NCBI GenBank assembly: GCA_012295225.1
Contig: WMKK01000005.1
Span: 130,958-194,957 of the forward strand
DNA from: Ostreococcus mediterraneus
Lineage: Eukaryota > Chlorophyta > Mamiellophyceae > Mamiellales > Bathycoccaceae
DNA length: 64,000 nucleotides
Direction: 5' to 3'
In this document: in pieces, positions 1 to 64,000 of the stretch
Position numbering within the stretch: position 1 is the first letter of the stretch
How the letters are laid out: each line of letters opens with the position of its first letter
The notes under the pieces: generated by a model
What the model was told of the DNA's origin: nothing
What the model saw: the letters and a program-made list of their open reading frames with translations, nothing else
Databases searched by the model: none
Translations under genes and position numbers: made by a program

Positions 1-1131
1 ATCGTCGCTATCGCGTGCGTTAATCCCGAGCGCGTCTTCTAGCCCAAGCGGGAAATTTCTATCGCCTAAATACTCTTCCAACGACGTCTCGCCCGGTTGG
101 TACGCCCACACCAAACACGGCGTGCGCGCGCCCTCCACCTCGACATACGTCCCCAAGAACGGCGCACACCCCGCGGCTACGAGAGGTGCGCGCGCAATGC
201 GTCTATTAATGTACGCCTCGGCGTTTTGCAGCTCGCTCGAACCTTGTACACCCTTGGCAATTTTTATCACCAACTCCTTCCCGGTGGACGAATCCGTCGC
301 CGCAAACACCGTCCCAAAACTCCCCGCGCCGAGTCTACGCCCGCGCACGATGTTCTGCACGTCAAACTTCTTCTCCAGTGCCGTTCCAGCCGCGCGAGCG
401 AACGTTTGATCGAACAACCAGCTCAACACACCGGGCTTGGCGACTAAATAATACGCGCAAAAGACGTAAAACGCGAGCTCAGCTTCGGCGCCGTATCCGT
501 AGCTCTTCACGTAATACGCATACCCATTCGCGCTCTCAATCGCCCACTGATTCGAAACGATCGTCTTGACAAAATCAGGCGCGATCGCGTCGTACGCCGG
601 GTGCAAAATCGCGTTATACGCACCCGCGAACGCGTCCACGACGCCACTCGGGACATCCGGCAACGCCTCCTTCGCGCTCGTCACCCCATCCACCGCCTTC
701 ACCGCCTCCTTCGCCACCGCCTTCGCCGCCTTAAACGTTGGCTTTTGTACCCCACTCGCGATCGCATCCACCGCCGCCGCGGGAGACCCCGCGTTCGACG
801 CCACCGACGCACCGAACGAAGCGTTCGTCGTCGCAACCTTATCGGTCACCGCGCGCGCGACCGAGCTCACCGCCCCTTGCGCCCCCGCCCCCGCGCTCGA
901 CGACGCGCTCGACACCCCGAACGTGCTCGCCACGTCCTCCACGCCGAGAATCGCGCTCCAGCTCAGCGCATCGCCCGCGGCGTCGACGACACCAGCGCGT
1001 AGCACCAGGGCTGCGCCACCACCACGTCGCGCGATTCGCGCGCGCTCGCGACCGCGCCACGCGGCGCCGCGCGGGGCGAACCCGCGCACGCGCGCGAACG
1101 ACTCGCGTGCGATCGTTCGCGCGTCGAACAT
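1..1131 (-). CDS. STN7/STN8-like plastid Ser/Thr protein kinase, C-terminus off the window
   Basis: Partial gene: the reading frame runs through the left edge with no stop, so only about 377 N-terminal codons are present. Seen: an arginine-rich N-terminus typical of an organelle transit peptide, an Ala-rich linker, a hydrophobic stretch around residues 220-240, then a kinase P-loop (LGAGSFGTVF, about residue 265) and the VAIK-like lysine (ELVIKIAK). The following text (INRRIARAP, then CAPFLGTYV and LVWAYQPG, then DRNFPLGLE) matches the N-lobe style of the thylakoid kinases STN7/Stt7 and STN8, which phosphorylate LHCII or PSII core proteins during light acclimation. The HRD and DFG motifs lie outside the window. 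The start is the only in-frame ATG upstream of the transit-like segment. It diverges from the + gene that starts at 1200, with 68 bp between the two starts. Which STN subfamily it belongs to is not decidable from this part. Confidence 0.75.
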   Translation of the reverse strand, partial: MFDARTIARESFARVRGFAPRGAAWRGRERARIARRGGGAALVLRAGVVDAAGDALSWSAILGVEDVASTFGVSSASSSAGAGAQGAVSSVARAVTDKVATTNASFGASVASNAGSPAAAVDAIASGVQKPTFKAAKAVAKEAVKAVDGVTSAKEALPDVPSGVVDAFAGAYNAILHPAYDAIAPDFVKTIVSNQWAIESANGYAYYVKSYGYGAEAELAFYVFCAYYLVAKPGVLSWLFDQTFARAAGTALEKKFDVQNIVRGRRLGAGSFGTVFAATDSSTGKELVIKIAKGVQGSSELQNAEAYINRRIARAPLVAAGCAPFLGTYVEVEGARTPCLVWAYQPGETSLEEYLGDRNFPLGLEDALGINARDSDD

Positions 1132-1199
1132 CGCGCGTTCGCGAGCGAAAGCGAGCGCGCGGCGCGGTGTGCGGCATTGCGTGACTCGGACGCATCATC

Positions 1200-3917
1200 A
1201 TGGCGTTGACGATGATGGCGCCGCGCGCGGCGCGAGGGGCGCGCGGGCGCGCGATGACGGCGCGGAACGCGCGGCGCGGGTCGTCTCGACCGGTGGTGCG
1301 TCGCGCGGGCGCGGCGCGGGGCGGTGCGGGGCGCTCGCGCGGTGAGCTCGCGCGCGTGCACGCAGAGCATGGTCACGGCGATGACGACGTGCGCGACGCT
1401 GAGCGCGCGGCGATCGACGCGGTGACCGACGCGGGTGATCGTGAGGGCGTGGAGCGTGCGGATGCGGCGGCGGAGGCGTCGACGAGCGCGCGCGTGGAGG
1501 CGGTGGGCGATGGAGCTCGCGAGCGGGCGGCGGGCGGCGGCGAGGACGTCGGCGAGGACGTCGACGCGCACGGCGAGCACGAGGAGGAATACGAAGAGTA
1601 CGAAGAAGAGGTGGATTATGAATTTCATGACTACGTGGCGGACGCCAAGGCGCAGTTGTCGTTGCTGAAACCAGATTTTAGTTGGCGAGCCGCCGAGGCG
1701 TCGACGACGGCGGCGGCGGAGGCAGGCGCGTATAGGTTTTTAAGCGTACGCGCGCCGTATGTCGCGGCTGAGTCCGCGTACGCGCTCGATGCGCACTCTG
1801 TAGTAGGTACGATTATTGCGTGTGGGTCGATGTGGAGCGTGCGGGCGCTGAGGCGCGCGATGGAGGGGAGATTTGGCGTCGGCGCCGGCGCCGGCGTCGG
1901 CTCGAGCGGCGCCGCGCGCGAAATGACAGAAGAAGAACGTGTTCGAGAGGCCGAGTTACGTGCCGAACGCAAAGAGCGCGAAGAAACCGCCGAGAAAGAG
2001 CGTCGTCGCGTGCGTGATGAAGAAGAGGCGCGTGAGCGGGAGCGGCAGGAGACATTGGCGCGAATGCAAGCCGAAGCCGACGCCAAGGCGGCGGAGGAGG
2101 AGGAAAAACGCCGAGAGGAAATGCGCGCGGAATTACGGCGGAAAAACGCGGAAGAAAAAGCCAGGCTCGAAGCACGATTGAAAGCTGAAGCCGAGGCTAA
2201 AGCGGCACAGCTCGCGGCAGAGCGCGCAGAGCGAGATGCGGCGCGCGCGGAGAAGGAGCGACTCGAAGCCGAAGAACGCGCTCGACGGCAAATCGTGTGC
2301 GACGAGCGCGGCGAAATCGAGCACACCGTGAGTGCGGACATTTCAGTCGTCATGAAACGCGATAACGCCAGCGCGCCGGTCGATGTCACCGTCAGCGCGC
2401 GAGTTGGCATCAGTTCTGGCGCGAGTGAGACGTATTCGTACAAGACAGCCGACGTCGCTCGAGTCGCGGCGTTGGATTTGTGCTCCGTCATCGCCGCTCA
2501 AGCGATGACCGCATACGGCTCCGACGCGCGTTTACAAGACATGATGGGCAATGGGCCGCTTAAAAAGCTTCCCGGCATGGATGACCTCGAATTTGAGCAC
2601 TGGACGCGCGTGATGCAGGCGAGAATGGATAGCGAGCTCCGCACGTCAATCGTGCGGAGCGGCGCCGCGCTTGAAGTTAAACTCCGCGAAACCGGCGCCG
2701 CGGGTAAAGAAACCAGCAAATCCACGCTGCGATTTACTCGACGGTGTTTACCCATCGATGACGAGGCGAACATCACAAACAGAATGTCCACCGCGGTTGA
2801 TGTCGTGGCGGAATCCGTGCTCGCCGACGCCGCCGACGCCGCCTCAGGGACGACATCTGGCGTCGTCGAAGACGTCACCGCAATCATCGATCCCATCGAG
2901 TTCTACGAACTCGGCCAACTCCATGGCTTGCATCCATCCATAATTTTCCCCGCCGAGCACCCAGCCACGGGGCTTTCGGGCGAACTCATGGCGTCCATTC
3001 TCACGTTGTCGCACTTTGTTCGCCGAGCCGAACGCGATTTCGCCGAAGACGTTCGAGTCGCCGAACGCGCGAAACAAATCGCCGCCACTCTCGTTGGTCG
3101 TAGTGCCAACAAACAAGGCTCGTGGCGCGCGATGTATCTGGACGGCTTTACCGGCGACGCCCTCACGTCGGCGAGCGCGATGGCGGATACGGTGCTCCCG
3201 GACGATGACGCCATTCGAATGTTGCTCAACGCCGCTGTGGAGGACCAACGTCGACGCGCTGCGGGCGAGCAAAGTGCATTCGAAGAAGAATGGCCCGATG
3301 CTGATGTCGTGCGCAAGCAGCGGTTGAAGGAAATCCGTGAAAACCAACCCATTACCGAGCGATTGTGGGCGCTGAGGAACTCGGCGGCGCAATTAGCGCA
3401 GTCGGGATCCAAAGCACAGGCGCGGTCGATGCTCGAAGAGGCGCTCGAGCTACGTAAGCGGGACGTGTTAAAGAAAGGCGACGACGACGAGCACACGCCT
3501 GAGGCGCTGCCAGAGTTATTAGCGCTTGTCAAGTTGCTCGAAACCGTCGACGCGTGGGCGGATGATTGCGCGAAGGCGCGCGTTGACGTCTTACGCGCGG
3601 TGTCATCCGCCGCCGACGTAGTCGCCGACAGAGATGGCGACGCGCCCGCCGCCGCTGCGCTCTTCGAATGCGCCATGAGCGAATATGCGCCGTTTCTCCA
3701 AGCTTACAGTGATGATGACGATGACGCGTTGTATGACATTTTGAGCGCGCTGCGGGCAAGCGTGGACGCGCGATGGAGCGCCGCGGGCGTTGACCCGGCG
3801 GATGTCGACGCCAGAGAAGAGACGATGACCACCGTCGTCGGCGCGCACAGCGCCGTCGACGCCATCACGCGCGTGTACACCAAAGAACTCGAGGCCAGAC
3901 GACGTCTCGGGCCTTAA
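1200..3917 (+). CDS. Unrecognised plastid-type protein with long charged coiled coil (905 aa)
   Basis: I do not recognise the family. The first ~70 residues are Arg/Ala-rich and lack acidic residues, as in an organelle transit peptide. Next comes an acidic stretch with runs of Glu and Tyr (residues ~122-140), and a short hydrophobic segment near residue 205. Residues ~240-370 form an uninterrupted Glu/Arg/Ala/Lys heptad-like coiled coil (EEERVREAELRAERKERE and similar). The C-terminal half is a mixed, probably helical globular region. Residues ~680-760 (RNSAAQLAQSGSKAQARSML onward) resemble one TPR-like helical pair. Codon use fits neighbouring genes, so this is very likely a real single-exon gene. 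It converges on the next gene with 65 bp between stop codons. A structural or plastid-division role would only be a guess. Confidence 0.8.
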   Translation: MALTMMAPRAARGARGRAMTARNARRGSSRPVVRRAGAARGGAGRSRGELARVHAEHGHGDDDVRDAERAAIDAVTDAGDREGVERADAAAEASTSARVEAVGDGARERAAGGGEDVGEDVDAHGEHEEEYEEYEEEVDYEFHDYVADAKAQLSLLKPDFSWRAAEASTTAAAEAGAYRFLSVRAPYVAAESAYALDAHSVVGTIIACGSMWSVRALRRAMEGRFGVGAGAGVGSSGAAREMTEEERVREAELRAERKEREETAEKERRRVRDEEEARERERQETLARMQAEADAKAAEEEEKRREEMRAELRRKNAEEKARLEARLKAEAEAKAAQLAAERAERDAARAEKERLEAEERARRQIVCDERGEIEHTVSADISVVMKRDNASAPVDVTVSARVGISSGASETYSYKTADVARVAALDLCSVIAAQAMTAYGSDARLQDMMGNGPLKKLPGMDDLEFEHWTRVMQARMDSELRTSIVRSGAALEVKLRETGAAGKETSKSTLRFTRRCLPIDDEANITNRMSTAVDVVAESVLADAADAASGTTSGVVEDVTAIIDPIEFYELGQLHGLHPSIIFPAEHPATGLSGELMASILTLSHFVRRAERDFAEDVRVAERAKQIAATLVGRSANKQGSWRAMYLDGFTGDALTSASAMADTVLPDDDAIRMLLNAAVEDQRRRAAGEQSAFEEEWPDADVVRKQRLKEIRENQPITERLWALRNSAAQLAQSGSKAQARSMLEEALELRKRDVLKKGDDDEHTPEALPELLALVKLLETVDAWADDCAKARVDVLRAVSSAADVVADRDGDAPAAAALFECAMSEYAPFLQAYSDDDDDALYDILSALRASVDARWSAAGVDPADVDAREETMTTVVGAHSAVDAITRVYTKELEARRRLGP

Positions 3918-3982
3918 ATAGATAGATTTTGCCGTTGATATGATTCTTTTAATTCTATTCGTCGCTACAGTACAGGTGTCGT

Positions 3983-6015
3983 TCACGGCCGCCAGAGCTT
4001 CGACAGCGAGCGGTTCATTTCAGAAAACGCGCGCGTCGTGGCTTCACCAGCCGCGGTGAATGATGCCGACGTCGCCGATGCGACGTCGGCAATTTTTGTC
4101 TTTGCCGTATCCATGACACTTGGCGCGTCTTCGCCGTCGACAGCATCCGGGACGTCGTCGACGACGTCGATGTCGCGGATGTCCCGTTCAGGAATATGAC
4201 ATCGCATCGCCGTCGATGCCGCTCGGATAGTTAAATACGACGACACCGCAGGCATGAGCTCGGCGATTAAAATAGGCATGTTTGCAGCCGTGAATACGCT
4301 TCGGGACATTTCGCGATAGAGCTCGACGGATAAAGCACGCGCAAAGGCATCGTCGGCGAGCCGGTTGACGACGCCGGGCTCCGCGTCTCTAGCGGCGGCG
4401 TATGCGCGTATGCGCGCGGCTTGTTTCGCCGCCGCGCGCTGCGCCTCGCGCGTCGCTCGAGATCCGCATTCTGTCACCGAGCGAATGGCGGCTGCGGTTT
4501 TCTCCTTGGCGTCGTCGCTGAGCTTTTTTAGCTTGGCGTTGAGCGCTTCGGCGAAACTCTGCGACTGAGACGTCCCCGTCTCGCCATCATCTCCGTCATC
4601 GGTGAACATTCCGCGGTCGAACGCGCTCGTAGACTCTAAATCATCCATCAAATCATCAACATCAAATTCCTCCACTAAAGGCCTCGCGGTGAGCAACGCG
4701 TTTGCATCGGCGCCAAAGAAACACGCGAGGGCGGAGACGATGATTTTCGGCTCGAGCGCCGACGCGCCTTCATCAGCCGCGCCAAGTATCGCAATCGCCA
4801 CGCATAACCGCACGCGAATGGTAAAATACATCACCAACGCTGGCAGTGCGGTGATGGGCGCGGCGAGCGGGCCGCCGAGAGAAAGTACAGTACCGGCGGC
4901 GAAGGATTTCGTGCTGTCGGCGTAAATCATCCGCTTCAACGCGCCGGCGTCCAAATTCGGGTTGGATTCGCGGTGTCGCGCCGCGAGCGCCGACGCGCCG
5001 AGCACGCCCACACTCGGAACGCCCTCGACAGCACCGACGATGATACGTTCGAGCATGTGGTTCGCCGCTGAAGACGACGCTGTGGCATCGACAGTCGCAC
5101 ATCGGCTACGCGCGGCGGTCCAAAACGTCACGCAGTCGCGCATCGGCTGATACTCTCGCAAAATATCCCTCACGCGCGTCTGGATGAGATGTTTCACGCG
5201 CGACGCGATGGCGGCTATCAATTTTCGCTCGTCTATCGTCGCTTCGGCCCAAGCAAGCGTCGATACCGTCTCGTCATCGTCGTCAAAGTCGTCGTCAAAG
5301 TCGTCGTCGGATGACACCGAGCCGAGCAATCGAACGGCATCCACGACTCTACAGTCCCCGCATAATCCTACAAGCGACGACACGTCTACGCTATCGCCAT
5401 CGCCGCTGGCATTTTCAATGACACAGAATACATTTTTTTCATCTCTCACGCGCGCTCGAGCCGCGTCGAGTGCGACGCAAAGCGACGAATCGTCGGCGTC
5501 CGCGGCGTCCGCGAACACGACGGCGATATCGCCAGCGATATCGCTTGCATCCCATTCGCGCGCGCGCACCGCCTCGGCGCGCGCACCGCTCGGTAAGCCA
5601 TCGCCTAAAGCGCACACGACGCGCACGTCGGCGTACGCACGGCGCCGGTCGAGGCAGGAGACGACGATGGGCTCGCGACACCTCGCCGCGACGGCTCTCA
5701 ACCGACGCAGCGTCGCGTCTCTCTCCGTCCCGCATTCGGGCAGCACGTCGTGCGCGAGATCGATGATGGATTCGACATCGCGTAATATTTCGACGCGTAG
5801 GATGTCCTGGACGAGGCGCGAACGATGCGAGGGGTTAGCGCGGCGTCCATCGACGTGTGAACGCACAGAGGCTGGGACAACAAAAGTCGTTACGTTACCT
5901 TGCGAACGAGCGCGTCGGCGTCGCGCTCGATATCGATCCAACACCCGAGCGCGCGCAAGACATCGTACGGGATGTCGAGTGCGTCGGGCGCGTCGGCATT
6001 CGCCGCGTCTGACAT
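3983..6015 (-). CDS. Unrecognised membrane-associated protein (646 aa), one 5' intron
   Basis: Two exons are inferred: 5899-6015 (39 codons, starting MSDAANADAPDAL) and 3983-5806. The 92-bp intron (5807-5898) runs from GTAACG to a CAG acceptor and keeps the frame. An alternative CAG 50 bp upstream of that acceptor would break it. Evidence for splicing is that the exon-1 frame is protein-like while the unspliced frame upstream is Arg-rich nonsense. The protein has an acidic region with Asp runs (around residue 220) and a Gly/Ala/Leu-rich hydrophobic zone around residues 360-420 that could hold two membrane helices. The rest is Ala/Asp-rich helix, including a Lys/Ala helix near residue 500. No catalytic motif was seen and the family was not recognised. 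This is the only intron in the window without the ACTGAC branch-like motif; it has GCTAAC instead. The next upstream gene on the same strand ends at 6129. Confidence 0.7.
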
Positions 6016-6128
6016 GCGCGCGGCGCGGTGTGAGGCTTTGCCGTCGGTTACGCAAAAAGTTGAATAAAAAGTTTTAGCGATTGATTTTACAGCTATTTGG
6101 TAGAGCGTCGCACCGTGTGTGCGTGCAC

Positions 6129-8170
6129 TTACGCGAGTTCGAATGCGTTTTGCAAATTACGCTCGTGCCGCGCGCCTTTGGGTGGAGTTGGGAGGATAAA
6201 TTCATCCGCGTCCGCGTTGAGCGTGGATGCCGTACGCGAAGAGTCCCGCGTGCGCTCCGGCGTGGCAATCTCTGCCGCTGCGGCTTGCATGGATGCTGAG
6301 ATTTCGGGAAGAGCGTTCTCCATGGATGTCACCCATCGCTTGCTTTCACCATCGTCTACGGTGGTTTCAACAGGATCGGCAGCTTTGTCGAAGTCGTCAT
6401 CGGCGTCGCCCATTTGATTTGCCACGAGCTCTTCAATTTGAGCCTCTTCTTCAGCCTCAAATTGAGCAATGATGGCGTCGATATCTGCGCCCGTTTCTGC
6501 GAGCATCGTGCGCAGCGCATCGACGCGTCTACCTTCTTGACCGAGACACACGAGGAGATCGGCCAGCTCTTCTTGGGCATCGGCGGTACCGGCGGCGTAG
6601 CCTTCAGCGTAGCCTTCTTCTTTGCCTCGCGCGAACGCCTCGGCGACCGCTTCAGAGCTCGGCGCTTCGCTAATAGCACCCTGTCGTTCGGCAATGGACG
6701 TTTCGAGAGTTTGAATCTTGGTCGTCAGCGCTTCGATTTCGGCATCCTTTTCTCTCGTCGTCGACGACATGGCATCCTCCAGCGCTTGTCTCACCGCGCG
6801 CATTTCTTCGAGTTCGAGCACGCGAGCGTCGACGTTGGCTTGAAGGTCTGCAATCGCTTTGTCGTGAACTGCGCGTTCTACCCAATCGTCATAGTCTTCG
6901 TCGCCACCGTCCCAGTACCACTCCTGCGTGGCGTCGTCAAATTTCCATCGAGGGTCGTACTCGTAATCCTCGTGTCCCTCGTATCCTTGCCATTCTTGTA
7001 CGCCTGATTCCGCGTTGACATCTTGTGCGACGGCATCGAATGCACTCGCATCGACATTGTCGGTGGTTTCGCCGCCCCACGGGACAGCCGCAGGTTCAGA
7101 AGCGATGGGGTCGTCGCGCGCGTCGACGGCCCATTCGCTCCCAGCGGCGACGTGCTCCCACTGCGGTTGTTCAGTCGCTAAAGACGCGTTGGCTTCGCCC
7201 ATATCGCCCACATTGTCACCATACGCCTCATATACGCCGCTGTGGTCGACATTACTAGTCGGCGCGTCCCAGCGCTCTTGGTTGTCACCCTCGGGATCTA
7301 TCCAACCGTCGCCCGCGTTTGTCTCAAACGCGCCGGGCGCTGCAGGGACATCCTCCGCCGGCGCGTCCACATCAGCGCTCGCGCTCGCACTCTCGCCAGC
7401 TAATGGGACGTTCTGTATCGCGTCACCCTTGCCCGTGTCGTCATCAGCCGTCGCCACCTCGCGCCGCGCAGGTTGCATCAACGACAACGTTTCTTCTTCG
7501 CGAGGCGTCTCGCTCGCCGCCGCCGGCGCGGGAACGAAAAACTGCATCCCACTCGGCGGCATCATCGCCCCACCAACTGGCGCCGCACTCGGTATGAACG
7601 CACTCATGCCACCCAACGGCGCGACGGGTGCGGCAGACGTCATCCCATCTCTCGCGAATACGTCGACGTATCTCGACCGCGTCCCAGTCGCCGGGCTCCC
7701 GCCTCCCCCGGCACCCACAGGCGGAACGTTCGACCCCGCACTCACGGGCGAACCATCGCCACCGCTTCCATACGCATCGTATCGCACGGGCATCACCGGC
7801 GGCGCGCTCAGCCCGGCGGTGGCGTCCGCGGTCGCGTTCGCCGGAGCGTTCTTGTCCACCCACGCCTTGAGCGTCTCATCATAGTAAAACGAGCTCTCTT
7901 CCCCGAGTTTCGCGCGCGTCACCTTTTTCCCCGTGCCCTGTGTGGTTGAATGCGTGCAGAACGCGCGCGAGGTCAGTGTTTATCTCACGAGCGGCGCGAT
8001 GAGGACGAGTAATCGCTGCAATTGATCCAACGCAAAGGAAGATCTCTGCAACTGCTGCGTCGGTGCTACGACGACATTGTTCGCGCGCGAGAGCCGACGA
8101 GAGGACGTACGATGCCGAACACGCGACCGAACATGGATTTCGGTGCGTCGTTGTCTGCGTCGGCGCCCAT
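6129..8170 (-). CDS. Short Sec16-like protein (COPII/ER exit site type), 622 aa, one 5' intron
   Basis: Exon 1 is 8111-8170 (MGADADNDAPKSMFGRVFGI) and exon 2 is 6129-7937. The 173-bp intron starts GTACGT, ends CACACAG and carries ACTGAC 34 nt before the acceptor. Splicing joins the frames in phase 0 and yields KLGEESSFYYDETLKAWV at about residues 28-45, the signature found near the C-terminus of plant Sec16, a scaffold at ER exit sites. A Pro/Gly/Ala-rich low-complexity region follows. Around residue 350 there is a second aromatic motif, YDPRWKFDDATQEWYW. Then come a coiled coil (about residues 375-430) and an acidic C-terminus. The large conserved central domain of Sec16 is absent, so this is either a minimal homologue or a different protein sharing the motif. 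A TGTAA element lies 37 nt past the stop (complement of 6088-6092). Confidence 0.65.
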
Positions 8171-8505
8171 GGCTGACGACGCGCGTGACGGGAAGTGAAG
8201 GAGGGTGTCGCGCTCGCGTCGTGACTCGACGCACAAGAAGAGAAGAAGGCTTTCATCGAGAGACGACGACACGACGACGAATGGATGCGTGAACGAACGG
8301 AGGAACGTACGTACGAAAATAATGGTAAACATCACTAAGGATATGATTATGAGCAAAGGTCTACATCAAGATATCGGTATTTGCTGGGAAAGAATGTGCG
8401 CGCCCGCAGCGCGGGGAGCGACGCTTGTCTAAAAGCGTCGGTCCTCGCGACGATGGGCGTGGAGAAGGGGATCGATTACACATTACGACTTTTGTGTGGT
8501 AATGT
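8171..8505. other. Intergenic region between Hsp70-fusion 3' end and Sec16-like start
   Basis: It lies between two minus-strand genes and has no convincing coding frame. It holds a perfect 8-bp stem hairpin at 8419-8440, and TGTAA on the minus strand (complement of 8476-8480) 26 nt past the upstream gene's stop, a likely polyadenylation signal. The rest is presumably promoter for the Sec16-like gene. Confidence 0.6.
8419..8440. other. Perfect 8-bp stem hairpin downstream of the Hsp70-fusion gene
   Basis: CGACGCTT (8419-8426) pairs with AAGCGTCG (8433-8440) across a 6-nt loop. It lies 66-87 nt beyond the minus-strand stop, past the TGTAA element, so it may be in the 3' flank rather than the mRNA. 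Confidence 0.6.
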
Positions 8506-11121
8506 TTAATCCGTGCCTTCGTATTCACGCATGCGCATCAACTTCTCATCTTCGGCAGCCATGCGCTCGGCTTCAGCGCACATGGCTTCGATTTCCTCCG
8601 GAGTCAAACGGCCGCGGTCGTGTTGGAGCGAAACGTTGGCTTCGACGCCAGTGACGCGATCCTTGGCGGTGACGGTCAACAAACCGTTGGTGTTGACTTC
8701 GAAAGTAACATCAATCTTAGGCGTGCCGGCTTCAGCGCGCTCGATGCCAGAAATTTGGAACTCGCCGAGCAAGTGGTTACCGTCGGTGTTCGAGCGCTCG
8801 CCTTCAAAGATGCGAACGTCGATTTCGTCTTGGTTGTCGTACACAGTGGTGAACTCAGACTTCTTTTTGCACGGAATGGCGGTGTTACGCGGGACAACCT
8901 TGGCGAATTGACGGCCTTCGCACTCGACACCGAGAGAAAGCGGGACGACATCCATGAGCAAAACGCGGGAGGTTTGCTTGTCGCGGACGCCAGCCAAAAT
9001 CGCGCCTTGCACGGCGGCGCCGTACGCGACGGCTTCATCGGGGTGAACAGACTTGTTGAGCGCCTTACCGTCAAAGTATTCGGTAAGAATGGCTTGCACA
9101 CGCGGCACACGGGTGGAGCCACCGACGAGAACGATTTCGTCGACTTCTTCCTTCTTCTTGGAGGCGTCGGAGAGCACTCGCTTGACAGAGTCCAAGCATC
9201 GTTGGAACGTCGGCTCGCAAACCTTTTCGAATTGTTCGCGGGTAATCTTCAACGCAATCTCGACTTCACCGATGAAGCATTCAATAGTGGTGACGTTAGA
9301 GACGGACAAGTCACGCTTGGCCTTTTCGCACGCCGTACGCAACTTGCGGAGCGCCTTTTCGTCACCCGCAAAGATGTCGCTGCCGCGCTCCTTTTCAATC
9401 TCCTTGCGCGCATAGTTGGCGAGCGTGGTGTCGAAATCTTCACCACCCAAGTGAGTGTCACCAGCGGTGGAGAGAACTTCGAAGACGCCGTCTTGCAAGT
9501 TCAACAAAGACACATCAAAGGTACCACCACCGAGATCAAACACCAAGATGCATTGGTTCTTGACGACTTCGCCGTCGACTTCGCGGCGATCGAGACCGTA
9601 CGCGAGCGCCGCGGCGGTCGGCTCGTTGATGATACGGAGCACGTCGAGGCCAGCAATGGCACCGGCATCCTTGGTTTGGCGACGCTGAGCGTCGGAGAAA
9701 TACGCCGGGACGGTAATCACAGCCTTGGTGACCGGGCAGCCAAGTTGCGCCTCGGCGGTCGCCTTCATCTTTTGCAAAACCATGGCGGAAATTTGCTCCG
9801 GGGCAAACTCCTTGTTCTCGCCGTTCACTTCAACCTCAATCACGGGCTTACCACCGTTACCTTCCTTGACGGTGAACGGCATCAACTTGAGCTCTTCATC
9901 GCACTCGCTGAATTGGCGACCAATGATACGCTTGATGTTGAACAACGTGTTCTTCGGGTTGATGGCCGCTTGACGCTTGGCGGCGTCGCCGACGAGACGA
10001 CCTTGGTCGGTGAAAGACACCCAAGACGGGGTCGTGCGGTCACCTTCGGCGTTCAACAACACGTGCGCTTCACCGTTTCTCCACACGGAGACGCAAGAGT
10101 ACGTCGTACCGAGATCGATACCGATGACGTGCTCGTCGAGCGTAACGTTATCCATTTGCGCGCTCAACTTGGCGGCTTCAATCTTAGCCTTTTGCGCCAA
10201 CTTGGCTTCACCCAAACCTTCAATCAAGTTGTTGTTCTTCGGGTCCACGGCTAAACCACGCTCGTACGCACCCATGGCGTCGTGCAAGAAACCAGACTTG
10301 AACAACGCGAAACCGAGGCGAGAATACCCCTTGGCGAAATCCGGCTTGAGCTCGATGCACCGGCGCGCGTCGGCGCACGCCTTGGAATATTGCTCCAAGT
10401 TGGCGTAGCACGCAGAGCGGTTGGAGTAGAAAATGTGATCATACGGATCGCAATCGAGCGCCTTGGTGAATTCACTCGTCGCTTCGTAGTAGCGACCGGC
10501 GGAGAACGCGTTGTTCCCGGCAGCCTTGTGCTTACCCGCTTGTTGCTTCATCGCGGGCGTGACCTATACGCGAAGACGCAAAGCGCGCTTTTGTCAGTAC
10601 GCGAACGACGACCACGACGACTTCGACGTCATCACCACCACACACACCACACACAGCGCACCACACACACCCACGCGCGTTCCCACGCGCCCCGCGCGCG
10701 CGCGCACACCCACGACCACCGCGCCCGCGTCCCCGCGCGCGCGACCGCCCTCGCGATAAGGGTCTGCGTCCCAGCCCCGTCGAGCCCGTCCCGCGTCACC
10801 CCCTCCGCCGTCTCCGTGCGTCCCAGCGCGCGACCACGACACACCGCGCGTCGCGCGCGCCGACGCCACCACCCCAGTCGCACCACCACCGCGCGCGTCA
10901 CCACCGCGCGAAGCCCGACGGCGCGCGTCGCGTCACCCGCGCGATCGGCGGCTGGCGGCGCACCGCATCGGCGTCATCATCATCATCATCCTCCTCCGCG
11001 CATCGTCCGCGCATCGCGCGCGAATCGCCGCGCGTACCTGGATGAGATCATCGTCATCGTGCGCGACGACGGGCGCGGCGGCGGCGGCGCCCGTCGTCTT
11101 CTTCGTCTTACTCGGAGCCAT
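8506..11121 (-). CDS. TPR-Hsp70 fusion chaperone without the C-terminal lid (713 aa)
   Basis: Exon 1 is 11038-11121 (28 codons, starting MAPSKTKKTTG) and exon 2 is 8506-10563. The 474-bp intron has donor CAG/GTACGC, ACTGAC 29 nt before the acceptor, and acceptor TATAG, joining in phase 0. If the intron is wrong, an in-frame ATG at 10551 still gives 681 aa. Residues ~33-145 are three TPR units close to the TPR1 domain of STI1/Hop (YSNRSACYANLEQYSKA, KPDFAKGYSRLGFAL). A short helix leads into a full Hsp70 nucleotide-binding domain (GIDLGTTYSC near 176, VFDLGGGTFDVSLL, IVLVGGSTRVP) and the beta substrate-binding domain (MDVVPLSLGVE). The protein stops soon after RGRLTPEEIEAM, near the position equivalent to residue ~530 of cytosolic Hsp70. 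The helical lid and EEVD tail are therefore missing. No transit or signal peptide is seen, so it is probably cytosolic. It diverges from the phosphatase-like gene at 11924. Confidence 0.85.
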
Positions 11122-11315
11122 GGATTGGGTTGGGTGATGATGCGGCGGCGCGCAGTGACGCGGGCGTCGCGGGCGTCGTCGATCGGGGGTGTCGTCGCGT
11201 ATTCGAGACGTCGTTCGTCGATGTGCGTGCGATCGGTGCTTCGTCGTGTGCTGCGCGTGATGGCGGATCGCGCGTGTGGTGTATGCGATCTGACAATGTA
11301 CATTGGACGTGGCGT

Positions 11316-11324
11316 AAACCCTAA
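11316..11324. promoter_or_regulatory. Telo-box-like AAACCCTAA
   Basis: Exact nine-base match to the plant telo-box core, located in the divergent promoter interval between the Hsp70-fusion and phosphatase-like genes, ~195 bp upstream of the Hsp70-fusion start. Confidence 0.35.
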
Positions 11325-11556
11325 GGGTGTCGTCGTCCCAGGTCCCAGGTCCCAGGTCCCCGAGCCCGCGCCCGCGCGCGAGGGCGTGGGTCGACCATCG
11401 CGTAAGCGTCGCGCAGGCGTCGGTGCGTTCGTCGGGTGTCGTGCGCTATGCACTGGCGCGCGAGGACCGTCCGGGATCGCCTCCACGCGGGGTGTCATCG
11501 GACGATTGACGCGCGATGGGCGGGTCGGGCGATGCGTGGGGTGTGGGCGACCGACC

Positions 11557-11899
11557 GATGGCGCGATGGCGCGATGGATGGCGCGATGGATGGCGCGATG
11601 GCGCGATGGCGCGATGGATGGCGCGATGGCGCGATGGCGCGATGGATGGCGCGATGGCGCGATGGCGCGATGGCGCGCGATGGCGCGATGGCGCGATGGC
11701 GCGGTTGATGGATGGCGCGATGTGTGGCTCGATGGATGGCTCGATGGATGGCTCGATGGACCGATCGATGGACCGATGGCGCGATCGATGGAGCGATCGA
11801 TGAACCCATGGCGCGATCGATGGAGCGATCGATGGATCGATGGACCGATCGATGGATCGATGAACCGATGGCGCGATCGATCGATGGCGCGATGGATGG
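11557..11899. repeat. GATGGCGC/GATGGATGG minisatellite, about 340 bp
   Basis: Seen directly: an array built from GATGGCGC and GATG units. It drifts toward GATCGATGG, GGACCGATCGATGG and GGCTCGATGGATGG variants in its second half. It ends about 25 bp before the proposed start codon of the phosphatase-like gene, so it occupies that gene's 5' leader or promoter. The 18-mer CGATGGCGCGATCGATGG at 11774-11791 occurs identically at 42639-42656. Confidence 0.9.
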
Positions 11900-11923
11900 G
11901 TGACGGCACTGCGGGCGACGACG

Positions 11924-12817
11924 ATGGTGGTGGCGATGGGTGATGCGTCGTCGTCGTCGTCGTCGTCGTCGAGGCAGTTTAGATTGCATCGCGCGAGCGC
12001 GTACGATGCGCTCGTGAACGCGTCGGCGGCGTCGGCGGCGGCGGCGGCTTCATCAGGAGGCGCGTCATCGGTGAAGCTGGTGACGTTCGTGCGCCACGCG
12101 GAGGGGTGGCATAACGTCGGGGCGTATAACGACGCGTTGAATTTCGATGCCAAGCTCACGCCCCGAGGGGAGGCGCAGTGTGAGGCGTTGGCGATGGAGC
12201 GCGTGGGCGCGGGGGCGCGATTGGTGGTGACGAGTAGCATGACGAGGTGCGTGCAGACGGCGGTGTTGTCGTTTCCGTATTTGCTGCGTTCGCCGACGAC
12301 GACGTGGATCGCGAGGGAAGATGTGCGTGAGACGGTGAATTATTGGTGCGATCGGCGGCGGGCGCTGGATGATTTGCGGGGTGAATTTCAAGGCGGAGAC
12401 GTCGATTTCGGCGCGTGCTCGACGGAGGATGAGATTTGGAACAAGTACGAGGCGATTTGCGGACCTCCCGAGGCGTGGACGAAACATCGCGAATCGTGTG
12501 ATTTATGCTCCGTCGCCAATCGCGCGCGGGCTTTTTTTACGTGGCTTGAGACGCGACCCGAGGAACGCGTCGTGGTGAGCTCGCATTCAGCTTTTCTCCG
12601 CGCTTTGTTCTCGTACGGGCACCGCGACGGCGTGCGCGGCGCACCCGAACAATTATTTTGTGACGTCAAGGACACCGCGCTTGGGGTTCCCGTGGTGACG
12701 TATGAAAATGATGACGACGATAGGTCGTTTGAACGATTCATGCGCGCCGATTACGCCAACTGCGAACATCGAACGTGCGTCGTCGATTTCACGCCAATGG
12801 CGGTGCGCGCCGTGTAA
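11924..12817 (+). CDS. Histidine phosphatase superfamily protein (phosphoglycerate-mutase-like), 297 aa
   Basis: The branch-1 histidine phosphatase signature is clear. The catalytic RHAEG motif comes in VTFVRHAEGWHNVG (about residue 55), then TSSMTRCVQTA, and the second catalytic histidine in VVVSSHSAFLRALF (about residue 220). Such enzymes remove phosphate through a phospho-histidine intermediate. The exact substrate cannot be read from sequence. It resembles plant phosphoglycerate-mutase-like proteins more than glycolytic mutase. The N-terminus has a poly-Ser run from a TCG repeat and an Ala-rich stretch, and no clear targeting signal. The start at 11924 is the first ATG in frame, with a second at 11936. 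Just upstream lies the GATGGCGC minisatellite. A possible AATAAA-like element follows the stop near 12880, beside a TGC repeat. Confidence 0.8.
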   Translation: MVVAMGDASSSSSSSSRQFRLHRASAYDALVNASAASAAAAASSGGASSVKLVTFVRHAEGWHNVGAYNDALNFDAKLTPRGEAQCEALAMERVGAGARLVVTSSMTRCVQTAVLSFPYLLRSPTTTWIAREDVRETVNYWCDRRRALDDLRGEFQGGDVDFGACSTEDEIWNKYEAICGPPEAWTKHRESCDLCSVANRARAFFTWLETRPEERVVVSSHSAFLRALFSYGHRDGVRGAPEQLFCDVKDTALGVPVVTYENDDDDRSFERFMRADYANCEHRTCVVDFTPMAVRAV

Positions 12818-12887
12818 GATTTAGCGTTGCGTTGTGCGTTCAACAAGTTGTATTGTTATTAGCTGGGTAGGAATATTATTAATAAAT

Positions 12888-12911
12888 GCTTGCTGCTGCT
12901 GCTGCTGCTGC
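12888..12911. repeat. TGC trinucleotide repeat downstream of the phosphatase-like gene
   Basis: Seven to eight TGC units immediately follow an AATAAA-like word, in the 3' flank shared by the convergent phosphatase-like and GTP cyclohydrolase II genes. Confidence 0.75.
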
Positions 12912-12979
12912 GCGTTTTGTGTCTGCTAAAGAAGAGCTACTGTTTGTACTGTACCGTCATCCGTCATCCGTCGTCGCCC

Positions 12980-13951
12980 CTAGTCGAATCGTCGATTTTT
13001 CGTAATCACGATATCGCATTCGTCGTACGTGCCGTCACCATAATCCCCTTCCATGGCTTCATCGATGGAGTTATACACGGTGCCAGCCGCGTCCCAATAG
13101 CACCACGAGTTGTCCAACACGTGCGACATGCGTCGCTCCTTCGCCGCTAAATACCCCTCGTTGAATAAATTCGCCTTGACGATGCAAGGAATGCGCCCGG
13201 TAATTTTAACCCCCGCACACTCTAGTTCGCGAATCTTTCGCGGGTTATTCGTCATCAATTGAATCGACTGCACGTTCAACTCACGCAACATGTTCTCCAC
13301 CGCTGAATACTCACGCGTGTCATCCGGTAAACCAAGTTGTCGATTCGCATCAACCGTATCCACCCCCGTCTCTTGCACCGCATACGCCGCAATCTTATTC
13401 GCCAAACCAATTCCCCGTCCTTCTTGTTGCAAATAACACACGATCCCACCTCGACCGTTTTCTTTAATGTAATCCATCGCCAACTCCAACTGCTGCTTGC
13501 AATCGCACTTCAAACTCCCCAACACCTCGCTCGTAAAGCACGCATCGTGCACGCGCACGGGCACATCGCTCTGCCCTTCAACCTCCCCGTACACCAAGCA
13601 CACCGGCTCGGTCACCTCCCCCGTGAGCGGGTTCGCGTGCCTGTACGCGCGCACGCGATAAAAACCTCGATCGGTGGGCAACTTGGTCTCCGCCACGAAC
13701 GCCGTCTCCCCGAGCGCGGGCGGCGTCGCCGGCGGCGTCGCGCCGTCCGCATCGCCGCTCAACGCGCGCGCGCGATGCGCCGCGCGAACGCCGCCCTGAG
13801 CGCGCGTCGGCATTGACGCGAACGACGAACCGCGGTGCCGCGTCATCGGCATCGACATCGGCACCATCATCGGCGTCGTCGTCGTCGTCGTCGTCGTCGC
13901 GCGACACGCGGTGCGCGCGGTGAACGCGGGAGTCATCGTCGCGCAGTGCAT
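12980..13951 (-). CDS. RIBA: GTP cyclohydrolase II, plastid-targeted, monofunctional (323 aa)
   Basis: It catalyses the first step of riboflavin synthesis: GTP to 2,5-diamino-6-ribosylamino-pyrimidinone phosphate, with release of formate and pyrophosphate. Seen: zinc-binding CFTSEVLGSLKCDCKQQ (about residues 142-158), QQEGRGIGLANK (~175), DTVDANRQLG (~198) and the MTNNPRKI motif (~233). The first ~75 residues are Thr/Met/Arg-rich and transit-like, including a Thr run encoded by an ACG repeat. In land plants RIBA is usually a fusion with DHBP synthase (RibB). Here the RibB half is missing, and the protein starts directly with the cyclohydrolase domain after the transit region. The ~45 residues after the core are an extra tail. 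Convergent with the phosphatase-like gene. Confidence 0.9.
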   Translation of the reverse strand: MHCATMTPAFTARTACRATTTTTTTTPMMVPMSMPMTRHRGSSFASMPTRAQGGVRAAHRARALSGDADGATPPATPPALGETAFVAETKLPTDRGFYRVRAYRHANPLTGEVTEPVCLVYGEVEGQSDVPVRVHDACFTSEVLGSLKCDCKQQLELAMDYIKENGRGGIVCYLQQEGRGIGLANKIAAYAVQETGVDTVDANRQLGLPDDTREYSAVENMLRELNVQSIQLMTNNPRKIRELECAGVKITGRIPCIVKANLFNEGYLAAKERRMSHVLDNSWCYWDAAGTVYNSIDEAMEGDYGDGTYDECDIVITKNRRFD

Positions 13952-14190
13952 CGCCGCCGTCGTCGTCGAGGCGCGCGCAACGACCCGAGGCGGACGCGCT
14001 TGTGACGACGCCGACGACGACGGCGACGCGGTGGATAACTACGCGGCGAGGAAACAAATACCCGTAACTTTTACCATGTAAGCTCATGCGCCGGCGTCGG
14101 GGGGGCGTGGGCGCTCGCGACGAGTAATGACTCGCCGTCAGAGGGGTAAAACCCTGCGCGCCATACTATGGCGCGTGTACACCTATGTTG

Positions 14191-14289
14191 GCCTCTATAG
14201 CACAGTGGTAGTGCGTTCGCCTTGTATTCTTCGTACTATATGCGAAATAAGCCAGCGAAAGGTCTCGTGTTCAATCCACGATGGAGGCA
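14191..14289 (+). tRNA. tRNA-Thr (anticodon TGT) with a 27-nt intron
   Basis: All four arms pair. The acceptor stem is 14191-14197 with 14282-14288. The D stem is GCAC/GTGC with loop AGTGGTA. The anticodon stem is TTCGC (14216-14220) with GCGAA (14255-14259). The T arm is TCGTG-TTCAATC-CACGA. The anticodon TGT is at 14223-14225, followed by A37, then an intron at 14227-14253 in the canonical 37/38 position, then A38. The discriminator base is A at 14289 and CCA is not encoded. T runs at 14295-14298 and 14303-14307 suit RNA polymerase III termination. It sits alone between two minus-strand protein genes. Confidence 0.93.
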
Positions 14290-14508
14290 TCATATTTTAC
14301 CATTTTTAAACCTATCGTTGTACGTCCTTCCCGAAGAGTGTTTTGGTTCTCTTTTAGAAACCGTTGCGCGCGTCGTCGGCGCTCTAGTACAAAGTGTTTT
14401 TTTACAACGAGACTACAATATGCATCATCGGTTTCACGCCTTGCTCTGACATACATCTATATATATATGCGCGCGCACGCCAGGCGCGAGCGTGTTTCAT
14501 GAAAAGAA

Positions 14509-16008
14509 TCAAGAAGAGGCGGCGATGTCAACGACGAACGTCGGCGCGACGCCGAGTTGGACGAAATCGACGCGCCAGCCGCTGCGAATCATGGCGGCTT
14601 CGAATTCAAGCACGCGCGCGTCCGCGTACGCGTAGGCATTGACACGCATTGCGATGGTGTCTTGTGCCCGTCGAGCCTCCGCCGTCGTCGCGCTGGATGC
14701 GAGACGCTGAAGTTTTTGGCACGCTAGAGCGGCGGCAAACGTGTCGCGCGGCGAGGCGCGGTTGAGCAACATCGCGCTCGGCGACGAGCTTCTCTTCGGG
14801 TCAAATCCTAACACATACGAGCGCGTGTTCGCCAGACGCAAAGCTTCGATGAATGAATTCCAGTCTTCGCCGAGCTCGGATGGGTCGGCGCCGAACGTGG
14901 GCGTGCTCGGCGTCACGCGAGGGGCGTACACGCCTTCGATGTCGCCCAACGCATCGACGTCGAGCAATTCGTCATTCTCGGCATCCACAAACGCATCAGC
15001 GAGCTTCAACAGCCGATAGCGATTGAGTATGTCAAATTTCAAAGCGCGCGCGCTTTGCCAGCACGACAAGCAATGCGCGGTGATGACGGTCCCGTAGGCG
15101 CCAAAGGCGACGGCGAACGCCGACGCCTCGTCGTCCCGTTCGACAAATCCAGCCGCCGACGTGCTCACCACCTGAAACACTTGAATCCCCACCGGTAAGC
15201 CAACGAGCGCGAGCCATCGACCTTGAACTTCTAGCTTGGCGCGAATGTCCCCGAGGTTTGATTTACGCCCGAAATGCTGCATGAAGGAGCCATTGATTAA
15301 ACTTCCTCGCCCGGTGAGCGCGGCGCATCGAACAAACGTCGCGCTCGCCGCCAATGGCAAAAACAATGCCGGCGCCACGGGCGTGGCGAGCTCAATCGCA
15401 CGCGCGACATCCTCTAACGCATTCGTCACTCCCCACCACCGTTTTGGATCCTCGTCGTACTTTTGCCCGCCAAACGAACCCGCGAGCAACGTCGCAATCG
15501 AACCGACGCCATCCTTCAACACCCACTTCGCCGCCGCCGTGAGCGGCAGCGCCCCGGGCGTCGACCCCATCCCTAACGCCACTAACAACGACTGCGCCGT
15601 CAACACCTCGAGCACGTCCCGAAACAACAGCGACAACAAATGCCATTTGAGCCACGCGACGTAATCCGACGACACGCTCTCCGGGAACCCACTCGGGAGA
15701 AATATTCGCCGCAATTCCGGCACCGCCGACGTCGATTCCTCCCCCGTGCGCGCATCAATCGGTGGTTTCTTCGCTAAAGCACCATCGTTCGCGATCCACC
15801 GCGCGCGCGTCGCCGATCCAGAGACTTCTATCGCTTCTACGCGCGTCGATGCGCCGAGCACGTCACCCAGCGATGCGCCATCCACCTCGCGCGCCTTGGC
15901 CGCCGCGCCACGCGACGCGCGCGATGCGACGCGAGACGACGCGAGACGACGTGAGGCGCGATCGATCGTCGCCACGCGCGCGCGCGTCGCGGGCGCGCGC
16001 GCGCGCAT
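14509..16008 (-). CDS. RUS/DUF647 family protein, organelle-targeted (499 aa)
   Basis: The core matches the Root UV-B Sensitive (DUF647) family. FLPSGFPESVSSDYVAW begins the domain near residue 105. Then come FRDVLEVLTAQSLLVALG, LPLTAAAKWVLKDGVGSI and the DPKRWW motif. Several hydrophobic helices follow. In Arabidopsis, RUS proteins act in vitamin-B6-linked UV-B and development pathways and in auxin transport; their biochemical activity is not settled. The start chosen at 16008 gives an Arg/Ala-rich transit-like N-terminus. A longer frame to 16203 is open but would cover the whole 125-bp space to the divergent gene at 16134. The C-terminal ~200 residues are the less conserved family extension. 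Confidence 0.82.
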   Translation of the reverse strand: MRARAPATRARVATIDRASRRLASSRVASRASRGAAAKAREVDGASLGDVLGASTRVEAIEVSGSATRARWIANDGALAKKPPIDARTGEESTSAVPELRRIFLPSGFPESVSSDYVAWLKWHLLSLLFRDVLEVLTAQSLLVALGMGSTPGALPLTAAAKWVLKDGVGSIATLLAGSFGGQKYDEDPKRWWGVTNALEDVARAIELATPVAPALFLPLAASATFVRCAALTGRGSLINGSFMQHFGRKSNLGDIRAKLEVQGRWLALVGLPVGIQVFQVVSTSAAGFVERDDEASAFAVAFGAYGTVITAHCLSCWQSARALKFDILNRYRLLKLADAFVDAENDELLDVDALGDIEGVYAPRVTPSTPTFGADPSELGEDWNSFIEALRLANTRSYVLGFDPKRSSSPSAMLLNRASPRDTFAAALACQKLQRLASSATTAEARRAQDTIAMRVNAYAYADARVLEFEAAMIRSGWRVDFVQLGVAPTFVVDIAASS

Positions 16009-16133
16009 CCGTCCTATGAGCTCCGCGTCGTCGAGTGTCGAGCTGACGCCAGACGTGCGCGCGCCCGCGTCGTGCGACGAGCCGCGCGCGAGTGCGACCG
16101 AGACCGAGACACGGGCGCCGAGAGAGGCGAAGG

Positions 16134-16966
16134 ATGCGAGCGAGCGCGTTCGCGGCGGCGAACGCGGCGGCGCACCGCGCGGCGCGCGCGACGCGCGGCG
16201 CATGCGATGCGACCAAGAGGTGCACGGGCATCGGCGCGCGTCGAGCGGCGGTGCGCGCGCGCGCGAGTTCCATCGACGACGTCCCGCCCGAAGACGTCGC
16301 GCTCATCGTTGAGTTGTTGGATAGCGAGAACGGCGAGGAGTTGAAGGAAAAGGTGCGTGCGGGCGAGAGCGAAGAAAGTTGGGGAGGTTGGATGGATGAC
16401 GTTATCGACAACGCGAGCGCCGACTGACCACGACGCGCGTCACGCACGCACGCACGCATGGATAGGTTGATTTGATAGCGAAGAATGGTTTATTGACGTC
16501 GGGCGTCGTCGAAGCCGCGCGCGTGATTGTTGAGGCGAATAAGGAGGCTGGGCAAGAGGCGGATGTCGTGGAGTTGCTCACGGATGTGTACGAGACGCTC
16601 AAATATAAATTTGAAGAGACTGCGGCGCTTGTGATGAAGGGGGCGTTGAATTTCGCGCAGGAGTTGATGAAATATTTTACCGCGGAGGATTTAGAGGAAG
16701 GAAGCGGGACAAATGTGGCGTTGGCAAAGGTGCAACTGATGATGCGGGAAGAGTTTGAGCGCGAGGGCGGCGTGTCCAAGGCGATGTTGGCGAAATATTT
16801 AGACGAAGTTTTGCCAGTCATGGACCAGCAAGACGCGCGCATTCAAGAGCAGCTGATGGAGTCTATGGATACTGAAGCCGCGGCCAAGGTGGTGCAAATC
16901 ATGATGCAGCGCACGAAGGAGCGCATGCAAATAGAATTCTTACGCGACACCGCGAGCCGAATGTAA
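16134..16966 (+). CDS. Small plastid-type helical protein (239 aa), one intron
   Basis: Exons are 16134-16352 and 16466-16966. The 113-bp intron has donor AAG/GTGCGT, ACTGAC ending 37 nt before the acceptor (ctgac at 16424-16428), and acceptor ATAG, in phase 0. Splicing joins SENGEELKEK to VDLIAKNGLLTSG into one helical protein; without it the first frame stops at 16427. The first ~45 residues (MRASAFAAANAAAHRAARA) are a good plastid transit peptide. The mature part is acidic, all-helical and Met/Leu/Glu-rich, with no cysteine cluster or membrane span. I do not recognise the family. It diverges from the RUS-family gene and converges on NOSIP with 71 bp between stops. Confidence 0.75.
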
Positions 16967-17037
16967 GAATACACAGCGACGATGGTATTATTATCATTAT
17001 TCACAGCAACGAATACTACTGATACGGTGCGCATACA

Positions 17038-17994
17038 TCAATTGAACTTCAAACCGAATTTCGACCCTCCGCCGCGTTGCTGCCCTCGACTATCGGCTAA
17101 ACCGCTACCAACGCCGAGATCAAACGTCGCCTTGGATTCGACTTGCGTCCCAGACCCGGCGAAACCAGTACCCCCTTTTTGCAAGCGAATGACATCCTTG
17201 TCGAGACGAATTTTCACGCCGTCATACGCGCCCTCTTTTTCGACAACCGTCTTAAATCCCTCTTCGCTCATCGCCTGTCCCGTCGGCTTTAATACGACGA
17301 TGGTGGACGAATTCGTAAACGTCTTATACGTAATCGGACACATGTATTTCCCGCTCTCGCCCTCGCGAACCTTGGTCCATTTCACGCTCACTAAATCTTT
17401 CATCCTAAGTTTCTTCATTGTCGTCGGGCACTTCGTATGCATGTCAGGTTTCTCCACTTTATGCTTTAACAACGCGTCCACGCCGCCGTCAAGCTTCCAA
17501 AACTCGTGCATATTCGCCGTTCTATCCGCGTTATACTGCATCGCCTGCTTCGACGACGCACCACCAAACGTAGACGATGCTTCTGCAGCCGCCGCCGCGC
17601 GCTCGACCGCGGCAACATCAACACCGCCATGATTCGCTGCGTGAAACGCATCCAACGCAACCTTGGCTCGCTTGCTCTCGCGCGCCTCAGCCTCCAGCTC
17701 CTTTTCCCTCTCCGCGCGTTCCCACGCCTTCATCTTGCGCTCATTTTCCTCGCGCTGCGCTAAACAACACTCTAATATCGCTTCGCGTTCGTATATCACG
17801 CCATCAAGCGTCACCACTGCGTCTTTTGCCGCGACGAGCGTCAACGCGCAAGCATCGAAATCCTTCACCGTCTCCTTCCCCAAACGCTCCGTAATCGTCC
17901 CGTATCCGAGCGCGCGACGCTCGGCGTAGGTCAACGCCTCGCATCCGAGCGTACCCGCTTGTTTCGAGTGCTTCTTGGACGATCCGCGCGGCAT
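17038..17994 (-). CDS. NOSIP: NOSIP-type E3 ubiquitin ligase with split U-box (318 aa)
   Basis: Nitric-oxide-synthase-interacting protein family. The N-terminus has the family opening (SSKKHSKQAGTL, then ERRALGYGTITERLG). The first half of the U-box is VKDFDACALTLVAAKD through VIYEREAILE at about residues 42-75. A charged helix (EREKELEAEARESKRAKV) follows, and the second U-box half is CPITYKTFTNSSTIVVLKP near residues 225-245. Length is close to the animal protein (~300 aa). In animals it is a nuclear E3 ligase associated with spliceosomal complexes. In a green alga without animal-type NOS the splicing or ubiquitin role is the likelier one, which is inference. Confidence 0.9.
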   Translation of the reverse strand: MPRGSSKKHSKQAGTLGCEALTYAERRALGYGTITERLGKETVKDFDACALTLVAAKDAVVTLDGVIYEREAILECCLAQREENERKMKAWERAEREKELEAEARESKRAKVALDAFHAANHGGVDVAAVERAAAAAEASSTFGGASSKQAMQYNADRTANMHEFWKLDGGVDALLKHKVEKPDMHTKCPTTMKKLRMKDLVSVKWTKVREGESGKYMCPITYKTFTNSSTIVVLKPTGQAMSEEGFKTVVEKEGAYDGVKIRLDKDVIRLQKGGTGFAGSGTQVESKATFDLGVGSGLADSRGQQRGGGSKFGLKFN

Positions 17995-18132
17995 GGATGC
18001 GACGAACGCGGGCGGCGCGAAGTGGCGGCTGAGGAATTGAATGAACGCGCGGGACGACGTCGCCCAAAGTTCTGAAGACGACGCGGGAGTAGACGAGCCG
18101 TAGGCTTAGATGTGTTGTTACAGCGTGCAATA

Positions 18133-19650
18133 CTAGTAAGCTATGGTGGAATTCGATTTCCGGCGTCCGCCGACAAAGGCGTTGATTTCGCTCGCTAGAT
18201 ATTCGGCTTCGCGCTGACGCAAATCAGCTAAAATCGGCACCGCCGAATCGTCGTCGAGCTCGACGAGCACGAGACCATCGGCGCGCACGACGGCGCGAGA
18301 TATTGATGATGTGTCGCCTGTTTTCTCAAGAAACGTCATCTTTGCGCCTTCAAAAGCGATGAGGTAGCGTTCGTCGTCGATGACCACGCGTCCTCTGGCG
18401 ACGCAGCTACGCACGACTTGTCCCGTTAAATCGGCGCCGACTTTCCAAAACGGAAGGCTAAAGAGCGCCATGAGCCACGCACCGCTGGCGATTACGCCTG
18501 CGGTCCACACCGCGGTGATACCAATCCACGTCACGTCGAACAGAGCTTCGTATAAGACTTTGGCATCGACGCCCGACGGCGGAATCGTTATCGTCAACGA
18601 CACGTCGTCCCGAATGAGCGTCGTTTTCATGCTCGCCGGCGCCGCGACGCCGCGCGGGGCGTAGGGCGCGACTATTACATCTTCATCTCGTGGACGGCGT
18701 TTAAAATTGCGCCCGCTCAGCATGGCGCGGCTGACGAGCGCGTCGACGGCGTCCCGCGGGCTCTCGAATCGATCCTCTGGACTCGGTTCCAGCAGCCTCT
18801 CGAGCACCTCCGCGAATTGAGCGTCTTCAATATACACCTCGCTGCGAAAATCAACCTTCAGGCGCGTGGATTTGAATCCCGCCGGCGCGCGGCCGCTGAG
18901 AAGGTACAACGTCGTCGCTCCGACGCCGTATTGGTCGGTTCGCGCGCTCGCGCCTCCGACGAGTTGCTCGGGCGCCATGTACCCAAACGTCCCGACAATC
19001 GTCGACGCCGACGCATCCGAATCAATCGCGGCCGCCGCACTCGCCCCGAAATCCACCAGTGATACCTTCATCGTGTCTCTATCTAGCAGCACGTTTGCGG
19101 GTTTCACGTCTCGATGAATCACTGGCGGCCGAAGGCTCGCGGCGACGTCCAGAATCTCCAATAACTGTTTTAATATATCCTTCGCCTCCGCCTCAGTCGG
19201 GCGCCATCCTTCATCGCACACTAAGACTTCCAAATTTACTCCTTTGGCGAGCTTTTGGACGAGCACAAACCGCACGTCGTCGCTCGAATCAAGTTCAAAG
19301 TGGTCGACGTACGCCGGCACGGCGTCGCACGTCAACGCGCGCAGCGTCTTAGCCTCCCTTTCGAAGAGCTCCACCGCCTTGAACGCGACGTTGGCGTCTC
19401 GCGCGCGCGTCCTATCACGCAGAGTGAATGTTTTTAACGCCACGATATCCCCAGAGGAGGCGCGAGCGCGGTAGGTGACGCCGAAAGAACCTTCGCCCAG
19501 AGTGTCCAGGAGCACGTACTCGAGCGAGGAGTTCGGGGACGTCAGCGTATCGCCAATCTCGAGGTCTCTCGGCGCCGACCGCGCGCGGTAGCGTCGCTGG
19601 CATCGTCCAGGCACGCGCGGCGGCGCCGACCGCGCGCCGACCGCGCGCAT
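18133..19650 (-). CDS. Membrane-anchored Ser/Thr protein kinase, plastid or cyanobacterial type (505 aa)
   Basis: A complete kinase domain is visible: LGEGSFGVTYRA (about residue 51), VALKTF, the catalytic loop VIHRDVKPANVLL (~185), DFGAS (~205), and GTFGYMAPEQLVG (~228), the activation-segment form common in cyanobacterial Pkn kinases and their plastid relatives. After the kinase domain (ending ~310) come two hydrophobic segments at about residues 385-425 (WIGITAVWTAGVIASGAW and LFSLPFWKVG), so the enzyme is probably membrane-anchored. A ~75-residue beta-rich C-terminal domain follows. The Arg/Pro-rich N-terminus could be a transit peptide. A TGTAA element (complement of 18118-18122) lies 11 nt past the stop. 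The substrate is unknown. Confidence 0.82.
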   Translation of the reverse strand: MRAVGARSAPPRVPGRCQRRYRARSAPRDLEIGDTLTSPNSSLEYVLLDTLGEGSFGVTYRARASSGDIVALKTFTLRDRTRARDANVAFKAVELFEREAKTLRALTCDAVPAYVDHFELDSSDDVRFVLVQKLAKGVNLEVLVCDEGWRPTEAEAKDILKQLLEILDVAASLRPPVIHRDVKPANVLLDRDTMKVSLVDFGASAAAAIDSDASASTIVGTFGYMAPEQLVGGASARTDQYGVGATTLYLLSGRAPAGFKSTRLKVDFRSEVYIEDAQFAEVLERLLEPSPEDRFESPRDAVDALVSRAMLSGRNFKRRPRDEDVIVAPYAPRGVAAPASMKTTLIRDDVSLTITIPPSGVDAKVLYEALFDVTWIGITAVWTAGVIASGAWLMALFSLPFWKVGADLTGQVVRSCVARGRVVIDDERYLIAFEGAKMTFLEKTGDTSSISRAVVRADGLVLVELDDDSAVPILADLRQREAEYLASEINAFVGGRRKSNSTIAY

Positions 19651-19724
19651 GCGTGAGTGCGTGCGCGCGAGTGACGTCTAAAGATGCAGTGGAACATTTG
19701 TAAATAACAATAAAAAACACATGT

Positions 19725-20609
19725 CTAAAACTCGCTCACGCCGCCGCCAGAGAGTTTGTCGGCCTCGACCGCGTAGCGACCGCCGCGAACGACTTCGTAA
19801 TTTTGCTTGCGCTCCATCACGCTTGGCATGCCGGACCCGCTGGGGGTTCCTTTCGCCAAGAGCTCGCCCGCGTCGTCGACGAGCACAAAGGAACGGAAAT
19901 CCTTCTCCGGTCCCGGGACCCACACCAACTTCCATGCAATCTTCGATTTGAACTGCACGTGCGCGACGTCTTTCGGGGGCTCTTGGCCAGAACCGAGTAT
20001 GCACGTGCACCACGATCCACCTTCGCCCATGGTTGGATCCCGCGCGGCGCGAATACCCACGCCGAGCGGATTATTAAACGCGATTCCAGCCACTTGTCCT
20101 TCGTTGTTATTATCGCTGTGCTCCAGTGTCATCGTCGTGGCATCGACATGGTTGAAGTCATTAAAGCAATGCTGCGTATTCCCGCGCCCAGGGGGAACGT
20201 TATTACCGAGATCAATTAACCCCGCCGCGCGTAATAACGCCGGTCGCACTTCGCTCGACCAGTCGCCGTCGAGCTCGCGCGCGCTCAACGCCGCGGCTCG
20301 AGCTCGCCCATTCATCATGCGCTCCGTCGCCGTACCCGGGTAGGCATCACGACGGGAGGCGTAGTTTCCGAGATCACCACCGGCGCCACCGCTCGCATCG
20401 GCGCCGCTGCGCATGGCGGAACACGCGAGGAGGGCGACGAGGCTCACGCGAAGGCGTCGACCGAGAACCCCTGCGGCGCCACTTCTGCGCGACGACGGCG
20501 TGGACGACGCGCGCACGGACGATCGCTGTGGTGTGTGTGACCTTTTCGTATGCAACGCCGTCGCGAGTGCGGTGCGAAACGCTACGCCGGGAGCGCGCGT
20601 GAGAGGCAT
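19725..20609 (-). CDS. Predicted thylakoid-lumen protein of unknown function (294 aa)
   Basis: The N-terminus is bipartite. An Arg/Ser/Thr-rich transit-like region (residues 1-50) is followed by a twin-arginine start to a hydrophobic stretch (RRLRVSLVALLACSAM, ~51-66) and a likely processing site after GADA. This is the layout of Tat-dependent lumen proteins. The mature part has a conserved-looking block with HCFNDFNHVDATTMTL and WCTCILGSGQEPP, then a beta-rich tail with WKLVWVPGPEKDFRSF. The CTC pair and other cysteines could be functional. I do not recognise the family. A TGACGTCA palindrome sits 5 nt upstream of the start codon. It shares a 43-bp promoter interval with the + gene at 20653. 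Confidence 0.7.
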   Translation of the reverse strand: MPLTRAPGVAFRTALATALHTKRSHTPQRSSVRASSTPSSRRSGAAGVLGRRLRVSLVALLACSAMRSGADASGGAGGDLGNYASRRDAYPGTATERMMNGRARAAALSARELDGDWSSEVRPALLRAAGLIDLGNNVPPGRGNTQHCFNDFNHVDATTMTLEHSDNNNEGQVAGIAFNNPLGVGIRAARDPTMGEGGSWCTCILGSGQEPPKDVAHVQFKSKIAWKLVWVPGPEKDFRSFVLVDDAGELLAKGTPSGSGMPSVMERKQNYEVVRGGRYAVEADKLSGGGVSEF

Positions 20610-20613
20610 TGTG

Positions 20614-20621
20614 TGACGTCA
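20614..20621. promoter_or_regulatory. TGACGTCA palindrome in a 43-bp bidirectional promoter
   Basis: An exact TGACGTCA (the bZIP/CRE-type core) lies 5 nt upstream of the minus-strand start at 20609 and 31 nt upstream of the plus-strand start at 20653. The same octamer lies just upstream of two other plastid-type genes here (46912 and 59255). Confidence 0.5.
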
Positions 20622-20652
20622 GTGGTGCTTTGTTCTCCGCGCGTCAACCAAC

Positions 20653-21174
20653 ATGGCGGATAGCATTCACGCACGGCTGCTCCGGGCGCGAGCGCGAGCG
20701 CGCGTGATTGATTTACGCGAATTCAGTGATTTTACGCAAGATGCGTTGACAAAATCCGCGCCCGTGGCGCTCGGGGTGGTCATTGGACGGGTCGTAAGCC
20801 ACCTCGTGGAATGTTACGTCGACGCGTTCGTCGCGCCCACCGTATCCATCTTTCTCAGACTGATTCGCTCGCGCGCTCGCGTGGACACGCTGAACGTGAC
20901 GATTTTAGGCGTTGTTTTTCCCATTGGTGTCGCGTTCGACGCCACGCTCGATGCAGCGGCCACTATTCTTGTCATTTTCTTGGTGCTCAAGTGCGTCGTT
21001 CGAGGCTGGCCGGCGACAAAACCGTGCCCATTCTGTCGCTCCTGGATCGCCGTCGACGCCACAAAGTGCGCTCACTGTCAAAGCAGCATTGTGCGCGTCC
21101 CAGAAATGAATCGCGCGGGAGAAAACGCGCATTTGAGCGACATTGAAGACGACATCGACGCGAGCGACCAATGA
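20653..21174 (+). CDS. MscL-like mechanosensitive channel with C-terminal zinc ribbon (173 aa)
   Basis: The order of parts fits the bacterial large-conductance mechanosensitive channel. An amphipathic N-terminal helix (LREFSDF, residues ~22-28) comes first. The first membrane helix contains ALGVVIGRVVSHLVE (~39-53), comparable to the MscL GVIIG segment. A loop follows with IFLRLIRSRARVDTLNVTIL. The second membrane helix is ATILVIFLVLKCVVR (~101-115). A four-cysteine zinc ribbon, CPFCRSWIAVDATKCAHC (~121-138), follows; a similar ribbon is appended to some bacterial MscL proteins. The acidic tail is free. MscL releases osmolytes on hypo-osmotic shock. Eukaryotic members are sparse, and the membrane (plasma, plastid or mitochondrial) cannot be read from this N-terminus. 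Assignment rests on pattern, so a generic small two-helix membrane protein remains possible. Confidence 0.6.
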   Translation: MADSIHARLLRARARARVIDLREFSDFTQDALTKSAPVALGVVIGRVVSHLVECYVDAFVAPTVSIFLRLIRSRARVDTLNVTILGVVFPIGVAFDATLDAAATILVIFLVLKCVVRGWPATKPCPFCRSWIAVDATKCAHCQSSIVRVPEMNRAGENAHLSDIEDDIDASDQ

Positions 21175-21385
21175 CGCATCCGCGCGCGCGCAACCAATGA
21201 CGGCTCGTGCGCGCACATGATCCACGAATCGCGCCCAATGAACGATGCATGACGATGACACGAAATGTTTCCAATGCCTTTCCGCGAGAATCGCGCGCGC
21301 GCGTCATGCGGGGCGCGCGAGAATGCGCGCGAGAACGCGCGCGCGGCGTGCGCAATGTGACGCCACCAATGTAAAACACAACACC

Positions 21386-22921
21386 ATGGTCCCAACACCC
21401 AAATCGCGTGGTCGGGCCATTCCGCCGCAAACATCGGCGCGCGCGACGATGTTGTTCGACGATGACGATCGGGAAGACACGCGCATGAAGCGCATGATGC
21501 GTATCGCGACGCTCACGACCGCTGGGTTGCTTCTCGGCGCGGTGGCGACGGCGAGCACGTCTACGGCGATCGCGGGCGGAGGCGTGCGCGCGATGCTCGG
21601 CGGCGCGGATGCGCGCGCGACGGGTGATATGGAGTACGCGAACGCACAGTTGGGAGCTGCGAAGTGGCGACGTTCTCCTGCGGTAGAGGCGAGACAGACG
21701 AGACGAGAGCGGGAACGAAAGGCGGCGGTGAATGGGAAAATTGCGGGCGCGGGTGGCGATCGCGCGCGGGACTTTTCTACGGCGGCGTTCAACGACGGAA
21801 CGCGAACGATGAGCCGAGGGGCAGCATACGACATGGCGGATGTTGTTAATATTCCGCGTTGGATGATGGAGAGAGTGAGCTATCACTTGCATCGATTCTC
21901 GGGATTTGCGTATGGGGTGGACAACAACGAGCTCGTGGGCAACGTTCGAAGGTCGCAGTGGCGTCGCGAGCACTTGGAGGCGCGCAAAAATCACCGCATG
22001 GAAAGCGAACTCGGTGCTGACGGCGAATCGTTAACGACTCCGATCATGGTGATATATTTGGGCGATTTGAAGACGTCTGCGCCGAATGCGAACATTGGTA
22101 AGACGGATGCCGATCGCGTGGAAGCCTTGGTTAAGCAATTGGCGCACGCGCACGGTACACAAGCCGTGAAGGAACTTGTGCGCTTGACGCCGGGGGTGAA
22201 CGTTCATGACTGGCCTGAAAAGGAGAACGTCGCGCAGTACGCGTTGAAGTCGGTATTGGAGAACAAGGCAGACGATATGGAATTTTCAAAGTTGCCATGG
22301 TTGAGCTTTTACGCCTCGCGGGACAGCGATGGACATTTTAGAGATAAATTTGCCGAGGAACGACACTTGGAGCACCATATCGGATGTTTGTTTGCGCACA
22401 TGTTCCAGTTCCAACTCGCGTATGATTCTGGGTACAAGGATACGTACATGCTGGAGTCTGACGCGTGGGATCCGTCGTTGCTCGCGTTACCGTTTAGCGC
22501 GTACGACACCCTCGTGGAAAACGCGCCGCAAGACTATGATATCATTTTCATCGACAAACCGTTGCAATTCGACCACGGCGAGCCCGTAGGTTCGTTCGAA
22601 GATCCTGAAAGTGGAGATGAGATGCTCATCTTCCACTTGAAGCACAAGTCTCCGCAGGCTGGATTATCCGCGGCGTTGGTTTCAGAAAGATTCTACCCGA
22701 AATTCTTCAAGCACGTAGGTGGCTTCGGTGCGGATATGATTGACGCCATGTTGAAGGCTGAGCTGTGCGTCGACTCGGCGTTTGACTCTGAAGGTGTGCG
22801 CACGGGCTTTGGCGCCGGCAACGCGCCCGCGTTGAAGTGCTACTGGGCTCTTCCGAAGAAAATTATGAAGGAGTTGTTGAGCCCGGACGGCAAGCATCAC
22901 CACGATGACAACGATAAGTAA
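21386..22921 (+). CDS. Type II membrane protein, GT25-like glycosyltransferase candidate (511 aa)
   Basis: The start at 21386 (MVPTPKSRGRA) places a single hydrophobic anchor at about residues 40-60 (IATLTTAGLLLGAVATAS), giving a short cytosolic tail and a large lumenal domain, the usual Golgi-enzyme topology. The central part contains HIGCLFAHMFQFQLAYDSGY followed by YMLESDAWDPS (~350-380). This resembles the GCxxSH ... ILEDDA pattern of GT25-type glycosyltransferases, with ESDA in the place of the metal-binding acidic motif. The C-terminus is His/Asp-rich (KHHHDDNDK). The family assignment is inference. TGTAA occurs 78 nt past the stop (22999-23003). Confidence 0.55.
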   Translation: MVPTPKSRGRAIPPQTSARATMLFDDDDREDTRMKRMMRIATLTTAGLLLGAVATASTSTAIAGGGVRAMLGGADARATGDMEYANAQLGAAKWRRSPAVEARQTRRERERKAAVNGKIAGAGGDRARDFSTAAFNDGTRTMSRGAAYDMADVVNIPRWMMERVSYHLHRFSGFAYGVDNNELVGNVRRSQWRREHLEARKNHRMESELGADGESLTTPIMVIYLGDLKTSAPNANIGKTDADRVEALVKQLAHAHGTQAVKELVRLTPGVNVHDWPEKENVAQYALKSVLENKADDMEFSKLPWLSFYASRDSDGHFRDKFAEERHLEHHIGCLFAHMFQFQLAYDSGYKDTYMLESDAWDPSLLALPFSAYDTLVENAPQDYDIIFIDKPLQFDHGEPVGSFEDPESGDEMLIFHLKHKSPQAGLSAALVSERFYPKFFKHVGGFGADMIDAMLKAELCVDSAFDSEGVRTGFGAGNAPALKCYWALPKKIMKELLSPDGKHHHDDNDK

Positions 22922-23107
22922 ACGAGTGAACGAGTGCAGAATGGCATCAGTATCACACATACCGACTGCATAATCACAAGTCCACGAAAAACTACCATTG
23001 TAATAACTTTCGATGCAAAACATTTTACTCTAAATAACTTGAACAAACGCGAGGAGCGCTAAAATTACAAAATGCAGGCTACTTTGGAGCGATGCGCCTT
23101 CGTGTCT

Positions 23108-24058
23108 TCATCCGAGATTTCGACGCGATTGGAATCTCGTATTTGCCGATTGCTCGCTCAAGACGACTTGGAATTTATCGATAAACTCATTGAGCTCGTT
23201 TGTCGTCTTCGTCAATGACGCGAGGTAGTTGAGCGCCAGCGTGTCTTCATATTCATCCGCAAAACTTGTGCCAAACTCATCGCGGGTGTTAACACGTAAT
23301 GTCTTCATCGCGCCCGCAATTTTTCGTAGTAAATCGTAATCACACGGCACTAAACCGCGCTTTACATTGTCCAAGTAGTCCCGTACCGTCGCCAGTCTAT
23401 CGCGCAACGCGCCCGTGGCGCTCGCCGCGCTCTCCAACGTCGCCCCAAATCGCGCCGAGTACGAGTCTCGGCTGCCAGGTACAATCTTTGACACTTCATC
23501 AACCGTGATGCGCTCAGCTTCGAACGTCTCCACCGTGTACTCGCATTGTTCAAATGCATCCGCCGACGTCCCGACGCCCGCCTCCGCGCCGACGCGCTCA
23601 TACCACACCGCCTCCACGCCCTCATCCCCAGCTTCTCCAGGTCCACATCGCACGACCAAAATTACGATCCCATTCTCCACGAGCTCATGCGCGCTGAGTT
23701 CGCGACACATCGACGCATCCAACGCGTCATCCAACGCCCCCGACGCCGTCGCTCGATAGTACCCGACAACCTCCAGCTCCCCTCGCGTTTGCGCGTACAA
23801 CCCCGCGCGTTCCCGCGCACTAGCAAAATCAAACCCACCGCACACATCCTTGTCACCATTCGCCGTCGTCGTTCCCACCTCGAGCGCGCACACCACGTCG
23901 ATGGACGCCCCTTTTCGCGTGCCGTAAAGCAATCCCATGGCTCGAGTCGTGTCATTCGCACCGCCGCCGTCACCATCGCGCGGTGCGCGCGCGTATCGCG
24001 CGTAGTGATCGCAAATCGTCACCGTCGCGAGTGGATGCACCGATCTCGCGCGCGTCAT
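23108..24058 (-). CDS. CSN6: COP9 signalosome subunit 6 (MPN domain), 316 aa
   Basis: The MPN domain starts with SVHPLATVTICDHYAR (residues ~6-21) and continues MGLLYGTRKGASIDVVCALEV (in two parts, ~41-61). This corresponds to the CSN6 opening and not to the metalloprotease subunit CSN5: no HxH-x10-D JAMM signature is present, as expected for CSN6. The C-terminal helical region (LRDRLATVRDYLDNVKRG, ~225-245) matches the family's helical tail. With CSN5 it forms the core of the deneddylase acting on cullin ligases. The start is the first ATG; the frame upstream has only GTG. TGTAA lies 39 nt past the stop (complement of 23065-23069). It diverges from Raptor with 148 bp between starts. Confidence 0.9.
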   Translation of the reverse strand: MTRARSVHPLATVTICDHYARYARAPRDGDGGGANDTTRAMGLLYGTRKGASIDVVCALEVGTTTANGDKDVCGGFDFASARERAGLYAQTRGELEVVGYYRATASGALDDALDASMCRELSAHELVENGIVILVVRCGPGEAGDEGVEAVWYERVGAEAGVGTSADAFEQCEYTVETFEAERITVDEVSKIVPGSRDSYSARFGATLESAASATGALRDRLATVRDYLDNVKRGLVPCDYDLLRKIAGAMKTLRVNTRDEFGTSFADEYEDTLALNYLASLTKTTNELNEFIDKFQVVLSEQSANTRFQSRRNLG

Positions 24059-24159
24059 CGCGCCCTTCAACGTCGTGCGCGCGCGTAAAGGCGTCGAGGT
24101 GTCGCGCACACGCTGGCGCCCATGAGCCTCACTTTAAAGCGCGCGCCGTCCAGGCGACG

Positions 24160-24195
24160 CCGCGCACGCGCACGCGCACGCGCACGCGCACGTGG
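24160..24195. repeat. CGCACG-type hexanucleotide repeat in CSN6/Raptor promoter interval
   Basis: About five GCACGC/CGCACG units lie in the 148-bp divergent interval, ending ~12 bp before the Raptor start codon. Confidence 0.75.
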
Positions 24196-24206
24196 TGGTG
24201 ACACGC

Positions 24207-27200
24207 ATGAATACGTCACACGCGCACTCGCGCGATGAAACCGGCGGCGGCGGCGGCGGTGGGAGCGCGCGTGGTGTGAGCGCTGAGAATGCTGGGGAAT
24301 CGCGTGCGCGAACGGTTGACGACGACGTCGCCGACGCCGGCGCACGCGCGAACGGAGGGGTTGACAACGGCGCGCGTGGTGTGCTTGGATTTGATCGCCC
24401 GCGATCTCGATCGAGCGCGCGACGATCGAGTACGAGTGAAGGGTCGTCGAGCGCTCGACGGTTGAGCGAGGACGAAGACGACGACGAAACGTACGAAGAC
24501 GAAGAAGACGAAGACGACGACGATGGAACGTACGAAGACGAAGAGGAGGAGGAGGAGGAGGAGGAGGAAAGCGAGTCTCCGGGTTTGAACGTGACGTATC
24601 CGATGTTTTTATGTGATGAGAGACACTTTGCGGGGGCGTTTTTCGACGAAGAGGGCGGTGACGGCGCGTCTACTTCTGGTACTGGAGGCATAGAAGAGAC
24701 GAGTAAGTGGCGCACGAAGGATAGAATGAAAACTGTGAGTGTGGCTTTGGTGTTGTGTTTGAATATTGGCGTGGATCCACCGGATACGATGAAAATATCA
24801 CCGTGCGCGCGGATGCAGTGCTGGATTAATCCGATGAGTATGCAGCCTCAAAAGGAGTTGGATGCGATCGGCAAGGCATTACAGGCGCAATACGAACGAT
24901 GGCAACCGAGAGCAAAATATAAGTTGCAGCTCGATCCCACCACAGAAGATATGAAAAAGTTGTGCATTTCGTGTCGAAGGAACGCAAAGAATGAACGCGT
25001 GTTGTTACATTACAACGGGCACGGCGTACCGAGACCGACGGCGAATGGCGAGATTTGGGTGTTTAACAAATCGTACACGCAGTATATTCCTTTATCTGTG
25101 TATGATTTACAGTTGTGGACCGGAACGCCCGCGATTTACGTGTTTGATTGCTCCAACGCTGGATTAATTATCAAGTCTTTCTTGAAGCTTTCAGATCCCG
25201 GGGCAAACGCCGGCGTCATGCCGCCGCCGCCGCAACTTGGCACGGTAGATTTAGAACGACGGCAAAGCGGTGGCCAGCGCGCGTTTGTGGAGCTTGGCCA
25301 TGATATGGGCATAGTACCACCTCTTGGTGATAGTGGATTCGGTCCTAGTCCAACCTCAAACGCGGCGAATGAGTGCATTTTACTCGCCGCGTGCGGACCA
25401 AATGAACTCTTGCCACAGTCTGCGGAGTTGCCGGCGGACGTGTTCTCGGCGTGTCTAACCACACCCGTGCAGATGGCTTTGCACTGGTTTTGTTCTAATT
25501 CCGCTCTCAAAGGTCACGGAATATCGGCGGATATTATTGATAATATCCCTGGTCAACAGAACAATCGCAAAACGCCCCTGGGCGAACTCAACTGGATCTT
25601 CACAGCAATCACTGACACGATTGCGTGGAATGTGTTACCGCGGCAGTTGTTCCAAAAGTTATTTAGACAAGATCTACTCGTGGCGTCGTTGTTTAGAAAT
25701 TTCTTGCTCGCCGAGCGCATCATGCGAGCCAATAACTGCACGCCAGTGTCGTCGCCAAAGTTACCTCCAACTCATCAACATCCCATGTGGGAAGCTTGGG
25801 ACATGGCGGTAGAACAGTGCTTGTTGCAAATGCCGATGTTGCTGTCGGGAAACCCTAACGTGGAGTTCATTCCATCACCATTCTTCACCGACCAGCTCAC
25901 GGCTTTTGAGGTTTGGTTGGAGTATGGAAACGAAAACGACGCGCCGCCAGAGCAGTTACCCATCGTGCTCCAAGTTTTACTTTCACAATCGCATCGCTTG
26001 CGAGCGTTAGTTCTCCTCGGGCGGTTTTTGGATTTAGGATTATGGGCAGTGGAGCTCGCGTTGTCAGTGGGTATTTTCCCGTACGTGCTCAAATTGTTGC
26101 AGACGACGGCGCCTGAGCTACGGCAGATTTTAGTCTTCATTTGGACAAAAATCTTAGCGCTCGATCACTCGTGCCAAGCAGACTTAGTCAAAGATGATGG
26201 ACACGTATATTTCATACGATTTTTGCAGAGTTCCAACGTTCCAGTTGAAGAACGTGCGATGGCGGCGTTCATTCTTGCGGTGATCTCTGATGGACATGAA
26301 AAAGGCCAGACGGTGTGCGCGGCGAGCGGGTTGATGGATATTTGTCTTTCTAACATTATCGCCGCGAGTCAACGAGAGACCGGGTCGCCATTCTTCCTCA
26401 GGTGGTTATGTTTGTGTCTCGGCAAGCTGTGGGAAGATCACTCAGATTCCCAGATCGCTGCGTTTGAAGCAGACGCGCACACGTTGTTGGCAAGCGTTTT
26501 CAAACATTCCTCGCCGGACGCCCGCGCGGCGGCTGTCTTCGCCCTCGGTTCACTGATTAACATTGGCGCAAAGCGACAGCATTCTCAATTTGGCTTGGTG
26601 ACAAGACAGAACTCAGCGCAACCTGAAGAGCTCATGCACGTCATGTCATCGAGCAGCGTGATTGGTGCACAGATGGGGTCGCGCGCGCACACGCCCGAGC
26701 TGTCCAACAAATCGCTTCACCAAGAGCTTCCGCTCCCGTCGTCATTTGAGAAGATTCATGGCACCGAACGTACAGTGGCGTCGCATTTAATCACTGCCTC
26801 CGAAGATGCGAGTCCGCTCGTCCGCGTCGAAGTCGCCGTGGCGCTCGCGCGCGTCGCTCGCGCGCATTCCGGATTGATTAAAGACGCCACAGTGGCGTGG
26901 AAGCGCGACTACGATTCTGTCATGGCCAAGCGAGCCATAGATGCCAAACATCACAAACGCAGTGAGAGCGTGAGCACACGACGCAATCGCTTCGGTATGG
27001 GCTCGATGGGCGGTTCTGCAGGCGCTTCTAGCTTCGACCACGGTTCCTTTGGGAGCACACATTCGATGATGACCGTGGACGAGGACGACCAGAACGTGTT
27101 TGGCCGAAGCTTGGAGGAAATCGCTCGAAGTTCTGACGAACGACTCCAACGCACAGCGTCCGCCGGAAGCGATCAAGTTGGACCTCAACCGATTGTTGGC

Positions 27201-29300
27201 AGAAGCGAAACGTCGTTGAGTAGTATCGACCACGGAGGATCGCCGCGGTCGTCCTTTGACGCACCAAGAATTGGATTGTACGTGCAAATACTTCAAGTGT
27301 TGCTCAACCTCGCGTTGGACTCGAGTCCGTTGGTATCCGCCGCAGCGTTCAAAGCGTTATCGAGTATGGGACTTGAGAACTCACATCCGATCATGGAAAA
27401 AGTTTTGGGCACGGGGAACTTTAAGAGCGATCAAAAGACGACGCAAGAGCGTCATCGAAGACGATCGTCGTTTGCCAGCGTCGATCTCGCCGCCGACGGG
27501 TCTTCGGGCACAGATTTACCTGAAAGCCCCGGCGGATCGTTGCGTCGCACGGATTCATGGCATCAGCGTTTAACCACCCTTGGGCATCGTCTACTCGGTT
27601 CACCGACGAAGAAGGCACCGATGTCGCCTTCTTCCCTAGGAAGCGCCGGCGCTCCGCAGAGTCCGCAAAAGTCCAAGGCGTCTCGAGACGAACCCGTGAC
27701 GACGCTTCGTCGCCCGCACAAAATGTCGAGCCGGGTAGGGACGATGTTGAGCCCCTCGCCGAGCTCAACGCAGCTTCCTGCGATGAATATTCCACACATC
27801 AATACGCGGACGAGCGATCTTACGGTGTCGCCGCACGAATCGCCATTGCGACGCACGGCGAGCACGCTCGCAGGCGACGAAGACCGCGGCGGATTTGGGA
27901 GCTCTGGAAACTTGATGCGCTTAAATTCGCATACGTCTCTCGATTCACTCGAAATGGCCTCACCTCGGCCGTTATCTGGCGAAGATTTCTCTGAACACCG
28001 CGACGGCGCGCTGCCGAAGAGCGTCGTGTACAAGCGCGGGTGCTCACACTTTTCCACAGCGCTGCTAGAACCCATGCAAGACGACGAAGATATCACCTTT
28101 GACGCTGAAGATGACGCAGAGGACGACGTCGCGCCCTGGTTGCGCCACCCCGATCAAAAACGTCGCACAGAACGTCTGACCACCGTGCACGAGCGCGTCA
28201 TGCACACGCGGTCGACGGGCGAGAGCGCGTTAAAGATGACCGAGTACGTGTCGAGCATCGATTGCGGCGCCGGGACGATTCCAACCTCCATCGTCATGCA
28301 CCCGCTCGAATCGCGCGTGCTCACGGGTGATAGCAAAGGTCAAGTGCACGTGTGGGATTCGACAAATTCGCGCGTGCTTAACAAGTTTCACACCGAGTTG
28401 CGGGGCGTGAGCGCGATTTCGCTTGTGAATGAAACAGACGACGCGATGTTACTCACGGGCGCGCCGGATGGACACGTGAAAATTTGGCGCGACTACGACG
28501 CGCCAAATGAGCACAAGCTCGTCACCGCGTGGTGCGCGTTACCCACTCAATCGATACACCGTGATGCAATGACGAGCGCAACGCCCGTGGGGTTATATAA
28601 GCCGTCGACGCACTATCGAACACAGCAAGAGAACGCCAAGGCGATCATCGTGTGGCAGCAGCTCACCGGATGTCTCTACGCCACCGGCCACGTCGGTCCG
28701 AGTCCTTTACTTCGTGTGTGGGACATGACGAGCGAGTTGTGTCGCGAAAATATGCATATGCAGTCGCAGGGCACGTGCTTAACCGCGGAAGGCGCGCTCC
28801 TCATGGCTGGTACCGCCGACGGAGCGGTATTGTCGTACGACTTGCGCTCGCCCGCGCGTTTATTGAGCGCCATTCAAAGCCACACGCAGCCGGTAATTAG
28901 CATCTTACTCCAACCCGGGGGGATCAGCAATTTACTCATCACGGGCTGCTCCGATGGTAAGATGAAGTTTTGCGATTTGCGGAACACGTCCAAGCCGTTC
29001 TTAACGACAGAGGTTGGTGTGTCAAAACCGGCGCCGAGCGGGACGATGCGCGCGCCGGCGCTCACGGCTCTCGTCGGGCATTCGTGCGCGGGCGTCATCG
29101 CGTCTGGGTCATCAGAACGTGCTATTAAGCTGTGGGATATGCGAGGGTCAAACATCGCGACGATTCAGTATACAAATTCGTTCTTGGGTCAGCGCATCGG
29201 AGCGGTGACGGCGTTGGCGTTCCATCCGAATTCGACGTACCTCGCGGCGGGGTCATCCGCGGGGCAGTCGACGATTTACGGCAGTGAGCGAAGACTTTAA
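24207..29300 (+). CDS. RAPTOR: Raptor, regulatory-associated protein of TOR (1697 aa)
   Basis: Scaffold subunit of TOR complex 1 that recruits substrates to the TOR kinase. The N-terminal Raptor (caspase-like) domain is unmistakable: MKTVSVALVLCLNIGVDPPD (~170-190), PCARMQCWINP, HYNGHGVPRPTANGEIWVFN (~270-290), IYVFDCSNAGLII (~310). A HEAT-repeat block follows (~500-900), then a long Ser-rich linker, and a C-terminal WD40 propeller (~1345-1690; VHVWDSTN, VKIWRDYD, IKLWDMRG). An unusual acidic run precedes the conserved domain (about residues 87-123: alternating Asp/Glu/Tyr, then nine Glu from a GAG repeat). The start at 24207 is the first ATG in frame. It is a single long exon and converges on HEATR6 with 76 bp between stops. 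Confidence 0.97.
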   Translation: MNTSHAHSRDETGGGGGGGSARGVSAENAGESRARTVDDDVADAGARANGGVDNGARGVLGFDRPRSRSSARRSSTSEGSSSARRLSEDEDDDETYEDEEDEDDDDGTYEDEEEEEEEEEESESPGLNVTYPMFLCDERHFAGAFFDEEGGDGASTSGTGGIEETSKWRTKDRMKTVSVALVLCLNIGVDPPDTMKISPCARMQCWINPMSMQPQKELDAIGKALQAQYERWQPRAKYKLQLDPTTEDMKKLCISCRRNAKNERVLLHYNGHGVPRPTANGEIWVFNKSYTQYIPLSVYDLQLWTGTPAIYVFDCSNAGLIIKSFLKLSDPGANAGVMPPPPQLGTVDLERRQSGGQRAFVELGHDMGIVPPLGDSGFGPSPTSNAANECILLAACGPNELLPQSAELPADVFSACLTTPVQMALHWFCSNSALKGHGISADIIDNIPGQQNNRKTPLGELNWIFTAITDTIAWNVLPRQLFQKLFRQDLLVASLFRNFLLAERIMRANNCTPVSSPKLPPTHQHPMWEAWDMAVEQCLLQMPMLLSGNPNVEFIPSPFFTDQLTAFEVWLEYGNENDAPPEQLPIVLQVLLSQSHRLRALVLLGRFLDLGLWAVELALSVGIFPYVLKLLQTTAPELRQILVFIWTKILALDHSCQADLVKDDGHVYFIRFLQSSNVPVEERAMAAFILAVISDGHEKGQTVCAASGLMDICLSNIIAASQRETGSPFFLRWLCLCLGKLWEDHSDSQIAAFEADAHTLLASVFKHSSPDARAAAVFALGSLINIGAKRQHSQFGLVTRQNSAQPEELMHVMSSSSVIGAQMGSRAHTPELSNKSLHQELPLPSSFEKIHGTERTVASHLITASEDASPLVRVEVAVALARVARAHSGLIKDATVAWKRDYDSVMAKRAIDAKHHKRSESVSTRRNRFGMGSMGGSAGASSFDHGSFGSTHSMMTVDEDDQNVFGRSLEEIARSSDERLQRTASAGSDQVGPQPIVGRSETSLSSIDHGGSPRSSFDAPRIGLYVQILQVLLNLALDSSPLVSAAAFKALSSMGLENSHPIMEKVLGTGNFKSDQKTTQERHRRRSSFASVDLAADGSSGTDLPESPGGSLRRTDSWHQRLTTLGHRLLGSPTKKAPMSPSSLGSAGAPQSPQKSKASRDEPVTTLRRPHKMSSRVGTMLSPSPSSTQLPAMNIPHINTRTSDLTVSPHESPLRRTASTLAGDEDRGGFGSSGNLMRLNSHTSLDSLEMASPRPLSGEDFSEHRDGALPKSVVYKRGCSHFSTALLEPMQDDEDITFDAEDDAEDDVAPWLRHPDQKRRTERLTTVHERVMHTRSTGESALKMTEYVSSIDCGAGTIPTSIVMHPLESRVLTGDSKGQVHVWDSTNSRVLNKFHTELRGVSAISLVNETDDAMLLTGAPDGHVKIWRDYDAPNEHKLVTAWCALPTQSIHRDAMTSATPVGLYKPSTHYRTQQENAKAIIVWQQLTGCLYATGHVGPSPLLRVWDMTSELCRENMHMQSQGTCLTAEGALLMAGTADGAVLSYDLRSPARLLSAIQSHTQPVISILLQPGGISNLLITGCSDGKMKFCDLRNTSKPFLTTEVGVSKPAPSGTMRAPALTALVGHSCAGVIASGSSERAIKLWDMRGSNIATIQYTNSFLGQRIGAVTALAFHPNSTYLAAGSSAGQSTIYGSERRL

Positions 29301-29376
29301 CGACGAGCACAATTGTACTCTATAGCTACTACTACAACAAGCTAGCAAATCTAGGAAATACATTCAAGACACACAC

Positions 29377-31872
29377 TTATACTTGCGTGACTCGTGCCTT
29401 GGTGAATTCGTACGGCGCCAGAGCGGCACCAATGCGCGCCGCGTCATCAACGCCCGCCAGAGCGATGATTCGCGTCAGCGTCGACGCAAGCGTATCCACT
29501 AACTCTTGTTTATACTTGAAATCCATCACACTCACTGTTTGATTCGATTCACTCGTAGATGACGACGCATTTGGATCCAACAACGCGTTCAGACTCGACG
29601 CCAACACGACGACGGCATCCGCAAACGACAACCCCAAATGCTCTCGTACCTGACACGCTCCCAAAGCCGCGCTCGCGTGCATGCGAATTTTAAAGTTGCT
29701 CGCGTCTCTAATAAGCAATAAAAGCATTCGTACGACGTACGTCGACCACGATGTGCTGCGTTCCATAGCGGATGCGTTACGGAGTAACGCCGCGACGGCG
29801 AGACAGGCGTTCCACTGTGTCTTGGCGTTACCCGTGGTTAAACAACTGGCCAAGGCGTGCGAGGCGTCGAGCAACCACGAGGAGTCTGTGTTTTCAAATT
29901 CGATCGACGACAAGAGATGACCAATGCCTCGCGCGGCGTTTGCGCGGACTTTATCAATGTGCTCGTTGGCGGCGCTTTCTATAAACGTGCGCGCCAAAAC
30001 CGCGATGGTGGCGTCGCACAGCGCACGCGTCGGCGACGCGTTTGCTTCGGCGACGTTCGCCAACGCCCATGACGTTGGAATCTGCACCGACTTGGAAGCA
30101 TCCCGGCTCGCAACGAGTAGCGCAGCGGCAGTATTCTCGAGGTCCGTGCATGGTAAATACGCCATGGTGCCTAAAACGCCGCACGCGGCGGCACGAACGG
30201 CTGGGACAGGTTCCGTACCGGACGTTAACACCACGTGTGGCATGGAGAGCACTTTGCCTAGCGCGCTAGCGTCGTTCGCAAGGCATTCGATAACATTGGC
30301 GTTGATGCGATGAAGCGCGCCCAATCCAGCCACGCGCACGAGAGGCGACTTGTGCGCCGCGCACACTGGGAGTTGCGATTCAATGGCATCCAGCCACGCG
30401 TGACGTAAGGCATCGACAGGCATCAACGCAGGCGTAACGGTCGGTGCACCGGCGCGCGCTTCGTCGGTATCAGATTTTACGTGCACGCACCCGCTCGCGG
30501 CGCCGAGATACTCTGTTAATAATCGCGCGGACGCTTGACATAGTCGGTCATCCGCGCCACCGCCGCTCGCGCACACGGCGCTCGGGAAAAATTCTCGAAG
30601 TGTGCGCGCATCTAGGGCAGTGAGATGCGCGATATGACCCGCTGCAAGTGCTCGAAGCGCGCAGTATGCCTCGCATTTTGATCCCGCGTGCGCGATTCCT
30701 CTCGCGCTCCCAATCATCGTCGACACAATGTCAGACGCGTTCGCTGAGAGGACGTCATCGAGCGCCGCAGACGCGCCTTGCGCAGATAATACAGCCGAAA
30801 GTGCACTAAACAACGCGTTACGCACCATAGCGCGTTCATGAAGAATGATTTCCGCATCTAGCGACGATAATCTCGCGTACACGCCTTCGAGCGCTTCGCG
30901 CAAGAGAGGCGAGCGAAATTTACCAAGCGGCGCGGCGTCGCACAGCGCCCCGATCGCTTTACACTGTTCGCGAATACACATGGCGCTTGGCTCTGACGCC
31001 AGCGCGAGCAATAAAGCGCGCAACGTCGTCACGACCATGTCCCCAAGCGTAGCGCTGAGTGGAGAAAACGACCGTACGCGGCTGGATGCCGAATTCGTCT
31101 CTGTATACGACGCCATGGCCAAATATTGCGATGACGCCGGTCCTTCGAGCGCGGCTGAAATTGCACTCGCCGCAGCACACCGCACGTGTGCACTCGCATC
31201 GCACGCGATCGGCTTCACAATACTCGTCGATATGCTCTTAATATGTAACTGATTTGCGGCTGTCGGGAACATCGCGCGCCACGCGCCGTGCAACGACTTC
31301 CCGTTGACTTTCGCCAATGCGGTAAGCGCTCGAGCTGCAGCGCAACGTACGCGCGCACCACCAGATAACGCGTGTTCTAAATCATGCGCTGACGACGTGC
31401 CTCGGGCGTGCGGTGGACAATACGCCGACAAGTCGCCGCTCGAGCTCGCTTCAACACCGAGCGCTCGACACGCCGCTTGAGTCAACGCCGCAGCCGCATC
31501 CTCACGCATCTTAAGCGTCCATCGCCCGCTCGCCCCGGCGCAAGATTCGATGACATCAAACATGACGCAATACGCATCTTCGATCGCGCTCACGCCATCG
31601 TTCGCCGTGAAATCATCAAACGCGCCCGAACGCTCGCGGTCGAGCAACGCGCGCGCGCACTCCACCGCTTTCGCACCGCATCGTGCGCGACATTCCGCGC
31701 TCAAACCGCCCTCAGCGCCCGCGCACGACACGCGTACGGCATCAAAGCACGCCTTGATGGCATCGACGTCACCATCAATGCGCAAATCGCGGAGGAGCAC
31801 CGACGTTTGGTCAGCAGGACCAGTGGCATCTTTAATCTCATCCGTCTCTCGCGCGCGCGTAGACGCCACCAT
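29377..31872 (-). CDS. HEATR6: HEAT repeat-containing protein 6 homologue (831 aa)
   Basis: HEAT/ARM-repeat solenoid. The DUF4042-type block typical of HEATR6 is seen at about residues 165-290: VRCAAARALTALAKVNGKSL, GAWRAMFPT, HVRCAAASAISAALEGP, then SYTETNSASSRVRSFSPLS. Further alpha-helical repeats run to the end (AVRAAACGVLGTMAYLP, TSWALANVAEANA). It is shorter than the animal protein (~1,180 aa). The function is poorly defined in any organism. The start at 31872 is the first true ATG; the frame continues upstream only through GTG. It diverges from the SEM1/DSS1 gene with 157 bp between starts. Confidence 0.85.
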   Translation of the reverse strand: MVASTRARETDEIKDATGPADQTSVLLRDLRIDGDVDAIKACFDAVRVSCAGAEGGLSAECRARCGAKAVECARALLDRERSGAFDDFTANDGVSAIEDAYCVMFDVIESCAGASGRWTLKMREDAAAALTQAACRALGVEASSSGDLSAYCPPHARGTSSAHDLEHALSGGARVRCAAARALTALAKVNGKSLHGAWRAMFPTAANQLHIKSISTSIVKPIACDASAHVRCAAASAISAALEGPASSQYLAMASYTETNSASSRVRSFSPLSATLGDMVVTTLRALLLALASEPSAMCIREQCKAIGALCDAAPLGKFRSPLLREALEGVYARLSSLDAEIILHERAMVRNALFSALSAVLSAQGASAALDDVLSANASDIVSTMIGSARGIAHAGSKCEAYCALRALAAGHIAHLTALDARTLREFFPSAVCASGGGADDRLCQASARLLTEYLGAASGCVHVKSDTDEARAGAPTVTPALMPVDALRHAWLDAIESQLPVCAAHKSPLVRVAGLGALHRINANVIECLANDASALGKVLSMPHVVLTSGTEPVPAVRAAACGVLGTMAYLPCTDLENTAAALLVASRDASKSVQIPTSWALANVAEANASPTRALCDATIAVLARTFIESAANEHIDKVRANAARGIGHLLSSIEFENTDSSWLLDASHALASCLTTGNAKTQWNACLAVAALLRNASAMERSTSWSTYVVRMLLLLIRDASNFKIRMHASAALGACQVREHLGLSFADAVVVLASSLNALLDPNASSSTSESNQTVSVMDFKYKQELVDTLASTLTRIIALAGVDDAARIGAALAPYEFTKARVTQV

Positions 31873-32029
31873 CGCTCTCGCTCGCGCGCTCGAAAGCCGC
31901 GTCAAATACACTCACACTAAATCGCTTCGCCCGCGCGCGTGTGCATCGCTCGACGCGCTCGCCGTGCGGTACAATACGGCGCGAGCTACGCCATGCTCGA
32001 GTCGTCACTGATCGACGCGACGCACAAAC

Positions 32030-32254
32030 ATGACGCAAACGCCCAACGATCCCGCCGCCGCTCGCGATATCGCGGTCGACCTCGAGTGCGATGATGAATT
32101 CGAAGAGTTTGCGCAGCGCGAGTGGAGCGCTGAGGCCGAGACGGGCGCGGCAGAGGCGGTGCAGTGGGAGAATGAATGGGATGATGATTCGGCGGTGGAT
32201 GATTTTACCAAGCAGCTCCGCGCGGAATTGAGCGCGCGCGAGGGTGGGAAGTGA
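32030..32254 (+). CDS. SEM1: SEM1/DSS1 (26S proteasome lid subunit Rpn15), 74 aa
   Basis: A very small acidic intrinsically disordered protein. The two conserved acidic-aromatic blocks are present: ECDDEFEEFAQREWS (residues ~19-33) and WENEWDDDSAVDDF (~46-59), ending with the family helix TKQLRAEL. In other eukaryotes it is a proteasome lid subunit, a BRCA2 partner and a component of TREX-2. Length matches the family (~70-90 aa). Tyr/Trp spacing in the two blocks makes confusion with a random acidic ORF unlikely. Confidence 0.95.
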   Translation: MTQTPNDPAAARDIAVDLECDDEFEEFAQREWSAEAETGAAEAVQWENEWDDDSAVDDFTKQLRAELSAREGGK

Positions 32255-32530
32255 ACGAAAACACACGAAGGCGTGCATGAGGCGTGGGGGCGGGGTGCGA
32301 GCGTGCGAACGCACGGTGATGCGCGTAGACGCGCAGTTTATCAGTTTACAGTTTACAGTTTAAAACGCTGAGAGAAGCCTGAAGAAACAACTAGAAATAC
32401 TAGACGACGACGACGACGACGACGTGACCGATGTGAACGTTGGATGGATTAGATTTATAAATATAAACAACACATGCGTGGCTATTGATTCGTGATTATT
32501 GATTACATATGTGTACACGGGCTGGTTGGG

Positions 32531-35500
32531 CTACGCGAACGCGTGACTGAGGACGCCGCGCGGTAGAAACGCTTGGAGCGTTTTGGACGGAATGTCGGCA
32601 ACTCGAGCGAAATGTCTCATCCATGCGACCGCCGCGCGCGTCGTCGAATCGAACATGCGCATCGGCGCGTTTATTGCATTCGTTTCAGTGTTCATGGACG
32701 CCACGCGAACGCGAACGTATTGCCCGAGTGAGGTCAAATACGACGCCGTTTGGTCGGCGTGCAACTGCCGAAGCGTCGTCGAGACGCCGAGAACGAGCGC
32801 TGCGGCATCCGTCGTCGTCGTCGCGCGATTCCGCGGCACCAACGCACTAATTTTATCGTCGTACTCGTACAGTGCGAGCTGGGTGATAGTGAAGACGAAC
32901 AAAAGCACACCCCAATCATCCGCGGCGTTGACCGTGCAGTAAATTTGTCGCAGTGGATTTTGCAACCCGCTCGCGGATAAAAACGCACTCAACGTCGGCA
33001 CGACGGCGTTAGACTCATCCGGATAAGGAACATTATCGGGAGAGTTGTAATGCGCGCGAATGTCTGTCAGCATGGCTTTATTTGCGGTGTCCAACACGCG
33101 ACTAAAGGTGTGCGAATCGATGCGCACGTTTGCCGCGAGCTCGGCGTTGAGCAACCGGCGCAACAACTGCGCTTGGCCAATCGCCGAAAGTGCCGCATGC
33201 ATGTCGTCCCAGCGCGCCGTGAGCACGCTCACGGCGTACTCGTACATATCAGTGGTTTCTGGGATGCCACCCAAAGGCTCAAGTGCGCGTTTGAGAGTTT
33301 GAATGGCCACTCCGACCTCGCCGCTGAGACACTCCGAGTACGTATCCACACACGCCTGCGCTCGCTTTGCAGTCATGAAGCTCAACAAGCGGTCAAGCCC
33401 AGCCAAGCCGACATTACCGATCGCCGACGTAAGTAACGCGAATGTTCGAATGCCTACAGATTCGGAGCCGTCGGAGGTGTTGAACCACGCGCTGTGCTGC
33501 GCTATGTATCGCGTCGTCTTTGGGTCGGTTTGCTTGAGCAATTCGCGCGCCAGTCGACCCACAAATGTCTTTGACTCGCCATCTAAAGGTGCATAATACG
33601 GAATAGGGATAGCTGCTGACTGGTACTGGCTCTCATCATCTTCAATTTTGTTACGCTTTAGAAACGCGTTGCACTCTTGTTCGACGTAATAATTCACCAC
33701 GCGGTTGGTTTCTTGTTGCCACACGTGCAAACCGTAAATGTTGGCGTAATCTTGCACGTACTCAAACGAGCGTTTTAATCCATCAAGGCGTTGCGCCAGC
33801 GCGTTGAGGCGATCTTCGAACGGATTAGTCCTCATCACCGTGGACACGATCCAGCTCAGACCATCCTTAGAGCCGTCGCCGAACACGAGAGCTTCGTGGA
33901 AGGCTTCGGCGATTTGCTTTACGAGTTGCTTCCGAATGCCCTCCTCGAGCAACTTTTTGGGATCAAGTTCGATGACACCCATGAACGTGCGCTCCATAGC
34001 TAAGATGCCCTGAGTAAAAATGGCGATTTGATATGTCGCTTTAGAAAGCTGACTGCGCTCGGTGAGTTGGGCGTAGTCCTTCAACGCCGTCTTCTCGAGC
34101 TTTGTGGGTAACTCTTTCAGCTCTGTCGTTTGCACGCTGATGATTTCATTCAAAATCTCAAACATGCTCACCGGCACAACCTCGACGACGCTTCGCACGT
34201 AGCTCACGAGCTGCGACGAATAGTACTCGGACACGCTGTAAATATCTGGGGATTCTATTTGCGAGATGCGCAACAAAGGCATCTCTAGGATGCTCTTCAA
34301 TTTTAAAAATAGAAACCGAAGTTTACGCACGGCGAACGGGTCGCCGCGGATGCGCTCCTGAAGCTGCGCCGTGTACGGGTCAATCACGCGCCAGGCGTAA
34401 GCGGCATCAGATACAATTGTCAGTGTATTCAGCGCCGCGTCGGCAACATTGGTGGTCATCATCATCTTTCCCAAGTATTGTCTTGAATCGAGCAAGTATT
34501 GCTTGGCGTGAATGTTGTTTATGATTTGATGAAACTGTTCCACTTCAATCAACGCCGTTTCGAGCTGTTGGATCGTTCGTCCAGCCGCGATCGGGTCATC
34601 GTACGATAATCGATCGATTTCCACAGATAAATTAGCAAACCAAAGCCGCATATTTTCATCCTTGGTATTGCGACTCAAGCCAGCGGTGCCACCAAAGTAC
34701 GCGCTGAGCTCTCGCATGCGGTCGCCGGCTTCAGATTTACACTTTTCCCATAACGCGTGCTTACCACTCAATAGCGTGCTGTAAATGGACTTGAGCTCAT
34801 TTTCTAATTCCGCGCAATCGAGCAATAAATCTACAATCTTATCCCGGCTTGGCATGTACGATAGACACGATGATACTGATTTGTGTGTCATGGTGTTGTG
34901 TAGTAGCACAAAACGCGCGACGACGTTGGCGTCGCGCACGGTGTTCATCAAAAGTTTCTCATTGCTCAGCACAAACTCTTCCGTGAGCGCTCCTTCGCTC
35001 AGATATCGCTTGAATGACGTTTTTAGTTCGTCCACGCTGGTACTTGCGCGTTGGACGAGATCACGGGCTGATTGTGCGGTCACGGCGTTCCGCAACGCCG
35101 TCGACGCCGCTTCATACGGCTCCCACTCCGTCAACAAGTCAGCCGTCAATCCAGCACCATAGGCGATGACCCAATTATCACCATAGTGTCTATCTACTAT
35201 TTCTCGCATCGCCGACTTTCCAAGGCGTAATATTTTTGGCGCCCAGTACAATATAACATACAACAACGCCCCTTGCGAGGCGAGCGCCGTGGACCGGTGG
35301 TCTGGATTTGGGTAGTGCGGCGCCTGATTATACACGTCATCCGTGCGTAGCCTCCCAATAATCATCGATATCAACCACTCGGGCATTTCAAACCTAGCAA
35401 AATAACTCTCCGGATACTCGTTCGGTCTCGATGTCGACGGCGCGGAGGCGTCGTAACCGGTACATTTGCACAGTTTAATGACGTCGTCCACGTTTGGAAC

Positions 35501-36004
35501 GTCTTCATTGGCGTGATGACGATAGTACGCCACCACCACGCGTTCTTTAAACTTGCCGTGGAACCGTTCATCTAGAGTCTTTAATATGACCCCAAAAGTC
35601 GCTAACGCTTCGATGACGTATTGTTTACCGTCGTCGTCGCTAAGTATCAACTCTATCGTCTCGCTCACGTAAACGCCGTCCACGACATCCTCCACAAACC
35701 GTATAAAATCCCCATGCCATCGCACCACGGCATCGAACGCGTTCCAATACCTGGCCAGCACTGCACCATAATTCGCCTTGAGCTCATCGTCTAAATCTAT
35801 CGCCGTCGAGCTCTGCTCGATCGAATCATCGTGCACCAACGGCGAATCAAAGTACGCATAATCAAACAACACCTTGGCATACTTTCCTTGCGTCGCATCC
35901 ATCAACGGCTTCGGAACGCGCTCAGACAAACGTATGAGCTCCGCCACCAGTGCCTGCGCGCGCGCAACGAACGCACACGCCGTCATCTTCGCATTGGCGC
36001 TCAT
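32531..36004 (-). CDS. WASHC5: Strumpellin, WASH complex subunit 5 (1157 aa)
   Basis: Full-length match in order and size (human protein 1,159 aa). Seen: AQALVAELIRLSERVP (~14-29), FDYAYFDSP, DGVYVSETIELILSDDDGKQ (~108-127), YPESYFARFEMPEWLISMII (~205-224), the block DHRSTALASQGALLYVILYW (~238-257), and further helical repeats to the C-terminus. Strumpellin belongs to the pentameric WASH complex that activates Arp2/3 on endosomes. The start at 36004 (MSANAKMTACAF) aligns the length with the family. TGTAA lies 24 nt past the stop (complement of 32503-32507). The other WASH subunits are not in this window. Confidence 0.95.
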   Translation of the reverse strand: MSANAKMTACAFVARAQALVAELIRLSERVPKPLMDATQGKYAKVLFDYAYFDSPLVHDDSIEQSSTAIDLDDELKANYGAVLARYWNAFDAVVRWHGDFIRFVEDVVDGVYVSETIELILSDDDGKQYVIEALATFGVILKTLDERFHGKFKERVVVAYYRHHANEDVPNVDDVIKLCKCTGYDASAPSTSRPNEYPESYFARFEMPEWLISMIIGRLRTDDVYNQAPHYPNPDHRSTALASQGALLYVILYWAPKILRLGKSAMREIVDRHYGDNWVIAYGAGLTADLLTEWEPYEAASTALRNAVTAQSARDLVQRASTSVDELKTSFKRYLSEGALTEEFVLSNEKLLMNTVRDANVVARFVLLHNTMTHKSVSSCLSYMPSRDKIVDLLLDCAELENELKSIYSTLLSGKHALWEKCKSEAGDRMRELSAYFGGTAGLSRNTKDENMRLWFANLSVEIDRLSYDDPIAAGRTIQQLETALIEVEQFHQIINNIHAKQYLLDSRQYLGKMMMTTNVADAALNTLTIVSDAAYAWRVIDPYTAQLQERIRGDPFAVRKLRFLFLKLKSILEMPLLRISQIESPDIYSVSEYYSSQLVSYVRSVVEVVPVSMFEILNEIISVQTTELKELPTKLEKTALKDYAQLTERSQLSKATYQIAIFTQGILAMERTFMGVIELDPKKLLEEGIRKQLVKQIAEAFHEALVFGDGSKDGLSWIVSTVMRTNPFEDRLNALAQRLDGLKRSFEYVQDYANIYGLHVWQQETNRVVNYYVEQECNAFLKRNKIEDDESQYQSAAIPIPYYAPLDGESKTFVGRLARELLKQTDPKTTRYIAQHSAWFNTSDGSESVGIRTFALLTSAIGNVGLAGLDRLLSFMTAKRAQACVDTYSECLSGEVGVAIQTLKRALEPLGGIPETTDMYEYAVSVLTARWDDMHAALSAIGQAQLLRRLLNAELAANVRIDSHTFSRVLDTANKAMLTDIRAHYNSPDNVPYPDESNAVVPTLSAFLSASGLQNPLRQIYCTVNAADDWGVLLFVFTITQLALYEYDDKISALVPRNRATTTTDAAALVLGVSTTLRQLHADQTASYLTSLGQYVRVRVASMNTETNAINAPMRMFDSTTRAAVAWMRHFARVADIPSKTLQAFLPRGVLSHAFA

Positions 36005-36494
36005 CGCGCCCGCACACACCGCGCCTCGACAGACGAATGAATTCAAAATCAACAAGCAGCCGCCGAGCTCCCGGCGAGCTCACTCGCGCGTCGTCGCCGC
36101 TCGCGCGCCTCGCGCGCCGAAATCGCGTGCAAAGCGCGTCGGGTCGTTCGCGCGACCGTTCCCGCGGGCGCACACGATCGCGGGCGCGCGCGAATGCCGC
36201 GTCAAAACGCGCGCGGTGGCTCTTTTTTTGTGACCAAAAGTCAACAGCATCAGCTTCGATGTCGTCATTCACCGCCGCACGCACGCGCCCACGCGATCGC
36301 GCACGGCTGTCACGCTCGCGCACACACCGCCGCGACGCAACGAACGCGCCTTCGCACACGCGCGCACCATCGCGGGACCTCGGCGGCGATAGGGCGCGGA
36401 GCGCATCGCATCGACCGACGACGTTGCGGCGCAGCAGCGTTGACCGTGGATTAGTGCGCTCTAGAGCCTCGAACGTTGCGTGCCCCGAGCCAGC
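36005..36494. other. Divergent intergenic region between strumpellin and CCT4
   Basis: 490 bp separating the two start codons. Both strands carry long Arg-rich open frames that mirror each other, which is what GC-rich non-coding DNA gives by chance. No repeat, RNA gene or conserved motif was recognised. It presumably carries both promoters. Confidence 0.6.
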
Positions 36495-38099
36495 ATGGCG
36501 CCAGAAGCGACGAAACAATCCGTTGTGGGTGAACGCTACGTTGAGAATAAGCTCAAGCACGATGTACGCGTGTCGAATATGACTGCGGCGAAGAAGCTCG
36601 CGGACGCGATCCGCACGTCGCTCGGACCTCGAGGGATGGACAAGATGATGGTGAGCGGGAATAATGATGTGACGATTTCGAACGATGGTGCGACTATATT
36701 GAAGACGATGAATGTCACGCACCCAGCGGCGAAGATGTTGGTGGAGTTATCGGCGAGTCAGGACATCGTCGCCGGGGATGGGACGACGTCGGTGGCGGTG
36801 CTGTGCGGGGCGTTATTGGACAAGTGCATAGGGTTGCTCGGCCGCGGCGTGCATCCGACGGTGATTTCGGATTCCATGGCGACTGCATGTGATAAAGCGT
36901 GCGAGATTTTAGAAGGGATGGCGATTCCGGTGGATTTGGAAGATCGTGAAAGTTTGATTCAAGCGGCGACGACGTCGCTCGGGTCCAAAGTCGTTGCGCA
37001 GTATTCAAATTTGTTGTCGCCCATAGCCGTGGATTGCGTGTTAAAGGTGCTCGACAGCTCGAGACCGGATATGATTGATTTGCGTGACGTGAAGATTGTG
37101 AAGAAGGCGGGCGGGACGATTGATGACACGGAGCTTGTTGAGGGAATCGTGTTTGACCAAAAGCCCAGCAAGGCGGCGGGCGGCCCGACACGCGTGGAAG
37201 ATGCGAAGATTGGTTTGATTCAGTTCTGTGTGTCTCCTCCGAAGACAGATTTGGAGAACAACGTCATTGTGAGCGATTATACGCAAATGGATAAGATTTT
37301 ACGCGAAGAACGCAACCACATCATTGGCTTGATAAAGAAGATCAAGGCGAGCGGTTGCAATGTGTTGTTGGTGCAGAAGTCCATCTTGCGTGACGCAGTG
37401 TCGGATTTGGCGCTTCACTACTTGGCCAAGGCGAAGATTTTGGTTATTCGCGACATCGAGCGTGAAGAAATCGAGTTCATCAGCAAGACGCTGCACTTGC
37501 AGCCGGTGGCGCACGTCGACTCTATGACGCCAGAGAAGCTCGGCTACGCCAAGCTCGTCAGAGAAGTGCAGTGCGGTAACAGCAAGATTGTCCAAGTCAG
37601 TGGCATTGAGAACATGGGGCGTACTGTGTCCGTTGTCGTGCGCGGGAGTAACAAGCTCGTCGTCGAAGAGGCGGATCGATCTCTCCACGACGCCCTTTGC
37701 GTCATTCGCTGCTTGGTGCAAAAGCGCTTTTTGATTGTCGGCGGTGGCGCTCCTGAAATCGAAATGTCCCAAAAGCTTGGGTACTGGGCGCGTACTCTCA
37801 CGGGTATGGACGCTGTTTGCGTGAAGGCGTTCGCTGAGGCGTTGGAGGTGATCCCATACACACTGGCTGAAAACGCTGGGTTGAACCCGATTGAAATCGT
37901 CACCGAGTTGCGCAACGTGCACACCGCGGGCAATGCGTACCACGGCATCAACGTCCGCAAGGGTACGATTTCGGATATGAAAGATGAGAATGTGCTCCAA
38001 CCTATGCTTGTGACATCCAGTGCGCTATCTTTAGCCACGGAATGCGTTCGCATGGTTCTTAAGATTGACGACATCATCCCCGTCGCTCGCGAAGCCTAA
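36495..38099 (+). CDS. CCT4: T-complex protein 1 subunit delta (CCT4), 534 aa
   Basis: Cytosolic group II chaperonin subunit that helps fold actin, tubulin and WD40 proteins. Seen: [20 protein letters not shown] (~46-65), the nucleotide motif GDGTTS (~95), [20 protein letters not shown] (delta-type, ~230-250), and VGGGAPEIE (~410) with the C-terminal ATP-site motif. Length is typical (530-540 aa). The start at 36495 ([11 protein letters not shown]) is the first ATG; the frame extends 5 codons upstream only to a GTG. Single exon. TGTAA at 38256-38260 is a possible polyadenylation signal. Confidence 0.97.
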
Positions 38100-38395
38100 A
38101 GCAATCAGAAGAGTTATGCGGCGCGCCGTGAACGCGCAAGCGAACGGAATTATAAAAAAATGACGAGACCTACTGCGCCGTGGGAACTGTTAGAAATGTA
38201 GTTTTCTTCAATCCTTAGATGGATGAGGAGACTTGACTAGATCATCGAGGACGTTTGTAATACGTTAAAGGGAATTTATACATTCGACGACATTACACTT
38301 TCACTTTCGTTTCGCGCTATGCATAAGGTGGGTGCTAAAATAGTAAGAATATCAATCTCTAATCACTCGCTGCTGCCTCTCGCTGGCGTTCAGAT

Positions 38396-39378
38396 TTATT
38401 GCGGCGCGCACGATTCCAAGTCGCATTGGTTCGCCTTGTGCGTGGCGCGCATGCAGTCGGCGGTGACGTCTTGCGGGCTTTGCGCGGCGTGGGGGTGTTC
38501 GCTACCGGCGTACACCTTCAAGTGCGTGAACGTCTCTCTACCCATACGATTCTTCGGCAACATCCCTCTGATCGCGCGCTCAACCACGCGTTCCGGCATA
38601 CGTCCATGCAAAGAGCGGTACGTCTCAACCTTCATCGAGCCGGGTTTACCGCGCACGCCTTGGTTGTAGTACAACTTGTCCTCAAACTTCTTCCCAGTCA
38701 CAACCACATCGGCAGCGTTAATCACAATCACGTTGCAGCCCATGTTGAACGACGGAGAGTACGACGGAGAGTTACCACCGCGCAAGTACGTCGCAACATA
38801 CGTCGACAAACGACCCAAACGCAACCCCGCCGCGTCGACCACGACCCACGGCTTGCGAGACATGTCCACATCCTCACCCTTCGGGTAGTACGTCGTGTTG
38901 AACACGTCACGTCCGAGTTTTTCCGTCGTAACTCCTTCCGGAAGCTTCACCACGTGCGCGCGAGTCACCGTGTTCATGCGAACGACGGCGTTCGGCTTGA
39001 CGTTAATCCCCTTGACGGCGCTCCCACGGAGCGCTGTAATTTCGCAAACACACACAAACGAAAATACGCGTCGTCAGTCACCTTGCGCGCACACGACGCG
39101 AACGCACGACGCGTAACAAAATTCATACATCCATCCAACGCGAACGCACGGGTGTACCCGTATCGCGCGCGCGCGCACCCCTCGAACCCGCGCGCGCGTC
39201 GTGCCCCAAAGCCCTATCAATAGGGTCGGGTCATGCCGCGAATCCACGCCCCGTGCCGCGCATCGCCGTCGTCGACGATGCGCTTGATGCGAGCAAAACG
39301 ATGTAAAAACGTACCTTGGCGTTGTTGCGCGGCGACAGCGACGTGCGGTCGCGCGTTCGTGGCGTTCATCGCGAGCAT
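38396..39378 (-). CDS. RPL13: Plastid ribosomal protein uL13 (L13c), 233 aa, one 5' intron
   Basis: The core matches bacterial/plastid L13: PWVVVDAAGLRLGRLSTYVA (about residues 82-101), NMGCNVIVINAADVVVTGKK, then VETYRSLHGRMPERVVERAI and RGMLPKNRMGRETFTHLKVY with EHPHAAQSP. Exon 2 is 38396-39033. Its frame opens without an ATG before residue 46, so an upstream exon is needed. The best candidate is 39315-39378 (MLAMNATNARPHVAVAAQQRQ), ending at a strong AAG/GTACGT donor in the matching phase. The resulting intron is 281 bp (39034-39314), with ACTGAC 39 nt before a TTACAG acceptor. A weaker alternative first exon is 39093-39126 (MNFVTRRAFAS; donor GTGCGC, 59-bp intron), also in phase. Either N-terminus is transit-like. 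Confidence 0.88.
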
Positions 39379-39481
39379 GACGTGCGAGAAAGTGACGTAC
39401 GCGCGTTCAGGGTTTTCGAGGTCACGGAGTTCGGACAAACGGCGTGTGTATACGTGTACAACGTGTGGGATTACAGCCGCG

Positions 39482-41602
39482 CTACGCGACGGATGACGCG
39501 CTCGTGGTGACGGCGTCGGTGTGGGATGATGGTGTGGAATCATGGCATGACGCGGCGCCGCGACGCTTGACTTCGAGGTGTACGAGTAAGGAGGAGACGT
39601 CAGCTGGGGTGACGCCTCCGATGCGACTGGCTTGGCCGACGGTGGCGGGCCGCACGCGGGTGAGTTTTTCGCGCGCTTCCATGCGCAGAGTGGTGATGGA
39701 CATGTAGTCAATGTCATCTGGGATTGCTTTGCCGAATTTACTCGCTTCGCGTTCGACTTGGACTTCTTGGCGTTTGATAAAGCCAGAGTATTTGACGCGG
39801 ATTTCCACGGCTTCGGCTTCCCAGCGCGTGAGCGGGGCATCAGGGTTGCCGTGGCCAAACTCTTCAATCATGCTGTATGGCACTTGAGGTCGACGTAAGA
39901 GTTCCTCAAGTGTGTAGCTTTGTCGCGAGCCTTGACCCGAGACCTCGAGCGCGTGTTGGCAGAGATCGGATTTTTCATTGAGACGCGTCTGTTGGAGGCG
40001 TGTCATTTCGTTGTCCACGGCGTCGCGCTTCTTTTCGAATTTCGCCCAGCGTTCGTTTGGAATCAATCCTACTTCACGCCCGAGCGGTGTGAGGCGCATG
40101 TCTGCGTTATCTGACCGTAACACCAGGCGGAACTCCGAGCGTGATGTCAGCATACGGTATGGCTCTCGTAAATCCTTGGTGCACAAATCATCAATCAATG
40201 TGCCTAAATACGACCCTTCACGAGGTAAAATGAGAGACTTGGCGCCGTTGCTCGCGCCACCCTTTGCGATTTGCGCCGCATTTACGCCCGCGAGCAAGCC
40301 CTGAGCTGCAGCTTCTTCGTAACCCGTAGTGCCGTTGATTTGCCCAGAAAAGAACAAACCGGCGATTTTCTTCGTCTCGAGCGTCGGCTTGCACTGATAC
40401 GCTGGCAAGAAATCGTACTCTACCGCGTACGCCGGGCGTAGAATCTTTGCACTTTCCAACCCAGGTAATGTTCTTAAGAGCTCGAGCTGTAATCGTTCGG
40501 GTAAACCCGTGCTAAAGCCTTGCACATACACCTCGGGAACGTTGCGTCCTTCTGGTTCAAGGAAAATTTGATGACTCTCCTTATCTGCGAAGCGCACAAC
40601 CTTATCTTCGATGGATGGACAGTACCTCGGCCCTTTCGCACCGCACCAACCACCATACGTGGGTGTCTCTAACAAGTTATCCTGAATCAACTTGTGCGTC
40701 GCCGCCGTCGTACGCGTCATATGGCAGCACATTTGCTCGCGCGCCACGTGCACGTCTTCGTCGAATGAAAACCATCGCACATCCTCGTCTCCTGGTTGCT
40801 CTTCTAAACCGCTGTAATCAATCGTGCGGGAATCTACTCTCGCAGGCGTGCCTGTCTTCAATCGATCACACTCAAAGCCAATTTCTTGCAAGTATTCTGT
40901 CAAACCTTCGCTCGGCGCTTCGCCCGCGCGTCCAGCGGCGAGCGTCTTACGCCCAACCCAAATTTGACCATTCATAAACGTTCCCGTTGTAAGCACCACC
41001 GCAGGTGCCATGAATTCCATCCCGAAATACGTCCTCACGCCCTTGACATCGTCGTTATCGCCCAAAATCAACTCCGTAACCATCCCTTCGCGAATACTCA
41101 AATTCTCAGCGCGCTCCAACGTCGAACGCATCTCTCGGCTATATTCCCATTTATCCGTCTGCGCCCGCAACGCCCACACCGCCGGACCTCGACTCGCATT
41201 CAACACACGCTTCTGCAAATATGTTTTATCGGCTATTATCCCCATCGACCCCCCGAGGGCGTCGATTTCGTGCACCAATTGAGACTTTGCGGGACCGCCC
41301 ACCGCGGGGTTACACGGTTGCCATGCAATTCTATCCAACGAAAGCGTCAACAACAGCGTCGATGCACCCGTTCGCGCGCTCGCGAGCGCAGCTTCGCATC
41401 CAGCGTGACCAGCACCGACGATGATGACGTCGTAGCGCGCGTCATCGGCGATATCCGACGCTTGAGCGCGGGTGTTTGGGCGAAAAGCGCCACGGCGGCT
41501 GCGCACCCTCGTGGTGGTTTTACTCGCTGCTTTTGCGGGCGACGACGACGACGTTGACGGCGGTGTGCGCGTGATCGCGCGCGTCGGCGCGTGCGCGAAC
41601 AT
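39482..41602 (-). CDS. GIDA: MnmG/GidA (MTO1) tRNA U34-modifying enzyme, organellar (706 aa)
   Basis: FAD-dependent subunit that, with MnmE, installs the carboxymethylaminomethyl group on U34 of certain tRNAs. Seen: the FAD-binding [14 protein letters not shown] (~61-74), [20 protein letters not shown] (~94-113), [12 protein letters not shown] (~205), and the C-terminal block [15 protein letters not shown] near residue 430. Length fits bacterial/mitochondrial members (~630-720). The first ~45 residues are Arg/Thr/Ser-rich and lack acids, so mitochondrial or plastid import is expected. The start at 41602 is an ATG. It lies just upstream, on the same strand, of the proposed first exon of uL13c (103 bp apart). 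Confidence 0.95.
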
Positions 41603-41797
41603 GCCTCGTGCACGAAATCAATCCACTCGCGACGATGGCGATGGTGGAGGCGGTGACATGTGAGGGCGAGAAGCGAACACGCGTCTGGAGTTATAAAAGC
41701 AAAGATTTGGATTGACATGAAAACTCATACGCGCGAGCTCGACGTAAGCAACAAAAGAGCAACGACATGTGTCGTGCGTGCGCATAGTATACGTATT

Positions 41798-42592
41798 TTA
41801 CCGCTTCACAGACAACTTGGCCTTTTCTTCAGCCGCCACGGACTTTTGCACGCCCGCAAAGTCGATGTACTTGCCGTTGCAATACGCATCCGTCTTGTAC
41901 CACTTGTGACCAAACTTCCCGCCATGTTCCATCGGTTCGCCGTTACGCTTGAACTTGCGTTCGTTGGAAACTTCACCTTCAATCACTCCGAGGTTGATCG
42001 CCATTTGGATCGGGTTCAACGTACCGGTGATGAAGGGCAAGAGCAACGCCGAGATACCGGCGACGCCCACGGCTAAGATCAACCCGCCGACTTGGAACGC
42101 GCCCGCGTACTCGGGACCAAACAAATCACCCGCAAACGCAGGAGTCGACGCCGCGAGCGTCAACGCAGACGTGCTCGCCACGAGCGCTTGTTGTCGCGCG
42201 TTCTCGCTCTTCAATGCCGCGCACGCCTATCACAGAAAGAATCAAAAGTCAGTCTCAGCGCGCGCGCGTTAAACGCAACGACCGACGCCGCGCGCGTACG
42301 ATCGTCCAACCACGCACGCGCATCTCCCAGCACCGTCACGTCACATCACCTCACCCAATCCCACGTCACGGCGACGACATCGCACCACCCTCGTGAGCGA
42401 GCGCCCGACGCGTAGCCCTCGATCCGGTCGCGCGCAGTCAAAAATCAACCCCTTCGTTCCACCGTCGCATCGCTCGCGCGCGCGTACCTTGACGTTCACC
42501 GATCGGCGCGCAGCGCGGTGCTTTCGCGTCGTCGTCATCGTCGGCGGCGGCATCGCCGTCATCGCGCGCATCGTCGTCGAAATCGTCATCAT
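41798..42592 (-). CDS. Predicted thylakoid membrane protein, unknown family (177 aa), one 5' intron
   Basis: Exon 1 is 42488-42592 (35 codons, starting MMTISTTMRAMTAMPPP) and exon 2 is 41798-42226. The 261-bp intron has donor AAG/GTACGC, ACTGAC 21 nt before the acceptor, and acceptor GATAG, in phase 0. Without exon 1 the frame has no ATG. The product has a transit peptide, then a second hydrophobic stretch ending in a lumen-type cleavage motif (TLAASTPAFA, about residues 57-66). One membrane helix follows (QVGGLILAVGVAGISALLLP, ~77-96). The C-terminal part is basic and Gly/Lys/Tyr-rich (HGGKFGHKWYKTDAYCNGKY). The layout resembles a small photosystem-associated subunit, but I cannot name it. 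The GATC-rich repeat at 42636-42834 lies directly upstream. Confidence 0.75.
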
Positions 42593-43034
42593 GATGGGTG
42601 CGCGATGTGACGCTATCCGCGCGCGCGGGCGCCGCGATCGATGGCGCGATCGATGGCGCGATCGATGGTTTGGATGCTCGCGATCGATATGTGCCATCGA
42701 TATTGATCGATATTGATCGATATTGATGATCGATATCGATCAGGATATCAGGATATCGATATCGATATCGATCGATATCAATATTGATCGATATCGATAT
42801 CGATCGATATCCAGATATTGATCGATATCAATGGGGATGTGAAGGTGATGCGAACGGACGCGCGGGCGCGCGAGGAATGTGTATCGCGTATTGCGTGTAC
42901 CGTACGAGTACTAGTAGAGCAAAATTATATATGTTATGTATTCACATGGATGTTATATAAGGTGGTTATTGTGTGCGCGGCGCAAAGCGGAGGAGGTGGC
43001 GTTAGTCTGGCGGCGCGTTGTTTTGGGTTTTACT
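42593..43034. other. Intergenic region dominated by GATC/ATCGAT repeats
   Basis: Separates the starts of the thylakoid-type gene (-) from the 3' end of the DUF1330 gene (-). It contains the repeat at 42636-42834 and about 200 bp of lower-GC sequence with no convincing coding frame. Confidence 0.65.
42636..42834. repeat. GATCGATGGCGC units grading into AT-rich ATCGATAT palindromic repeat
   Basis: 42636-42669 is three GATCGATGG units spaced by CGC, then 42681-42834 is built almost only of GATCGATAT, ATATCGAT and GATATTGATC words. These words are self-complementary, so the stretch can form long imperfect hairpins. It shares an exact 18-mer, CGATGGCGCGATCGATGG, with the minisatellite at 11557-11899. 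Confidence 0.85.
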
Positions 43035-43913
43035 TTATCTGTCGTGCGGCGTCCCGGTGTATTGCGGAAACGGTCCATCAGTTTTATTCGCCGCATTGAC
43101 GATCGTGAGTGGGCCAATTGTCGATTCTTTGCGAACGCACGTCTGTTGAGCGCCAAACTCTTCATCGTGGATGTAGTTGACGGCGTCTTCGTATGAACGG
43201 AAGCCGATGAGCACGGCAAAGTCGAATCCTTGGCACCCGACGCTCATAATCGTCGCTGGATCCAACGCTGGATCCATGCCCACGCGCGCAATCATTTGGG
43301 CGCTGAACTTTTCATTGTTTGACTTCATCAAAGGCGGGTATTGTTCTTTGAACTTTGCCGGATCTGTAAATTTCTTCAACGTCAACAGGTAGGCACCAAA
43401 CGCGCTCGTGTCGAAGCCGTCGGGTAACAAATTGGCCTCAAACGCGACCAAACTGAAATCCGAATTCTCCACGCGGAGCGGCGCGATCGCCGCGTACTCA
43501 TCCGAAGTGAAAAACGTTGAAAGCGTCTCGCGATCGGGAAATTCGAGCACCGGCGCGAGATCATACGCCTCAGCCTGTTCGGAGCCGCGCGCGTCTTCGC
43601 TCACGCCCATCTTAATGGCGACGTATCCACCACCGTATTTCTTCATCATCGGCGCCACCAGTGGCGGGTACGCCTTGAATCCTTCCATATTGGTCACTTT
43701 TCCAAATCCAATCTGTGTGATTAGCGATCGAGACGCGCGCGTCGGCGTCGGCGTCAGTCTTAAGAGTCAATCGATGCACATCCCGGAGACCAACCAACCG
43801 GCGCGGTGCGGACCACCGACCGCCGATCGACGACGGGCGATTCCATGGACGACGGCCAGGGCGACGAGCGGCGAAAACGAACGCGCGTGACGTACGGCGA
43901 ACGCGGGCGGCAT
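43035..43913 (-). CDS. Tandem DUF1330-like (ABM-fold) protein, 231 aa, one 5' intron
   Basis: Exon 1 is only 18 bp (43896-43913, MPPAFA), exon 2 is 43035-43712. The 183-bp intron has donor GTACGT, ACTGAC 40 nt before the acceptor, and acceptor CACACAG, in phase 0. The joined start, MPPAFAIGFGKVTNMEGFKA, restores the first beta strand and the YKAY-like helix typical of DUF1330. A second similar unit begins near residue 113 (FGAYLLTLKKFTDPAKFKEQ). Both end in a strand-like PLRVENSDFSLVAFE or GPLTIVNA. DUF1330 proteins are small ferredoxin-fold (dimeric alpha-beta barrel) proteins of mostly unknown function. Two copies in one chain mimic the dimer. No signal peptide is seen. Confidence 0.75.
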
Positions 43914-44013
43914 GGTTCTCGTGGGCGTCGTAGGCGTGGGCGTGGGCGTGAGTGGCGACACTCGCTAGACTGGCACTTCACAGCGCGACGTTCGACGGCG
44001 GCGACGGACGACG

Positions 44014-44799
44014 ATGGTGGCGATGACGACGATGGTGGGGAAGACGGTGGGGACGACGGTGCGACGGTGCGCTCGGGTGACGACGACGACGATGACGACG
44101 ACGACGGTCGCCGGTGGTGTCAGTGCGCGTCCTCGAGCGGTGGTGACCTCGTCAACTTTCGTGGTGGCGCGAGGACGAGGCGCGCGAGGACGAAGCGTCG
44201 GTCGCGTGGCGGCGCTCGGGCCGGGAGGTGGGAAATCGCAATCTATTGATGATTTACTCGCCGAAGGGCGAAGTTTGTACGAGCGCGGTGAGCGCATGCA
44301 GGGGTACAAGTTGTTTGAGAAGGCGTTGAGCGAGGACGGGCGCGGGACGTCGACGGAGACGAGAGCCGAGTTGTTGTATTGCGCGATGTGCTGTAACGCC
44401 GCGTTTGGGGATGTGGAGACGGCGAAGATGTATTTGAGAGAGATGCAGATGTTTGGGTTAGATTTTGAGTACGCCATGCAGGACAGTGGGTTGATGAAGA
44501 TGGAGTCGTCGGCGTTGATGAAGAATCAGTTGAAAAAGTTTGCGGCGGGCGAAGGAAAGTCATTCGGGACGGTGCAGCGGGAGCAATACGAGCGGGATAA
44601 GGCGGCAGCGGCGCCGTTACCACCGACTAATGTTCGTGGGTTGGCGGATTTAGAGATTTCTTCCGATACCGATGAAAGCGTGGAAGCCATCGTGAAGCGG
44701 GTCGGGGCGTTGGTGGCGTTATCCATCGTCGGCTTTGTCGCGCTCTTCAAGGGTGGTATGTCCATCATGGAACCCGGATCGTTACCGTTTGGATTTTAG
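44014..44799 (+). CDS. Plastid-type TPR-like protein with C-terminal membrane helix (261 aa)
   Basis: The N-terminal ~70 residues are Thr/Arg/Val-rich and transit-like. A TPR-like pair follows (IDDLLAEGRSLYERGERMQG, ~78-97, then TRAELLYCAMCCNAAFGDVE, ~116-135). A charged linker leads to one hydrophobic helix near the C-terminus (GALVALSIVGFVALFKGGMS, ~230-249). This TPR plus tail-anchor layout is seen in small plastid assembly factors, but the family was not identified. It diverges from the DUF1330 gene (100 bp between starts) and converges on the sigma factor gene (96 bp between stops). Confidence 0.7.
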   Translation: MVAMTTMVGKTVGTTVRRCARVTTTTMTTTTVAGGVSARPRAVVTSSTFVVARGRGARGRSVGRVAALGPGGGKSQSIDDLLAEGRSLYERGERMQGYKLFEKALSEDGRGTSTETRAELLYCAMCCNAAFGDVETAKMYLREMQMFGLDFEYAMQDSGLMKMESSALMKNQLKKFAAGEGKSFGTVQREQYERDKAAAAPLPPTNVRGLADLEISSDTDESVEAIVKRVGALVALSIVGFVALFKGGMSIMEPGSLPFGF

Positions 44800-44895
44800 T
44801 AAATATAATTTAATTGATTAAAAGAATGCGAGCGCCAATCCTACAACCACACGTAGCTGATGCGGTATGCAATATGCGATGTGCTTTTGTTTAGG

Positions 44896-46851
44896 CTATT
44901 GCAGCGTGCCTTCACCTGATGAAAAATAGTCTGCCAAGATTGAGTTTCTCGACGGTTGCTTCAACTTTCGCAACGCCTTGGCCTCAATTTGACGGATACG
45001 CTCGCGCGTGACCGAGAAAACCGTACCAATCTCCTCGAGAGTCTTAATACGACCATCGTCGAGACCGTAGCGCAAGCGCAATACGTCGCGCTCGCGCGGG
45101 CTCAATGTGTTCAATACGTTTTCTAAATCCTCCTTCAACAAAGACTTGCCGCTCACCTTTTCAGGGCCTTCACCGTTGATGTCAACCAGCGTGTCTTCAA
45201 CGGTGCGTGAGTCGTCAGAACCAACGGATTGCGCTAAAGAAACGGGCGCTTGCGACGCCTTTTTGATTTGCACAATCTTCTCCGCCGACATGTCCATCTC
45301 GGCGGCGATTTCCTCCACCGTCGGGTCGCGACCGTGAATGAGGCTAAACTTTTGTTCCATCTTGGAAATTCTACTAATAATTTCAAACAAGTGCACGGGC
45401 AAGCGGATCGTTCTGCTCTGATCGCTGATCGATCGCGTCACCGCCTGGCGAATCCACCAGTGCGCGTACGTGCTAAACTTGTACCCGCGTTGGAAATCAA
45501 ACTTCTCCGCGCCGCGAATTAACCCCACGCAGCCTTCTTGAATTAAGTCTTGAAAGCTCATGTTGCTGTTGGCGTATTTCTTAGCGATAGAAACCACCAA
45601 ACGCAAGTTTGCTTGAATCATCTCATTCTTCGCCGCCTTACCATCGCGCAAGCGTTGGTTTAGAGCGTGTTCGGAAAGCCCCGCCGCCGACGCCCACTGA
45701 TAGTCGCCAATGGACGCCCCCGGACCAGACTCTTCCTCCAAGTTGGTTTTGATGCTTTCCAAGTGCATTAAATCTTGAATACGCTTGGCGAGTTCGACTT
45801 CTTGACCAGCGTTCAAGAGCGTGACGGAGCCAATATCCTTCAAGTACGAGCGCATGGAATCCGTCGTGCCCACGCGCACCTTTTGCTGCTGCGCGAGGTT
45901 GGCCATTTTCCGCGGCGAAAGGTGCACGCCTCGCACGCGCTCCTTGGCTTGCGTGTGTACCATGCTCGTCACTGAAGCCTTGGCTGGGCGAGAACGCACA
46001 CCACGAGCGACAGCACGCGCGCGAGCACTACGCGCAGCCAACCCATCGGTGACGACGCCATTCTCCGCAACCTCCATGGATGATTCATCCTCGCTCGAGA
46101 CGCCGCCCGGGGCGCGACGCCTCGTCGACCCGGTCGTCGCGCGCGCGCTCTTCACGCGCTTACTCTGCGGCGTCTTTGGCGTCAACACATCATACGCCGA
46201 TAATGATGATGATGATAATGATTTCCCTCGAACACCATTTGCCGCGATCAACGCATCATCGTCATCAACGCCATCAACGCCATCAAACTCGGCGACGCTC
46301 GACTCGAGCCTCGCGAGCTCCTCCGCCGTCGGGCGCCGTCCCGCGTCGCTCAAATGCCCCTCCCGCGACATCATCTGCGACACCTTAGCCGTCAACGCCT
46401 CCAAATCATTCAAATCTAACCCCCCAAGCGCGGCGGATAAATCCTCATCCGACATGGATGACGACTCCCGCGCATCCGCGATGGCGCGCGTCCGCGTCGC
46501 CCTCGACGCCTTGCACGTCAATCCCACCGCGGCGATCGTCGCCTTTACCGACGTCGTCGACGCCTTTCCCGACGTCCGCGCCTTACACACGCGTGGATCG
46601 GAAAAATCACCATCCAAATCCCCGTTCAACGCCGACGCCGCGCGCGCGACGCACGCGCCCCGACGCGCCCCGCCGTTCGCCTCGACCGCGCCCAGCGCGC
46701 ATCGACGCGCGCGCGCGCCGCCCTCGCGCGCCGCGCCCGCCCGCACCGGCGTCCTTTGCGCGCCGCCGCCGCCGCCGCGAAAAAGCATCCCACCGCGTAC
46801 TCCGGCGCGGTGCGCGGACGTCGACGCGCACACCCCGCTCGCCGCGCGCAT
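44896..46851 (-). CDS. Plastid RNA polymerase sigma-70 factor (651 aa)
   Basis: Group 1/2 sigma-70 factor for the plastid-encoded RNA polymerase. Seen: region 1.2 (DSMRSYLKDIGSVTLLN, about residue 335), regions 2.1-2.4 (NLRLVVSIAKKYANSNMSFQ, LIQEGCVGLIRGAEKFDFQR, YKFSTYAHWWIRQAVTR), region 3, and region 4 (LSPRERDVLRLRYGLDDG; VTRERIRQIEAKALRKLK). The first ~330 residues are a transit peptide plus a long low-complexity region with Ser, Asp and Ala runs. Algae of this group often carry one or few sigma factors, so this may be the main one; that is inference. A TGACGTCA palindrome lies 61 bp upstream of the start. Transcription of plastid genes should depend on it. Confidence 0.95.
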   Translation of the reverse strand: MRAASGVCASTSAHRAGVRGGMLFRGGGGGAQRTPVRAGAAREGGARARRCALGAVEANGGARRGACVARAASALNGDLDGDFSDPRVCKARTSGKASTTSVKATIAAVGLTCKASRATRTRAIADARESSSMSDEDLSAALGGLDLNDLEALTAKVSQMMSREGHLSDAGRRPTAEELARLESSVAEFDGVDGVDDDDALIAANGVRGKSLSSSSLSAYDVLTPKTPQSKRVKSARATTGSTRRRAPGGVSSEDESSMEVAENGVVTDGLAARSARARAVARGVRSRPAKASVTSMVHTQAKERVRGVHLSPRKMANLAQQQKVRVGTTDSMRSYLKDIGSVTLLNAGQEVELAKRIQDLMHLESIKTNLEEESGPGASIGDYQWASAAGLSEHALNQRLRDGKAAKNEMIQANLRLVVSIAKKYANSNMSFQDLIQEGCVGLIRGAEKFDFQRGYKFSTYAHWWIRQAVTRSISDQSRTIRLPVHLFEIISRISKMEQKFSLIHGRDPTVEEIAAEMDMSAEKIVQIKKASQAPVSLAQSVGSDDSRTVEDTLVDINGEGPEKVSGKSLLKEDLENVLNTLSPRERDVLRLRYGLDDGRIKTLEEIGTVFSVTRERIRQIEAKALRKLKQPSRNSILADYFSSGEGTLQ

Positions 46852-46911
46852 CGTCCTCGCCTCTGGCGGCGTCGCAGGGAATCCACCCTAAATCGCCCGC
46901 GAGCCCTACTT

Positions 46912-46919
46912 TGACGTCA
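46912..46919. promoter_or_regulatory. TGACGTCA palindrome upstream of plastid sigma factor
   Basis: An exact bZIP-type octamer lies 61 bp upstream of the sigma factor start codon. It is one of three such sites placed near starts of plastid-type genes. Confidence 0.45.
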
Positions 46920-47440
46920 CGCGGGTGCCTCGGACCACCGTCGCGCGCGTCCTCCGCGCACCGACGACGACGACGACGACGACGGCGTCGGTTGGGGTGA
47001 AATATAATACGCGCGACGCGTTGACCTCGCGTTCGCTCGCTCGCACCACGCACGCGCGGCGACCAATCGCGCGCGACGCGTCGCCGCCGCGCGCCACCGC
47101 GGGCGCGCGCGCGACCTGATCCGCGATCGCACGGGCGTGGCGCAAGGATCATCCATGTATACACTGTATTTAGAATCTATTATGGTATATCAAATAATAT
47201 AAAATAAACGTGAATAGAATTACACATTATATACTGCATATAAGCCATTATGTTTCCGAGCGTAGAGTTTCGCCAACCATATCAGTCCCTCACTAGGGAT
47301 GGGTCATGGGCGAATGTATTTTAGACAGTTTTATCGTCGTTTGATATACGTATAGGTTAATAAAGTATGTATGTGAAAATTGATAAAAAAAGTTGGTTGG
47401 TGTTGCATGAGATTCAGCCACGCCCGTATCGGTCTAGCGG

Positions 47441-47527
47441 GTGTGTGACACACGACGATGAAGTGTGTATATATATAGTACACTTCTGAGGTCTTATTAT
47501 GGTCAAAAGTAGGACTACGATACGTAG
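47441..47527. other. Cluster of three short hairpins in AT-rich intergenic DNA
   Basis: GTGTG-TGA-CACAC (47441-47453), GAAGTGT paired with ACACTTC around an AT-rich 13-nt loop (47460-47486), and CTACG-ATA-CGTAG (47515-47527). All three are perfect and lie within 87 bp. No match to U1, U2, U4, U5, U6, SRP or RNase P signatures was found by eye. Confidence 0.5.
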
Positions 47528-47793
47528 CTTTCCCTTGGTATGATATAGAATCATCACGAGATGGCTCAAAAGCGCGTATTCTATGCACAAAATACCTCGT
47601 CTGAGATCTTCGCGCGCGTTCGCGGTCGTTACGTCTCCACCGCGCGACGACGCGATGGGGCGACGACGCCCGTGGTCGTCGTCGTCGTCGTCGTCCGCAC
47701 TGTCGCGCGCGTCGAGTCAACGGTGGGTTTTCGCGGGCGTACGCGCGCGCGTGTGTATATATATATTCGTCGTCGTCGTCGTCGTCGTCGTCG

Positions 47794-49761
47794 ATGTTTC
47801 AGTGGCCCGCGCGCGCGCGCGTGCGGCGGCGATCGCACGACGGCGCATCGTCGCCCCCGCGAGGTCTTTCGTCGGCCAAGGACGATGCGTCGAGCGCGGC
47901 GAGCGACGCGACGGTGACGACGACGCGGGAGCAATTGGGATCGCGCGCACGAATTCGCGCGAGCGCGGCGTCGTCGGCGTCCGAGCAGTCGGCGCAGTCG
48001 GCGGGGCCGGGGGCGGGGGCGAGGGAGAGCCCGCCGCGCACGCGCGCGCGCACGCGTCAGCATCGTGGGGCGAAAAGTGAGCGCTTTAATGACGACGGTC
48101 TCGAGGAGTCGTTAGACGCGGATTTGGGGACGTCTGTGTGCGTGATTACGCGCGGTGGCGCGCGCGGGGTGTGTGAGGATGTTGTGCCGATGTGTGCGGA
48201 CGATCACGGTGGGGCGTGCGGGATGATTCGTACGCCGCGAGCGAGCGAGGCGTTTACGGCACCAAACCCGGGCGAGTTGGACCACGCGAGCGGGTTGCCG
48301 AGGGACGTGTTGGTGGAGATTGTGCGCGCGCTCGGACGCGAGCGGGATGTTGCGGCGTGTGCGATGACGTGTAAGGCGTTTTGGAGCGCGACGCAAAGTG
48401 AGCGGGTGTGGCGGGATTTATTAGCGAGCAAGCTTGGGATGGAAGCCGAGGTGTTGCTTCCCGAGCGCTTGGCGGGCGAACGGCGGCGCGAGACGGATAC
48501 GCGCGAAGCGCCGCGATGGATGCTCAAGTATAAGAGTTGGTACAAGCCTGAACCTCAATCGTTGGCGTGGAGTTCGACGACGCGTGATTACGGCTTGGCG
48601 CCGGCGGAGTCCAAGTACGCGGCGCGCTATCTCCATCGTTGCACCGCCGTCGGCGATCGCAGTAAAATTTTATTCTTTGGCGGCCAAGGCGGAGGGAGCG
48701 ACTTTTACAACGACTTACACTTGTTGGATTTGAATCAGCGCAACGACGGGTTGCAACTGAAACAGTTGCATGTCGGGAGCTCGCACGAGCCGCCGTTTCC
48801 TCGGTGTTCGGGAACGTTGACAGCCATGTCTGTCAATGGCTGCGACGATTCCGAAGTCGTCGCCCTTTTTGGCGGCTCGCAAGGCTTTTTCGAAGGCTTT
48901 TCTAATTCTTTACGTATTCTTTGCGCCGACGACGGCACGCGCGTGGGTGATGCGGCGACGACTGGAGGTGGACTGACGTGGCACGAACCCATCGTTCGCG
49001 CGCATCCAAGCAACATCAATGGTCGCATTCCAGACGCGAGATGGGGACACTCCGCCGTCGCGTTTGATGGCAAGCTTCTTTTGTTTGGCGGCTCAAACAC
49101 CACGCATTGCTTCGCCGATACGTGGCTTCTTGAGATCTCACAAGAGCAAGGACGTTTCATCGCTACTTGGACTTTACTCATCGACGGCGCTCACCACGGT
49201 ATCGGTTCGTGTCCGCCTCCGCGCGCGGGTCAAACGGCTTCGCTCGTCGGCTCTTCTCTCTTCATTTTCGGCGGCTGTCACATCTCCGAGGTGTTCAACG
49301 ACGTGTGGAAACTCGACGTTGTCGGTGTGCCGAAAGAAAAGTTACGATGGGAAGAGTTCAAAGTCACTGGTATTCCGCCTTCTCCTCGAGTTGGCCACGC
49401 CGCTGTCGTCTTGGGCGATAGAATTATTCTTTGCGGCGGCCGCGGAAGCGCGTTGGCGGGCACAGTCGGCAAGTACGCCACTGGCGAGGAAGGTTTAGCG
49501 TCTATGCAAGGATTGACGTTTTTCCAAAGTGGCTTTTGCGTGCTCGACACGACTGCTCGTAAATGGCTTCCAGTTCAACACCCCGTGATTGACGAGAACG
49601 ACGGCGAAGCGACTGCCCTAGGCAAATCGCGCGCTCACGTTCGAGAACATCGCACCGGCCACGTGATGATGCCAGCCAGAAATGGCTGCTTGCTCCTCAT
49701 CGGCGGTTTGGGGTTCGACGGAAATTTCCAAAACGATCTTTCTCTTGTTTCTCTATTCTAA
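47794..49761 (+). CDS. F-box/kelch-repeat protein (655 aa)
   Basis: The F-box is at about residues 165-210 (LPRDVLVEIVRALGRERDVA, then CKAFWSATQSERVWRDLL). A kelch propeller fills residues ~265-655. Its double-glycine strands are visible: ILFFGGQGGG, VALFGGSQG, LLLFGGSNTTHCFADTWLLE, SLFIFGGCHISEVFNDVWKL, IILCGGRGS and LLIGGLGFDG, six blades. Such proteins are substrate receptors of SCF ubiquitin ligases. The plant photoreceptors ZTL/FKF1/LKP2 have the same F-box plus kelch part but carry an N-terminal LOV domain. Here the first 160 residues are low-complexity Arg/Ser/Ala with no LOV motif. The target is unknown. TGTAA at 49931-49935 lies downstream. Confidence 0.88.
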   Translation: MFQWPARARVRRRSHDGASSPPRGLSSAKDDASSAASDATVTTTREQLGSRARIRASAASSASEQSAQSAGPGAGARESPPRTRARTRQHRGAKSERFNDDGLEESLDADLGTSVCVITRGGARGVCEDVVPMCADDHGGACGMIRTPRASEAFTAPNPGELDHASGLPRDVLVEIVRALGRERDVAACAMTCKAFWSATQSERVWRDLLASKLGMEAEVLLPERLAGERRRETDTREAPRWMLKYKSWYKPEPQSLAWSSTTRDYGLAPAESKYAARYLHRCTAVGDRSKILFFGGQGGGSDFYNDLHLLDLNQRNDGLQLKQLHVGSSHEPPFPRCSGTLTAMSVNGCDDSEVVALFGGSQGFFEGFSNSLRILCADDGTRVGDAATTGGGLTWHEPIVRAHPSNINGRIPDARWGHSAVAFDGKLLLFGGSNTTHCFADTWLLEISQEQGRFIATWTLLIDGAHHGIGSCPPPRAGQTASLVGSSLFIFGGCHISEVFNDVWKLDVVGVPKEKLRWEEFKVTGIPPSPRVGHAAVVLGDRIILCGGRGSALAGTVGKYATGEEGLASMQGLTFFQSGFCVLDTTARKWLPVQHPVIDENDGEATALGKSRAHVREHRTGHVMMPARNGCLLLIGGLGFDGNFQNDLSLVSLF

Positions 49762-50003
49762 AATATTTGTTGTTTTTTGTGAAACGCACCGCACGCTGCG
49801 CGGTGGATAAGGCGTTCGCTGACGTTGGAATACGACGTTTGCGCGCGCCTCAGTCCTCGCCGGCGAGGTACATTTTTGTCATTCTTTTCATTCATGAAAT
49901 CATAATACATAGCCATAGATACATTTTTGTTGTAAAACACACGTATTCATACATTGATCAATAATTTTAACTTTTAATTCAACAATACGCGCTAATGATA
50001 CTT

Positions 50004-51701
50004 CTAAAATCCCGCCGGTTTGGGCAAGCCGCGGCTCACGAGACACATCGCCTTGTAACGCACGCCCATACCTGGCGGTTCGTTCGCCTCGGCGTCACCT
50101 TTGGAATCACTCACGAGCCTTTCACAACCTTTGATTAATTCATCAGCTTGAGCCTCACTAGTAGCGTTTTCTACGAGCTTTTCAAGACGCGGTATCAAAC
50201 CAAGCGAGAGCAAGAATTGCTGTTGCGTAATCGGACCGTGGCACGTCACGCCAGAGTTTGGTTTTTCGTCAATGATTTGACGAAGCGCACCAAAGTCCAC
50301 GTATGCCGATAAATCAGCCTCACCGGGTGAATCTAGCACGTGCACGAACTTATGATCTTTGATGGCCTCCAAAGTATCCCCAAGCGGACCTTCTTCGCCG
50401 TAATCTATCGCGAGCACAGCGCCTGAGTGTTGCTCGATGCGTTCGGCGAGACGATCCCAAAGCGACAAGCTCGGCGGGCTGAGTTCGAGTAAACGCAAAC
50501 CGTCGACGATGTGCTGCGGCACGCCTTTCAATCGTCTTGAGACGAGCATGTGACTCGCGGGTGTCGGGCCGGGTGAGAGCACCATTTCTAATTCGCGCCC
50601 TGGAACTTTCTCGGGCTTTGGCGACGTGGTTTTCTCCGCGCCGGCGTCGGTTTCGAGCAAGTCGCTGTCAATCGTCACGAGCTTCTCGCACCATCCACGC
50701 TCGGTGCGTTGAAACTGGCGAACCGGTAGCGCATCGAAAAATTCGTGCGCAATCACAAGCGTTGGCCCGCTCGGGACGCTTTCTAAACCGTCGTGCCAAC
50801 TCACCGGCGCGCCATTTATGCCAGACGTACCGCGAGCCCGCGCTTCGCCCACCGGTAATTTCGCCGACGCCGATGTCGATGATTGATTCACCGAAGCAGA
50901 GTTCTTCATGTTTTCATCCCTTGTCACATTTTTAGGAACTCGTAACCCATCTCCAGCACCCGCACTCGTCATCTCTACGTCCTCGCACCGCAACGTTTCC
51001 GCTTGAATTTTCCTCAACGCCGGCGATACTTCTATAAAATGCACACTCATCGCATCGCTAAACTTCTTAAACTTACTCGTACCGCGCAATAAATCCGCCA
51101 TGAGTGTCCCTCGACCGGGTCCGAACTCAACCACGCGCAACGTCTCGGGCGAACCGAGCGCTTCGTACTGCAACGCCGCCCACACGCCCACGAGCTCGCC
51201 AAACACTTGCGAAATCTCTGGACTCGTCACAAAATCCCCTTTCGCCCCAAACACATCCCCGCGCATGTAATACCCGTGTTCAGGATGCGTCAGCGCTTCA
51301 CGCACGTACTCACTCACGGGTATAGACCCACCCGCGAAGCGAATGGCGTCTTCTAAATACGCCGTCAAACCGCTCCGCGCCCGCGGCGTCGCCTCCGTCG
51401 CCTCCGTCGTCGTCGTCGTCGTCTCACGCTCCCGTCGTCGTCGCTCGAGCGCCCGTCGCAACCCAGCGCGATCGATAGCAATCTCCATCTCCCGTGCCTT
51501 GACATCCGTGCCTATATCATCCGTCGTCGTCGACGACGACGACGTCGACATCGCCCGAGTCGCGCCCGACGACGATGCTATCGATGTCGATGTCGACGTC
51601 GATGCCGATGCCGACGTCGCCGCGACTGCGCGCGAACACGCCGCCAACGCACCGCGCGCGCCGCACGCCACCGCGCACCGCCACGCCCGCACGCGACGCA
51701 T
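50004..51701 (-). CDS. NDUFAF7: NDUFAF7/MidA-type arginine methyltransferase, mitochondrial (565 aa)
   Basis: DUF185 family: a SAM-dependent methyltransferase that, in animals, symmetrically dimethylates an arginine of the complex I subunit NDUFS2 during assembly. Seen: YVREALTHPEHGYYMRGDVF with GAKGDFVTSPEISQVFGEL (about residues 125-165), SAM motif VVEFGPGRGTLMADLL (~185), and VIAHEFFDALPVRQF (~310). The start at 51701 gives a classic presequence (MRRVRAWRCAVACGARGALA); an alternative ATG at 51806 adds a low-complexity Gly/Arg stretch. A ~45-residue spacer around residue 240-285, rich in Ser/Asn/Ala, is longer than in typical members. It diverges from the MRL1-like gene. Confidence 0.92.
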   Translation of the reverse strand: MRRVRAWRCAVACGARGALAACSRAVAATSASASTSTSTSIASSSGATRAMSTSSSSTTTDDIGTDVKAREMEIAIDRAGLRRALERRRRERETTTTTTEATEATPRARSGLTAYLEDAIRFAGGSIPVSEYVREALTHPEHGYYMRGDVFGAKGDFVTSPEISQVFGELVGVWAALQYEALGSPETLRVVEFGPGRGTLMADLLRGTSKFKKFSDAMSVHFIEVSPALRKIQAETLRCEDVEMTSAGAGDGLRVPKNVTRDENMKNSASVNQSSTSASAKLPVGEARARGTSGINGAPVSWHDGLESVPSGPTLVIAHEFFDALPVRQFQRTERGWCEKLVTIDSDLLETDAGAEKTTSPKPEKVPGRELEMVLSPGPTPASHMLVSRRLKGVPQHIVDGLRLLELSPPSLSLWDRLAERIEQHSGAVLAIDYGEEGPLGDTLEAIKDHKFVHVLDSPGEADLSAYVDFGALRQIIDEKPNSGVTCHGPITQQQFLLSLGLIPRLEKLVENATSEAQADELIKGCERLVSDSKGDAEANEPPGMGVRYKAMCLVSRGLPKPAGF

Positions 51702-51964
51702 CGCGCGCGCGCGAACGACCGACGCGCCGCGCCCTGGCGCCGCGCGACCGCGACCGCGACCGCGCCCGCGCGCGCGACCGCGATTGATTTTACACGCCCC
51801 ACACATGGGCACACATCACGCACGCTACGTCACATCCACGCATCGACGATATTCGATAAAACGCACACGGCGTCGTATCACCCATACACCACGTACACGC
51901 ATCCCCATCGACGCTTTCCCGACTGACGCATAACACACACACGCCTCGCGGGCGCGCGCCCGAC

Positions 51965-51985
51965 CCAGGCCCCGAGGGGGCCTGG
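51965..51985. repeat. Perfect inverted repeat, 9-bp arms, 3-nt loop
   Basis: CCAGGCCCC (51965-51973), GAG, GGGGCCTGG (51977-51985). It lies in the divergent interval between NDUFAF7 and the MRL1-like gene. Confidence 0.85.
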
Positions 51986-52016
51986 CCTGTCGCGTTCGAT
52001 CGATCTCACGTCGCGA

Positions 52017-52075
52017 TCGAAGTCGCGATCGATCGATGCGTCGCATCGATCGCACGCGCTCGAAGTCGCGATCGA
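52017..52075. repeat. Palindrome flanked by two copies of a 16-bp direct repeat
   Basis: TCGAAGTCGCGATCGA occurs at 52017-52032 and 52060-52075. Between them 52031-52051 is a palindrome with 10-bp arms, GATCGATGCG and CGCATCGATC, around a single T. This symmetry is typical of protein-binding sites, but it could be GATC-repeat drift. Confidence 0.8.
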
Positions 52076-52300
52076 GGGTGGTTTTGCGGCGCGCGCGCGC
52101 GCGGTCGCGGTCGCCCTACGCGCGGCGCGGCGTCGGCACAGCGCGTCGCGCACGCGACCGCGTCGACGAGCGAGCGAGTTTGCGCGCGCACACGCGGCAC
52201 CGGCGTCCTTTGCGCGCCGTCGTCGTCGTCGTCGTCGTCGTCGCGCGTAGGGCGTGCGCGACATCGAGGCGAGGCGTTGACCTCGAGCAGGGGTTCGCGA

Positions 52301-55300
52301 ATGATGATGTTGGCGTCGTCGTCGATGTCGCTGGCGTCGTCGCGCGCGAGCGCGGGGCGTGCGACGCGTGTGGGCGTGTGCGGGGTCGCGCGCTCGCGCG
52401 GCAGGGGCGATGGGCGGGCGAGCGGCGAGGGTGTAAGCGCGCTCGAGCGCGGCGCGCTCGAGCGGGGGCGAGGAGGGTACGGCGCGGGTCGCGCGCGCGT
52501 CGGTTTGACGGCGCGAATGGCGCGCGAGGGGCGCGAGGGCGTGATTGCGCGCGCGGATAATGGGAACGATGGATTTCACGCGCCGCGACCGGGCGTGCGA
52601 GCGCGTGTGCGCGCGGGCGGGGATGGAGCCAGGGCGCGAGGGGAGGGCGCGAGGGGTGGGTCGAAGCGCGGCGTCGAGGCGGGGGCGATTTCGGATCGAG
52701 CGAACGAAGGACGAGCTCAGAAATATGCGAGTCGCGTCATTGGTGGGGATCTATTGGAGGAGTTATTGGCAGAGTTGCCGGCGATCGATGGCAAGGTTGA
52801 TGAGAAGAAGCGGTATGAGAATCATGGGGCGTATTTCGCGCTGTACCGGGATTTGGTGCGCGTGGGGCGCTTGCACGACGCCGTCGACGTGTTGAAGATG
52901 ATGAAGGCGAATGGGGTGGGGAACATCGCCGCCAGAGTGTCGCATCGGGATTTCTTTGATATGTGTCAGTCTCGTAAGGTTGTTTCCGTTGGTTTTGAGT
53001 TTATCTTGTTGCTTGAGAGCAAGGATATTCGTCCGTATAACATGCTGTTACGCACGTGCGCGACGGCTGGAGACTCGCGTTCCGCCTTTGCGGCGCTCGT
53101 GGTGATGATTGACGCTGGATTCCACCCCGACATTCGCGCGTACACGACATTAATCTCTGCTTGTTCCAAGGCTGGTGATGTTTCGCGCGCGTTTGAGGTG
53201 TACGATCGACTCAAGTCTGAAGGCGTCGCGCCAAACGAACGCACGTACGGAGCGCTCGTGGACACCCTCAAGCGTAATATTTTGAAGAATACCGCTGGGT
53301 CTAAGCGTCATAGTGCGGACGAGCATCAAATTCGACTCGATTTGAACAGGTGCTTTGCGCTGCACGATGAGATGATTGCCCAAGGGTTGCAACCGGATAT
53401 TGCGCTCATGAATAGCTTGTTGAACGCGTGCTCGCGGGCGGCGACGGTGAAGAATGTGCGAAGCGAGGCTGTCGAAAAGTCTAGTGAAGTGTACGCTGAA
53501 ATGAAGGAACTGCGGTTGAAGCCAGATTCGTTTTCATACACCTCAGTCATCTCGTGCGCCGTCAAGGCTGGAGATTTCACGAGAGCGTTTGAGCTCTTTG
53601 ATGAGATGACCAAGGCCAACGTCAAGCGCACGTCTGAGGTTTACACGGTGCTCATCAAGGCGTACGGCACCATGGGTAACGTGGCCAAAGCTAAGGAGAC
53701 ATGGAACGCGATGAACGATGAGGGTATTGTAGGCGATGCGATGAGTTATGCGACGATGATGCACGTCGCGGGATCCAACGGGGATGAGGACTTTTGTGAT
53801 GAGTTGATGGCGGATATGCGCAAGCACCGCGTTCGCCCGTCTCCGCAGCTGTACGCGACGCTTTCTGGTATCGCGGCTCGTCAGGGTGATAGTGCAAAGG
53901 TGGAAGAGATCATTGCAAACGCTAAGAAACGGGGAATCAGGGTGCCAATCGAGTGCTATAATGCGCTCATCGCCGCGCACGCGCGCGAAGATAGGCCCGA
54001 ACTTGCCGTCGAGAGCGCGAACAGCCTGGAAGATGCTGGTTTTGAGCCGGATGCAGTCACCTACGAAGGTTTGATTATGGCTTTCACGTGGGCGCGAGAT
54101 AACGATGGCGCGTGGAACTACTTCCAACGCGCTATGGAGTGCGGTATGCGCCCGACGTTTCCCACTTGTAATGCGCTCGTCTCAGGATTTGCTCGAACCG
54201 GCGACATGGATCGCGCGTTTGCGATGGTGGACACGATGAAGAGTTACGGTTACGAAGCCGATGGAATTACCTGGCGTGAACTTCTCGTCGCGTGCGCGCG
54301 TGCCAACAACGTAGAGATGGCGTGGAAGGTGTACAAGGATTCACGCGCGGCTGGTAACCCCAACTCGGAGATTGCGCTCAACTTGATCATAGGTCTTACG
54401 TTGGCGCACATTAGAAAGCTCACCGATTTGAGTACGCGGTCGTACAAGCCACCAAGCGAGTTTGGATCCGTATCAGAAGAAGAAGGAAACAACGTTGTTC
54501 AAGAGTGGGCTGATAGAGCCGTGGCGGCTTATCATGAAGCCACATTAGCTGGAGTTAAGCCGCGCATGGAGACCATTTCTGCCATGTTGTGTTGCTTGCG
54601 CCCGCCAACGACGGATGAGCTCAGCGCATCAGACATGAGCGAGGCTGCACGGGCTGCGAGTCACGAAGCGAGTTCACACGAAGACGCACGAACTTACTAC
54701 CCAGTGCAGGCACTCATCATGTACGAAGAAGCACAAAGCTTGGGACTCGTGCCAAAGTTTGCCTTGGAAGAGGAAGACTTTATGTACGATATTCGAGACT
54801 TCCCTCCGGCTGCGGCTGAAGTTATGGTGCTCACTTGGTTACGCGTAGTCCGTCGGCGTACGGATGCACACGGCCTAGATGCGCGCATTCCATCCATGTT
54901 GATTCGCGTTCGCTCGGACGATGAAGTAGCGACTATTGCCAAGGAAAACGCCACTGGTCCGGTCGACGAGGCGCTCATCCGCCTCACGAGAACGGGTGAG
55001 CGTGTGCTGGTGTTGCTGAGACGCTTGCGTATCAACTATGCTGGAGGTCTTGAAAATGGCACCATTGAACTCAGCGGTCACGCCATTGGTCGCTGGCTTT
55101 CAGGCGTTATTCCTCTTCCAGATGTCAACAGATCGGTGTTCGGTGAAAATTCGCTCTCTGGTGGTCTCAAAAGTCAAGCGATGCGCATTCGCTCAGACTC
55201 TTTCGGTTCAGGCGAAAACGTCTGGACTCCGTCCAAGAACGCTAGGCCACAATGGAGTATTCATGATTACTATAGTGATGACGATGATGACGACAGCTTT

Positions 55301-55414
55301 GGTGCGCAGCCTTATTATCCAAAGAACTGGGTGCAAAATTCGCACTTTGTGTCGTCATATGACGAAGAGGACGATATCACTGATTTAGAACGAATACTTT
55401 CGGACCGCAAATAA
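52301..55414 (+). CDS. MRL1: MRL1-like pentatricopeptide repeat protein, rbcL mRNA factor (1037 aa)
   Basis: About twelve PPR units run from residue ~235 to ~680 (IRPYNMLLRTCATAGDSRSA; IRAYTTLISACSKAGDVSRA; SFSYTSVISCAVKAGDFTRA; PTFPTCNALVSGFARTGDMD). Two features go beyond a generic PPR protein. The block before the repeats (VGRLHDAVDVLKMMK, then HRDFFDMCQSRKVV) and the non-PPR C-terminal domain (YYPVQALIMYEEAQSLGLVP, ~800; FPPAAAEVMVLTWLRVVRRR; RVLVLLRRLRINY; ELSGHAIGRWLS) follow MRL1, the factor that stabilises rbcL mRNA in Chlamydomonas and Arabidopsis. The start at 52301 (MMMLASSSMSLASS) gives a transit peptide; the frame upstream has only TTG. The tail after ~945 is acidic and variable. 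Confidence 0.85.
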   Translation: MMMLASSSMSLASSRASAGRATRVGVCGVARSRGRGDGRASGEGVSALERGALERGRGGYGAGRARVGLTARMAREGREGVIARADNGNDGFHAPRPGVRARVRAGGDGARARGEGARGGSKRGVEAGAISDRANEGRAQKYASRVIGGDLLEELLAELPAIDGKVDEKKRYENHGAYFALYRDLVRVGRLHDAVDVLKMMKANGVGNIAARVSHRDFFDMCQSRKVVSVGFEFILLLESKDIRPYNMLLRTCATAGDSRSAFAALVVMIDAGFHPDIRAYTTLISACSKAGDVSRAFEVYDRLKSEGVAPNERTYGALVDTLKRNILKNTAGSKRHSADEHQIRLDLNRCFALHDEMIAQGLQPDIALMNSLLNACSRAATVKNVRSEAVEKSSEVYAEMKELRLKPDSFSYTSVISCAVKAGDFTRAFELFDEMTKANVKRTSEVYTVLIKAYGTMGNVAKAKETWNAMNDEGIVGDAMSYATMMHVAGSNGDEDFCDELMADMRKHRVRPSPQLYATLSGIAARQGDSAKVEEIIANAKKRGIRVPIECYNALIAAHAREDRPELAVESANSLEDAGFEPDAVTYEGLIMAFTWARDNDGAWNYFQRAMECGMRPTFPTCNALVSGFARTGDMDRAFAMVDTMKSYGYEADGITWRELLVACARANNVEMAWKVYKDSRAAGNPNSEIALNLIIGLTLAHIRKLTDLSTRSYKPPSEFGSVSEEEGNNVVQEWADRAVAAYHEATLAGVKPRMETISAMLCCLRPPTTDELSASDMSEAARAASHEASSHEDARTYYPVQALIMYEEAQSLGLVPKFALEEEDFMYDIRDFPPAAAEVMVLTWLRVVRRRTDAHGLDARIPSMLIRVRSDDEVATIAKENATGPVDEALIRLTRTGERVLVLLRRLRINYAGGLENGTIELSGHAIGRWLSGVIPLPDVNRSVFGENSLSGGLKSQAMRIRSDSFGSGENVWTPSKNARPQWSIHDYYSDDDDDDSFGAQPYYPKNWVQNSHFVSSYDEEDDITDLERILSDRK

Positions 55415-55548
55415 TTATTTCGCTCTCGACGCATGTCGAGAAAATTAGACCATTCAAAGCAGCTGGTGCCGCCGCGCGGTGGTACATAGCGATGTAGGAT
55501 AAAATTGAATTTGACTGCAATGCAAAAAAAGCGCTCAAACACTACGTT

Positions 55549-56196
55549 TCATTCGCGTCGCACCTCAATGCGACTCTCGAAACCTTCCTCCACAGGCACA
55601 ACTCCTCTAAATCGCGATGTGCGTCGCTCTACGGTGCGCGAAACTTCATTGAGCGTCTCTACTAACTCGGCAACGGTGCATGTTTCTAATACAGAAATAT
55701 CCTCCTCGTATTGCCGAAGAGGAAAGTTCAAGTACGATTCGCTGAAGTTTCCATGTTTCAACGCAAGTAAATCCACGGCTCGCGCAGCCGCTGCCGCGGT
55801 GTCAAACGCGCCGAGATTATATTCAATCCCTTTAATGGAGTCCACGTAGCGTGCATCGAATCGTGTTTGCCACAATTCGCGCGAAACACCCTTGAAATTC
55901 ATAAAGTTGTTGGAATCGTCCATTCGCATCTGCAGCAACTGTGAAGGAAGAGAAGTCGTGCGTCGTACTGTTGGTTGAGGATTTTGTGAGGCGATAAGAG
56001 ATGCAACTAATGACGAGTTTTTCGTGATTGCGGTACGATCTGTGTCTTGGTGATCCATAAAATCCCTGTTGTGGTTTCCCACATTGACAACTGTATGCGC
56101 TCTTCTCAACGATGGCGAAACATCCCGGCTGCTACACCTGGGTGTCGACTCTGCATCACTCGCGCTACCCTCCTCCGCAGACTTGTTCAATTCCAT
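55549..56196 (-). CDS. AP2-domain protein, divergent, possibly with a truncated second AP2 (215 aa)
   Basis: Residues ~101-160 form a recognisable but divergent AP2/ERF-type DNA-binding domain: the YRG-like strand FKGVSRELWQTRFDARYV, then YNLGAFDTAAAAARAVDLLA (the LGxFxTxxxAARAxD core) and YLNFPL at its end. Near the C-terminus TSRFRGVVPVEEGFESRIE looks like the first two strands of a second AP2 domain, and the protein then stops. The start at 56196 (MELNKSAEEG) follows a leader with a TATATA element near 56325; the frame is open further to an ATG at 56358. The gene is visibly AT-richer than its neighbours. It is probably a transcription factor; targets are unknown. Confidence 0.65.
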   Translation of the reverse strand: MELNKSAEEGSASDAESTPRCSSRDVSPSLRRAHTVVNVGNHNRDFMDHQDTDRTAITKNSSLVASLIASQNPQPTVRRTTSLPSQLLQMRMDDSNNFMNFKGVSRELWQTRFDARYVDSIKGIEYNLGAFDTAAAAARAVDLLALKHGNFSESYLNFPLRQYEEDISVLETCTVAELVETLNEVSRTVERRTSRFRGVVPVEEGFESRIEVRRE

Positions 56197-56361
56197 GTTT
56201 TTGCATATGTGTACGCGATCAAGAACGACGTGCTGTGTGGAGTCGAGGTTTGTGATGCCACATGGCTTGACGCAAGTGTTTGTGTGTAAAACAAAGTTGT
56301 GAAAAGTTTGGTAACAAGGGTTAGAGGCTATATATGCTATGAAGGGAGTGGAAATCATCTA

Positions 56362-57795
56362 CTATTCGTCTCCAGAGTACCAGATTTGAGCCGGAACCTT
56401 CGTTTTGGCCGCTTTTGCAACGGCACGGACGAATTTGGCGTGAAGCTTATGGCCGGCCTTGTATGCGACGACGTGTCCAACCGGAACGCCGCTCATCCCA
56501 GGCTCAGCGAGTAAAGATAAATCACCGATCAAATCAATGAGCTTGTGACGCGCTGGTTCGTTATTTAGGCGAAGAGGTGCGTTCCAGTACTCCCCTCCGT
56601 TCGCGACTAGCGCGCAATTCTCCAAGCCGCCTCTAATGTAACCCGCGCGATAGTACGCCACAAAATCTTGCAGCGTACCAAAATTTCTCGCGGGTGCGAT
56701 GTGCAACGCGTACGGCGCGTCCTCGGTAGGCGTCCAGCTTTCCCACTGCTTATCAATAGCCGTACTTTTGTACGTAAAATCAATACCATACGTGAGTTTC
56801 GTAGAATCGTCGACGTTCAGCATCATAAAGGCGTCGCCTTCTTGCACCATGACATTCTCCGTTAATTTCCACGCCATGCGAGGCTCTTCAGCACCGCTAC
56901 TCGACACCGCAGGTGTCAAACCAATTTTGCAAAGATCGTATGCGTACGATGAAGCACTACCATCCAAGATCGGGACTTCGCCCGAGCCTTCGAGCTCGAT
57001 GCGGCAGTTATCGACCCCCATGGCTTCAAGCGTACTCAACAAATGCTCGGCGCCACGCACGACGAAATCTCCATCACCCTTGAGTTCCGAGCTCAATCGC
57101 ACGTCTTCGACTACCGCGTCAACGCACGCGCGCGCGCGCGCTTCACCCGCCACGCCAGTCTCAGGAGCTTCGATCTTTGCCTGCGCTTCCGCCCGCGTCG
57201 CCGCTGCGCGCGCGCGTGTCTCCGCCTTTGCTTCCTCATCATTGCTCAGCGCCATACGCACTCGCTCAAGTAACGCATCTTCTGCTTCTTCGTCACTATA
57301 CGTCACTTCCGAGTTCATCTCAACGCTCGACGCATCAATCGTTCCTTTCGCGACGCGCGCGAAATATCGTCCCTCACCAGCCCCCGCTGGTCGCACGCGC
57401 ATCAACTCCACCTCTCCACTTCTCAAACCAACCCCAGCGTACGTCACACTGCGTCTGATTGTCTGTTGATACGCCTCATTTTTCGGCACGCGCACGTTGA
57501 GTTCCGCGGCGAGACGCGCGGATTCCTTCACCGCGTCTCGCGTTGGAAAGTTTTCGTACCCATACGTCTCGCTCTGTTCCGTCGACGTCGACGACGGTGT
57601 CGACGCCGCACGCACCTTCACGCACCGCCGCGCGCCAAAACACGCGTGTGTGGAGTGCGTTGCGCGCGCTGCGGTCGCGTGCGCCGCGGTGGGCGCCGCT
57701 CGCGACACACAACGCGTGCGCATGCGCGTGGCGGCGGTGGAGGTTTTCGCACTCATACGCGACGATGCGTGGTGCGGGCTCACGGTGAGCGACAT
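56362..57795 (-). CDS. LPXC: UDP-3-O-acyl-N-acetylglucosamine deacetylase LpxC, organelle-targeted (477 aa)
   Basis: Committed, zinc-dependent step of lipid A synthesis. Zinc ligands and the catalytic base are all present: GAEHLLSTLEAMGVDNCRIE (the EH pair, ~245), IPARNFG-type APARNFG (~365), NEPARHKLIDLIGDLSLL (His and Asp ligands, ~415-430) and the last His in KAGHKLHAKF (~455). The opening QTIRRSVTYAGVGLRSGEVE (~90-109) is also family-typical. The first ~75 residues are transit-like. A charged, Ala/Glu/Arg-rich insert of ~60 residues (~165-225) splits domain I before the catalytic EH. Plants keep a mitochondrial lipid A-like pathway, and the green-alga version presumably serves the same. 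Starts with ATG at 57795. Confidence 0.93.
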   Translation of the reverse strand: MSLTVSPHHASSRMSAKTSTAATRMRTRCVSRAAPTAAHATAARATHSTHACFGARRCVKVRAASTPSSTSTEQSETYGYENFPTRDAVKESARLAAELNVRVPKNEAYQQTIRRSVTYAGVGLRSGEVELMRVRPAGAGEGRYFARVAKGTIDASSVEMNSEVTYSDEEAEDALLERVRMALSNDEEAKAETRARAAATRAEAQAKIEAPETGVAGEARARACVDAVVEDVRLSSELKGDGDFVVRGAEHLLSTLEAMGVDNCRIELEGSGEVPILDGSASSYAYDLCKIGLTPAVSSSGAEEPRMAWKLTENVMVQEGDAFMMLNVDDSTKLTYGIDFTYKSTAIDKQWESWTPTEDAPYALHIAPARNFGTLQDFVAYYRAGYIRGGLENCALVANGGEYWNAPLRLNNEPARHKLIDLIGDLSLLAEPGMSGVPVGHVVAYKAGHKLHAKFVRAVAKAAKTKVPAQIWYSGDE

Positions 57796-57979
57796 GACGA
57801 ATCGACCGATGGGTGACGGTGATGTAGCGTATGCGTGTGAACCGTGCGTGTGCGCGTTCGGTGCGCGCGTCGCGTTCTATCGACGGCGGCGTCGTCGTCT
57901 TCGTCGAGCATTGCGCTCGTGGCGGCTGCACTTTTTCGATATCAATAAATAATATATATAAAGGCATAATGAAGATACA

Positions 57980-59233
57980 CTATGATGCATTTTGCTCGAG
58001 TTGGCGCTGGACGAGATCCGCGTCGGCAAACGCCTTGGCAAGCGACTTCGCCGTGGGGCGATCCGGGCATTTGAAACGGATGAAACGCTCAGGGAGACCG
58101 TGGATTGGGAGCTCGGCGAGCGATTTGCGGGCTTCCTCGGCGATGCGTGCGGTGTTGGATTCGACGTCGACAGCGTCGCCGTCGATGTCTTCAGCGCCTT
58201 TGACGGCGGCATCGATAGTGTTTGAGGCATCCTCGGGAGCGGCGGCAGCAGCGGCGGCGTCTTGTAACGTAACGAGTGATGTTTTGAACTCGAGTAAGGT
58301 TTGTACACTGGCTTTGACTGCGTCGTCAGCGTTCGTAGCGCCAGAATCCTTGAGCGCACGAACGCGTTCGGCAGCCACCGCGATGGCGGCTTCCGCCTCT
58401 GCAATCGCCTCCGCCGGCGGTGGCTTCACCGATACATCGATGTCATCATCATCCGCACTCGTAGATACGGAGTCAGCCGTCAGCAAACCACGCTCGGTGA
58501 CTTCTATGTACCGCATTTGCGCCTCGAGTGGCTCTTCATCCGCGCACCCATCCTCGACATGCACCGCGTCCCCACCAAGTTCCCTAGCGAGCTCAACTAA
58601 CATCTCTCGACACGCCCAATCTGCGTCTAAACGCAAGGTACTCAAATCTACAACGATTTCATCCGCACCGGTGACTTGATCCTGCTCAATCACGATGAAC
58701 GCCGCGCTCTTTGCGTCGCACCACAACCGGTGAGTATTAATCAACGGATGCCTATGCGGCGCTAACGCGCACGACTGCTTAGACTGCATCTCCAACACTC
58801 CACCCCCACCAGTGCCATTCACGAATCCATTGACGTTTCCTCGCTTCTTCGCCCGTTCCCACGCCTGACGCTCGTCCCGCGTCAATCTGTATGGCGCCTC
58901 GCGTTCTACGACGCCCATCACCTTCGTCTTATCACCTCTCGACGCTCGATCCACATCATCCACGCTCGGTCGCCCAGAAATGTATGTCTTATATGCTTTA
59001 TTCGTACGCTGCGAACGGGTGGTTTTAGACGACCCTTTGCCGCCGCGCTGCGTGCCCGCGCCTGAGGTGACCTTTTCGCTCTTTTTGCCTTCTCTAAAGT
59101 GTCGTGCGCGCCCGGTGTCGACGTTTTTCGCCTTGGCCACGTTCGTGATGACCAGTGCGAACCGTATGCGTGGTTTCGCGCGCACACTCGGCGTCGCACG
59201 CGCGCTCGGCGTCGCTGGTGCGCGAGCAAACAT
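57980..59233 (-). CDS. Organelle-type protein with WHEP-like helical hairpin (417 aa)
   Basis: The first ~70 residues are Arg/Ala/Pro/Lys-rich and acid-poor, suiting import into plastid or mitochondrion. Residues ~150-240 hold an apparently conserved alpha/beta region (INTHRLWCDAKSAAFIVIEQ, then LDADWACREMLVELARELGG). Residues ~275-320 (AIAVAAERVRALKDSGATNA, then AVKASVQTLLEFKTSL) match the VRxLK ... AVxxLLxLK pattern of WHEP-TRS domains, the RNA-binding helix-turn-helix appended to several aminoacyl-tRNA synthetases. No synthetase core is present. A second helical region ends the protein. The start at 59233 is the first ATG. TGACGTCA lies 22 bp upstream. Function unknown. Confidence 0.6.
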   Translation of the reverse strand: MFARAPATPSARATPSVRAKPRIRFALVITNVAKAKNVDTGRARHFREGKKSEKVTSGAGTQRGGKGSSKTTRSQRTNKAYKTYISGRPSVDDVDRASRGDKTKVMGVVEREAPYRLTRDERQAWERAKKRGNVNGFVNGTGGGGVLEMQSKQSCALAPHRHPLINTHRLWCDAKSAAFIVIEQDQVTGADEIVVDLSTLRLDADWACREMLVELARELGGDAVHVEDGCADEEPLEAQMRYIEVTERGLLTADSVSTSADDDDIDVSVKPPPAEAIAEAEAAIAVAAERVRALKDSGATNADDAVKASVQTLLEFKTSLVTLQDAAAAAAAPEDASNTIDAAVKGAEDIDGDAVDVESNTARIAEEARKSLAELPIHGLPERFIRFKCPDRPTAKSLAKAFADADLVQRQLEQNAS

Positions 59234-59254
59234 CGCAAACACTCGTGTCGGTTG

Positions 59255-59262
59255 TGACGTCA
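59255..59262. promoter_or_regulatory. TGACGTCA palindrome upstream of the WHEP-like gene
   Basis: An exact octamer 22 bp upstream of the start codon at 59233. It is the third near-start copy in the window. Confidence 0.45.
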
Positions 59263-59345
59263 CGTTTCTTGGGTGGTGACTTTTCGCATCCTTTCTACAA
59301 AACTAAATGACACTATGCTACGGATGCGTGGATTACTATGCGAGT

Positions 59346-61070
59346 CTATGTATCTCGGGTGACGAACGGTAAGCGCACTAAGTCGTCATGGAGAGCGGGG
59401 ATGACCCAAGGGCGCGGGCATCCGGGCGGCGGTGGGAGTTCGCGCGGCTGGCGGGCAGACGCGGGATGACGGCGATGGAACCAGTACCAGTACGCGTCGT
59501 ATGCCGCACATTCTTCGGCATACGTGATGGAAGACGGTGTACGATCAGTAGTGTATGTGTCGGTATCGGTGGAGGCGTACCATGTGTCGTCGACGTGAGG
59601 TGCGTCTGGAGCCACACTGTGGACGTCGACTCGGACATTCTCTTTTGTCTCACCAGTGGCGGCGGCGGATGCAGTGTCCTCGCATTCTTCGTCGATTACT
59701 TCAATAGGGGCATTTTTGAGTGTTTCAAAAGCCGTGGCGTCGTCATCATCGAGCTCGTAAGTATACCAGTTCGCCGGTATGACGTCTGGAAGGGGCTGGA
59801 TGTCGCCTCCGCGTTCGGCGACGATGGACGCCTTCAGCGTCTCAAGTTCGCGTCCAGTGAGCACAGCGACGGCGATACCGTACGATCCGAACCGTCCGGT
59901 GCGCCCAATTCTATGCATGTACGTTGCCCCGCTCGGTGGAACGTCCAAGTTGACTACCAAGTTTACATGCGTCAAGTCGACGCCGCGCGCCGTCAAGTCA
60001 GTCGAAACCAAAACGCGGAGCTGAAACGTTCGCATTTCTTCCATCACCTGCATTCGTCTCGTCTGCGGAAGCGTTCCTGCGGTGAATGACGATTTCACAC
60101 CTTGAGAAGTTAGGCGCTTTGCCAACGCCTCGCCCCATGCTGTGCGTCGGACGAAGACGACAGCTTGGTGAAATGCAACGTCGGCGAAAATTTTCAACAA
60201 CCTCGCCTCCTTGGCGATAATAACCTCCGCCAAAGACTTTGTCTCATCTTGATCAATCAAAGAATAAAACTGCCGAACGCCATGTAACGCTATCGTACTT
60301 TCACACAGCATTACCTTTTGTGGTACGCGCATCAAAGCCTCCAACGCATCCAGCAACGACTGCGGATACGTCGCGCTAAATGCACACATCTGTTTTCGTT
60401 CCGGAAGCATACTATACGCGAACAACACGTCTCTTTCAAACGTTCCCGTCAACAACGCATCAGCTTCATCTAAAATCAATAATCTCACACTATCACACGC
60501 CATCGCGCCTTCATCTAACAACTGTCGCGTTCGCCCTGGTGTCCCGACGACGACGTGCGGTTGCGTCGCCAACCGCGCTCGATCCTCCTTCACCGGTAGC
60601 CCTCCGACGACGACCGCCACATCAATCCCCCGTCGCGCATCATCTGTATCAAATGCCGCAATTAATTTCACGAAGCACGAATGCGTCTGCATCGCACACT
60701 CTCTCGTCGGCGACAGCGTCAACGCTTGCGTGCGTCTCGAGCTCGCTTTAATCCTCTCCAACGTAATCACCACAAACGTAATCGTCTTCCCCGTACCGCT
60801 CTTTGCGTGCGCGATGACGTCAGCGCCAAAACGCCCGAGCGGCGTCGCCGCGAGCTGAATCGGTGACGGGGCGTCGTAGCCGCATCGACGCAGCGCGGCG
60901 ACGAGCGCGCCATCGAGGTGCACGTCAGCAAACGTCGGTCGCGAGCTCACGACGTCGCGCGAGCGCTCGCGCGCGGCGTGACTCGATGACGGCGCGGCCG
61001 TGGCGCCAGAGGCATCTTCATCGTCGACGCCGACGTCATCGTCGACGCTCGCGGCCGAGGCGCGCGGCAT
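59346..61070 (-). CDS. DEAD-box RNA helicase, DDX20/Gemin3-like (574 aa)
   Basis: All helicase motifs are present: the Q-motif YDAPSPIQLAA (~67), Walker A AKSGTGKT (~92), PTRECAMQ, VGTPGR, DEAD (~200), SAT (~230), STDLTARGVDL and HRIGRTGR (~375). Details favour DDX20 over other DEAD families: LGRFGADVIAHAKSGTGKTI, the SATYPQSLLDALEALM segment, VNLVVNLDVPPSGATYMHRI, and PLPDVIPANWY after the core. Human DDX20 (Gemin3) works with SMN in Sm-core assembly; its C-terminal extension is not shared here. Instead there is a short acidic linker and a Trp/Tyr/His/Pro-rich tail. The start codon lies 8 bp from the divergent start at 61079. Confidence 0.85.
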   Translation of the reverse strand: MPRASAASVDDDVGVDDEDASGATAAPSSSHAARERSRDVVSSRPTFADVHLDGALVAALRRCGYDAPSPIQLAATPLGRFGADVIAHAKSGTGKTITFVVITLERIKASSRRTQALTLSPTRECAMQTHSCFVKLIAAFDTDDARRGIDVAVVVGGLPVKEDRARLATQPHVVVGTPGRTRQLLDEGAMACDSVRLLILDEADALLTGTFERDVLFAYSMLPERKQMCAFSATYPQSLLDALEALMRVPQKVMLCESTIALHGVRQFYSLIDQDETKSLAEVIIAKEARLLKIFADVAFHQAVVFVRRTAWGEALAKRLTSQGVKSSFTAGTLPQTRRMQVMEEMRTFQLRVLVSTDLTARGVDLTHVNLVVNLDVPPSGATYMHRIGRTGRFGSYGIAVAVLTGRELETLKASIVAERGGDIQPLPDVIPANWYTYELDDDDATAFETLKNAPIEVIDEECEDTASAAATGETKENVRVDVHSVAPDAPHVDDTWYASTDTDTYTTDRTPSSITYAEECAAYDAYWYWFHRRHPASARQPRELPPPPGCPRPWVIPALHDDLVRLPFVTRDT

Positions 61071-61078
61071 GCCGACGA

Positions 61079-62209
61079 ATGGCGCCGCAAGCGGTCAGTA
61101 ACGCTCTCCACTTGTGCGCGCGCTGGATGGGATTGTACGACGACTTGCCGTCAGCCGCGACGACGACGCGCGCGCGAGGAAGTGATGATGGCACCAGTAG
61201 CGGCGACGGCGGTGGTAACGGTGGTGGCGAGGTGGGTGGTGACGCGCGGGCGCATAAGCGCGGCAAACTTGACGATGGTGGAGCAGAAGAAATTCGCGCG
61301 GAAGCAACCAAGGCTACAACGGTGACGACGAATGATGCGCTGCGGCGCATCGCGACGCACATGTTGAAACCCGAAAAGTTTGCCAAGGCGAGTGGGATAC
61401 TGAAACGATTGATGCTGCACGAGGAGGATGGGCTGGAGCGCGCGCACGCGAGCGCTTTGTTTTCGTGTTTAGAAAACGCTATGACACCTAGTTGCCGTCG
61501 CGCGCTAGCTGTTGAGACGCGCGTTGAGTATGAAGAATTATTTGAACTCGTCGCCGCGTTCGCACCGGTTGTATTCAATGCCAAACAGCGTCGCAAGGTG
61601 GAGGTGTTCGGTTTGTATGCACGGCGTATAAACGCGCTTTTTGGTGATGACTCGTTTAGTTTCAACAAAGCAGTGAAATTCATTGAGGAGAAAGTTGAAA
61701 CATGCGAGGCGTACGTTGAAACAGATGACGTAAATGAGGCAGATATTGACGTTCCTCCGGCGCCGGAAGGAATGAGCGAAGAAGAGGCAAAAGAAATGGC
61801 TGAGGCGTTTTTGAGAGCGCAACGCGCCGAACGAAACGCCGAAATCGAACAACGTCAAGTTGAAGAAGATATACGTGTCGCCCTCGTTGTGGCGCTCGAA
61901 ACGTGTGCATCATTGTATTCGCGTCCGTGGTCGCAGACAACGATTGATATGATGGCGAACTTTTTTCACGAACGCCGAGGAAAGTTTAGCGAAGCATGTA
62001 GAGACGACATCGTAAGAATTTGGGATGAGTTGCGTAAAAAAAAAAATGCGCGACAAGGTCAAGGCCAAAGCGCACGAGGTGTAGGTATGACTTCATTTGA
62101 GCGTGATGCGGCGCGTTTGGCGGGTACGGCTGTGTCGGCGCGTGGAGCTGTCGGGGGCGAGCGCCTAAAAGATGGCCGTGGTGAAAGCGCAGCGAATTTG
62201 TTTGGCTAG
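61079..62209 (+). CDS. Unrecognised helical protein (376 aa), start 8 bp from divergent DDX20-like gene
   Basis: The start at 61079 (MAPQAVSNALHLCARWMGLY) is preferred; the frame is open further upstream, but that part is an Arg-rich antisense of the helicase gene. After a Gly/Asp-rich low-complexity region (~25-65) the protein is nearly all helix. TTNDALRRIATHMLKPEKFA (~82-101) begins it, VEYEELFELVAAFAPVVFNA comes mid-way, then an acidic stretch with EEEAKEMAEAFLRAQRAERN, ending in a C-terminal tail rich in Gly, Gln and Arg. No known domain was recognised. Eight bases separate the two start codons, so each gene's 5' UTR must lie inside the other gene's transcribed region. Confidence 0.75.
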   Translation: MAPQAVSNALHLCARWMGLYDDLPSAATTTRARGSDDGTSSGDGGGNGGGEVGGDARAHKRGKLDDGGAEEIRAEATKATTVTTNDALRRIATHMLKPEKFAKASGILKRLMLHEEDGLERAHASALFSCLENAMTPSCRRALAVETRVEYEELFELVAAFAPVVFNAKQRRKVEVFGLYARRINALFGDDSFSFNKAVKFIEEKVETCEAYVETDDVNEADIDVPPAPEGMSEEEAKEMAEAFLRAQRAERNAEIEQRQVEEDIRVALVVALETCASLYSRPWSQTTIDMMANFFHERRGKFSEACRDDIVRIWDELRKKKNARQGQGQSARGVGMTSFERDAARLAGTAVSARGAVGGERLKDGRGESAANLFG

Positions 62210-62329
62210 CGCATCGTTATAGAGAAATAGCACATAAGATTTGGAGTAACCATAGGTAACTTGTCATTAGAAACGAAAGCTAAGCTAAGGAGATCCCACT
62301 TTAGCAACGTAGAAGAGTCGGCGAGGCAA

Positions 62330-62928
62330 TTATTCCGAGCCGGCGTTCTTCAAGAAGTCTTGAATGATGCCCAAAGCGGCGGTCTCTTCACCGAAGTCAG
62401 AGATGACCGCGCACGAGCACTTGACAACCTTACGGGCCGTGCCTTCGGCGTCGAGCTTGCACAAGCCAGCCCATTCACCGAGAGCCATGGCTTCCGGAAC
62501 GCGGATCAAGTGGACGTTGATTTCGTTGCACAAGGCTTGGATCAACTTCGTGTAGTCCGCTTGGTCGCAGTCTTGCGCCAAGATGCAGATCAACGCCTTG
62601 CGGCTTTCGATCGCCTTGCACGCTTCACGGAGACCACGGTGGAGACCATCGGCGGCGAGGGACTTCTTGAGGACAACTTGGAGCGCCGTCATCAAATCCA
62701 TCGGTTCGTCAGCGGATTCAACCGCAACTTGCGGTTGTTCTTCAACTTCTTGAGCTTCTTCGCTGTGGAGTTGAAACAACAAAAGATACGTTTCGGTCAG
62801 TACGGGTTCACTCGCGGTCTACGTCTCTTGATCTCCTCAGTCGCGCGCGAGCGCGTCGCGCACGCGCTCGCTCAGCCACCTCCTTTGCCCTCGCGCGCCC
62901 GAGGCCCTATTGCAACCAACGTCGACAT
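62330..62928 (-). CDS. RPS12: Cytosolic ribosomal protein eS12 (146 aa), 8-nt first coding exon
   Basis: Exon 2 (62330-62762) encodes the whole conserved protein: PMDLMTALQVVLKKSLAADG (~25-44), LICILAQDCDQADYTKLIQA, ALGEWAGLCKLDAEGTARKV and KCSCAVISDFGEET. That frame has no ATG before residue 25. The best solution is an 8-nt coding part of exon 1, 62921-62928 (ATGTCGAC), followed by a 158-bp intron (GTTGGT ... CTCCACAG) with ACTGAC 33 nt before the acceptor. It reads MSTEEAQEVEEQPQVAV, matching the acidic eS12 N-terminus and length (130-145 aa). The donor GTTGGT is not ideal, so an exon further upstream is possible. Confidence 0.92.
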
Positions 62929-63704
62929 CACCACCCGCAATCTCGTATGCAGACAACGTAAACATTATCTATGAACGCATTGCACGCATCACATCGCCAC
63001 GAAGGCGTTCGCATCGTCCCGAGTCACGCCCACACGCGCATCGTCCACGCCCACTAGGGCTTCGCACCCCGCACGCCCTCGTGCCCCATCGCATCGTCGC
63101 GTCGTTTCGAGCGTACGTACTCAGCCATTGTGTTAAAATTATAAGTAGCGGTCCTCAGAAGTCCGTCCTAATCGGTAAGCAACTCGAGACAGTCCTCGCG
63201 CGTGAGTAAGAGGGATCGAGCGTCACGCGTCTCGCACGCAATCCTTCGGCGCGCGTCGGACCACCGGCGAGATCCATGCGATGCACTCTGAATAGATGTA
63301 AGTTATCTAGAGTATTGCTATTGTAAATTTATGATGCCGGCGATAAATCATGGTTTCGGACACGTCGTCATACATATTGGGAAAGAAGGCTAAAACTGAC
63401 GCCATCGGCGCGTTGGACGGTTTTGAGTGCGCGCGAATGTCGCCACTTCGACGCCACGCACGCGTCTCGCGCCGTCGTCGATGACGGCAATGGAGGTGAA
63501 ATAATTATCATAAATTTTTACGAACGCGCACACGTACGGGTGCGCGCGCGTCAGCGCGTGGAGGGCGCGAATCGGTACGTCAGCGAGCGTTTTTTTTAGC
63601 GTTTCAAGTGCGTTCGCGCGCGCATTCGCGCGCGCATTCGTGCGCGCGCGCGGCGACGACGGCGGTCGCGGCGGCGGGAGGCGCGCGAAATAGACGCGTG
63701 TGGG
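62929..63704. other. Long intergenic region upstream of eS12 and the right-edge gene
   Basis: 776 bp between divergent starts. The middle (about 63120-63380) is AT-richer, with TGTAA-like words at 63296-63300 and near 63323. An isolated ACTGAC occurs near 63397, the hexamer seen in introns here, but I could not build exons around it. No ORF with believable composition and no tRNA was recognised. Confidence 0.5.
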
Positions 63705-64000
63705 ATGTTTCGTGACGTCTGGGCGCGCGGATGCGGCAACTGGGGCGATGACGACGGTGGCGGAGGCGATGTTGACGAAGCGGCGGGGCGCGCGGCGGTC
63801 GAGGCGCTGCGACGAGAGGCGATGGATGCTCGCGCGAGGATGGATGAGATGAGGCGTTCGGCGCGGCGCGAAGTGAAATCTGTAGGGACGACACAGGCGG
63901 CGCTGGAATCGCGTCGACGACGAGAGGAGGCGAAAACGTTTGATCCGCGAGCGGCGTCGAGACGCGGGTACTGCGAGGCGCGAACAACGACAACAGAGTC
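63705..64000 (+). CDS. Start of an unrecognised gene cut by the right edge
   Basis: An ATG-started frame stays open through the last 296 bases. It begins MFRDVWARGCGNWGDDDGGG, then a helical Arg/Ala/Met-rich stretch (LRREAMDARARMDEMRRSAR) and a Lys/Thr/Arg-rich segment ending at the edge. Codon use is like the neighbours, and the opposite-strand frame is a Pro/Arg-rich mirror, so this strand is the likelier coding one. Too little is present to assign a family. Confidence 0.5.
   Translation, partial: MFRDVWARGCGNWGDDDGGGGDVDEAAGRAAVEALRREAMDARARMDEMRRSARREVKSVGTTQAALESRRRREEAKTFDPRAASRRGYCEARTTTTE

Follow-up and report, generated by a model that had tools for sequence, protein, structure and literature searches.

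A Hop-like TPR domain fused ahead of a divergent Hsp70 without most of its lid or an EEVD tail in Ostreococcus mediterraneus

Main

Hsp70 and TPR domains are known to occur together in one polypeptide. The DnaK-TPR protein of Toxoplasma (TGME49_202020) is 763 aa long, with a central Hsp70 domain and C-terminal TPRs; it was reported to interact with the co-chaperone p23, and knocking out its gene produces a mild phenotype (PMC5693876). Cytosolic Hsp70s with a truncated C terminus (cyHsp70T, lineages T1 and T2) have likewise been described from both plants and green algae, a survey finding at least one in 45% of 20 green algae (PMC10687569). TPR appears in that survey solely as the partner of EEVD, and its main text names neither Ostreococcus nor Micromonas. 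In the available text of a Leishmania chaperone review, TPRs sit on J-proteins, not on Hsp70s.

Here we describe a gene in a 64-kb stretch of Ostreococcus mediterraneus DNA, hereafter the window, in which a TPR domain is fused ahead of a divergent Hsp70 in a single intact frame. Compared by description only, its product resembles Toxoplasma DnaK-TPR in joining Hsp70 and TPR in one polypeptide but has the reverse order, with the TPR N-terminal here and C-terminal there. It shares with cyHsp70T a cytosolic-type Hsp70 part, as judged by its best match, and a C terminus (EYEGTD) without EEVD, but differs in being diverged, whereas T1 proteins are close to full-length Hsp70. Both halves are of known kinds, and an N-terminal TPR followed by a lidless Hsp70 matches neither arrangement. 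The view of a first-pass annotation that no such family had been described was too strong for Hsp70 and TPR combinations in general, because Toxoplasma DnaK-TPR and the truncated cytosolic Hsp70s were already known, but for this exact order we found no description in the open-access literature. Most likely, the locus is an intact nuclear gene for a 75–78 kDa chaperone, presumably cytosolic. We propose, as an evenly balanced proposition built on the sequence, that the protein may be a recruited auxiliary Hsp70, which would dock through its TPR on EEVD tails and give an existing chaperone complex fast-exchanging peptide binding.

One open frame encodes the TPR and Hsp70 parts

The gene lies on the minus strand, where an uninterrupted stop-to-stop frame of 685 codons runs from position 10563 to 8506 of the window with no internal stop and contains both the TPRs and the Hsp70. 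From the ATG at 10551 it encodes 681 residues (~74.8 kDa), with three TPRs at residues 6–113; residues 142–645 form a complete Hsp70 ATPase domain together with its linker and the beta substrate-binding domain (SBD-beta). In a Pfam search, the HSP70 family (PF00012) matched residues 142–673 with an E value of 2.4e-208, spanning profile positions 1–526 of 599. These results uphold the initial description of a TPR triplet followed in one frame by a complete ATPase domain and SBD-beta.

The TPR triplet and its capping helix (residues 1–118 from this ATG; 10198–10551) were delimited by Pfam, the match to HOP and the clamp residues. They are followed by a linker of residues 119–141 (10129–10197), which shares its frame and codon bias with its neighbours, and by the nucleotide-binding domain (NBD; residues 142–523; 8983–10128), defined by PF00012, matches to Hsp70 NBDs in the PDB and a confident structural model. 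The interdomain linker (RVLLMD, residues 529–534) and SBD-beta, which extends to residue 645 (8617–8982), were placed by alignment to Chlamydomonas HSP70A and by the beta strands of the model. GC3 is even along the gene (TPR 0.74, linker 0.70, NBD 0.70 and SBD 0.68). That the TPR and Hsp70 parts are two separately transcribed genes, or were joined by a gene-model error, is extremely unlikely, given this level GC3 and a frame that is unbroken across both domains and the linker between them. No second Hsp70 was found within the window.

The gene sits in a compact, high-G+C region and has a putative 474-bp intron (10564–11037; GTACGC...TACTGAC...TATAG). A putative first exon of 28 aa (11038–11121; MAPSKTKKTTGAAAAAPVVAHDDDDLIQ) would start with an ATG, stay open to a CAG|GT donor and join exon 2 in phase 0. 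The donor (CAG|GTACGC) is good, the acceptor is TATAG|, and a branch-like TACTGAC lies at 10593–10599. Counting both strands, the 64 kb contain TACTRAC four times, roughly the chance expectation for the whole window; with so infrequent a motif, chance is unlikely to place one ~30 nt ahead of the acceptor (~0.001 per 20–25 nt by our estimate). The intron of this length suggested earlier is therefore plausible from its splice signals and phase 0 join. If the predicted join is right, the spliced product would comprise the 28 aa of exon 1, VTPA and the 681 residues, for a total of 713 aa. The fusion is independent of the intron: with transcription starting inside it, the ATG at 10551 still yields the complete TPR–Hsp70 protein.

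The TPR part is of the Hop type and carries a complete clamp

Within residues 28–106, Pfam TPR_2, TPR_17, TPR_1 and TPR_11 exceeded their gathering scores, with TPR_8 and TPR_14 borderline. HOP TPR1 aligned with residues 3–121, indicating three repeats, and was the best natural match of this part in the PDB, where an engineered repeat protein scored higher. The peptide-contacting residues of HOP TPR1 are known from its structure with bound peptide. The two-carboxylate clamp is complete: HOP K8, N12, N43, K73 and R77 correspond to K9, N13, N44, K74 and R78, and HOP A46 and A49 are also retained. The Hop-like character first assigned to this domain is thus well founded, with five of five clamp residues in place. 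HOP E83 and F84, however, which we take to be the positions that touch the EEVD peptide in its hydrophobic portion, are replaced by F84 and K85, changes that would count against EEVD docking. The likeness to HOP/STI1 TPR1 (PDB 1elw and 7kw7) extends to the YSNRSA-YA and KGYSR motifs. Unlike HOP/STI1, the protein has a single TPR triplet, without TPR2A, TPR2B or DP domains, and carries it in cis with an Hsp70.

Structure prediction, another check suggested at the outset, supported the NBD and SBD-beta but gave no confident model of the TPR. In an AlphaFold model whose input alignment held Hsp70 relatives only, the NBD was confident (pLDDT mostly 85–98), SBD-beta was acceptable and a helix formed at residues 651–680 in the lid stump. 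The TPR part had low confidence because the alignment contained zero TPR relatives, and when folded alone as a single sequence it reached a pLDDT of 46. As it was poorly modelled both ways, we count neither model as evidence on TPR placement.

The Hsp70 part is divergent but keeps its catalytic residues

In comparison with the PDB, the best matches of the Hsp70 part were canonical cytosolic Hsp70s, Chlamydomonas HSP70A first, and not Hsp110. Identity to HSP70A was 52% over 541 columns, which points to a paralogue that has diverged, not to the housekeeping gene recently cut short; a divergence of 48% argues against a recent origin from that gene. Like Chlamydomonas HSP70A (PDB 7n6g) and animal Hsc70, the protein has all catalytic motifs in an actin-fold NBD that a conserved linker joins to SBD-beta; it differs from them in its N-terminal TPR, in the absence of EEVD and most of the lid and, with respect to HSP70A, in this degree of identity. 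The phosphate and adenosine motifs of the NBD, aspartate D534 in the linker and residues R306, N309 and T312, the counterparts of the J-protein-contacting R167, N170 and T173 of DnaK, were invariant in 31 aligned Hsp70s (this protein and 30 relatives). On this alignment, the Hsp70 part keeps the residues predicted to be needed for ATP hydrolysis and the response to J-proteins. The start of the linker is altered (TSRVLLMD here vs VQDLLLLD in Chlamydomonas), so allosteric coupling could be weakened.

Alternatively, the protein might dock as a catalytically slow Hsp70-like regulator, as with HSPA14 or Hsp110, and serve as an exchange factor or client holder instead of a cycling chaperone. The divergence, the altered linker start and the missing lid would fit such a role, but the conserved catalytic and J-contact residues and the closeness to canonical cytosolic Hsp70s and not Hsp110 make it unlikely.

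Viral, phage and prokaryotic sequence sets were searched. In viral contigs, all relatives of the full protein were confined to its Hsp70 part and lacked a preceding TPR; in the same contigs, the TPR part had no relative and the C-terminal part no match. Matches in phage records were of the DnaK type and likewise limited to the Hsp70 part, a fold search in the viral set returned generic Hsp70s, and the TPR part found ordinary TPR matches only, at 28–35% identity, in bacterial and archaeal genomes. An Hsp70 resembling BiP, with a signal-like stretch at its N terminus and DEDEL at its C terminus, is encoded by an IMG/VR contig (L095:2911-4872); it is either an ER-type Hsp70 of a giant virus or a eukaryotic contaminant. 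Its identity to our protein is 51%, close to that of HSP70A.

Most of the lid and the EEVD tail are absent

The protein ends in EDEKLMRMREYEGTD followed by the stop codon TAA (8506–8508), so that the lid stump (8509–8616; ending REYEGTD) comprises helix A and the beginning of helix B. The alignment to HSP70A stops at its residue 543 of 651, and the model helix described above lies in this stump. A canonical cytosolic Hsp70, with a full alpha-helical lid and a C-terminal EEVD, is therefore not what this gene encodes, and the first-pass annotation was right that the lid is truncated and EEVD gone. It had also named a 3' exon that supplies both as the finding that would overturn this description. 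By inspection of the three minus-strand frames down to window position 7600, no continuation with a lid or EEVD was found, and three peptides from the 3' flank had no Pfam matches; a further minus-strand gene begins in this flank.

The position of the stop within helix B, together with the divergence of the Hsp70 part, would also fit a recently truncated or decaying copy that lost its lid by a premature stop and has no chaperone role. Against this, the catalytic and clamp motifs are all retained across 681 codons, codon bias is uniform and the 3' flank has no recognisable lid remnant; we consider it very unlikely.

The C terminus could itself be a ligand. In EEVD ligands, the terminal Asp supplies both carboxylates, and the last residue of this protein is Asp; the linker between TPR and NBD is short (~23 residues). 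The TPR could accordingly work in cis, packing on its own or a sister C terminus (EYEGTD) or on its own NBD, and be autoinhibitory or oligomerizing, not a recruiter. EGTD, however, does not have the acidic and hydrophobic residues of IEEVD, and the AlphaFold model does not place the TPR confidently, making a cis arrangement quite unlikely.

A proposed role as a recruited auxiliary Hsp70

In the recruited auxiliary role proposed above, the TPR clamp would dock on canonical Hsp70 or Hsp90 by their EEVD tails, as its retained residues suggest. To clients that the main machine already holds, the docked protein would offer another peptide-binding site with fast exchange, and J-proteins would drive the cycle of its Hsp70 part. 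A lidless DnaK has been studied as a construct and reportedly shows altered interdomain kinetics (Slepenkov and Witt 2002, cited in PMC10687569). Because EEVD is absent, the protein would neither compete for Hop/CHIP-type partners nor self-assemble through a canonical tail. More broadly, it may be one of a conserved class of picoalgal chaperones, each a single chain whose Hop-like TPR and lidless Hsp70 would assemble a hetero-Hsp70 (or Hsp90–Hsp70) complex with no need for Hop, as a compact, built-in handover unit in a reduced eukaryotic proteome. We regard this possibility as doubtful.

Having lost its own docking tail while carrying a docking receptor, the protein offers a test case from nature for the functions of the Hsp70 lid and tail. 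Should it prove conserved and able to bind EEVD, it would represent a naturally occurring form, in cis, of the partnership between Hop and Hsp70, and in a very reduced eukaryote; as a local fusion and no more, it would be one further rearrangement of common domains.

Neighbouring genes and repeats

The gene that follows downstream, also on the minus strand (6129–7979), encodes a protein with low-complexity and coiled-coil sequence, whose only Pfam matches, to coiled-coil models, are weak and below threshold; we take its KLGEESSFYYDETLKAWV motif to resemble Sec16. Just upstream of the TPR–Hsp70 gene, at window positions 11556–11899, GATGGCGCG/GATCGATG-type units are densely and imperfectly repeated in tandem, with periods of 8, 12, 20, 28 and 32; the array keeps frames open on both strands and creates spurious ORFs. 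A similar repeat block, rich in ATCGAT/GATCGATATC, lies at 42633–42829. A histidine phosphatase superfamily protein (PF00300) is encoded divergently to the TPR–Hsp70 gene at 11936–12817 on the plus strand, and GTP cyclohydrolase II (PF00925), of riboflavin synthesis, at 12980–14038 on the minus strand.
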